From Deltaproteobacteria bacterium (GTDB taxonomy: Bacteria > Desulfobacterota > DSM-4660 > Desulfatiglandales > HGW-15): 36,620 bases of DNA. The notes beneath the pieces are model-generated. The model saw nothing but the letters and a program-made list of their open reading frames with translations. It did not search any database and was not told where the DNA came from. The translations under genes were made by a program, and so were the position numbers. Below are positions 1 to 36,620 of the stretch, piece after piece. Every line of letters begins with the position of its first letter. Position 1 is the first letter of the stretch. The stretch lies in NCBI GenBank assembly GCA_019310525.1, contig JAFDEE010000024.1, positions 1 to 36,620 of the forward strand, given 5' to 3'.

Positions 1-133
1 AAATCTTAAATGAGACCAGGGCTATGGATAGAATGAATCGCCAACCTATCCACTGGGCAAAGGATAATTATCCCCATTCACCTAATGCAAAAACTTAACC
101 GGACATTACTGAATGTAAGACATTTAATAGAAT

Positions 134-182
134 AAAAAAGGGACCGAGACTCTCTTTGTCACAAAAGAGGCTCACCGATCCC
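134..182 (-). terminator. Rho-independent terminator after the leuD-like remnant
   Basis: On the minus strand an imperfect hairpin (arms at 164-182 and 140-157, GGGATCGG pairing with CTCGGTCCC-like sequence and CTCTTT with AAAGAG) is followed directly by six T residues at 134-139. It overlaps the stop codon (172-174) of the leuD-like fragment, which it would have served. The hairpin was read by eye and has a few mismatches in the middle. Confidence 0.75.
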
Positions 183-530
183 TTTGAGTGGCAGACTGGA
201 GGATTGCAGAGAAGAATGAGGCGGATTCGAGGAGTTCCCTGAGAACCGGGAGGATTCCCCCCTGCGCCGGATCGATTTCGATCTCGTCCCCCTCATCGAA
301 AATATGATTTACACCCGGGGCCAGGATGGGTTAGAGGCCAGGGCGATACAGTTGCGAAAATAGATCCTTGCCATGGATTCGCAGAGCACGTAACGGATGC
401 CCGGTTCTTTGAGCACCGCCGTGGCCTGTTCTCTGCTGGAACCGCAGCCGAAATTATCCCCGGCAACGATGACATCCCCCTCCTTTACGGTCCTTTTTAC
501 CGGTCGGAAGGGACGTTTCGAATCTGACAA
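172..530 (-). pseudogene. LeuD / aconitase-swivel family remnant, frameshifted and 5'-truncated
   Basis: The fragment carries the hallmark of the small subunit of 3-isopropylmalate dehydratase and homoaconitase (aconitase swivel domain): [19 protein letters not shown] followed by [10 protein letters not shown]. That protein normally works with the LeuC-type large subunit in leucine biosynthesis or related hydro-lyase reactions. Here the first reading frame runs into a stop at 309-311. The family's continuation ([20 protein letters not shown], ending in ...QSATQRDR) resumes in another frame and stops at 172-174, so there is a frameshift near 320-340. The N-terminal part expected upstream of the GSSRE loop is missing, and the match begins at the edge of the inverted-repeat element at 534. 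No large-subunit gene is visible. It is almost certainly non-functional; the exact subfamily cannot be fixed. Confidence 0.8.
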
Positions 531-533
531 GGA

Positions 534-677
534 CCTAAACTGAGCGTTTCAAAATTTTGAAACCCTTCGGGATTTCCGATTTTACCGGATCTGCTGCGTT
601 GCGCTTCGGATTCCGTCATTGCGGCGTACTGATATGTACGGCTCATTCCTGAATCCTCGCGCGCCGCTCAATTTAGG
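534..677. repeat. 144-bp element with imperfect terminal inverted repeats
   Basis: The ends CCTAAACTGAGCG (534-546) and CGCTCAATTTAGG (665-677) are inverted repeats with one mismatch in 13. Just inside the left end lies a perfect 18-bp palindrome, GTTTCAAAATTTTGAAAC (546-563). The interior is non-coding. It lies precisely between the leuD-like remnant and the group II intron remnant. By organisation it resembles a non-autonomous MITE-like or intergenic repeat element of the kind seen in deltaproteobacterial genomes. No second copy is present in this window, so mobility is inferred. Confidence 0.55.
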
Positions 678-883
678 TTGTGCTAACTTACCCGGAGACT
701 GGGTCTTGTATGCTGCTTCTGTTCGTCGGCTCATAGCTTTGCACTCAGACTTCCTTCAGACACCGTCTCACGGCGACGCCCTTGTCTTCGGCTAGTATTT
801 TGGTTTGTATATTCACTATATTAACCGGATTCACATACAGGGGACTTTCACCCCATAAGTTCACGCCCATGCCGGGCGTACAC
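678..883 (-). mobile_element. 5' remnant of a group II intron (domain I region), inserted in an IS256 transposase
   Basis: Read on the minus strand, the segment starts GTGTACGCCCGGCATGGGCG and continues with GGGGTGAAAGTCCCC, then GAGACGGTGTCTGAAGGAAG and GAGCCGACGAACAGAAGC. These are characteristic sequences of the 5' part of bacterial group II introns. The GTG start follows directly on the codons for YLDGI of the transposase, which marks the intron insertion point at 883/884. The rest of domain I, the reverse transcriptase/maturase gene and the catalytic domain V are absent, because the segment is cut off at the inverted-repeat element at 677. It cannot splice. The call rests on remembered intron consensus, not an alignment. 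Confidence 0.72.
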
Positions 884-1393
884 AATGCCGTCAAGGTACA
901 CATAGGGAAAGTCGCCCTTGATCGGCCGATTGCGCCACTGCTCAATGCGTTGGTAAATCTTCTTGTTCAGATTGCTGACGGTCCCGGGACTGACCCGGGT
1001 TCCCCACAGGGCCTGGGTGATGTCCTCAACGCGCCGGACCGAAACCCCGGCCAGGTACATCTCGATCAGCGCCTCTTCCACCGACGACTCACGGCGCTTG
1101 TATCGCTCGATAATGGCCGTCTCGAATTTTTGCTGTCGCAGCTTGGGCACGTTCAGCGTCACCTCGCCGGCCTTGCTCTGAAGCCTTCGCTGGTAGTGCC
1201 CGGCTCGCGTGTCGCGGCGGGATTCGGTCCGTTCGTAACGAGCAGCGTTGCAGAGTTGGTCAGCTTCCGCGTCCAGAAGCTTGTTGAGCGTTTCTTCAAC
1301 CGTTCCCCGGACCATCTCCCCAAGATGCTGCTGGATCTGCTCTTCATCGATCTGGATGACTTTGCTGAGCTTCTTCGGCACACTGTCTGACAT
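884..1393 (-). pseudogene. IS256-family (Mutator-type) transposase, N-terminal half only
   Basis: The encoded sequence has the typical N-terminal half of IS256-family transposases. It includes the HLGEMVRGTVEETLNKLLDAEAD segment, the RRDTRAGHYQRRL and VPKLRQQ motifs, ERYKRRESSVEEALIEMYLAGVSVR, and ends at the first catalytic-Asp block, VYLDGI. Roughly 170 of about 400 residues remain. The open frame then runs a few meaningless codons into the group II intron sequence and stops. A very good Shine-Dalgarno (AAGGAGG) precedes the ATG at 1393. The 3' half of the gene, with the remaining DDE residues, is not in the window, so the element is dead. Its outer end probably lies near 1460-1490, but I could not fix the terminal repeat. 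Confidence 0.88.
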
Positions 1394-1577
1394 GGTGGCC
1401 TCCTTCCCTGGTTAAACGGTTTGTGACTCAGCTGCCATTTAACCATATCGAGGCCACCGCCTCAAAATGTGCGAAAAATTTTATACGTTATCTTTTTGTG
1501 ACCGAGAGCATGGTTTACAGGACAGCAGGACTTCTGGATATGAAAAGTAGGGAGGCCGGAGGGAGGCGGGAGAGGGC
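1394..1577. other. Intergenic stretch with the IS256 left flank
   Basis: Upstream of the transposase remnant there is an A/T-rich patch around 1468-1500 (including AAAATTTTATACGTTATC on the plus strand), probably containing the outer end of the insertion sequence, followed by the GC-rich 3' flank of the radical SAM gene. No gene, clear terminal repeat or terminator could be fixed. Confidence 0.4.
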
Positions 1578-2453
1578 CTACTGGGTCCCGATAAAGAAGG
1601 GTCTGAACTGGTCTTCGCTCCAGGCCAAGGCCCGGTCGATCTCGGCGAGGAGCCTTTCCCTGTCCCGGGGGATCTCCCCATCGAGATTGATGTAGTTGGT
1701 GTAGTGATCGCTTGTGAGTCTGCAACGGCAAGAGAGCCTCTCCAGGAGGTCACGGGTCTCTTCCAGCACCTGGTGGGGAGAGAGGAGACGAAATCGCCCT
1801 TTCCTGATCTGGTGCAAGAGCAGCGTGTTGATCTTCGGGACCAGGGTCCGGAGCCTCACGAAGTCAGGGCCGATGGCGTTCAGGGCCTCGGCTGTGGCCT
1901 TTGCGTGTTCCCGGGTCCGCTCCACGCCGCCCAGTCCCAGGATCACGTATTCGCTCAGTTCCATTCCCGCTTCCTTGACCCGGCGGCCGGCCAGGATCTG
2001 TTCCGCCCGGTCCGTCCCCTTCTTGACCCTCCTCAACACCTCGTCGTCCCCGCTTTCCAGCCCCACGTGAATCCGGGTGAGACCGGCCTCCCGGAGCATT
2101 TCGAGCTCCCCGGGGCCTTTCATGGCTATGTACCTGGAAGAACCGTAAACGGTGATCCTCTCGAGAAAAGGGAACTGCTTCCTGGCGAACCGGCAGATCC
2201 GGGCGAGATCCCGGGAAGGCATGGCTATGGTGTTGCCCGCGGGGAAAAAGAGGGTGCGAACCTGCTCCCCGTAAATCTCCCGGGCCTCCCGGAGGTCCTC
2301 GCAGATATCCTCCACGGGCCGGATCCTGAAGGGCGGGCCCTTCTTGTAGATCATGCAGAAGGTACATTTGTTGTGGGGGCACCCCACCGTGGCCTGTATG
2401 AGCAGGCTGTCGGCCTCGCTCGGGGGCCTGTAGATAGGGCCTTCATATCTCAT
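1578..2453 (-). CDS. Radical SAM protein (COG1032/Elp3-like)
   Basis: This 291-residue protein has the radical SAM cluster motif near the N terminus as CPHNKCTFC (residues 24-32), the C-x4-C-x2-C spacing used by a family of small radical SAM proteins with the context ATVGCxHNxCTFC. Further SAM-fold hallmarks follow: FFPAGNT (strand 2), RIHVGLESGDDEVLRRVKKG (strand 4) and YVILGLGG (strand 5). The reaction is not known; it should use a [4Fe-4S] cluster and S-adenosylmethionine for radical chemistry in the cytoplasm. Its start overlaps the end of the upstream DUF488 gene by 11 bp, so the two are almost certainly co-transcribed and translationally coupled. No accessory domain (B12-binding, SPASM) is visible. 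Confidence 0.88.
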   Translation of the reverse strand: MRYEGPIYRPPSEADSLLIQATVGCPHNKCTFCMIYKKGPPFRIRPVEDICEDLREAREIYGEQVRTLFFPAGNTIAMPSRDLARICRFARKQFPFLERITVYGSSRYIAMKGPGELEMLREAGLTRIHVGLESGDDEVLRRVKKGTDRAEQILAGRRVKEAGMELSEYVILGLGGVERTREHAKATAEALNAIGPDFVRLRTLVPKINTLLLHQIRKGRFRLLSPHQVLEETRDLLERLSCRCRLTSDHYTNYINLDGEIPRDRERLLAEIDRALAWSEDQFRPFFIGTQ

Positions 2454-2940
2454 GATCCTTCCCGTTCTCTTCCCGGGTGGGTTTACTTCCGAATTTCAAG
2501 GATTCCTGCCGTGGCCGCCAGGTACGGTCTTCTGAAAGGATATGAAGGACTTCCCAGCCTCTCTCTTCGAGGCTTCGGGCAATCTGGAGCCGGTGGCATT
2601 TCCAGGGCAGTCTCTCGGCGCAAACCAGGGTCGTCACCGAAGTTACGGCCGTCCTTTCAACCATCTCCAGGCCCTGTAGATAGGATAGCTTCGTCATGTA
2701 AGCCCGATAGCCCTCTTCCCGGAATCCCCCGAGGGCCTCACCGAGCCACCGGTAACCGAATCCCTCTGCCCGGAGAGCCTGTTCCAGGGATGTGCGGTCG
2801 AACCATGGATAGCGCTTGCTGGAAGGAAACCTCCTGACATCAATAAGCTCGGCAATGTGAAAGACCCTCAGCAACCCGAGGAATTCCTCCAAAGTCCGAT
2901 CGCTGGTTCCGATTGTATAAATAATTCTGGGGGTCTCCAT
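2443..2940 (-). CDS. DUF488 family protein
   Basis: At 165 residues this is the usual size for DUF488. The family signatures are clear: YTIGTSDRTLEEFLGLL at the N terminus, LIDVRRFPSSKRYPWF, GYRWLGEALGG, and the C-terminal VCAERLPWKCHR motif with its conserved Cys-Ala-Glu and Cys-His-Arg. DUF488 proteins are small cytosolic proteins of unknown biochemical role, often next to oxidoreductases or DNA/stress genes. It is the middle gene of a three-gene minus-strand operon, 31 bp behind the flavoprotein oxidoreductase and overlapping the radical SAM gene by 11 bp. The first-position Met is preceded by a modest AAGG Shine-Dalgarno. Confidence 0.87.
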   Translation of the reverse strand: METPRIIYTIGTSDRTLEEFLGLLRVFHIAELIDVRRFPSSKRYPWFDRTSLEQALRAEGFGYRWLGEALGGFREEGYRAYMTKLSYLQGLEMVERTAVTSVTTLVCAERLPWKCHRLQIARSLEERGWEVLHILSEDRTWRPRQESLKFGSKPTREENGKDHEI

Positions 2941-2971
2941 GAACCTTGCCCGGCATCCACTCCGCCGCTCA

Positions 2972-4312
2972 TCATAGTCTTTTCAGTAACTGGTTCGCGG
3001 CCGTCAGCATCGGGTCCCAGACGGGGCTGAAGGGAGGAGCATAGGCGAGGTCGCACTGGCTGAACTCCTCAACGGTCATTCCCTTGTGAAGGGCCACCGC
3101 GGGTGCGTTGATGCGATGGGCTGCCCCTTCACGGCCTACCATCTGAACTCCCAGGAGGCGGCCCGTCTTCCCGTCTCCCACCATCTGTACGCCGAGAGGC
3201 GTGTTTCCGGGATGGGCATGGGCCCTGGAACGGGCGGTAATCACGATCTCAACAGGATCGAAGCCCGCTTTTGCGGCCTCCGCCACGCTGAGGCCAGTCC
3301 GAGCCACCTGGAGGCCGAAGACCTTGAAAACTGCCGTTCCCACTACACCCTGGAGCTTGACGTCCTTGCCCGCGACGTTGTCAGCCACGGCCCACCCCGC
3401 CCTATTGGCCCGAAGTGCCAGGGGAATCCACACCCTCTCTCCCGTCACGACGTGAAAGGCATCGGCGCAGTCCCCTGCCGCATAAATATCCTCGTTGGAA
3501 GTCCGAAGCGACCGATCAACGGCAATGGACCGGTGGGGACCGAGTTTGAGGCCCGCCTCTTCCGCCAGTCCGCTGTTGGGCTTCACCCCCACGGCCACGA
3601 GCACCATCTGGCCTTCCAATTCGAGGTCCGGGCAGAGGACTTTGAGTCCCGAAGCGGTTTTTTCTATCTGCAGAATCTCGTGTCCCGCGTGGATCCCCGC
3701 ACCGTTGGCCTCCACTTCCTCTTTCACCGTCTCCGCCAACTTTCGGTTCATCCAGGGGAGGAAGACAGGCCGGGGTTTTACCATGTCGACCTCGATCCCG
3801 TTGGCCCTCAGAGACTCGCACATTTCAAGAGCGATATACCCCATGCCGATGATGACCGCCCTTTTCACCTCCTGCTCCCTGATGTATCCCTTGATCCGCC
3901 TCCCGTGCTCCAGACTCTTGAGGGTGAAAACACCTGGGGAATCGAACCCGGGCCGATCCGGAAGGATCGGGGAGGCCCCGGTGGCGATCAGGAGCTTGTC
4001 ATAGCGAAGTTCCAGCTCCTGTCCCTCCGCCCCCACGCAGGCCACGGTCTTGCCGGCGGGGTCCAGGGCCACCGCCCTGTGCCCCGTCCTCAGGTCGATG
4101 CCCTGCTTTTCACGGAACACCCGGGCCTGGCGCACCACGAGGTCATCGATTTCCCGGCCGGGATCTGCGATATTGTACGGCATTCCGCAGGCGCTGTAAG
4201 ACACGTCCATGGTCTGCTCCAGAACCGTAACCTCCATTTCGGGCCGATTTCGCTTGGCACGGCTCGCTGCGCTCATGCCGGCCGCATCTCCTCCGATGAT
4301 CAGGAATTTCAT
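2972..4312 (-). CDS. CoA-disulfide reductase-like FAD/NAD(P) oxidoreductase
   Basis: This 446-residue protein belongs to the single-cysteine group of the pyridine-nucleotide disulfide oxidoreductases (CoA-disulfide reductase, NADH oxidase and polysulfide reductase relatives). The N-terminal FAD-binding Rossmann motif is IIGGDAAGMSAASRAKR. The redox cysteine is Cys42 in SYSACGMPY, the known active-site context. The second dinucleotide-binding region is VIIGMGYIALEMCESL, and the second FAD motif is DIYAAGDCADAF. The C-terminal dimerisation domain (from about 330) is complete. Likely substrates are CoA disulfide, polysulfide/CoA-persulfide or O2; sequence alone does not decide. It heads the operon with DUF488 and radical SAM genes, which suggests a redox or sulfur-stress function, but that is inference. 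Confidence 0.88.
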   Translation of the reverse strand: MKFLIIGGDAAGMSAASRAKRNRPEMEVTVLEQTMDVSYSACGMPYNIADPGREIDDLVVRQARVFREKQGIDLRTGHRAVALDPAGKTVACVGAEGQELELRYDKLLIATGASPILPDRPGFDSPGVFTLKSLEHGRRIKGYIREQEVKRAVIIGMGYIALEMCESLRANGIEVDMVKPRPVFLPWMNRKLAETVKEEVEANGAGIHAGHEILQIEKTASGLKVLCPDLELEGQMVLVAVGVKPNSGLAEEAGLKLGPHRSIAVDRSLRTSNEDIYAAGDCADAFHVVTGERVWIPLALRANRAGWAVADNVAGKDVKLQGVVGTAVFKVFGLQVARTGLSVAEAAKAGFDPVEIVITARSRAHAHPGNTPLGVQMVGDGKTGRLLGVQMVGREGAAHRINAPAVALHKGMTVEEFSQCDLAYAPPFSPVWDPMLTAANQLLKRL

Positions 4313-4487
4313 GAAAGTCCCTCCCTTGATAAATCCATGAATAATTGCAACCGCCGGGAACCCGGTCCCCGGGGATAGAAGTCACCGGCGGCGGATCCTT
4401 TCTCAGGCCTTGAGCCTGTAAGCGGAAAAAAGATCCTCCGTCCCGGCCCATTCTGTCGGTTTCCCATGGAAAAAGCAATACTTTTGC

Positions 4488-4517
4488 TTGAGTTCACCAT
4501 GCCCTTTCGGGTATTTA
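4488..4517 (+). promoter_or_regulatory. Candidate sigma70-type promoter for the SDR gene
   Basis: TTGAGT (4488-4493) and TATTTA (4512-4517) are separated by 18 bp, about 55 bp before the SDR start codon. The intergenic gap to the divergent flavoprotein operon holds both promoters. The fit is fair, not strong; a second TTGACC lies at 4536 without a good -10. Confidence 0.35.
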
Positions 4518-4571
4518 TCTGGAGACTCCAAAGTCTTGACCCTATAGAATATATCTCTTACGGAGGTTATC

Positions 4572-5336
4572 ATGGCGGATTCAAAGCTGGACCTTTCGGG
4601 GAAGACCGTATTGATCACCGGCGGGAGCCGCGGCCTGGGGAAAGCCATCGCCCTGGCGATGGCCGGGCAGGGAGCGAAGATTGCCGTTTGCGGAAGAAAG
4701 CAGGAAGCCCTGGACGAGGCCCTGAAGGAATTCGAGGAGGCGGGGTTCGACGCCATGGGATACCGGGCAGATGTGGGAAAATCGGACCAGGTGAAGGCCC
4801 TTTTCGAGGCCGTGATCGACCGTTGCGGGGGGTTGGACATCCTCGTGAACAATGTCGGCACTAATGTCTTCACTCCCTCCGTGGCGGAGGCCGAAGAAGG
4901 GCTCTGGGACAAGATGATGCAGACCACCCTCAAGAGCGCCTTCCTCACCAGCGCCCGGGCCGCCGGAATCATGAAGGAGAGGGGAGGAGGCAAGATCATC
5001 AATATCAGCTCCATCGCGGCGCGCAAAGCCGCCCCCGGGATGGGCCTTTACTGCATTGCCAAGGCCGGGCTCGAGATGCTCACCCGGGTGCTGGCCGCTG
5101 AGCTTGCCCGGGACGGCATCCGGGTCAACGCCGTGGCCCCTGGAATGGTCAGGACCCAGTTCAGCCGCCCTCTCTGGAGCAACGAGGCCATGCTGAAGGA
5201 GTACCTGAAGGGCGTTCCCTTGGGCCGGATTGCGGAAACGGAGGACGTCGTGGGTGCGGTCCTGTTCCTGGCCTCCCCCCTCTCGGACTATATAACAGGC
5301 GAAATCATCACGGTTGACGGCGGAAGCTCGGCCTGA
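4572..5336 (+). CDS. Short-chain dehydrogenase/reductase (FabG-like)
   Basis: This 254-residue classical SDR has the NAD(P)-binding TGGSRGLG motif at residues 16-23, the NNVG structural motif near 92, the catalytic Ser in INISSIAA and the catalytic Tyr/Lys pair in YCIAKAG, and the C-terminal ITVDGGSS typical of FabG-like enzymes. It should be a cytosolic NAD(P)(H)-dependent oxidoreductase of a ketone/alcohol; the substrate is not indicated. The NNVG (rather than NNAG) variant is common in acyl-chain and quinone-related SDRs but is not diagnostic. The start is well supported by GGAGG seven bases upstream. EF-G follows 81 bp downstream on the same strand. Confidence 0.9.
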   Translation: MADSKLDLSGKTVLITGGSRGLGKAIALAMAGQGAKIAVCGRKQEALDEALKEFEEAGFDAMGYRADVGKSDQVKALFEAVIDRCGGLDILVNNVGTNVFTPSVAEAEEGLWDKMMQTTLKSAFLTSARAAGIMKERGGGKIINISSIAARKAAPGMGLYCIAKAGLEMLTRVLAAELARDGIRVNAVAPGMVRTQFSRPLWSNEAMLKEYLKGVPLGRIAETEDVVGAVLFLASPLSDYITGEIITVDGGSSA

Positions 5337-5417
5337 GGGTCAGCCCGGAAGCCGCCCCACCCACGCGGTGGTGGAGGGCGATGAAGATGCAGGAGAAGCC
5401 TCATTTTGGAGCGTTTC

Positions 5418-7505
5418 ATGGCTGAAGAGAATCGATTTTTGAGAAACATCGGGATCAGCGCCCACATCGATTCGGGGAAGACCACCCTGACCGAAAGGAT
5501 CCTCTATTACACCAAAAGGATCCACGCTGTGCATGAGGTCAGGGGAAAAGACGGGGTAGGCGCTACCATGGATTCCATGGAACTGGAAAGAGAGCGGGGG
5601 ATCACCATCTCCTCCGCCGCCACCTACTGCGAGTGGAAAGGGCACCGCATCAACATCATCGACACGCCGGGCCACGTGGACTTCACCATCGAGGTGGAAC
5701 GCGCCCTCAGGGTCCTGGACGGGTCCATCCTGGTCCTTTGCGCCGTGGGCGGCGTCCAGTCCCAGTCCATCACCGTGGACAGGCAGATGAACCGTTACGG
5801 GGTCCCCCGCCTGGCCTTCATAAATAAGTGCGATCGTTCGGGGGCTGATCCCGTCCGGGTCCTCCGGCAGCTCAGGGAAAAGCTGAACCAGAATGCCGTG
5901 CTCATGGAGATCCCTATCGGCCTGGAGGGAAAATTCAGGGGGGTCGTGGACCTCGTCTCCATGAAGGCCTATACCTTCGAGGGGCCCTTCGGAGAAGAGG
6001 TCGTGCAGGGAGAGATTCCCTCACGGCTCCTGGATGAGGCGAGGGCGGCAAGGGAGGAACTGCTCGATGCCGCCTCCCTGTTCTCCGACGAACTCATGGA
6101 GGCCGTTCTTGAGGACCGAGTCACGGAGGCGCTCGTACACGAGGCGGTCAGGAAAGGGACCATAGCAAGGAAACTGACACCCGTTTTTCTGGGTTCCGCT
6201 TACAAGAACATCGGGGTCCAGCCCCTCCTGGACGGCGTCGCCAGGTATCTCCCCTCCCCTTCCGAGGTCGAAAACACGGCCCTGGACCTTGACAATGGCG
6301 AGAAAGAGGTATCCCTTTCCTCGGATCCCCGGGATCCCTTCCTGGGGTTGGCCTTCAAGCTGGAGATCACCCCTTACGGCCAACTCACCTATCTCAGGAT
6401 CTACCAGGGACGAATCGCCAAGGGCAGCGACCTCGTGAACACTCGGAACCGTAAGAGGATCAAGGTCGGCAGGCTCGTCCGTATGCATGCGGACAAGATG
6501 GAAGACATCGAGAGCGCGGAGGCCGGAGACATCGTGGCCCTCTTCGGGGTGGACTGCTATTCCGGGGACACTTTCACGGATGGGCGACTGAACTATTCCA
6601 TGAGTTCCATGTTCGTGCCGGAACCAGTGATCTCCCTCTCGGTGACCCCCAAGGACGGAAAGGCCAGTGACCGGATGGCTAAGGCCATCCACAGGTTTTC
6701 AAAGGAGGACCCCACCTTCCGGTCTTACGTGAACCCGGAATCCGGTGAGACCATCATCTCCGGCATGGGTGAACTCCACCTGGAGGTCTACGTTGAGCGC
6801 ATGCGGCGGGAATTCCAGGCGGAGGTGGAGACCGGTATCCCCCAGGTGGCTTACCGGGAGGCCATATCCCAGAGGGCCGAGTTCAATTATACCCACAAAA
6901 AACAAACAGGGGGGGCGGGGCAATTCGGCCGTGTGGCCGGGTTCATGGAACCCTCCCCTGATGGAACCTATGAGTTCGTCAACCAGGTCAAGGGAGGGGT
7001 GATTCCCTCCGAATTCATCCCAGCGGTGGACAAGGGGTTTCAGTCCTGTCTCAAAAAAGGCCTTCTCATGGAATTCCCCGTGCTCGGCATGAAAGTGACC
7101 GTCAACGACGGGCAACATCACCCCGTGGATTCCTCCGAAAGGGCCTTCGCGGCGGCGGCGGTAGGGGCCTTCAGGCAGGCCTACCCTAAGGCTAAACCCA
7201 TCATCCTGGAACCCGTGATGAAGATCTCCATAGAGTGTCCTTCCGAGTACCAGGGCCCTGCCATGGCCTCGCTCAACCAGCGGAGGGGGTTGATCACGAG
7301 TTCCACGGAGGACGGGACCTTCACCACCATTGAGGCCGAGGTGCCCCTTGCCGAGATGTTCGGCTACGCCACGGTTCTCCGTTCCTTGACAAAGGGGAAG
7401 GGGGAATTCACCATGGAGTTTTCCCGTTACGCAAAGGTCCCCGAATCCGTGGCGGAAAGGCTGAAGGCAGAGGTGCAGGCCAGGAAAAGGAGGGGGAAAA
7501 AATGA
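5418..7505 (+). CDS. fusA: Elongation factor G, mitochondrial-like spdEFG1 type
   Basis: At 695 residues the protein has all five EF-G domains: a G domain with AHIDSGKT (G1), RGITI (switch/G2), DTPGHVD (G3) and NKCD (G4, about residue 136), then domains II-V to the KRRGKK tail. The switch region [20 protein letters not shown] and the stretch [19 protein letters not shown] match the mitochondrial EF-G1/spdEFG1 subfamily better than E. coli-type EF-G (inference from remembered sequences). In spirochaetes, planctomycetes and some deltaproteobacteria, spdEFG1 performs ribosomal translocation while a partner spdEFG2 does recycling; the partner and str-operon genes are not here. The ATG at 5418 is chosen because GGAG sits correctly before it; an upstream in-frame TTG would overlap that Shine-Dalgarno. 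The next gene overlaps by ATGA. Confidence 0.92.
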
Positions 7506-8203
7506 TCAAGGATTTCATCAAGCACAGTCCGCTGAAGATCCTTGAAAAATCGGCCCAGAAGGGCCTTGGAAGAGGGAACCTCGGGGTTCTCCTGGCCCGG
7601 GCCGGGGTCGGGAAAACGGCCTGCCTGATCCATATCGCCCTGGACCGGATCTTTCAGGGAAACAGGCTGGTTCACATCTCCCTCGAGGACGTCCCTGAGA
7701 AAATCACCTCTTACTACGGTGTTATCTTCAATGAGCTGGTAAAAGCCCTTGAAATGGAAGACGAACAGGACCTCCGAATGATTCTGGAACGCAACCGTAT
7801 GATCCTCGCCTACGTCAACCGGAGCTTCGACCTGCTCCGTCTTCGCGCGGGTCTGGACAACCTGGCGGATAAAATCGATTTTCCCCCGGACACCTTGATC
7901 GTGGACGGCCTCGACTTTCCTTCCACGGGGAGGGAGGTCTTCGAAGGGTTCAAGGCCCTGGCAGAGGATTACGGGGTGGAGGTCTGGTTTTCAGCCCTAT
8001 CCCACAGGCATATCGGGCATGTCAACGAGCGGGGTGTACCTTATCCTTGTAATCACCTGGATGATCTCTTCCATATCATCCTTCATCTCGAGCCGACCCC
8101 CATGGGCCTCTTCCTGAATCTCCTGAAGGACCACGAAGGGCCGGTAAGAAAGCAAAGCCGTATACGGCTGGACCCCAGCACCTTCTTAAGCATGGAGGAA
8201 TGA
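7502..8203 (+). CDS. RecA/KaiC-like P-loop ATPase of unknown function, coupled to EF-G
   Basis: The 233-residue protein has a Walker A motif ARAGVGKTA at about residues 32-40 in a RecA/KaiC-like setting, followed by [14 protein letters not shown] Walker B-like segment is [11 protein letters not shown] (about residue 137), and sensor-like WFSALSHRH lies near 163. No DNA-binding or transmembrane segment is visible, so it is probably a soluble cytosolic ATPase. Its start overlaps the EF-G stop codon (ATGA), with the Shine-Dalgarno inside the EF-G tail (AGGAGGGGG). That makes translational coupling likely and suggests a role linked to translation or ribosome state; this link is inference. I do not recognise a characterised member. 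Confidence 0.75.
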
Positions 8204-8221
8204 GAGGGGCTCCTTCCGCTC

Positions 8222-9781
8222 CTAGGCATCAACGTTTGCCCGTCCGCCTTCCGCATCGAGGAAGGGGATGAAAAAGATGAGGAGCATGCCCGGCACGGAA
8301 GCCACGAAGCTGATCCCGAAAAAATATCCATAGCCCAGCCACCCCGCCAGGAAACCACTCACCACCCCTGAAAGTACCCCGCTGATGTTCATGAGTCCCG
8401 TTCCGATGGCAAAGTGGGCTGCCTTGAATTCGCTGAGGCAGGTGCGCATGAGATAGGTCGCCAAAACGGAGGTTCCGAGTCCGCCTGCGAACTGGTCGAA
8501 GGCATGGACGACCGCGACCAAAAACAGGTTGAAATTCCCGATGAAAAGGACATGTTCGGCCCCCGTATTGATCCGCACGTAAGGGGCCAGATAAAGGGCG
8601 AGACCCATGTAGACCAGGTTGGTCAGGTTCTGGGCCAGAAGAAAAGGCCACAGGGTCTTCCTGAGGCTGTAGCGGGAGATCATCCACCCCCCGATCATGG
8701 CCCCCAGGATGGAAAAGGGCAGGCCGATGCCCCCGGAGATCCATCCATAATGGACCTTGATTCCCAGGTCCACCATGAAGGGTGAGGCCATCGAAGCAAG
8801 CATGGACTCCCCGGTTCGCATGAGGATGATGAAAGCGAGGGCCGCCCCCATCTTCTCCCGGTCCATGTAAGCCAGAAACGCCCTGGAATAAAAAGAATCA
8901 CGGTCCCTCAGGAACAATCCCTTGATCCGTTCCTTGAAAAGGGTCAGAAGGATGAGGGCGAGCAGGAGGCCGATGCCGACCCATCCTGCGAAACGGATCT
9001 TTTTCAGAACCGGAAAGGCCGATTTAAGGCTCCCGTACCAGGGAAGGGAGAAGACCCACCAACCCGCCGTCGTGAGGGCGGCCAAGGCCAAGAGAGTCAG
9101 GACGGGCCGCACGCGCAGGAAGCCCTTGATCAGCTCACCAAAAGGGGCCTTTTCCGTCTCGACCCGTGGCAGAAACAGGATGTGGTAGGTGAAAAGGAGT
9201 GCCAGCAGGAGACCTGCGCAAAGGAAGCCGGTGGTCCAATCGATCCGGGCCCCGATGGTTATGATCACACCTGTCCCCGTCATCATGGCGATCCGGTAAG
9301 CCATGACACGGTATCCCACGAACTTGGCCTGCCCTTTCCGGTCGAGGGCCTCCATGTAATAGCCGTCGATCGCGATGTCATGGGTAGCGGCCACGAATGC
9401 TCCAACAAAAAAAAGGCCGGCGATCAGGCTCACCCCTGCAGGGGCGCCGGCGAAAAAGGCCGCCAGAATCACCATGGCGACCAGGAGGGCCTGCATGATG
9501 AGCATCCAGCGCCGCTTGGTGGCGTAACGATCGACCTGGGGACCCCAGAGAAATTTAAGGACCCAGGGCAGTCCGAAAAGGGAGGTCAGGCCGATGGCCT
9601 CGAGGCTCACTCGCATGTCCCTGAAAAAAACGGAAGAGATGATGCGGATGACGGTATAGGGAAAGCCCTCGGCGAAATAGGTCGTAAAGGCCCAGACATA
9701 GGGGGTTTGGAAGAATCGCCGCCCCTCTTTCCCGGAAGGATCACCCTTTCCCGAGGGAGGGACCGATGAAGGCGTTGCCAT
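8222..9781 (-). CDS. MFS permease, AmpG/PAT-like
   Basis: The 519-residue integral membrane protein starts at the ATG at 9781, which has AAGGAG eleven bases upstream; a longer open frame upstream lacks these signals. After a hydrophilic N-terminal 30 residues, FQTPYVWAFTTYFAEGFPYTVI and SLFGLPWVLKFLWGPQVDRY are typical of the AmpG / acetyl-CoA transporter-like (PAT) branch of the Major Facilitator Superfamily, and AAFFVGAFVAATHDIAIDGYYM matches the conserved AxQDxAxDG segment of that branch. About 12-14 membrane segments are apparent. AmpG imports anhydromuropeptides for cell-wall recycling, but no recycling genes lie nearby, so the substrate is open. It converges with the ATPase gene, 18 bp apart, and has its own promoter candidate at 9835-9864. 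Confidence 0.82.
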   Translation of the reverse strand: MATPSSVPPSGKGDPSGKEGRRFFQTPYVWAFTTYFAEGFPYTVIRIISSVFFRDMRVSLEAIGLTSLFGLPWVLKFLWGPQVDRYATKRRWMLIMQALLVAMVILAAFFAGAPAGVSLIAGLFFVGAFVAATHDIAIDGYYMEALDRKGQAKFVGYRVMAYRIAMMTGTGVIITIGARIDWTTGFLCAGLLLALLFTYHILFLPRVETEKAPFGELIKGFLRVRPVLTLLALAALTTAGWWVFSLPWYGSLKSAFPVLKKIRFAGWVGIGLLLALILLTLFKERIKGLFLRDRDSFYSRAFLAYMDREKMGAALAFIILMRTGESMLASMASPFMVDLGIKVHYGWISGGIGLPFSILGAMIGGWMISRYSLRKTLWPFLLAQNLTNLVYMGLALYLAPYVRINTGAEHVLFIGNFNLFLVAVVHAFDQFAGGLGTSVLATYLMRTCLSEFKAAHFAIGTGLMNISGVLSGVVSGFLAGWLGYGYFFGISFVASVPGMLLIFFIPFLDAEGGRANVDA

Positions 9782-9834
9782 AGTGTTCGTCTCCTTTTTG
9801 TCCGGAAGGGGCTCCTGCTTCCCGGCAGGCTCCC

Positions 9835-9864
9835 AATATACATCATTACCCCTTCCCTGTTCAA
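9835..9864 (-). promoter_or_regulatory. Candidate sigma70-type promoter for the MFS permease
   Basis: On the minus strand TTGAAC (9859-9864) and TATATT (9835-9840) are separated by 18 bp and lie about 54 bp upstream of the ATG at 9781. The remaining divergent spacer (9865-10167) shows no gene, and no clear promoter for the plus-strand peptidase beyond a weak TTGATT/TATGTG pair near 10038-10067. Confidence 0.5.
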
Positions 9865-10167
9865 CCCATCCTCCGGGAGCGAAATCCCCCGATCCCCCTG
9901 CCCCCGGAGGAGGTCGGTTTACGGATTCTTTCACCCCTTGCGGCAGTAAAGTACAACTGCGCGGTCTATGCCTTGCATCTTTTCGGCAAACTCGAGGATT
10001 GCAAGATGCGGGTTCAAGAATGCATCCATTCATGCCGATTGATTTGAAGTCTCCATTCTGGTATGTGTGAAATTGCATGCTGCTGAAAGGCATTCCGGAA
10101 AGAGGCCTGTTCTTCCATCATCTTGAAAGGTATGCCCGGGAACGGGGAAAGGAAAGTAAAGATTGCC

Positions 10168-11073
10168 ATGAAAATAGGGCGAAACGATCCCTGCCCTTGC
10201 GGCAGCGGGCTCAAATACAAGAAGTGCTGCATGGAGAAGGACGCGAAGAGAAACCAAAATCTCAAGGAGGCCTATTTTCGCAAGTACAGTATCCGCCTCA
10301 AGGAACCCAGAGAGGTGGAAGGGATCCGGCGGGCGGGGAAGCTCGCCCTTGACACCCTGGACCTTGTGGAAAAACATCTATGTTCGGGCATGACCACCGA
10401 CGACATCAATACCCTTGTTCACGAGTTCACCGTCCGGAACGGGGCGGTGCCCGCCCCTCTTAATTACCGCGGCTATCCCAAAAGCGTCTGCGTTTCGGTC
10501 AACGAGGTCATCTGCCACGGTATCCCGGGGGAAAGGGTCCTTAGGGACGGAGATATCGTGAACGTGGACGTAACCCCCATCCTGAACGGCTATTACGCCG
10601 ATGTGAGCAAGACATTTTTTGTGGGAAGACCGAGCAGGGACGCATTTAAGATCGTGAGTGTGGCAAGGGCCTGCCTCAAGGCCGGTATGGCGATGGTGAA
10701 ACCCGGGAACCGGGTGGGAGACATCGGCTGGGCCATCCAGCGCTACGCCGAACGCCATGGGTGCTCGGTTGTCAGGGAATTCGTGGGTCACGGCGTGGGG
10801 ATCGAGTTTCACGAGGCACCCCAGATCCCCCATTACGGGCAAAAGGGAAAGGGGCTCCTGCTGGTTCCGGGCATGGTCTTCACCATCGAACCCATGATAA
10901 ACTTAGGCGGGAAAGAGCTTCATATCCTATCGGACAACTGGACGGCCGTGACCGACGATGGGTCCCTGTCGGCCCAGTTCGAACAGACCATCCTCGTCAC
11001 CGAAAACGGTTACGAAAGCCTGACCCCCTATGATCTGGACGCCCCTCTTCTGGAAGAAGGGACCGTCTCCTGA
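10168..11073 (+). CDS. map: Methionine aminopeptidase with N-terminal SEC-C zinc motif
   Basis: From the ATG at 10168 (301 residues) the protein opens with the SEC-C metal-binding motif [17 protein letters not shown] (residues 4-20). A type I methionine aminopeptidase domain follows, with all five metal ligands visible: Asp in VNVDVTP, Asp in YYADVSKTF, His in [10 protein letters not shown], Glu in FTIEPMI and Glu in AQFEQTI. It removes the initiator methionine from nascent proteins. SEC-C-fused peptidases of this kind are known, and the motif probably helps dock to the ribosome or its partners. An upstream in-frame Met at 10123 exists, but the motif begins just after 10168, and GGAAAGG lies suitably upstream. 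QueG follows 93 bp later. Confidence 0.93.
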
Positions 11074-11166
11074 GCTTTCCCCGTCACCGGAGATTCCCCA
11101 TCCAAACCCTGATTTCCTACCGGGGAAGGCGAGTCCTTTTCCACTTAACCGAGAGATCCGCCGACC

Positions 11167-12099
11167 ATGGAGCAGCCCTTTCAGCGTATCCTTGAACGGG
11201 CCCGGGAACTGGGTTTCATTGCCGCCGGGTTCACCAGGCCGGGCAGACCCTTGTTTTTCAAGGAGTTCAAGGCCTGGCTCCGGGCCGGAATGCAGGGTGG
11301 GATGAGCTGGCTTGAAAATCGCCTGTACCTGCGGGAAGATCCTTCCCGGCTCCTCGAAGGGTGCAGGACCATCATCTGCCTCGCCTTTCCCTACCCTTCC
11401 AAGGCACCCTCCACGCCCGAGGGCTACACGGTCTCCAGATATGCCCAGCCCTTCGAGGAAGATTACCACCGCAGGCTCAGGCGCAAAGGCAGGGAACTCG
11501 TGCTTTTCCTTGAGACGATCTTCGAGGGTTCCCGGTCGAGGATCTGCGTTGATTCCGCTCCCCTCATGGAAAGAAGTTTCGCCTACAGCGCTGGACTGGG
11601 GTTCATCGGGAAAAACAACGCCCTGATCGTCCCCGGACACGGCTCCTGGGTCTACCTTGCGGAAATCCTCACCACCGCTGACATCGCTTTTCCCGCCGTG
11701 GACCCGCTCAAGCCGCGTTGCGGCACCTGTTCCAGATGTATCGAGGCCTGCCCCACGGGTGCACTTGAGGCCCCCAACCGGATCAACGCATCCAGATGCC
11801 TTTCCTACCTGTCGATCGAATACAAGGGAGAAATCCCCCCTGAATACGGGGAAAAAATGGGGCGTTGTTTCTTTGGGTGCGACCGGTGCCAGGAAGTCTG
11901 CCCTTTCAATGAAGGAGGGGTTTCGGGAATCCCCTCACTCCCCCCCATCCGGGAATGGCTTGAGATGACCGAAAAGGCCTTCCAGGCGCGGTTCGGCCCC
12001 TCGGCCCTCTCCAGGGTTTCATTATCGAAGCTTAAGGGAAATATCCAAGTCCTGACCCGCAGGAAAAACCTGGGACACAACAACGGTGACGGATTATGA
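11167..12099 (+). CDS. queG: Epoxyqueuosine reductase
   Basis: QueG converts epoxyqueuosine to queuosine in tRNA, using a corrinoid cofactor and two [4Fe-4S] clusters. The sequence shows the N-terminal corrinoid-binding region with RYAQPFEEDYH and the catalytic acid block VDSAPLMERSFAYSAGLGF followed by GKNN. The ferredoxin-like clusters are CGTCSRCIEACPTGAL and CFFGCDRCQEVCP. At 310 residues it is shorter than the E. coli enzyme (379), lacking the C-terminal HEAT-like tail, as in many bacterial QueG proteins; I see no sign of a truncation by mutation. The 12097-12099 stop codon TGA is the first three bases of a repeated palindromic sequence. Confidence 0.93.
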   Translation: MEQPFQRILERARELGFIAAGFTRPGRPLFFKEFKAWLRAGMQGGMSWLENRLYLREDPSRLLEGCRTIICLAFPYPSKAPSTPEGYTVSRYAQPFEEDYHRRLRRKGRELVLFLETIFEGSRSRICVDSAPLMERSFAYSAGLGFIGKNNALIVPGHGSWVYLAEILTTADIAFPAVDPLKPRCGTCSRCIEACPTGALEAPNRINASRCLSYLSIEYKGEIPPEYGEKMGRCFFGCDRCQEVCPFNEGGVSGIPSLPPIREWLEMTEKAFQARFGPSALSRVSLSKLKGNIQVLTRRKNLGHNNGDGL

Positions 12100-12124
12100 A
12101 GCTCCCCCGCTGCAGGCAGCGGGG
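12097..12124 (+). repeat. Stop-codon-anchored palindromic repeat, family A copy 1
   Basis: Starting with the queG stop codon, TGAAGCTCCCCCGCTG runs into a perfect stem CCCCGCTG/CAGCGGGG (12105-12124, 4-base loop). A related start, TGAAGCTCCCCGCTGC, occurs at 18422 exactly at another stop codon. There is no T-tract after the hairpin, so it is not an ordinary intrinsic terminator. The rest of the gap to the PEP-CTERM gene (12125-12395) is A/T-richer and shows no gene. Confidence 0.6.
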
Positions 12125-12395
12125 TATCCTGGCTGAAGCGAATGAAAAATTTTTCCACTCTCCTATCCCACTCCATTACCCATTTTGAGAAGACCCTTAC
12201 CTATTCCATACTTCCTCTGGGTCTGTTCATAGGTTTTAAAACCTGATCCCCTCCTTCCCTCTCTATCGGTTATCTTGTTGATATAAAAGAATAATTCAAA
12301 AAAAAGCAAAAAACATCTCCATCCCCTGTTTGTCCCTGGCACGGCCGTTGCTTTTTTTTAAGGCAAGACCATGGAACAGGAAAGGAAATAGCGGA

Positions 12396-13148
12396 ATGAA
12401 AAAATCAGTTCTTTTTTCCATCATTGTCATTCTGGTTGTATCGATTTTACCTCTCCGGGCCAGTGCAGTGCCCATCCTCTTTGGGGACCATGTCAACCAA
12501 TGGGCTCCCCATTTCGGCGACAAGCCCGGGATTGAATACTACGGCACCCCGAATATCACCGGTGGAGTGGTGGATGTCAGGAACGATGGGACCCTTGGAA
12601 GCGTGACCATTTCAATGACCAACATGTCCAAGCACTGGTACCTGCTCGAACCCGGCTCCCTTTTCATCGATGCCGAGGCAGACGGCGTCTGGGATTACCT
12701 GGTTGACACAGCCCCGTCGGTCATCGACGGAAGCGACACAGCGGGCACCTATGATCTCTACCGGATTACCCAGCCCTTCGATGATCCCAACACCAACGGC
12801 AATTACAAGATGTCCTACACTTTGAGGAGTGCCCGCATCCGGAACGGTGCTCCGGTCAGCATGAAAGATTCATACCTATCAGGGCTTACGGCAGGAACAG
12901 CCTATTTTTCCGGCTGGCCTGGAAGCGTGGGGCAAGGGGATTCCATCTCGATCACTTACTCGATGTTTTCCTTCGACATTCTCCTTGGGGAACAATTCAC
13001 TATCTCATGGATGCCCACTTGCGCAAACGACGTGGTTCTGGAAACCATGTCCCGGCCCGTTCCCGAACCGGCAAGTCTGCTGCTCCTGGGTACCGGGATG
13101 GTGTGCCTGGCCGGCATCGGAAGGAGGAGGATCAAGGCGAAAAAGTAG
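12396..13148 (+). CDS. PEP-CTERM sorted exported protein
   Basis: This 250-residue protein has a clean signal peptide (MKKSVLFSIIVILVV... with ASA cleavage near residue 24). It ends with a full PEP-CTERM signal: VPEPASLLLLGTGM, a hydrophobic stretch, then the basic tail GRRRIKAKK. Such proteins are recognised by exosortase (EpsH/XrtA type) and delivered to the outer surface or exopolysaccharide matrix. The central region (VVDVRNDGTLGSVTISMTN, several Thr/Ser/Asn-rich strands) looks like a beta-rich extracellular domain with no named family that I recognise. The ATG at 12396 is preferred because the signal peptide starts there. No exosortase or export gene is in the window, so sorting depends on genes elsewhere. 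Confidence 0.85.
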   Translation: MKKSVLFSIIVILVVSILPLRASAVPILFGDHVNQWAPHFGDKPGIEYYGTPNITGGVVDVRNDGTLGSVTISMTNMSKHWYLLEPGSLFIDAEADGVWDYLVDTAPSVIDGSDTAGTYDLYRITQPFDDPNTNGNYKMSYTLRSARIRNGAPVSMKDSYLSGLTAGTAYFSGWPGSVGQGDSISITYSMFSFDILLGEQFTISWMPTCANDVVLETMSRPVPEPASLLLLGTGMVCLAGIGRRRIKAKK

Positions 13149-13396
13149 GGCCACCCCCGAATTTCCAAGGAGGCGACAAGCTTCCGTACACCCCGAAACC
13201 CTGCCGGGTCCCGTGGAACAGCGCGGGGGCCGGCGGGAATCTCCCAATATATTTCATCATTTTTCTTCATTGAACTTCTTGACTTCCCCTTTTTCGCATC
13301 TATTTTATCTTAACCCGGGATGAATAAGGGTTCGAGGTACCCCCTTCCATACTGAATTGACAAACCTTTATTGACCCGGGCGATCTCCTGCCCATG

Positions 13397-13402
13397 TATA
13401 AT
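13397..13402 (+). promoter_or_regulatory. Perfect -10 box ahead of the DksA-like gene
   Basis: TATAAT at 13397-13402 lies 26 bp upstream of the DksA-like start codon. TTGACC at 13371-13376 is the nearest -35-like match but at a long 20-bp spacing, and a TTGACA sits further up at 13355-13360. The promoter location is credible while the -35 is uncertain. The gap 13149-13396 contains no gene. Confidence 0.45.
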
Positions 13403-13428
13403 TCTCATTCACTTTCCGAGGTGAACAC

Positions 13429-13794
13429 ATGCTATCCAAAAAAAAGTTACAGTATTTCAAAAAAATCCTCGAGGAACAGTTGAATGATCTACTGGAACAG
13501 GACGAAAAGACCCTCAGCGGAATTTCGGATTTCAGGGAGGAGTCTCCCGATTTCGTGGATCAGGCGTCCGCGGAATCACACACGGATTTCACCCTGCATA
13601 TCAAGGAGAGGGAGAACCGGTTGATCCTGAAGATCAAGGAGGCCTTGAACCGGATCGATAATGGGACCTTCGGGATATGCGAAGTCTGCGGGGAGAAAAT
13701 ATCCGAAAAACGCCTGGAGGCCCGCCCTGTGACGACCCTCTGTATCGAGTGCAAGAAGCGGCAAGAGATGGATGAGAAATTGCGGGGAATTTAG
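13429..13794 (+). CDS. DksA/TraR-type C4 zinc-finger protein
   Basis: The 121-residue protein has the DksA/TraR layout. An N-terminal coiled coil (residues 1-75) carries the paired acidic residues of the coiled-coil tip in DFVDQAS. A C-terminal zinc finger has C84/C87 and C105/C108 (ICEVCGEK ... LCIECKKR, CX2C-X17-CX2C). Proteins of this family insert into the RNA polymerase secondary channel and alter initiation, often together with ppGpp. It is shorter than E. coli DksA (151), nearer the small DksA-like proteins frequent in deltaproteobacteria. The start has GAGGTGA upstream. The gene stands alone and its stop codon opens the family B palindromic repeat. Confidence 0.88.
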   Translation: MLSKKKLQYFKKILEEQLNDLLEQDEKTLSGISDFREESPDFVDQASAESHTDFTLHIKERENRLILKIKEALNRIDNGTFGICEVCGEKISEKRLEARPVTTLCIECKKRQEMDEKLRGI

Positions 13795-13841
13795 CAGGCT
13801 GTTGAAAAACATAGCAAGCGCAGCAGCTTTTCAACAGCCTG
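13792..13841 (+). repeat. Stop-codon-anchored palindromic repeat, family B copy 1
   Basis: Beginning at the TAG stop codon of the DksA-like gene, AGGCTGTTGAAAA (13796-13808) and TTTTCAACAGCCT (13828-13840) form a perfect 13-bp inverted repeat around a 19-base loop. A second copy at 27933-27982 begins at another gene's TAG and differs at only a few bases. It may act as a transcription end or mRNA stabiliser. Confidence 0.75.
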
Positions 13842-13847
13842 GTAGAA

Positions 13848-13880
13848 AAGCCCGCTCTTCGGGCGGGAACGGGCTTCTTT
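13848..13880. terminator. Hairpin with T-rich tail between convergent genes
   Basis: AAGCCCG (13849-13854 region) pairs with CGGGCTT (13870-13876), with a smaller internal CCCG/CGGG stem, and is followed by CTTT. On the minus strand the AAAAG side gives CTTTTC. It lies between the convergent DksA-like and flavoprotein genes and could end transcription in both directions. Confidence 0.5.
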
Positions 13881-13900
13881 GGTTCCGTAATGCAGCGGCG

Positions 13901-14476
13901 TCAGGGGCCTGCCACCTTCCGGCCGAGATTGAGGGCTTCCTGGAGAGTTTCGGGATTCTCTTCCACCGCCGTCTTTTTTTCAAGCCTCCTGAAAAAAATC
14001 CCCCCTTCATACTGCATGTCGAGGGCGTCGTAAAAATACTTTGCCGTAAGCTGGGCACCTTCGAAAAGATTTTTCCCACGGGTTGCACCCACGGCGATGA
14101 GATACCCCCTTCCCCCCTCGTAAACCCGGAGAGATCCGCGGGGCTTCTTGAGCATGCGTTTATTCCAGAGGGCTTGGCACCTGTCGATCAGGGCCTTGGC
14201 CTGGGCGGTCAGGCCGTAGAAAAATATCGGTGAGGCCAGGAAGATCGCTTCCGCCTCCTCCAGCAGGGGGTAGACCTCCTGCATGTCGTCCTTCACTATG
14301 CATTTTCCGGTCTTGTCGCAACCCCCGCATTCCAGGCACCCTGACATCTTCAGGTCCCGGCAGTAGACCCGCGTGATTTCGGCCCCCCTCGACGCGGCCC
14401 CTTCCAGGGCTTCGTCCAGGAGCCGGTCGCTGTTTCCGCCTTTCCTCGGACTTCCATAAATGCCCAGCACCTTCAT
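13901..14476 (-). CDS. Iron-sulfur flavoprotein (NADPH-dependent FMN reductase family)
   Basis: The 191-residue protein starts MKVLGIYGSPRKGGNSDRLL, the FMN phosphate-binding loop of the flavodoxin-like FMN reductase family (PF03358). The compact cysteine motif CLECGGCDKTGKC (C47, C50, C53, C59; CX2CX2CX5C) is that of Isf-type iron-sulfur flavoproteins, which bind a [4Fe-4S] cluster beside FMN and act as electron-transfer proteins in anaerobes. The flavin loop SPIFFYGLTAQAKALIDRCQ is also typical. The ATG at 14476 is chosen for its AAAGGGA Shine-Dalgarno and because the Rossmann-like strand begins there. It stands alone, and no reductase partner is adjacent. A role in oxidative stress or electron transfer is inferred from the family. 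Confidence 0.88.
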   Translation of the reverse strand: MKVLGIYGSPRKGGNSDRLLDEALEGAASRGAEITRVYCRDLKMSGCLECGGCDKTGKCIVKDDMQEVYPLLEEAEAIFLASPIFFYGLTAQAKALIDRCQALWNKRMLKKPRGSLRVYEGGRGYLIAVGATRGKNLFEGAQLTAKYFYDALDMQYEGGIFFRRLEKKTAVEENPETLQEALNLGRKVAGP

Positions 14477-14651
14477 GTTATTCCCTTTCGTGATATCATT
14501 CAGGTAGTGCCCGTCCACAAGCAAATTAAGGGCCCAAGAGCCGAGAGGTCAAGAGGAAATGCGTAGAGGCCGGCTTAATTCTACAACCATCACTCGGCCA
14601 CTTGAACCCCTGGATCCTTGAACCCTATCAAAAACAGAGAGGTCGGGAAGA

Positions 14652-15323
14652 TCAAGGAGCGAGAACATCTCCTATTCTTTTCAGGAGGTTTACGGCCGCT
14701 TCCTTAAGAGCCTCGCTCACGGAATGATCCAGGTGTGGGGCGATCTTTGCGCACTCAACGATGGATCCTCCCTTCTCCTCGTACTCGCCACGGATGCCTT
14801 CATTCAGAAGAACCCGGCCTTGCCCGTCAACAAACCTCACCCACAAAACGACCTCTGTCCGCTCGATGCAGGACCCCGCAAAAGGACAGGAGATGGTGGG
14901 GTTAAAGGTGTCCAACCGGAGGAATATCGCCCCTTTCATACCTCTTTCCTCAAGGGCGCCCGGCGGGGGGAACTCCCGTTCCAGGACTATCTCGTCAAAC
15001 CGATACCGCAAAGTGTTGATCAGGAGATGGGCGAAGGCGTTTCCAACCCTTACGGGGAAATCATGGGCACCGCAAGTCTGTGAGGACGGCCGTACGTCGG
15101 CCTGAAGGCTCCTCAAAGGGGGATCGATTACAAGAATGTACCTGCCCGGGATTCGTTCGGCCTCAGGGTTGATGAACCGAATGACGGGAAAGATCGGATG
15201 GGTGAGGGTCCCGGAGGCGGAGCACCCGAAAACCAGGAGAAACAGGGAGGCTGCCGCCAGTCCTGGAAGGATGAATCTCCGGACCCGGTTTATTCCAATC
15301 GAGCTGAAATTCCCTGGGTTCAT
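14652..15323 (-). CDS. Predicted lipoprotein of unknown function
   Basis: From the Met at 15323 (223 residues) a basic N region is followed by a hydrophobic stretch ending in the lipobox LLVFGC, so the mature protein should be lipidated at that Cys and anchored on the periplasmic side. The remainder (RYILVIDPPLRSLQADVRP, VGNAFAHLLINTLRYRFDEIV, LWVRFVDGQGRVLLNEGIRG) suggests an alpha/beta periplasmic domain. Four further cysteines (in QTCGAHD, ISCPFAGSC and VECAKI) could form disulfides. I do not recognise the family; it recalls small outer-membrane assembly lipoproteins only in outline. A Met 12 codons upstream (15359) is also possible, and neither start has a strong Shine-Dalgarno. Confidence 0.65.
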   Translation of the reverse strand: MNPGNFSSIGINRVRRFILPGLAAASLFLLVFGCSASGTLTHPIFPVIRFINPEAERIPGRYILVIDPPLRSLQADVRPSSQTCGAHDFPVRVGNAFAHLLINTLRYRFDEIVLEREFPPPGALEERGMKGAIFLRLDTFNPTISCPFAGSCIERTEVVLWVRFVDGQGRVLLNEGIRGEYEEKGGSIVECAKIAPHLDHSVSEALKEAAVNLLKRIGDVLAP

Positions 15324-15408
15324 TTTGTCTGATCCCCGAAAGGCTTGTAGCCTGAACATACACGTAAAGCCAACCTGAAATCAGTATAGGCCAGCCTTCC
15401 CTCGGGGG

Positions 15409-16668
15409 TCAAGGGGTTCGGATTTTTGAGTCTGCCCGGAAACGTTGCCTTCTGTTCGGGGCCTCAGGCCCTGGCTTCCCTTCTATCTCCTCCAGGGGTC
15501 TTCCCTTGAAATAGATTTTCTCGGGGGAAGCCAGGGCGCCGGGAAGCTCCTCCGGGCCGCCACGGATCACAATAAAGGTGGCCTCCCATCCGGCTGCAAG
15601 CCTTCCTACTTTTCCCTGGTACCCGCAAAGGGCTGCCCCTTGTTCCGTCGCGCACCGGATCGCTTCCTCCAGGGGATATCCAGCCCTCATCAGCAGCCTG
15701 ATCTCCTCCTGAACGGCCGTGCCATGATGGACGCCCGGGCTGCCTGCATCCGTTCCCACCGCCAGGGAGACACCCCATTCCCTGGCGAGCCTGATCTGCT
15801 CGAGCTGATGGTCGAGGTAACGCCTTGCCGCTTCCGCCTCCCGGCTCCCGGGAGGAAGGATTCGGGCATAGGCTTCCATGGTAAAGACCGTCGGGACCCA
15901 GGTGATCCCCCTGTCGGCCATCCTACGGAGGTTGTCCCGCCCCATCAGGAAACCGTGCTCAATGGAATCACACCCTGCATCCAGGGCCTCCCGGACCGGT
16001 CCGGGTCCATTGGCATGGACCATGGTCCGGAGGCCCAGCCCCCTGGCCGCCTCGATCGCCCTTTTAAGCTCGGAGGCCGGGAACTGGGACGGTGTTTCCT
16101 TTCCAAAGGCGGAGAGGCTGTTGATGCCGGAATGGACTATCTTCACCACCTCAGCGCCATCCCGTGTCTCCCTGATTGATGCAGCCAGGGTCCGGCCTTT
16201 AAGGGGCGGACGCCCCACCAGACGGCCATAACGCCCTGCCGCGTGCCACCCCTTTCCCGCAGCAACGAGCCGGATGGGCGGATCGGAAGGCAAAAGGACT
16301 TCCCGCTTGAAACGAAGGGCGTATCCCCCATAGTCTCCCCCATCCCTCAGGATCAGCACACCGTGGGCGATATGGTCATGGATGTGGTGCTCCACAACAG
16401 CGGCGGCTTCCCTAAAAGAAAACCGGAGTTGATGGCGGCGGATATCGGAATCCGCGCTTCCTGAAAGCAGGAGATGCACATGGGCGTCAACGAGGGCCGG
16501 GAGGAGCGTAAAGCGGGTGAGGTCCCCGGGCGACTCCCGGAGGAACTTTCCCCGCGGGGGGAAGATACCCCGAAGGCGGTCCCCTTCGATTTCCAGGATC
16601 ATGTTTCTCTTGGGAGTGTTTCCGGTACCGTCAACGATCCATCCGACATGGAGGCTGCGTAATGCCAT
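15409..16668 (-). CDS. Amidohydrolase, imidazolonepropionase-like (COG1228)
   Basis: The 419-residue metallo-hydrolase has the TIM-barrel ligands of the amidohydrolase superfamily: HxH in LVDAHVHLLLS (about residue 67), Lys in AEVVKIVHSG, His in TMVHANGPG, His in SIEHGFLMG and Asp in LAVGTDAGSPGVHHG. The flanking N- and C-terminal strands (VDGTGNTPKRNMILEIEGD and GKVGRLAAGWEATFIVI) form the usual composite beta-sandwich. COG1228 members hydrolyse cyclic amides or dipeptides (imidazolonepropionase, prolidase-like); the substrate is not evident and no histidine-degradation genes are near. The Met at 16668 starts the conserved N-terminal strand, so the longer upstream frame is rejected. The HNH gene lies divergently upstream. 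Confidence 0.85.
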   Translation of the reverse strand: MALRSLHVGWIVDGTGNTPKRNMILEIEGDRLRGIFPPRGKFLRESPGDLTRFTLLPALVDAHVHLLLSGSADSDIRRHQLRFSFREAAAVVEHHIHDHIAHGVLILRDGGDYGGYALRFKREVLLPSDPPIRLVAAGKGWHAAGRYGRLVGRPPLKGRTLAASIRETRDGAEVVKIVHSGINSLSAFGKETPSQFPASELKRAIEAARGLGLRTMVHANGPGPVREALDAGCDSIEHGFLMGRDNLRRMADRGITWVPTVFTMEAYARILPPGSREAEAARRYLDHQLEQIRLAREWGVSLAVGTDAGSPGVHHGTAVQEEIRLLMRAGYPLEEAIRCATEQGAALCGYQGKVGRLAAGWEATFIVIRGGPEELPGALASPEKIYFKGRPLEEIEGKPGPEAPNRRQRFRADSKIRTP

Positions 16669-16829
16669 CAATGTGATTTTCTTCTTGAATTTTGAAACGT
16701 TATAGTTTATTAAGATATCTTGACCAGGCAGAGAGGTGTGATATCCGCTTCCGGATACACCACACGCTTTGGAACAGCGGCAATTGGGCAAAAGAGGGTG
16801 TTTTTAAAAGTCTCGCAGGGGCATTGCCG

Positions 16830-17354
16830 ATGGAGCAGGTACTACTCCTCAACATTACTTACGAACCCCTGAAAATCATCAACTGGAAAAAGGCCATTAC
16901 CTTGCTCTGTCTCGGTAAGGTCGAAGTGATCGAGGAGTACGACCATGAGATCCGATCCGTAAGTTTTTCCATCAAGTTGCCGGCCGTTGTCCGCCTTCTC
17001 AAGTTGATCAAGCGGCCTAAGAGCCCCATCAAGTTCTCCCGCCAAAACATTTACTCCCGCGACCGCTATACCTGCCAGTATTGTGGAAAGCGATTTTCCA
17101 CCGAGGAACTCACTTACGACCACGTCCTCCCAAAATCCCGGGGCGGCAAAACCGTTTGGGAAAACATCGTGACCTGTTGCGTGGATTGCAACCGGAAGAA
17201 GGGAGGGCGCACGCCGGAAGAGGCCTCCATGAGACTCATCAGGAAACCCACCCGGCCTTCCTGGGTCCCGGCCCTCAGGATCACCATCGGGTTCAATAAG
17301 GTCCCGGAAACCTGGCGGGACTACCTTTACTGGACCGTTGAACTCGTGGAATAG
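16830..17354 (+). CDS. Small HNH endonuclease-domain protein
   Basis: From the ATG at 16830 (174 residues, GCAGGGG upstream) the N-terminal half begins VLLLNITYEPLKIINWKKAI, the conserved lead-in of a widespread small HNH family (COG1403). The HNH core is CQYCGKRFS ... YDHVLPKSRGG ... NIVTCCVDCNRKKG, giving the CxxC / DH / N / CxxC-N signature of the zinc-bound beta-beta-alpha-metal nuclease fold. It probably cleaves DNA or nicks it in a repair or restriction context. The family is common as a stand-alone housekeeping-like gene of unknown role. It sits alone between two minus-strand genes, with no methylase or phage gene nearby. Confidence 0.87.
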   Translation: MEQVLLLNITYEPLKIINWKKAITLLCLGKVEVIEEYDHEIRSVSFSIKLPAVVRLLKLIKRPKSPIKFSRQNIYSRDRYTCQYCGKRFSTEELTYDHVLPKSRGGKTVWENIVTCCVDCNRKKGGRTPEEASMRLIRKPTRPSWVPALRITIGFNKVPETWRDYLYWTVELVE

Positions 17355-17385
17355 CTTCCCTGCGGGCATGTTCCCCAAAAAAGAC

Positions 17386-17805
17386 TTACGGCAGGGCCGC
17401 GGCTATCTTTTCCGCCGTCTTTTGAATGGCTTCCATGTCACCAGGCTTGAGTTCCCAGCGGGTAACTGGGAGTTCCGGTGCATCCGCCATTCTCGGCATG
17501 AGGTGGAGGTGATAGTGCATCACCACCTGGTTGACGCCTCGCCCGTTCAGTTGAAGCACCGCCACGCCTTCAGGATTCAAGGCCTTCCGGATCCCCTGGA
17601 CCAGCTTTTTCGAGGCGAGGTGAATTGCCGCCAGATCCTCTGTTGGGATTTCCCACAGGTTTTCAGCATGTTTCTTGGGGATGATGAGGGTGTGGCCTTC
17701 GGATATGGGGTTGATATCCGCAAAAGCCAGGACCCTGTCGTCTTCATAGACCTTGAAGCAAGGGACCTCGCCCTTTACGATCTTGCAGAAAATGCACTCT
17801 TCCAT
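17386..17805 (-). CDS. HIT family nucleotide hydrolase/transferase
   Basis: The 139-residue protein has the full histidine-triad signature MHYHLHLMPR (H97, H99, H101), the N-terminal CIFCKIV zinc-type pair, and PISEGHTLIIPKKH. HIT proteins of this Hint/Fhit-like type hydrolyse or transfer nucleotide monophosphates (for example AMP-lysine or dinucleoside polyphosphates) in the cytoplasm. The length is typical of bacterial Hint proteins. A purine-rich AAGGAGGAAGG Shine-Dalgarno precedes the ATG at 17805. It converges with the HNH gene 31 bp away, so the two are not an operon. Confidence 0.9.
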   Translation of the reverse strand: MEECIFCKIVKGEVPCFKVYEDDRVLAFADINPISEGHTLIIPKKHAENLWEIPTEDLAAIHLASKKLVQGIRKALNPEGVAVLQLNGRGVNQVVMHYHLHLMPRMADAPELPVTRWELKPGDMEAIQKTAEKIAAALP

Positions 17806-18118
17806 GCCTTCCTCCTTTCCTCTTTAGGCTCTTCTCCCCGCACCCCCGGGCCGACGAAACGGGAACCCTTCATGTGGGTCTGCCGTTTTCACGGGAAAAG
17901 AATCTTAGTATGAATCATTTTCAGTGTCGAGGGATTTCTCCCTATACCTTTCTCCCTCTGGGAGTAGGATGAATTGCGTTTGCCTCTCCATCCCCCTTTT
18001 GCTATTCTTATTTCTCCCCGGGGCACAAGGAGAACTCTTCCAGACCGGGCATGCCGGATGCGGGAAGGGTAGTTGCCCCAGGATCTTTGAGACCTTTTTT
18101 TGTTTGGGGTACTGAAAG
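17806..18118. other. Gene-free intergenic stretch
   Basis: Roughly 310 bp between the divergent HIT gene and the small hypothetical gene at 18119 hold no open frame of credible composition, no terminator and no recognisable RNA. Pyrimidine-rich runs are present. The promoters of both genes must lie here, but none could be placed with confidence. Confidence 0.5.
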
Positions 18119-18424
18119 ATGCAGGAAGACAACCTCCCCGATTTCCAAGGCAAGCTGGTGGTCCTTTATCTTTCCGACGCGCCCAAATCCATTCAGGACG
18201 GTGTGCTGCTGGAATACGCATCCTTTCAACGATACGGGGGAAGACTCTTCGTCGTGGGCCGCGTTCCCGAGATCGAGGGGGAGAGCATGGACTGGATCGC
18301 CAACCTTCAAGGGGGCGCGGCCTGGGACTCGGTCACCTTCTACCTCCTCTTCAACTCAAGGGAAGAATACCTCAACCGCGTATCCACGGTAAGGCCCCCT
18401 TTCTGGCGGCGGTTTTTCGAATGA
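18119..18424 (+). CDS. Hypothetical 101-residue protein
   Basis: The protein is hydrophilic to amphipathic with plausible codon use for this genome. It has strand-like segments (GKLVVLYLSDAP, GRLFVVGRVPEIEG) and an aromatic C-terminal part (SVTFYLLFNSREEYLNRV) ending in WRRFFE. No signal peptide, membrane segment or metal motif is seen, so it should be cytosolic. I do not recognise the family. The Shine-Dalgarno is weak (GGGG eight bases upstream). Its TGA stop begins the second family A repeat. It may be transcribed alone, since the amidase starts 158 bp later. Confidence 0.6.
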   Translation: MQEDNLPDFQGKLVVLYLSDAPKSIQDGVLLEYASFQRYGGRLFVVGRVPEIEGESMDWIANLQGGAAWDSVTFYLLFNSREEYLNRVSTVRPPFWRRFFE

Positions 18425-18455
18425 AGCTCCCCGCTGCGTGGCCTCCGTGAAGGCC
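18422..18455 (+). repeat. Stop-codon-anchored repeat, family A copy 2 (diverged)
   Basis: TGAAGCTCCCCGCTGC begins at the stop codon of the gene at 18119, exactly as at 12097, but the downstream palindrome arm differs. A smaller hairpin, GGCCT with AGGCC around CCGTGA, takes its place (about 18439-18454). The rest of the spacer to 18582 shows no gene. Confidence 0.5.
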
Positions 18456-18582
18456 GGGAAAATCCTTGACATGCCTTCTTTCCCACACTGGCGGATGGAA
18501 CGGAGGGCGGGATCGAACCGGGATCCGTTACTTTCGACATCTGCCGTGACGGGGATCACCTCCCATATTGAGGAGCGATTGA

Positions 18583-19878
18583 TTGACCGCCCTTGAAAGA
18601 CTTGAGAATTTGCGTTCCGGCCGTATGGATCTCATCAGGCACCTGGAGGAGTTATGCGGCCGGATCGAGCGTCTGGATCCCGAAATCCATGCCCTGGTGC
18701 CGGGTACGGCTCGCAGGGATCGCATCATGGAAGAGGCCGGACGCCTGCTGGAAAGATTCAGGGACCCGGCCCAAAGGCCCCCGCTTTTCGGACTCACCCT
18801 GGGCGTTAAGGACATCTTCCGGGTGACGGATCTTCCCACCCGTTGCGGCTCATCCCTCCCCTCCCGCCTCTTTGAAGGCCCGGAGGCCGAGTGCGTGACA
18901 CGGCTCAGGAAGGCGGGGGCCATCATCATGGGAAAAACAGTGACCACCGAATTCGCGGGATTCGAACCAGGGCCGACCCGAAATCCCCGAAACCCCCTTC
19001 ACACCCCTGGAGGCTCCAGCAGCGGTTCCGCGGCGGGGGTGGCGATGGGCCTTTTCGCCGCGGCCCTTGGGACCCAAACAGTGGGATCCATCACCCGTCC
19101 CGCGGCCTATTGCGGTGTCATCGGTTTCAAGCCCACCTCGGGGCGTATCCCGAACCGGGGCCTGATCCCTTACGCACCCAACCTGGACCAGGTGGGCTTC
19201 TTTGTCGAGGACCTGAGCATTCTTCCCGGGGTCTCCTCTTCCCTCCTGGATGGGTGGCGGGACATCCCGCAGCATACAAACCCCTCGTCCCTCCTTTTGG
19301 GGATTCCGCAAGGCCCTTATCTGGAACAGGCATGTCCTGAAGAGCGAAGGCACTTCGAATATCTCATCTCTCTTTTCGAGGGGGCAGGATTTTCAATCCG
19401 CCGTTACCCCCTTTTTCGTGACATCCGGGAAATCAACGAGCTTCATGGGACCCTATCCAGGGCCGAGTTCGCCAGGGTCCATGCCGGATGGTTTTCAAAA
19501 TACCGGCACCTTTACCGCCCAAGGACTTTGAAGGACATAGAAAAGGGCCAAAAAATGGATGACCGGGAGCTTGGTGAACTCAGGGCCCGACGGGAAAAAT
19601 TGAGGAGGAGCCTGCTGGATGCCATGGATGAATCGGGTGTGGATTTTTGGCTCACCCCTTCAGCGACCCAAAGGGCCCCGAGGGGGCTGAGTTCCACCGG
19701 GAGCCCGCTCATGAATCTCCCCTGGACCTTCCTGGGCCTCCCCACCCTTTCCCTCCCGGCATCTCTTGACCGGGAGGGCCTTCCCCACGGGCTCCAGGTT
19801 GTGGGAAGGCTCGGCAGAGACGAAATCCTGGTTGCAGCGGCCCCAAGGATCGCCGCTCTATTGAGCAATCGTCTTTAG
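18583..19878 (+). CDS. Amidase-signature family hydrolase (GatA-like)
   Basis: The 431-residue protein carries the Ser-cisSer-Lys triad of amidase-signature enzymes: Lys in LTLGVKDIF, the Gly/Ser-rich TPGGSSSGSAAGVAMG and the nucleophile segment TVGSITRPAAYCGVIGFKPT. The N-terminal helix pattern and the C-terminal PWTFLGLPTLSLPA also fit. It would hydrolyse an amide in the cytoplasm. It is shorter than GatA (about 485), and with no gatB/gatC nearby it is more likely a catabolic amidase than the tRNA amidotransferase subunit. The TTG start at 18583 is supported by GAGGAG seven bases upstream. The usual GSDTGGSIR is GTQTVGSIT here, a small departure. Confidence 0.87.
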   Translation: MTALERLENLRSGRMDLIRHLEELCGRIERLDPEIHALVPGTARRDRIMEEAGRLLERFRDPAQRPPLFGLTLGVKDIFRVTDLPTRCGSSLPSRLFEGPEAECVTRLRKAGAIIMGKTVTTEFAGFEPGPTRNPRNPLHTPGGSSSGSAAGVAMGLFAAALGTQTVGSITRPAAYCGVIGFKPTSGRIPNRGLIPYAPNLDQVGFFVEDLSILPGVSSSLLDGWRDIPQHTNPSSLLLGIPQGPYLEQACPEERRHFEYLISLFEGAGFSIRRYPLFRDIREINELHGTLSRAEFARVHAGWFSKYRHLYRPRTLKDIEKGQKMDDRELGELRARREKLRRSLLDAMDESGVDFWLTPSATQRAPRGLSSTGSPLMNLPWTFLGLPTLSLPASLDREGLPHGLQVVGRLGRDEILVAAAPRIAALLSNRL

Positions 19879-20014
19879 CTTCCACAACTCCTTGCCATTC
19901 CTATTCCTTACTGCTAGTATTCGAAATTTACCAGATCCAACCCCTATTCCATAACCGGCCGATAAAGGCCGATATGTAATCACCCCCACGGGGACCTGAA
20001 GCACGGTGGGAGAG

Positions 20015-21868
20015 ATGGCATCCAAGCCCACATATAACGAATTAAAACGGAGGATCAGGGAACTCGAACGGGAATTGAAGGACCGCGAGGAACAAATCCT
20101 CCGGCTTGAAAGCAGGAAGATTGATCTCGAAAAAATCCTGGAGGGCTTTCGCAGGACCCCAACAACGCGGGATGAGGGCAAGGGGATTCGGGCACAAAAA
20201 GGGCAATTCCTGAGGCAGGTCGAAGAACGGAAGCGGGCCGAGGAGATCAACAGGGTCCTCTTCCGTATCTCCAACGCAGTCAACACGACCAAGGACTTGA
20301 AGCACCTTTATGCTTCCATCCACCATATCCTGGGCCAGATCATCGACACGACCAATTTTTATATCGCCCTTTACGACGGTGAAAAGCGGACCCTGGCCTT
20401 TCCTTACTGGAGGGATGAGGTTGATAGGAGTTTCAGGGATCTGGTGGTGGACTATAAAGTATCGGATTCCCTCACGGGCCAGGTGATCCTGGATGGAAAG
20501 CCCGTGCTCCTCCGCCGTAGGGAACTCCTTGAAAGAAAGGCCCAGGGTAGGATGCAGGGCGTGCCTCCCCTCGTCTGGCTCGGCGTCCCCCTCATCGCCG
20601 ATGAGAAGGTTATCGGGGTCATGGCTGTTCAAAGTTACCGAGACCCTGATCTTTTCGACGATCGAGACCTGGAGGTCATGGCCTCCGTTTCCGAGCAGGT
20701 CGCCCTGGCCATCGACCGTAAGCGGTCTCAGGAGGCCCTGGTCAGAAGCGAAACCCGTTTCAGGGAGATCGCGGACCTGCTGCCCACCGTGCTTTGTGAA
20801 ATCGATCCCGACTTCCATGTCACTTACATCAACCGGATCGGAAGTGAGATCTTCGGGATCCACCCTCATGATCTGGGCAGGGGACTCTCGGTGAAGGATT
20901 TCTTTCACCCGGATGACAGTGAGAGGGGCGAAGAACTCTTGGAGAAGATGATCCAGGGGATACCAATCAAAGGTGAGGAATTCCGTTTCAAGAAAAAAGG
21001 CGGGGAAGCGATATGGGCTTTGGTCTATTCTTCACCGATCCTCAGGGACAAGCAGGTGGCGGGAGTCCGAATCAATCTCATGGATATCACGCTGAAGAAG
21101 AGGCTCGAAACCCAACTCGAACGTACTCGCAAGATGGAGACCGTAGCTACCCTTTCCGGGGGAATCGCCCATGACTTCAACAACATCCTGAACGCCATCA
21201 TGGGCAACGTTTCCCTTGCCTTGGCCATCTCGCCCCCGGGGGGTGAAATCTCGAAGTATCTGGCCAGTGCCGAAAAAAGTTCCTTGAGCGCCAAGAGGCT
21301 CGTAGAGCGTTTCATCAAACTCACGGAAATGGGGGCCCCGACCAAAGAGACACTTTCCCTGAAAACCTTGATACTGGATTCTTCCGCCCTCGCAAACCGG
21401 GATGCCGATATCCGCTTTGAGCTTTCCATCCCCGGGGACCTCTATGAGGTGGAAATCGATCGAACCCAGATCAGTCAAGTCCTGGACGCCCTAATCACCA
21501 ACGCAAAGGAAGCCATGCCGGGGGGAGGACTCATCCGTATCAAGGCCGAGAACCTTGAGGACAGCAGCGAGGAGCCGGCCCTGGAGTGGCTTCCCAAGGG
21601 AAGGTATGTCAAGATTTCCATCCAGGATCAGGGAATCGGGATCCCGGCCGAATACCTTTCCTTGATCTTTGATCCCTATTTCAGCACCAAGGAGAGGGGC
21701 ACCCGGAAGGGAATGGGCCTGGGCTTGTCCATCGCTTACTCCTTTGTGCGAAAGCACGGGGGCCACATCCACGTTGAATCACAGGTCAACGAGGGAAGCA
21801 CCTTTGCAATCTACCTTCCGGCCGCTTCTCCAACCGACCGGCGAAAAGCACGGGGATCCCGTCAATGA
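20015..21868 (+). CDS. GAF-PAS sensor histidine kinase
   Basis: The 617-residue protein begins with a coiled coil (SKPTYNELKRRIRELERELKDRE...), a start style common in deltaproteobacterial kinases. A GAF domain follows (about 85-245, with NRVLFRISNAVNTTKDLKHL and AVQSYRDPDLFDDRDLEVMA), then a PAS/PAC module (about 250-365). The kinase core has the H box GGIAHDFNNILNAIMGN with the phospho-His near residue 386, the N box VLDALITNAKEAMPGGG, the G1 box QGIGIPAEYL, and the G2 box GMGLGLSIAYSFVRKHGG. No transmembrane segment is visible, so it senses a cytosolic signal. No receiver or output protein is in the window, so it is an orphan. A GTG nine bases upstream (20006) is an alternative start. The agmatinase-family gene overlaps its stop by ATGA. 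Confidence 0.9.
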   Translation: MASKPTYNELKRRIRELERELKDREEQILRLESRKIDLEKILEGFRRTPTTRDEGKGIRAQKGQFLRQVEERKRAEEINRVLFRISNAVNTTKDLKHLYASIHHILGQIIDTTNFYIALYDGEKRTLAFPYWRDEVDRSFRDLVVDYKVSDSLTGQVILDGKPVLLRRRELLERKAQGRMQGVPPLVWLGVPLIADEKVIGVMAVQSYRDPDLFDDRDLEVMASVSEQVALAIDRKRSQEALVRSETRFREIADLLPTVLCEIDPDFHVTYINRIGSEIFGIHPHDLGRGLSVKDFFHPDDSERGEELLEKMIQGIPIKGEEFRFKKKGGEAIWALVYSSPILRDKQVAGVRINLMDITLKKRLETQLERTRKMETVATLSGGIAHDFNNILNAIMGNVSLALAISPPGGEISKYLASAEKSSLSAKRLVERFIKLTEMGAPTKETLSLKTLILDSSALANRDADIRFELSIPGDLYEVEIDRTQISQVLDALITNAKEAMPGGGLIRIKAENLEDSSEEPALEWLPKGRYVKISIQDQGIGIPAEYLSLIFDPYFSTKERGTRKGMGLGLSIAYSFVRKHGGHIHVESQVNEGSTFAIYLPAASPTDRRKARGSRQ

Positions 21869-22707
21869 AAGGCGGCGACGATCTCTTCGACTCTATCGGC
21901 CCCGGAACCGTGGCCCTGATGGGTGTTCCCTGGGACGAGCATTCCTCCTTCATGAGGGGTCCCGCCCTCGCCCCCCCTAAAATCAGGGGAGCCTTACATT
22001 CCGGCTCATGCAATCTCTGCGCAGAGAAAGGAGAGGACCTCGGAACCGGGGAGCGATTCCGGGATGTGGGGGACCTTAGCTTTGAGGGCCAAGGGGCTCC
22101 CGTGGAAGTGATCGAGAAGGCCGCCGGCCGTCTCCTTACGAGGGGGGCACGGATCCTTTGTCTCGGTGGGGACCACGCCGTCACCTATCCCCTGCTCAGG
22201 GCCTACGCCGCGAAATTCGGCCCGGTGGATGTTTTACATCTCGACGCCCACCCGGACCTTTACGACGAGTTCGAGGGAGATCCGCTGTCCCACGCCTGCC
22301 CCTTTGCCAGGGTGATGGAGGAGGGACTGGCCGCACGGCTGATCCAGGTGGGAATCCGCACCATGAATCCCCACCAGCGCTCCCAGGCGGACCGTTTCGG
22401 AGTGGAGGTGATGGAGATGAAGGACTGGAATCCCTCCCTCCTCCCTGCCTTTGAAAGGCCCGTCTACCTCTCCCTGGACCTGGATGTCCTGGATCCGGCC
22501 TTCGCCCCGGGCGTATCGCACCACGAACCCGGAGGTCTTTCCACGAGGGAGGTCATCCGAGTGATCCAGGGGTTGAAGGGCTCCATCATCGGGGCCGACA
22601 TCGTGGAGTACAATCCCACCCGGGACCCCATCGGGATGACCGCCATGGTGGCGGCCAAGATGGTGAAGGAAATCGCAGCAAAGATGTTGATGCAGGAAGA
22701 ATCGTGA
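21865..22707 (+). CDS. Agmatinase/arginase (ureohydrolase) family protein
   Basis: The 280-residue enzyme has the binuclear manganese ligands of the ureohydrolase family: GGDHAVTYP (His104), HLDAHPDLYD (Asp127, His129, Asp131), and SLDLDVLDPAFAPGVSHHEPGG, plus the terminal ADIVEYNP motif. Agmatinase gives putrescine and urea from agmatine; guanidinobutyrase- or formiminoglutamase-like activity is possible, since family members differ little by motif. It overlaps the sensor kinase by 4 bp, so the two are translationally coupled. No arginine decarboxylase or polyamine gene is in the window. The Shine-Dalgarno inside the kinase tail is weak, which fits coupled translation. Confidence 0.87.
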   Translation: MKGGDDLFDSIGPGTVALMGVPWDEHSSFMRGPALAPPKIRGALHSGSCNLCAEKGEDLGTGERFRDVGDLSFEGQGAPVEVIEKAAGRLLTRGARILCLGGDHAVTYPLLRAYAAKFGPVDVLHLDAHPDLYDEFEGDPLSHACPFARVMEEGLAARLIQVGIRTMNPHQRSQADRFGVEVMEMKDWNPSLLPAFERPVYLSLDLDVLDPAFAPGVSHHEPGGLSTREVIRVIQGLKGSIIGADIVEYNPTRDPIGMTAMVAAKMVKEIAAKMLMQEES

Positions 22708-22773
22708 ACACAGGGACTCGGCCTGGGGAAACCGGGCTCAACGTGGCCTGCCGGACCGTGGGAGGTTCCAGGC

Positions 22774-23298
22774 ATGTTTAAGATATCGGAGCGGGAATCC
22801 AGGGAAAACCGGTACGTATATTCGAGGATCCAAAGCCCTGTCGGGCCTCTCACCCTCGTGGCCGGCGACAGGGGTCTTCGGGGCCTGTTGTTCCAAAACA
22901 CCTCCATCCGGTCCGGGCTGCTCCCGAATTCCATTGAAATGGACTCCCATCATGAGTTCCTGGTGCAGGCCAGGGTACAGCTAGGCGAATACTTCGACGG
23001 CACCCGCCGGGAATTCGATCTTCCGCTCGCCTACGAGGGGACCCCGTTTCAAAGGCGGGTCTGGAAACTGCTCATGAAGATTCCTTACGGGGAGACCGTT
23101 AGTTACGGGGATATCGCAGCGGAGCTGGGAGACCCCAGGAAGGCCCGCCCCGTGGGAGGGGCCGTCGGCGCCAATCCCATCGGCATCATCATTCCCTGCC
23201 ACCGGGTGATCGGGAAGGACGGATCCCTTACGGGATTCGGGGGTGGACTGGACGTGAAAACCTTTCTCCTGGACCTGGAAAGGAGAAACAAGGCCTAG
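22774..23298 (+). CDS. ogt: Methylated-DNA--protein-cysteine methyltransferase
   Basis: The 174-residue protein has the active-site motif IIPCHRVIGKDGSLTGFGGG, with the acceptor Cys at residue 142, preceded by the helix-turn-helix segment GTPFQRRVWKLLMKIPYGETVSYGDIA. These are the standard marks of O6-alkylguanine-DNA alkyltransferases, which remove alkyl groups from O6-guanine in one suicide reaction. The N-terminal ribonuclease-like domain is present but short. A GGAGG Shine-Dalgarno lies just before the ATG. It is 66 bp after the agmatinase-family gene and on the same strand. No ada-type regulator domain is fused. Confidence 0.93.
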   Translation: MFKISERESRENRYVYSRIQSPVGPLTLVAGDRGLRGLLFQNTSIRSGLLPNSIEMDSHHEFLVQARVQLGEYFDGTRREFDLPLAYEGTPFQRRVWKLLMKIPYGETVSYGDIAAELGDPRKARPVGGAVGANPIGIIIPCHRVIGKDGSLTGFGGGLDVKTFLLDLERRNKA

Positions 23299-23412
23299 GA
23301 TTTTTCTCCCACCCTTGGCGTGAGCGGGACGGTTTGCAGGGCAAGGTTGAGTGGGGTGCAAACCCATGGTCACGAACACCCCCCCTGAGGGCGGTGGAAA
23401 AGAGAAGGAGAC

Positions 23413-23883
23413 ATGAAGATACGGATGTGCCGGGAAGAGGACGTGGATGCCGTGAGGCGTTTCGTTGAACGCACCCGACCCCTTGATCTCCATTCCCCCT
23501 TTACATACTGGGTCCTCCTGAGGTACTTCCCGGAGACCTGCTTTATCATGGAAGATGGAGAAAAGGTGGTGGGATTCATCTCCGGAGTGACAAGTTCCCG
23601 TGAAAGGGACCTCTTTTATCTCTGGCAGATCGGGATCGATCCGGGGCTTCGAGGAAAGGGCTATGCGGAACGGCTGATCCACAGGATCCTCGATGCGGCC
23701 CGAGAGAAGGGATGCCGCAGACTTCAGGTCACCATCGCGCCGGACAACCCCGCCAGTCTCAAGGCCTTTTCCCGTTTTGCGAGCAACAGCGGTCTTACCA
23801 TGGAACGGGTGGGAGCCGCCGACTTTTTTGATTCTATCTCGGGCAAAAGGTACTTCGAGGATATCTACGAAATGCGCATTTAG
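23413..23883 (+). CDS. EctA-like GNAT acetyltransferase
   Basis: The 156-residue GNAT protein has a clear resemblance to diaminobutyrate acetyltransferase: RPLDLHSPFTYWVLLRYFPETCFI near the N terminus, LFYLWQIGIDPGLRGKGYAERL with the acetyl-CoA-binding RGKGYA loop, and LQVTIAPDNPASLKAFSRFA. EctA is the second enzyme of ectoine synthesis. However, ectB (transaminase) and ectC (ectoine synthase) are not in the window, so the protein may acetylate another diamine or amino acid. It is a little shorter than EctA (about 170-190). It precedes kynureninase by 58 bp on the same strand, which may be coincidental. The start ATG has an AGAAGGAG sequence just upstream. Confidence 0.8.
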   Translation: MKIRMCREEDVDAVRRFVERTRPLDLHSPFTYWVLLRYFPETCFIMEDGEKVVGFISGVTSSRERDLFYLWQIGIDPGLRGKGYAERLIHRILDAAREKGCRRLQVTIAPDNPASLKAFSRFASNSGLTMERVGAADFFDSISGKRYFEDIYEMRI

Positions 23884-23941
23884 GGGCCTAGAAACAGTCT
23901 ACCAAACCCCGTGAGCGGGGAAGAAGAGAGGAAAAAGCACA

Positions 23942-25219
23942 ATGGACACCCTGGATTTCGAATCAGGAGCGGCCTATGCCGCCCGCCTGGATGAACAAGA
24001 CCCCCTGGCCGCCTTCCGGGAGGACTTCCTCATTGCGGATCCGGACCTGATCTATGTTGACGGGAATTCCTTGGGGCGGCTTCCCCGCCGTGTCGCCGAA
24101 AGGATGAAAGAGGCCGTGGAGCAGGAATGGGGGATGGACCTGATTCGGGGTTGGAACAGGGGTTGGTACGAGGCACCGGGGCGGGTGGGAGAGAAAATTG
24201 CGCCTCTTGTCGGAGCCGGGCCCGGGGAGGTCCTCGTGTGCGATTCCACCTCCGTGAATCTTTTCAAGCTGGTTCTCTCCGCCCTGGAACTGATGCCCGG
24301 GAGGAGCAAGATCGTCACCGATGAGCTGAACTTTCCCTCGGATCTCTACGTGCTCCAGGGTTGCTCCCGGTTGCTCCAGGGGACCTACGAGCTGCGCCTG
24401 GCCCCTTCCGAGGACGGGATCCACGTGAAAACCGAAGACCTCCTCAGGCTGATCGACGAGAAAACCGCCCTCGTCACCCTCTCCCTGGTGGCCTTCAAGA
24501 GCGCCTTCCTTTACGATGCCGCAGCCGTCACCGAGGCCGCCCACCGCAACGGCGCCCTGGTTCTCTGGGACCTCAGCCACGCCGCGGGGGCCGTGCCCGT
24601 TCATCTCAACGACTGGGAGGCGGACCTGGCCGTTGGATGCACCTACAAGTACCTCAACGGCGGACCTGGGTCCCCCGCCTTTCTCTACGTGCGAAGGGAT
24701 CTCCAGGAACGGATGCACCCTCCCATCCAGGGATGGTTCGGGGACCGTTCCCCATTCGACTTCCGCCTGAAATATTCTGTCTCACCCGGCATTTCCCGAT
24801 TCCTGGCAGGCACTCCACCCATTCTTTCTCTCCTTTCATTGGAAGCGGCCCTTGATCCACTCCTTGAGGCCGGAATCGAAACCATCCGCGAGAAATCCAT
24901 CCGACTGACTTCCTATTTCATCTATCTGGCTGACAGGATCCTGGCCCCCTTCGGTTTCACGTTGGGTTCGCCCCGCAATCCCGACCAAAGGGGATCCCAC
25001 GTGAGTATCCGCCATCCCGAGGGATACCGAATCAACCGCGCCTTGATCGAAGAAATGGGAGTGCTGCCCGATTTCAGGGAACCGGACAACATCCGAATCG
25101 GGCTTTGCCCACTTTACAACTCCTTTTCAGAGGTCTGGGAGGTGGTGGACCGTATTCGAAAGGTAATGGAACAGGAACGCCATCTTCGCTATCCCATCGA
25201 GCGCCTGAAGGTCACCTGA
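23942..25219 (+). CDS. kynU: Kynureninase
   Basis: The 425-residue PLP enzyme has the kynureninase signature throughout: YVDGNSLGRLPRRVAERM at the N terminus, the WDLSHAAGAVPVHLNDWEADLAVG segment, and the PLP-lysine K236 in GCTYKYLNGGPGSPAFLYV. IQGWFGDRSPFDF and PDNIRIGLCPLYNSFSEVWE follow in the C-terminal domain. It cleaves kynurenine (or 3-hydroxykynurenine) to anthranilate (or hydroxyanthranilate) and alanine. No tryptophan dioxygenase, formamidase or other kynurenine-pathway gene is in view, apart from the unrelated amidase upstream. The Shine-Dalgarno AGAGAGGA is well placed. Length and motifs are complete. Confidence 0.93.
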   Translation: MDTLDFESGAAYAARLDEQDPLAAFREDFLIADPDLIYVDGNSLGRLPRRVAERMKEAVEQEWGMDLIRGWNRGWYEAPGRVGEKIAPLVGAGPGEVLVCDSTSVNLFKLVLSALELMPGRSKIVTDELNFPSDLYVLQGCSRLLQGTYELRLAPSEDGIHVKTEDLLRLIDEKTALVTLSLVAFKSAFLYDAAAVTEAAHRNGALVLWDLSHAAGAVPVHLNDWEADLAVGCTYKYLNGGPGSPAFLYVRRDLQERMHPPIQGWFGDRSPFDFRLKYSVSPGISRFLAGTPPILSLLSLEAALDPLLEAGIETIREKSIRLTSYFIYLADRILAPFGFTLGSPRNPDQRGSHVSIRHPEGYRINRALIEEMGVLPDFREPDNIRIGLCPLYNSFSEVWEVVDRIRKVMEQERHLRYPIERLKVT

Positions 25220-25414
25220 CCTTCCCCGCCCGGTCAGGGGAACGGCCCAACGCTCATTTCACCCCCCATTGATCCTTTCCATTTCTCAAGGCGGTGTGTC
25301 ATAATATATCTTTTCGGAGACCTTTGAAAAATGGGCCGGGTTTGCTCATATCGCTCCCCGGCCATTCCAGCTCATTTTCCAGGCCTGTGTGATCCGATTC
25401 GAGAGGAGGCGCAA

Positions 25415-26563
25415 ATGGCAAAAAAGACCTTGTATTTTCATTTGGCCCTGTTCAACGTCCTCCTTTTCTTGCTGCTCTCACTCCCTCCCGCCGAGGCCCG
25501 CGTCAAGTTCGTGGCATTGCCCGGGCCCGGGAAAATCGTTCTTCACCTGGATAATCCCTCGGCCGCCCTGGTCGAGGAGGACCGGAGTCTGACCCTCGAA
25601 AAAGGCTTAAACCGGGTGGATTTTTCCTGGAAGGGGGTGCGGATCGATAGGGACTCCGTGCGCATGACCATTCTCTGCCCCAAGGATCAGGCCTCCCTTC
25701 TCAATGTCGGTTTCCCTCCGGGAGAAGAAGCCCTCTTGTGGGAGATCTACAGCAAGGAGGCCGGAGAAGTGTCGGTGCGAATAAGCTACCTTCTCTCCCG
25801 CATCGACGGGCTCCTCCATTACAAGGCCGTCGCAGACAAGGAGGAAAAGACCATCGATCTGAGGGGATTCCTGGTTTTGCGCAATTTTTCGGGAGAGGAT
25901 TTCCAAGATGTAGTTGTTCTTCCTGCAGGGAACGGGAAGTTCTCGGCCACCGTGAAAAATGGAGAGACCCAAGAACTGCCTGTTTTCCATTGGAACCGCA
26001 TTCCCGTGGTAAAGGTATGGACCTTCGACGCCCGCAGGATGCCGTGGGATCCCGAGAAACAGGGGGCCGACGGAGCCCTGCCGGTAAGCTACCGAATCAA
26101 GGGCCGCCTGGGACCGAACCCCTCCACCCTGCCAGAGGGCAAGGTCCGTATCTTCCTGGAAGACGGCCGGGGAGGAACCCTTTTCCTGGGTGAAGGCAGG
26201 ATCAACCTGGATCCGGCAGGTGAAGAGGCCACCATCTCCGTAGGCTACAGCCGGGATGTCGTGGTCAAGCAAAGAAAAACCCTGGAACGCCGCATCCACG
26301 TCCGGCGGAATGACAAGAACCGAATCGTCCTCTACGATTCGGAAGAAGAGATCAGGGCCCTGGTTCGAAATTTCAAAGACAGCCCGGTAAAGCTCCTCAT
26401 GATCCAGCACATCCCCGGCCAGTGGGAAATGAAGGCATGCAATCTTCCCTACGAGCGAAAGGAAGCGGGTCTGCTCGAATTCCACGTCACACTCCCCGCC
26501 AAGGGAGAGCAGGAACTCACCATGAGATACATCCGCCGAAACATACGACGGGAACCTTACTGA
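25415..26563 (+). CDS. Exported DUF4139-like protein, first of a tandem pair
   Basis: From the ATG at 25415 (382 residues, GAGAGGAGG upstream) the protein has a signal peptide ending PAEARV, so it is exported. The mature part is beta-rich and matches the layout of DUF4139 proteins: LTLEKGLNRVDFSW, a middle section with EVSVRISYLLSRIDGLLHYK, NFSGEDFQDV, and the C-terminal LVRNFKDSPVKLLMIQHIPGQWEM with TLPAKGEQELTMRYI. It aligns segment for segment with the next gene, which lies 22 bp downstream. The function is unknown; family members are exported, immunoglobulin-like-repeat proteins. The four N-terminal motifs are conserved between the pair, and the central region differs most. The promoter should be in 25220-25400, where TAATAT occurs near 25302 without a good -35. 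Confidence 0.78.
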   Translation: MAKKTLYFHLALFNVLLFLLLSLPPAEARVKFVALPGPGKIVLHLDNPSAALVEEDRSLTLEKGLNRVDFSWKGVRIDRDSVRMTILCPKDQASLLNVGFPPGEEALLWEIYSKEAGEVSVRISYLLSRIDGLLHYKAVADKEEKTIDLRGFLVLRNFSGEDFQDVVVLPAGNGKFSATVKNGETQELPVFHWNRIPVVKVWTFDARRMPWDPEKQGADGALPVSYRIKGRLGPNPSTLPEGKVRIFLEDGRGGTLFLGEGRINLDPAGEEATISVGYSRDVVVKQRKTLERRIHVRRNDKNRIVLYDSEEEIRALVRNFKDSPVKLLMIQHIPGQWEMKACNLPYERKEAGLLEFHVTLPAKGEQELTMRYIRRNIRREPY

Positions 26564-26585
26564 AGGAGCCTTGGAGGAAAAAGAG

Positions 26586-27935
26586 ATGAAGATTCGCCGC
26601 ATCTTCCTTGCCGCCATGCTCGTGCTGGCCTTGGAGGGAAGCTCCCTTGCCGAGACGGACCTGGCCGTCATCCCCGGGCGGGAGTCGGTCCAGCTTACCA
26701 TTTACAAGTCCGCAGACCTGACCCTTGTGAGGGAGAAAAGAAATCTCACCCTCAAGAAGGGGCTGAACCGGATTGAACTCTCCTGGGCCGATACCCTCAT
26801 CGACCCCACGAGCCTGGATGTGCTCCCGTCGGCCCATGCCGATAAGATCGAAGTAACCCTTCTCTCCTACCCGCCGGGGATCAGGAGCCTCGGGATATGG
26901 GAGGTGAAAAGCGCTGTTGAAGGCCCGGTGCCCTTCGAGGTCAGTTACCTGACCAGCGGACTCTCCTGGCACGCCTTTTACGAGGGGGTCCTGGGGCCTG
27001 ACGAGAAGACCATGGATTTGGAGGGTTATGTTGGGATTGATAACCACAGCGGGGAAGATTACGAAAACACCCGCATCAGGTTGATTGTAGGAAAAATCCG
27101 TCTCATCGACCGCATAACGGACCTGGCCCGGCGCCCTTTTCCTTTCGGTCGGCCCGGTTCCGGGCCGCTCCTTCCGGAAAAGGCCGCAGTGTCTGATAAA
27201 ATCTTTGAAGGAGATCGGGGAAAGGCAAAGGTCCTCAAGAAGGCCATGATGGCGCGACCCCGGGAGATTCGAAAGGAGGGCCGAAGCGAATTCTTTCTAT
27301 ACGACATCGAAGGAGCGTGCGACATTCCTGACGGATGGACCAAGAGGCTTCGAAGTTTCAAGGCAACGGAGATTCCCGTGGAGAGCCTCTTCAAATTCGA
27401 CGAAAAGCGTTTCGGTCCCAAGGTCTTTCGATTCTTGCGTTTCAGGAACGACAAGGCCCACCACCTCGGCAAGACCCCGATCCCTGAAGGCGTCCTGAGG
27501 GTCTACCGGGATTCGGGAAGAGCGGGACACCTCGCCTACCAGGGCCGCTCCCGGCTCGGGTATATCCCGGTGGGGCAGGAGGTGGAAATCCCCTTGGGAG
27601 AATCCAGGGATGTGGGTGCAAGGGTTGCCCTCGTGGATTACCGGACTGAAGGCTACCGCTTTGACCGAAAAGGCAACATAAGCGGGTGGGACGAGATCCA
27701 GACCTATGAAATCGAGGTCCGCAACACCCGGAAGATCCCGGCCAGGATGGAGATTCGGCGCCGGTTCCCCACCCCTGCCTGGGAAATACGAAACAGCGGC
27801 GATTTCGGGACCTTTGAGAAGGAGGACCTGAAAACCGTAAAGTATACCCTGTCTGTGCCACCCCTGGCCGTCAAAAGATTCCGTTACGTTCTTACGATTC
27901 ACCACGGGAGGAGGGCCGACAGGATCACCCCTTAG
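26586..27935 (+). CDS. Exported DUF4139-like protein, second of a tandem pair
   Basis: The 449-residue protein has a signal peptide (MKIRRIFLAAMLVLALEGSSLA, cleavage after SLA) and the same architecture as its upstream neighbour: LTLKKGLNRIELSW, FEVSYLTSGLSWHAFYEGVL, NHSGEDYENT, FRFLRFRNDKAH and SRDVGARVALVDYRTEG. It ends with TLSVPPLAVKRFRYVLTIHHG. The two are clear paralogues from a local duplication. This copy has an extra central insertion (about residues 170-235, rich in Arg, Lys and Pro) that the first lacks. The ATG at 26586 has GGAGG five to ten bases upstream; the TTG further up overlaps that signal. Its TAG stop begins a family B repeat. A secreted or periplasmic pair acting together is inferred. 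Confidence 0.78.
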   Translation: MKIRRIFLAAMLVLALEGSSLAETDLAVIPGRESVQLTIYKSADLTLVREKRNLTLKKGLNRIELSWADTLIDPTSLDVLPSAHADKIEVTLLSYPPGIRSLGIWEVKSAVEGPVPFEVSYLTSGLSWHAFYEGVLGPDEKTMDLEGYVGIDNHSGEDYENTRIRLIVGKIRLIDRITDLARRPFPFGRPGSGPLLPEKAAVSDKIFEGDRGKAKVLKKAMMARPREIRKEGRSEFFLYDIEGACDIPDGWTKRLRSFKATEIPVESLFKFDEKRFGPKVFRFLRFRNDKAHHLGKTPIPEGVLRVYRDSGRAGHLAYQGRSRLGYIPVGQEVEIPLGESRDVGARVALVDYRTEGYRFDRKGNISGWDEIQTYEIEVRNTRKIPARMEIRRRFPTPAWEIRNSGDFGTFEKEDLKTVKYTLSVPPLAVKRFRYVLTIHHGRRADRITP

Positions 27936-27982
27936 CAGGCTGTTGAAAAACGTAGCGAGCGCAGTAGGTTTTCAACTGCCTG
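27933..27982 (+). repeat. Stop-codon-anchored palindromic repeat, family B copy 2
   Basis: AGGCTGTTGAAAA (27937-27949) pairs with TTTTCAACTGCCT (27969-27981), one mismatch in 13, around a loop similar to that at 13809-13827 (shared AGCGCAG and GTAGC). It begins at the TAG stop codon of the second DUF4139-like gene. The rest of the spacer to 28087 carries only the 5' leader of the next gene. Confidence 0.75.
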
Positions 27983-28087
27983 CCAGACCTCCTGAGCCGG
28001 GGGAACACACCCGGGCAAAGCGTACCGCGTTTTCCGCCGATGCTCATCCTCCGGCGGTTTAATTTTTCTCAGGAGAAAACCATTTCG

Positions 28088-29725
28088 ATGAGTGCAACAA
28101 GGAACACCAGGCCGATGGGCCGATTCCTGGCCCTGGCTTTCGGATTGCTCCTCCTGGTCCTGTCCTTCCCCGTACCGGCCGAAACCGGGGGCAGCAGGCT
28201 GGTAGTGCTCCATACGAACGACCACCACGGACACCCGTTAAAGTTTTCCTACTATCCCTCGCCAGCGGCCGGAGGCCTCCCCGCCCGGGCGACCCTGGTC
28301 CGGGGGGTTCGAAGGGAAAACCGGAATGTCCTGCTCCTGGATGCCGGAGACCTCAACACCGGCAGGCCCGAGTCGGATCTTTTCAGTGCCCGTCCGGATA
28401 TCCTCGGGTACAACGCCCTCGGTTACGACGCCATGGTCCTGGGAAACCATGAATTCGACCATCCCCTCCGGGTGCTCAAAGAGCAGATGGCCGCGGCCCG
28501 GTTCCCTTTCCTCTCGGCCAATATCCGCACCCGGGGCGGCGGCCTCCTGGCCCGGCCCTATCTCCTGAAGGATTTCGGGGAGTTCAGGGTTGCTGTCTTC
28601 GGGCTTACAACCAAGGACACGGAACACATCGCCAATCCCAAAAATGTCAAGGATCTCCTGTTCGATGACGAAATCCAAACCGCCCGGAGACTCGTTCCCT
28701 TCCTGAGAAGAAAGGCCGACATCGTGATCGCCCTCACCCACATGGGTATCTTTGAATCAGTCCGGATAGGCTCCAAGCGTCTGGCCGCCCAGGTGGAAGG
28801 AATCGATCTCATCGTGGACGGCCATTCCCATACCAGGCTCGAATCCCCGGTCATGGTGAGAAACCGGCGCTCCGGGAAGATGGTCCCCATCGTTCAGGCC
28901 TGGAAATGGGGACTGGTACTCGGGAGGGTGGACCTGGAAATCCATGGAAGGGCGGTCCGGCTCGTTTCCTTCAGGGCCGTCCCGGTCAACCTCAAGACCC
29001 TGGAGAGGAGGGCCGACGGGAGGAAGATCATCCGGAACGCAGGCAGGCCGGTGCCCGAGGATCCGGCCCTCTTAAAGATGCTCCAACCATATCTGGACAA
29101 GGTAAATACGAGCCTCTCAAAGGTCATAGGATATGCAGAGTCCCCCTTTTCCAACGAGGCATCCCGGCATCGGGAAACTGCCCTGGGAGACCTCGTGGCC
29201 GATTCCATGCTCTGGGCCACCCGGGAACTGGGAGCCGACTTCGCTCTCCAGAACGGCGGGGGAATCCGTTCGGGACTTCCCAGAGGCCCCATTACCAGAA
29301 AAATTCTTCACGAAATCCTTCCCTTTGACAACACGGTTGTGGTATTGACCCTCAAGGGACGGGATCTTATCGATCTTTTGAATCACCTCGGGGCCAAAGG
29401 CATGGGAAGCGGGGCCTTTCCCCAGATCTCACGCGGCATCACCCTGACCCTGGACGCCCGGACCCGCAGGTGCCGCAGGATCCGGGTGCACGGGAGACCC
29501 ATTGACACCGGCCGGGTTTACAGGGTGGCGACCAATTCCTTTCTAGCCGATGGCGGGGACGGATGCCGTTCCTTTTTAAAGGCCCTTCAAAGACGTGATA
29601 CAGGGAAGCTCCAGAGGGAGATCCTGGCGGCGTACATCCAGACCCTTGGGGAGGCCCTCCGGCCCAGAATCCATGGCAGGATCCGGGTCATCGGGGCTCC
29701 GCTCGGGGCGAGCCGACCGGAATAA
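28088..29725 (+). CDS. 5'-nucleotidase / UDP-sugar hydrolase family, exported
   Basis: The 545-residue protein has a signal peptide (RFLALAFGLLLLVLSFPVPA) and all metallophosphoesterase ligands: LHTNDHHGH, LLLDAGDLN, VLGNHEFDH, IALTHMG and IVDGHSHTRL. The C-terminal 5'-nucleotidase domain carries DFALQNGGGIRSGLP, LPFDNTVVVLTLKG and YRVATNSFLADGGDGC. It should hydrolyse nucleotides or nucleotide sugars in the periplasm for nutrient salvage. The ATG at 28088 has AGGAGA upstream at a slightly long 11-base spacing and starts the signal peptide. It may form a transcription unit with the racemase gene 28 bp downstream; the family B hairpin lies between it and the DUF4139-like pair. Confidence 0.9.
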   Translation: MSATRNTRPMGRFLALAFGLLLLVLSFPVPAETGGSRLVVLHTNDHHGHPLKFSYYPSPAAGGLPARATLVRGVRRENRNVLLLDAGDLNTGRPESDLFSARPDILGYNALGYDAMVLGNHEFDHPLRVLKEQMAAARFPFLSANIRTRGGGLLARPYLLKDFGEFRVAVFGLTTKDTEHIANPKNVKDLLFDDEIQTARRLVPFLRRKADIVIALTHMGIFESVRIGSKRLAAQVEGIDLIVDGHSHTRLESPVMVRNRRSGKMVPIVQAWKWGLVLGRVDLEIHGRAVRLVSFRAVPVNLKTLERRADGRKIIRNAGRPVPEDPALLKMLQPYLDKVNTSLSKVIGYAESPFSNEASRHRETALGDLVADSMLWATRELGADFALQNGGGIRSGLPRGPITRKILHEILPFDNTVVVLTLKGRDLIDLLNHLGAKGMGSGAFPQISRGITLTLDARTRRCRRIRVHGRPIDTGRVYRVATNSFLADGGDGCRSFLKALQRRDTGKLQREILAAYIQTLGEALRPRIHGRIRVIGAPLGASRPE

Positions 29726-29753
29726 TAAAAGAGGGGAAAGGAGCACTTTCATC

Positions 29754-30470
29754 ATGAAAACCATTGGGCTTATCGGTGGGATGAGTTGGGAGTCTTCCGC
29801 CCTTTACTACAGGATCATCAACGAACGGGTGCGGGAGAAGCTCGGAGGACTCCATTCCTCGAGGAGCATCCTATATTCCGTGGATTTCTCTGAGATCGAG
29901 GAGCTTCAACACTCAGGCAGGTGGGACGAAACCACGGAGATACTGGCGGAGGCGGCCGGGAGCCTGGAAAGGGCGGGAGCGCACTTTTTTCTCATCTGCA
30001 CCAACACCATGCACATAAAGGCAGATGAGATAGAGGCCCGTGTTCAAATTCCCCTGCTTCACATCGCCGACGCCACTGGAGAAAGACTGAGGGCCGAGGG
30101 CCTTCACCGGGTAGGACTCCTGGGGACCCGGTTCACAATGGAGAAGGACTTCTACCGGGGGCGGTTGTCGGATCGATACGCCCTGGACGTGCTGATCCCT
30201 CCTGAGGAGGACAGGGAGATCGTTCACCGCGTGATTTACAACGAACTTTGCCGGGGGGTTGTCAACTCTTCCTCGAGGGAGGCTTACCGGCAGATCATCA
30301 AGGGTCTCGTTCGGAGGGGCGCCGAGGGAATCATCCTTGGATGCACCGAGATAGGTATGCTCGTAGGGCAGCAAGAGAGCCTAGTTCCCGTCTTTGATAC
30401 GACACGCATCCATGCATCGGCAGCGGTGGATCTTGCCCTCGACGAACAGCAGGGGTCCTCGTCTCCCTGA
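29754..30470 (+). CDS. Aspartate/glutamate racemase family protein (YgeA-like)
   Basis: The 238-residue protein begins KTIGLIGGMSWESSALYY, typical of the YgeA-like branch of aspartate/glutamate racemases. The two catalytic cysteines are both present: C82 in FFLICTNTMH and C197 in IILGCTEIG. It would racemise an L-amino acid (aspartate, glutamate or a less specific substrate) without PLP, in the cytoplasm. Length and motif spacing are complete. The ATG at 29754 has GGAG about ten bases upstream. It is close behind the 5'-nucleotidase, and the ECF T-component start lies 58 bp downstream, so the four genes may be co-transcribed, though nothing links their functions. Confidence 0.88.
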   Translation: MKTIGLIGGMSWESSALYYRIINERVREKLGGLHSSRSILYSVDFSEIEELQHSGRWDETTEILAEAAGSLERAGAHFFLICTNTMHIKADEIEARVQIPLLHIADATGERLRAEGLHRVGLLGTRFTMEKDFYRGRLSDRYALDVLIPPEEDREIVHRVIYNELCRGVVNSSSREAYRQIIKGLVRRGAEGIILGCTEIGMLVGQQESLVPVFDTTRIHASAAVDLALDEQQGSSSP

Positions 30471-30528
30471 GGCCGGACCCCGGGGATATCCAATCCGGAA
30501 GGGAAGGTTAGAAGCAGGATTTCCTGGA

Positions 30529-31278
30529 ATGCTGGAACAGGATTTTGAAAACGTCCATTCCCCGGTGCATCGCCTGGACCCCCGGGCCAAGGTGGTCGTA
30601 GCCATCTGTTTCTCTTTCGTGGTCGCCCTGAGCGACCGTTTTACTGCAGTCATTCCCTCGATCCTCTCGGCGCTCTTCCTGGTCTTTCTCGCACATCTCC
30701 CCCCCAGGAAAGTCTGCTCGCGCCTCCTTGCAGTCAACGGGTTGATTTTGGTCCTATGGGTGTTCCTGCCATTTACCTATCCGGGCGAAACGCTTTTTCG
30801 CGTAGGCCCCTTCCAGGCCACTCGGGAAGGAATACTCTACACCCTTCTCATCACCTTGAAGACGAACGCCATCATCCTGGCCTTGATCGCCCTGGTGACC
30901 ACTATGTCAGCCTTCGACACGGGCCGGGCCATGAGAAGACTCGGAATTCCGACCAAGATCGTTCATCTTTTCCTGCTCACCTACCGCTACATTCACGTCA
31001 TCTACATGGAATACCAGCGCATCACCAAGGCGATGAAAATTCGAGGCTTTTCCCCCAAAACGGACCTTCACACCTACCGGACCTATGCCTACCTGGTGGG
31101 GATGCTGTTTATCCGAAGCTATGACAGGGCGGAACGGGTGAGAGCCGCCATGCTCTGCCGGGGATTTACCGGAAAGTACTATGACCTGGGCGAGTTCTCC
31201 TTTGGGCACTCCGACAGGATCCTTACCGGGCTCATGCTCCTCGGAATCCTCGGGATCTCATTGCTCCAATGGGGATAA
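30529..31278 (+). CDS. ECF transporter T component (CbiQ-like)
   Basis: The 249-residue protein begins with the conserved HSPVHRLDPRAKVVVAI stretch of EcfT/CbiQ proteins and has several membrane segments in the N-terminal half (around 25-60, 65-85 and 105-125). The two coupling-helix motifs that contact the ATPase are ITKAMKIRGFSP and RVRAAMLCRGFTG. It anchors the substrate-binding S component and transmits ATP hydrolysis. The next gene encodes the matching ATPase with a histidine-rich tail, which suggests nickel or cobalt. No CbiM/CbiN-type S component is near. The ATG at 30529 is preferred because homologous sequence starts there. Confidence 0.88.
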   Translation: MLEQDFENVHSPVHRLDPRAKVVVAICFSFVVALSDRFTAVIPSILSALFLVFLAHLPPRKVCSRLLAVNGLILVLWVFLPFTYPGETLFRVGPFQATREGILYTLLITLKTNAIILALIALVTTMSAFDTGRAMRRLGIPTKIVHLFLLTYRYIHVIYMEYQRITKAMKIRGFSPKTDLHTYRTYAYLVGMLFIRSYDRAERVRAAMLCRGFTGKYYDLGEFSFGHSDRILTGLMLLGILGISLLQWG

Positions 31279-31352
31279 ATGCTTGGGCGGGGACTGAGTT
31301 CCCGATCCAAGGGGGGCTTGACGATTGAACAATACCGGCAAAGGAGAAGGCA

Positions 31353-32084
31353 TTGACGTTGATCGAGCTTAAAAACGTTCATTTTACTTACCCCGGCGGG
31401 ATACGAGTCCTCAGTAACCTCGATTTTAAACTCGGGGAAGGGGAAAAGGTGGGACTCATCGGTCCCAACGGCAGCGGTAAAACGACTCTTTTTCACATCA
31501 TCATGGGATTGTTGAAACCGGATTCCGGACGCATAACGATCTTCGGGAGAGAATGCCGGGAGGAGAAGGACTTCAAGACCGCGAGAAGGGAAATCGGCTT
31601 GTTGTTCCAGGATCCCGATGACCAGCTTTTCAGTCCGACGGTCCTCGAGGACCTGGCCTTTGGCCCCCTGAACCAGGGCAAGTCCGTCCGGGAGGCAAAG
31701 CGAATCGCCAGGGGAGTCTTGGAAATGCTGGGGCTTTCGGGATTCGAGGACAGGATCACCTACAAGCTTTCGGGAGGGGAAAAAAAACTCGTGGCCCTGG
31801 GAACCATCCTGGCCATGAAACCGCGGGTCCTGCTTCTCGATGAACCCACCACCGCCCTGGATCCCGAGACAACGGAGCGAATCATTCAGATCCTAAAGGA
31901 GATCGATGTCTCCTACGTCTTTATATCCCACAACATGGACTTTCTCCTCCAGATGGCGGACAAGATCTACGGAATGGAAAACGGGCGCCTGATCTTAGAA
32001 GAGGACAGCATCCCCCACACCCACGTTCACGTCCATCCATCCGGCCGTATTCAACATACCCATTCCGGAGGGGATATGCATTAA
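31353..32084 (+). CDS. ECF transporter A component (CbiO-like ATPase) with His-rich tail
   Basis: The 243-residue ABC ATPase has Walker A GPNGSGKTT, the Q loop LLFQDPDDQLF, the signature KLSGGEKKL, Walker B VLLLDEPTTALDPE and the switch His in ISHNMD. The C-terminal 25 residues are loaded with histidines (HTHVHVHPSGRIQHTHSGG), a metal-binding feature seen in Ni/Co transporters. It powers uptake with the CbiQ-like T component 74 bp upstream. The start codon is TTG at 31353, supported by AAAGGAG a few bases before. The gene ends just where the A/T-rich region begins. Confidence 0.9.
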   Translation: MTLIELKNVHFTYPGGIRVLSNLDFKLGEGEKVGLIGPNGSGKTTLFHIIMGLLKPDSGRITIFGRECREEKDFKTARREIGLLFQDPDDQLFSPTVLEDLAFGPLNQGKSVREAKRIARGVLEMLGLSGFEDRITYKLSGGEKKLVALGTILAMKPRVLLLDEPTTALDPETTERIIQILKEIDVSYVFISHNMDFLLQMADKIYGMENGRLILEEDSIPHTHVHVHPSGRIQHTHSGGDMH

Positions 32085-32195
32085 CCGGTCAACGGCAACA
32101 CAACAAATGATCCCGCGGGCCAGATTTACAGCCTCTGCCGGCTTGAACCCATCGAAATGCCGAGCCGATTCAAAAAGCACTGTCCACTTTTTCAG

Positions 32196-32238
32196 GGGAA
32201 ATCCAGTTCGTTGTTCGGTGTGCCCACATTTTTGAGGA
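32196..32238 (+). repeat. Direct repeat copy 1 bracketing the TPR-methyltransferase cassette
   Basis: GGGAAATCCAGTTCGTTGTT and the following CGGTGTGCCCACATTTTTGAGGA recur at 33810-33851 in the same orientation with about three differences. The two copies lie 1.6 kb apart and enclose the galE remnant, the TPR-methyltransferase gene and a small open frame. Confidence 0.7.
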
Positions 32239-32306
32239 AAGACCAACTTCCCAGACTAAAAACCCCTAAAGGCATGAGACCACCATATATTGCACCGCTT
32301 TTTTCT

Positions 32307-32335
32307 TGACTCACAATGGCCCTTTCTTTATATTT
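32307..32335 (+). promoter_or_regulatory. Strong sigma70-like promoter upstream of the galE remnant
   Basis: TTGACT (32307-32312), a 17-bp spacer and TATATT (32330-32335) form a near-consensus promoter. The transcript would run through the dead galE fragment and the TPR-methyltransferase gene. Confidence 0.6.
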
Positions 32336-32344
32336 TTTCAAAAA

Positions 32345-32521
32345 AAGCAATGGCTTACCTCTAAAAGAGACTTTAAGATCGTAGAATCAGAAAGGCTTGA
32401 GGGTGATCTTCCCCTACTTATTAGCAGCAGTCAGAAAGCACAGGAAATGCTTGGGTAGGCACCGGAGTTTTCAGATATAGATGCCATTATTGAAACGGCA
32501 TGACGGTGGCATACTCGATGA
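32345..32521 (+). pseudogene. 3' remnant of UDP-glucose 4-epimerase (GalE family)
   Basis: In the frame starting at 32372 the translation reads FKIVESERLEGDLPLLISSS, then QKAQEMLG, a TAG (32456-32458), APEFSDIDAIIETA, a TGA (32501-32503), RWHTR and a final TGA. This is the C-terminal end of NAD-dependent UDP-hexose epimerases, which read GD-P-LIASSEKA-E-LGW-P-(Y)-DLDxIIxTAWxWH. Both in-frame stops fall on the conserved Trp codons (TGG changed to TAG and to TGA). The segment upstream of about 32370 appears in a second frame. Only the last roughly 55 residues remain. It is a dead relic, too degraded to show up as an open reading frame. Confidence 0.8.
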
Positions 32522-32555
32522 GTCATCTAATATCATAACGTAAAGGAATTGCTTA

Positions 32556-33500
32556 ATGCAAGACCAACTCGAAAGAGGCGAAGCGCTTTTTGCCGAAGGG
32601 AAACTCGATGAAGCCGAAAAGTGTTTTTTGTCAGTCATAGAAAAGGACCCCAACAATAAAGAGGCGCATAATAACCTCGGGGTCATAGCTTTTCAAAGAC
32701 AAGATATAAAAAAAGCACAGAACTATTTTTTGACTGCGCTCAAACTCGATCCCTTTTATCAAGATGCTATTGATAATCTTATCGCTCTGAGAGGGGGAGA
32801 CGACGAAACCGCGAAAGAGACCGGGACAGTCAATTTTACTAACACGCTAAGGAAACATGTCAGAATCGTAAACAACAGAAAAATTTTCATAGTCGACTAC
32901 TGTAGAGGCAAACATGTCCTGCATATTGGGTGCGTTGATAGAGGGTTGGTAAGACAAAGACTCAAAGACACCACACATCTTCATCACCAATTATCGCTGG
33001 TTGCAAAGAGACTAATAGGCATCGATGTTGATAAAGCGGGCATTGATCTCTTGAGACGAGTTGGATTTAGCCAGGTTTATGTGGTAGACGTAGAAAACGA
33101 GATCATTCCTGCAAACCTCATGAAAGATATCGAAGTAATTGTCATTCCTGAAGTCATGGAACACCTCTCCAATCCCGGCAACTTTCTGGACAATTTAAAA
33201 AGGTTAGACTTTTCAGGCGACATTATCGTAAGCGTCCCTAACGCGTTTTCATATCGTGTTGTTACATTAGTCAAAGACAATAACATTGAACTTGTTCATC
33301 CGGATCATAATTTCTACTTCTCACCGACAACCCTTGAGACACTGTTGAGAAAACACGGTTTTAAGACCATCGATCAAATCCTTTACTATTGGCCCACCGA
33401 CGATGCTTTAGGTCATGAGTTGCGCAATGTATTGAAGCAGTCCCCCTATTTGGCGGAAGGACTTATCAGCCTGGTTAAGGACAGTCGATATTCCGAATAG
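32556..33500 (+). CDS. TPR-repeat / class I methyltransferase fusion protein
   Basis: The 314-residue protein joins an N-terminal pair of TPR helices (residues 3-70; ALFAEGKLDEAEKCFLSVIE and AHNNLGVIAFQRQDIKKAQN) to a SAM-binding domain. The motif I glycine loop is VLHIGCVDRGL, the acidic end of strand 2 is IGIDVDKAGI, and VIPEVMEHLSNPGNFLDNL matches the post-motif region of glycan and small-molecule methyltransferases. The distal part (ELVHPDHNFYFSPTTLETLLRKHGF) is also typical. It probably methylates a cytosolic or glycan-linked substrate; a sugar role fits the dead galE upstream but is inference. Composition is A/T-rich, unlike the chromosome. The start has AAAGGA upstream. A perfect 17-bp palindrome (33499-33515) follows the stop. 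Confidence 0.82.
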   Translation: MQDQLERGEALFAEGKLDEAEKCFLSVIEKDPNNKEAHNNLGVIAFQRQDIKKAQNYFLTALKLDPFYQDAIDNLIALRGGDDETAKETGTVNFTNTLRKHVRIVNNRKIFIVDYCRGKHVLHIGCVDRGLVRQRLKDTTHLHHQLSLVAKRLIGIDVDKAGIDLLRRVGFSQVYVVDVENEIIPANLMKDIEVIVIPEVMEHLSNPGNFLDNLKRLDFSGDIIVSVPNAFSYRVVTLVKDNNIELVHPDHNFYFSPTTLETLLRKHGFKTIDQILYYWPTDDALGHELRNVLKQSPYLAEGLISLVKDSRYSE

Positions 33501-33515
33501 GTCTCTCAGAGACCT
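33499..33515 (+). repeat. Perfect palindrome overlapping the TPR-methyltransferase stop codon
   Basis: AGGTCTCTCAGAGACCT is a perfect 8-bp inverted repeat around a single C, starting within the TAG stop codon. No T-tract follows, so it may be a protein site or part of the mRNA end. Confidence 0.4.
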
Positions 33516-33569
33516 CATTGATAGATGACTCACAAGACCCTCGTAACACAAATCGAACCTCCCTAAATT

Positions 33570-33710
33570 ATGGGGGGAGGTGACTACTTTTATCGCACCT
33601 ATGTGCCTGGATTGACGATGCCCCAGGAAGACGGCTGGGTCCCCTGGTCCAACATTATAGACGTCCTTCGGAACGGCCGGCCTCTTGATCCCAAACGCAA
33701 CAAACCCTGA
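33570..33710 (+). CDS. Small open frame (46 aa), possibly a gene remnant
   Basis: ATG at 33570 opens a 46-residue frame reading GGDYFYRTYVPGLTMPQEDG, then WVPWSNIIDVLRNGRPLDPK, ending RNKP. The aromatic-rich, ordered sequence looks like the C-terminal end of a larger protein rather than chance. I do not recognise it. A GC-rich hairpin terminator lies 75 bp downstream. It could be a free-standing small gene or another truncated relic in this island. Confidence 0.35.
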   Translation: MGGGDYFYRTYVPGLTMPQEDGWVPWSNIIDVLRNGRPLDPKRNKP

Positions 33711-33784
33711 ACCCCGACCTTTCCCGGTCCCCTTGCCAAACCAAAACCAGCCATCTTGCACCTTTTGCAATCTCTTCTGGGATT

Positions 33785-33807
33785 GCCCCGGCCGGGGCCG
33801 CTTTTTT
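33785..33807 (+). terminator. Rho-independent terminator
   Basis: GCCCC (33785-33789), loop GGCC, GGGGC (33794-33798) and, after CGC, a run of six T residues (33802-33807). It would end plus-strand transcripts from the TPR-methyltransferase cassette just inside direct-repeat copy 2. Confidence 0.7.
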
Positions 33808-33809
33808 AT

Positions 33810-33851
33810 GGGAAATCAGTTCGTTGTTCAGTGTGCCCACATTTTTGGGAA
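33810..33851 (+). repeat. Direct repeat copy 2 bracketing the TPR-methyltransferase cassette
   Basis: GGGAAATCAGTTCGTTGTTC and the following AGTGTGCCCACATTTTTGGG match 32196-32238 apart from one missing base and a few substitutions. The identity is not explained by any coding gene. Confidence 0.7.
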
Positions 33852-33891
33852 AAATTCACCTTAATTTTTTCACCATAATTCCCAAATAGTC

Positions 33892-33919
33892 CTGACAAAA
33901 TTTGAGTAGAGTCTAAATT
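33892..33919 (+). promoter_or_regulatory. Promoter candidate implying a leaderless ATPase transcript
   Basis: CTGACA (33892-33897), a 16-bp spacer and TAAATT (33914-33919) end seven bases before the ATG at 33926. There is no Shine-Dalgarno, so a transcript starting at or next to the ATG is possible. Confidence 0.35.
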
Positions 33920-33925
33920 AGTCGC

Positions 33926-35055
33926 ATGAGATATTTGGCTCCATGGGTCATAGATGATTTAAAACGCAAAATGGTATTTATTGGCGGACCGCGCCAGGTA
34001 GGTAAGACCACCCTTGCCCGGTTTTTGCTGCAAAAGCATTTTCCTAAGGGCAGGTATTTCAACTGGGATTTTGATGAAGATCGGCAGGATATCCTGAAAA
34101 AACGTTGGCGGGATGATAGTCCGCTTCTGATCTTTGATGAGCTTCACAAGTACCCCCATTGGAAACAGTGGATAAAAGGCATTTATGACGTTCTGGGAGA
34201 AAATCATCGTATCCTGGTATCGGGGTCTGCACGGCTCGATGTATACAGGAGGGGAGGAGATTCCCTGATAGGCCGCTATCATTACTGGAGATTGCACCCG
34301 TTTTCCCTGGATGAAAGACCTGCCGGCATGTCGTGCCAAGAAGCCTTCGGGCGCTTGATGGCAGTTGGGGGATTTCCAGAGCCTTTCCTCGATGGCAGCG
34401 AACACTTTGCAAGACGCTGGCGTCGGGAACGATTCAGCCGGGTCATCAGGGAAGACATCAGGGATCTTGAACAGATCAGAAACATTCAGTTGTTGAATCT
34501 CATGCTTGATATCTTGAGAAGGCGGGTTGGGTCGACTATTGTATATTCAAACATTGCAGAAGACCTTCAGGTAGCACATAAAACAATCAAAAACTGGCTT
34601 GAAGTTCTTGAACGCATGTACCTTGTATTTTCCATCCGGCCTTTTACCCGGTCTATTCCCCGGTCTATCCTGAAGCCCCCAAGGTCTATTTTTTTGACAA
34701 CGGTGATGTGATCGGTGACGAGGGTGCATGTTTTGAAAACTTGGTGGCATCTTCCCTGTTGAAGAGGCTTCATTTTCTTGAGGACAGGGAAGGTTACCGA
34801 TACGAATTACGCTACATCAGAGACAAGGAACATCGGGAAGTGGATTTCGTCATTTTAAGGGATGGCATTCTGGAAGAGTTGATAGAGGTTAAATACGGAG
34901 ACAAGAAAGTTTCCAGATCCTTGAAATATTATGCTGCAAGGCTGAGGCCGGAAAAAGCCACCCAGATAGTTGCTGAGCTGAAAAATTCTTACGATGAGAA
35001 CGGGATCACTGTGATTGGCCCGGAAGAATATTTTTGTGGCAATTCGGTCTGGTAA
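33926..35055 (+). pseudogene. AAA ATPase with DUF4143 domain (COG1373), broken by a single-base frameshift
   Basis: The N-terminal part (33926-34711) has Walker A FIGGPRQVGKTTLARFL, Walker B LLIFDELHKYPHW, the sensor-like ILVSGSARLDVYRRGG and a typical LEVLERMYLVFSIRPF. The same protein continues in another frame from about 34681: KVYFFDNGDVIGDEGACFEN, then a C-terminal DUF4143/PD-(D/E)XK-like domain (EVDFVILRDGILEELIEVKYG). The frames join at a run of five C at 34676-34680; six C would restore one frame of about 376 residues, the normal family length. These ATPases are common in islands, sometimes linked to toxin-like or mobile functions. Whether the shift is a sequencing error, a pseudogene or reversible slippage is unknown. 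Confidence 0.85.
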
Positions 35056-35110
35056 AACTTTTGGTCCATCCGAAGTAGTGGTCAAGTAAAAACGGACACA
35101 AACGGAATAT

Positions 35111-35500
35111 GTCAATGAAAATGAGACACCGTTGGTGATAAATTAGAGTAGCGCATGCTGAGTACCCTGCGGTTTGTTTATCCATGCTGCTTCCGCCAGG
35201 TGCTGATATTGGAATGATAGAGCCCTTCCCGCCAGAGCAGTGCACCGATCTCACCAGGTTGGCGACATGATTCGTATTCCTGCAGAATGTGCAGTTTGTA
35301 TGCGGCAGTAAAACGTCTTTTGGGCTTTTTCTCTGGTACTTCCGGATCCGAAGGCGAAAAGGTGCCGGGCTGGTGGTTGCCATCATTCGCCGTTGTCCGA
35401 TTCTGCATGGGCTCGCATTGTAATTGTCCAGTTTTCATGTGAGAACTCCTACCCGCCCTACACTAATTTTGAAAGGATTAGGTGTCTCACTTACATTGAC
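35111..35500 (-). mobile_element. Internally deleted insertion sequence (390 bp) with intact terminal repeats
   Basis: GTCAATGAAAATGAGACACC (35111-35130) and its near-perfect inverse GGTGTCTCACTTACATTGAC (35481-35500) match at 18 of 20 positions. Between them, on the minus strand, is only an orfA-type transposase fragment; the catalytic orfB is gone. The ends look intact, so it could still be moved by a transposase supplied elsewhere. Confidence 0.75.
35178..35438 (-). pseudogene. IS3-type OrfA (HTH) transposase fragment
   Basis: The 86-residue frame has the helix-turn-helix lead-in PKRRFTAAYKLHILQEYESC, followed by RQPGEIGALLWREGLYHSN and ISTWRKQ. This matches the OrfA DNA-binding protein of a group of IS3-family or similar elements. 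It stops right after STWRKQHG, so the C-terminal leucine-zipper region is lost, and no OrfB integrase gene follows. It is the only coding part of the internally deleted element at 35111-35500. Confidence 0.72.
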
Positions 35501-35529
35501 ACAGAGGGATGGATTGGGGAAAGATCTTG

Positions 35530-36397
35530 TTATACCCTCTTGGCTTTTATCTGCTTAAAAATGGAATTACATTGGAGGTCAAACCCTTTAGGAAAAGTAG
35601 CCCATAACCTGCCGTTCTTTAAAAGATTGACCGCAAAAAATTTCACACAAAAAAATTGACAGTACCACACCGGAAATGACAAGCTAGGCAAACTGGGAAA
35701 CGGATTTGACGACACTTGTCTTGTTTGGCCTAGCAAGTCATCCAGTCCCAAGGGACCAACTTCGTTAACCGGATTATTTAGGGCGAAAGCATAGAGATTT
35801 ACGCCTCCGGTTTCTCCGATCGGATCCCTGGTGATCCACTTGGCCATGGCGGGGTTGTAATACCGGTATCCGTAGTAGACAAGGCCAAGTTCAGCAAAGT
35901 ATCTCTTTGTAGAAAACCCGAACGGCTGGTCCAGGGAGCCGGTGCTTGCAAGCAGGCGGCCGAAGGTGCTGTACTGATACGATGCCACAATATTCGCTGT
36001 CGAGTCAACAACCGCGCTGACATTGCCCTTGCCATCGTAAAGGTAAGAATAGTCCTTTCCGGACCTGTGCAGGTTGAGCAGGCCAAGGCTCCAGGTGTAC
36101 TGAGAAATAATGTTGTTGTCCTTGTCCCGGTCCTGGAAAGCCAGAAGGCCGTTTCTGACTATCCGCAGTTTGGCTTTGGGAACCTGGTTTTCAAACTCCT
36201 CCACCTGGGCCAGAAAGCCGCGGTAATCATAGGTAAACTTCTTCTGATAAATAAACCCCGTTGCGGCTGTAGGCGATTGTACACAGGCGGTTTTCGGCAT
36301 CGTAGGCGGCCTTAAAAACCGTGCCGTCAGGCAGATAACCTTTTGGCAGGTTGCCGTCGGAATCGTAGCTGTAACTTCTGTCAGGATTTTGAATGGA
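35530..36397 (-). pseudogene. RHS-repeat protein, C-terminal fragment with a frameshift
   Basis: From 36285 down, the sequence has the RHS/YD-repeat core: YDYRGFLAQVEEF, SYLYDGKGNVSAVVDS, YQYSTFGRLLASTGSL, and the RHS-associated core end GLVYYGYRYYNPAMAKWITR with NPVNEVGPLGLD. About 70 variable residues follow (the position of a polymorphic toxin tip). Upstream, SYSYDSDGNLPKGYLPDGTV to DAENRLCTIAYSRNGVYLSE is in a different frame, so a frameshift lies near 36235-36260, and a stop at 36398-36400 caps the fragment. The usual DPLGLD is GPLGLD. Large secreted RHS proteins are about ten times longer, so this is a displaced tail. No immunity gene is recognisable next to it. Confidence 0.8.
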
Positions 36398-36400
36398 TTA

Positions 36401-36620
36401 AATGTTTTTATCTCCCGTTTTCCGAGTATTTTTTAATAAATATGATTTTAATACGTGTGCTTCATCATTTCGTTTTTTGATAATAATATCATGATACCCT
36501 AACATAAACCCAAATTATGCGTTAACGGTGTAACTTTCTAAACAAAAGTGCCCCCAAATGTAGTAATAGAAGGGTATCGAATAAACCACTAAGACTACAA
36601 AGGAGGCACTCAAAAGGTGA
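36401..36620. other. A/T-rich stretch with a possible gene start at the window edge
   Basis: No gene is contained. At the very end AGGAGG (36601-36606) followed ten bases later by GTG (36617-36619) could start a plus-strand gene that runs out of the window. Nothing else is recognisable. Confidence 0.3.

Follow-up and report, generated by a model that had tools for sequence, protein, structure and literature searches.

Passages found in the literature propose NikKMLQO systems for delta-proteobacteria (PMC545781), survey them (PMC2667541), map them in cable bacteria (PMC11247825) and describe lowered urease activity in a nikO mutant of Brucella (PMC2868824). According to the same passages, Desulfovibrio vulgaris has nikMQO together with separate nikK and nikL (PMC545781), and in Ca. 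Electrothrix gigas nikMQO is rearranged (PMC11247825). Save for a table entry giving a 'nikQO' operon for a Desulfuromonas species (PMC545781), these passages gave no case of Q and O lying apart from M, L and K.

The window analyzed here (the whole stretch of 36,620 nucleotides, C24:1-36620) is an entire contig of a draft genome (3.78 Mb in 158 contigs, 96.76% complete, 3.14% contamination). It encodes two NikKMLQO components, T (NikQ, of the CbiQ family) and A (NikO, with its ATPase motifs intact), and a Pfam scan of 28 of its proteins, covering the larger open reading frames, found no S-component family. A sequence-only reading of the window had described T and A components without a visible S component, a histidine-rich tail on the A component and a racemase gene beside the pair, all of which were borne out:

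29754..30470, + strand: aspartate/glutamate-type racemase, directly 5' of the T gene (Pfam PF01177, 147.4 bits; TIGR00035, 238 bits)
30529..31278, + strand: T component, a NikQ/CbiQ-like transmembrane coupling protein (249 aa, ATG start)
31353..32084, + strand: A component, a NikO/CbiO-like ATPase (243 aa, TTG start)
32016..32063, + strand: histidine-rich end of the A component, HxHxHxHxxGxxxHxH (HTHVHVHPSGRIQHTHSGGDMH)

The T protein matched Pfam CbiQ (PF02361) at 141 bits (cut-off 25) and NCBIfam ECF_T_CbiQ (TIGR02454) at 161.4 bits (cut-off 111.8), and was 43 to 62% identical to its orthologues in a 12-row alignment. The A protein matched Pfam ABC_tran at 118.4 bits and was 48 to 71% identical to its orthologues; among the 25 NCBIfam matches listed, the top ones were ECF ATPase/CbiO models, and all 25 scored under their own cut-offs. 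What we take to be the Walker A motif (GPNGSGKTT), the signature (LSGGE), Walker B (LLLDEP) and the H-loop histidine are all present. Both reading frames are open and intact, and the differences at codon positions 1, 2 and 3 relative to four orthologues (T: 0.37-0.49, 0.20-0.30 and 0.64-0.66; A: 0.31-0.42, 0.19-0.31 and 0.60-0.65) are the pattern of constrained coding DNA. The six histidines and the glycine of the A tail were invariant in 11 of 11 aligned orthologues, including those of two genomes (G005 and G011) in which M, L, Q and O adjoin. As the tail is invariant also where nikM is adjacent, it is a feature of the family and gives no sign of a special partner.

The racemase gene is on the same strand as the pair, and it had been read as replacing the gene normally adjacent to T and A. 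That reading is a misfit for this lineage, in which the pair is often unlinked from nikM. No counterpart of the racemase was found in the other clustered loci of relatives, and it is probably an incidental neighbor outside the transporter. Elsewhere in the window, two adjacent DUF4139-related proteins (25331-27935, + strand; the second above the Pfam cut-off, the first under it) lie upstream of a UshA-like 5'-nucleotidase, and an AAA_14/DUF4143 ATPase, apparently interrupted, occupies two overlapping frames at 33926-35055 (+ strand; 33926-34711 and 34708-35055). The sole Rfam match in the window was a group-II-D1D4-3 intron (555-777, - strand, 51.3 bits), with no riboswitch or other known RNA family found near the T-A pair. 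NikR-like boxes were sought in either orientation with the consensus GTGTTAC-N13/14-GTAACAC, as given in a passage of PMC545781. Allowing up to three mismatches, four sites occurred in the window (7719, 10570, 33238 and 33259), none of them upstream of T, where 20 Markov-shuffled windows averaged 0.6; no box adjoined the T-A pair or lay on contig C74 (described below), and the 27 loci scanned in relatives yielded a single site with two mismatches.

The search was extended from the window to the whole genome for cbiM and nikM, as the sequence-only reading had suggested, and neither was found: CbiM (PF01891) was absent from the genome's contigs by family search, NikM was absent by a NikM-specific model made from relatives, and NikL was likewise absent by a model made from relatives. 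In controls on relatives, CbiM turned up in 104 of 148 by the family search, and NikL in 84 of 148 by its model. The case imagined as a refutation, a cbiM elsewhere with its own cbiQO partners, did not appear; the only other CbiQ-type gene lies 3' of BioY and ATPase genes, in a biotin transporter cluster. Two explanations of the pair were rejected. A degenerate duplicate was ruled out, given a single metal-type CbiQ in the genome and constrained T and A frames, and a position at a contig edge was ruled out, the pair lying about 30 kb inside its contig.

One NikK (PF10670, 180 bits) was found in the genome, at C74:4-459. This gene starts at the first base of its contig, in mid-protein and with its 5' end open, so that only the 3' two thirds is kept (183 aa of protein), and neither M nor L was found 3' of it over more than 13 kb. 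With no nikM on that side, nikM-nikL would sit just beyond the contig edge; the place where they are expected is cut by a contig end, which is most likely why they look absent from the draft. No overlap was found between the first 150 bases of C74 and another contig end. The bin contamination of 3.14% means that C74 could be foreign, though its composition fits the genome: its G+C is 0.527 (genome, 0.56) and its tetranucleotide distance to the window is 0.14, where two other short pieces of the genome lie at 0.15-0.21 and seven loci of relatives at 0.21-0.48. Ferredoxin-like and large flavoprotein reductase-like genes lie downstream of the truncated nikK (L085, C74 689-3148, - strand).

Because PF10670 has several subtypes, a tree of 52 K homologues was built. 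The C74 protein fell within a 37-row group (SH-aLRT 97) in which M lies within 4.5 kb in 31 of 37, and is on this phylogenetic placement the nikM-linked NikK subtype. Besides C74, five rows of the group had no M: in G066 and G068 the contig ends inside nikL, in G060 K is on a 3.6-kb contig, in G071 the contig ends 217 bases downstream with more than 4 kb upstream free, and in G004 K is on one contig while nikM and nikL are on another. A named-genome search with the NikK alignment, retaining the best 80 out of 395 relatives, included several loci on the same contigs as those of the K tree. Among these best 80 of 395, M was found within 4.5 kb in 64; a contig end lay within 4.5 kb in 13 of the 16 others, and the remaining 3 of the 80 had at least 4.5 kb on both sides and no M match. 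Of the loci in this best-80 set arranged like C74 (no M in 4.5 kb downstream, at least 1.9 kb available upstream), six of nine had M upstream and three did not. A PDB search with NikK returned only weak matches (E 0.0007-0.0009) to chains labeled phosphoribosylglycinamide formyltransferase. A further subtype of DUF4198 (NikK-like) protein occurs at nine loci (L094, L095, L097, L099, L105, L113, L119, L122 and L123), mostly beside a short NikL-like gene as an orphan K-L pair; the stretches fetched there contained no nikM.

A separate S locus is common among relatives. Orthologous T genes occupied 57 places in 56 genomes of the same order (E ≤ 1e-40, same family and order only, with phylum-level rows dropped and G029 and G025 beyond the threshold); CbiM was within 4 kb in 37 of these and in none of the other 20, some of which are at contig ends. 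Reading of individual loci showed that in five genomes (G002, G008, G016, G057 and G077) nikQO and nikM-nikL-nikK are on different contigs, with other genes flanking the T-A pair in all five and with nikK itself cut by a contig end in G016. A T tree of 42 rows was built from 33 of the 57 places plus nine others (two Q of other orders, six from other CbiM-type loci and one BioN). In this tree the T of the window grouped with NikKMLQO-type proteins, apart from the six Q of other CbiM-type loci (SH-aLRT 99), within a 16-row group (SH-aLRT 92) of 12 split and 4 linked rows, a ratio that is not a frequency given how rows were chosen. Three of the four linked rows have nikM on the opposite strand, and in three of the split rows besides the window (G009, G061 and G068) no M was found anywhere in the genome. 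At five loci of relatives (L068, L070, L071, L073 and L079), nikQO by eye adjoins a large GTP-binding FeoB-like protein and a GreA-like gene.

Taken together, we consider it highly probable that the window encodes NikQ and NikO of a NikKMLQO-type nickel importer whose NikM, NikL and NikK are unlinked, with nikM-nikL likely in the gap upstream of C74. The T-A pair would thus be the energizing module, and NikM, NikL and NikK would be encoded at a separate locus that is broken at the start of C74, with nikM and nikL beyond the break. By analogy with established ECF biology, the membrane protein NikM would bind Ni(II), aided by the exported accessories NikL and NikK; ATP hydrolysis by NikO would drive a movement that NikQ transmits to NikM, and the metal would reach the cytoplasm, perhaps to be held there by the histidine-rich tail of NikO. 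Rather than being novel or lost, the S module is most likely encoded at an unlinked place that a break in the assembly conceals. The sequence-only reading had proposed metal uptake with a remote or novel substrate-binding subunit: metal uptake and a remote subunit are supported, but a novel one is not, given a nikM-linked nikK cut at a contig end in this genome and the separate nikM-nikL-nikK of relatives.

CO dehydrogenases are nickel enzymes, and the genome encodes two CO dehydrogenase (CODH) genes above cut-off; against the proposed reading, no NiFe hydrogenase was found in the genome and, as noted, no NikR-like box beside T-A or on C74. We infer nickel as the substrate from these two genes and from NikK and NikL, which in passages of two papers (PMC545781; PMC2667541) mark nickel systems. 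That the importer instead takes cobalt for vitamin B12 is unlikely. Pfam and NCBIfam do label the T protein as a cobalt transport protein, and NikK1ML1QO with a cobalt context is described for five proteobacteria in a passage of PMC2667541. Against cobalt stand the nickel association of NikK and NikL, the M-L-K cluster of one relative (G002), which adjoins genes judged from their sequences to be hyp hydrogenase-maturation-like, and scans of the window, of C74 and of four M-L-K loci from relatives, none of which turned up a cobalamin riboswitch.

A further explanation, which we hold to be decidedly improbable, is that nikM and nikL were truly lost and that nikQO and nikK are remnants of a decaying nickel importer. 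M and L are missing from an assembly that is 96.76% complete, and orphan NikK/NikL without NikMQO have been described (in a passage of PMC2667541). T and A are nonetheless intact and constrained, two nickel-dependent CO dehydrogenases remain, and the cut of nikK exactly at a contig start lets an assembly gap account for the missing genes; if C74 were foreign, or if other sequence filled its gap, a true loss of nikM would become more likely. Finally, it is very unlikely that the pair has some other, perhaps novel, substrate-binding partner, or that it is shared by several S components in the manner of group II ECF transporters, a bolder reading for which no positive support emerged. No S gene was found among the window proteins scanned, the genome-wide search, which took in CbiM and NikM, found neither, and one module is common to several S units in other ECF transporters (PMC3246461; PMC7755397). 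Against this, the T protein is 53 to 62% identical to those of ten relatives from NikKMLQO-bearing lineages (12-row alignment), the metal-type histidine tail is conserved and nikK, the accessory gene to be expected, is there. It is conceivable, if only as a long shot, that in this lineage a freed NikQO has become a shared energizer, serving one or more additional unpaired S components besides the remote NikMLK; if true, this would move a dedicated (group I) ECF transporter some way towards the shared (group II) kind.

An apparently orphan half of a transporter can arise from a split operon and a contig break, and presence/absence calls of metal transporters in draft genomes call for a look at contig ends for the adjoining accessory gene. 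That nikQO is repeatedly found apart from nikMLK within one Desulfobacterota group adds a modest new detail to nickel uptake.

Compared to described systems, the locus resembles CbiMNQO (PDB 5x3x and 5x41) in that PDB searches with the T and M profiles hit chains of CbiQ and CbiM, but no CbiM or CbiN gene was found near it, neither a cobalamin riboswitch nor a B12 gene context was found in the window or C74, and its T groups with the NikKMLQO type. The best-scoring solved relative of T in a PDB profile search was EcfT, and the separation of the T and A genes from an S gene recalls group II ECF transporters (EcfT, PDB 4hzu, 4huq and 5d3m); unlike these, the pair has one ATPase gene rather than two and a conserved histidine tail, and relatives have one dedicated NikM cluster. 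The closest likeness is to NikKMLQO, with NikQ- and NikO-type T and A components and a nikM-linked NikK subtype in a genome of the same phylum as the delta-proteobacterial cases, although nikQO here stands alone beside a racemase, nikM and nikL were not seen in the assembly and nikK is truncated by a contig end. As in D. vulgaris and Ca. E. gigas, the genes of the NikKMLQO system are distributed among separate loci; in those two M accompanies Q and O, whereas here Q and O are apart from M, L and K. The T-A pair is therefore mostly ordinary, belonging to a familiar type of system but with a less common gene arrangement.
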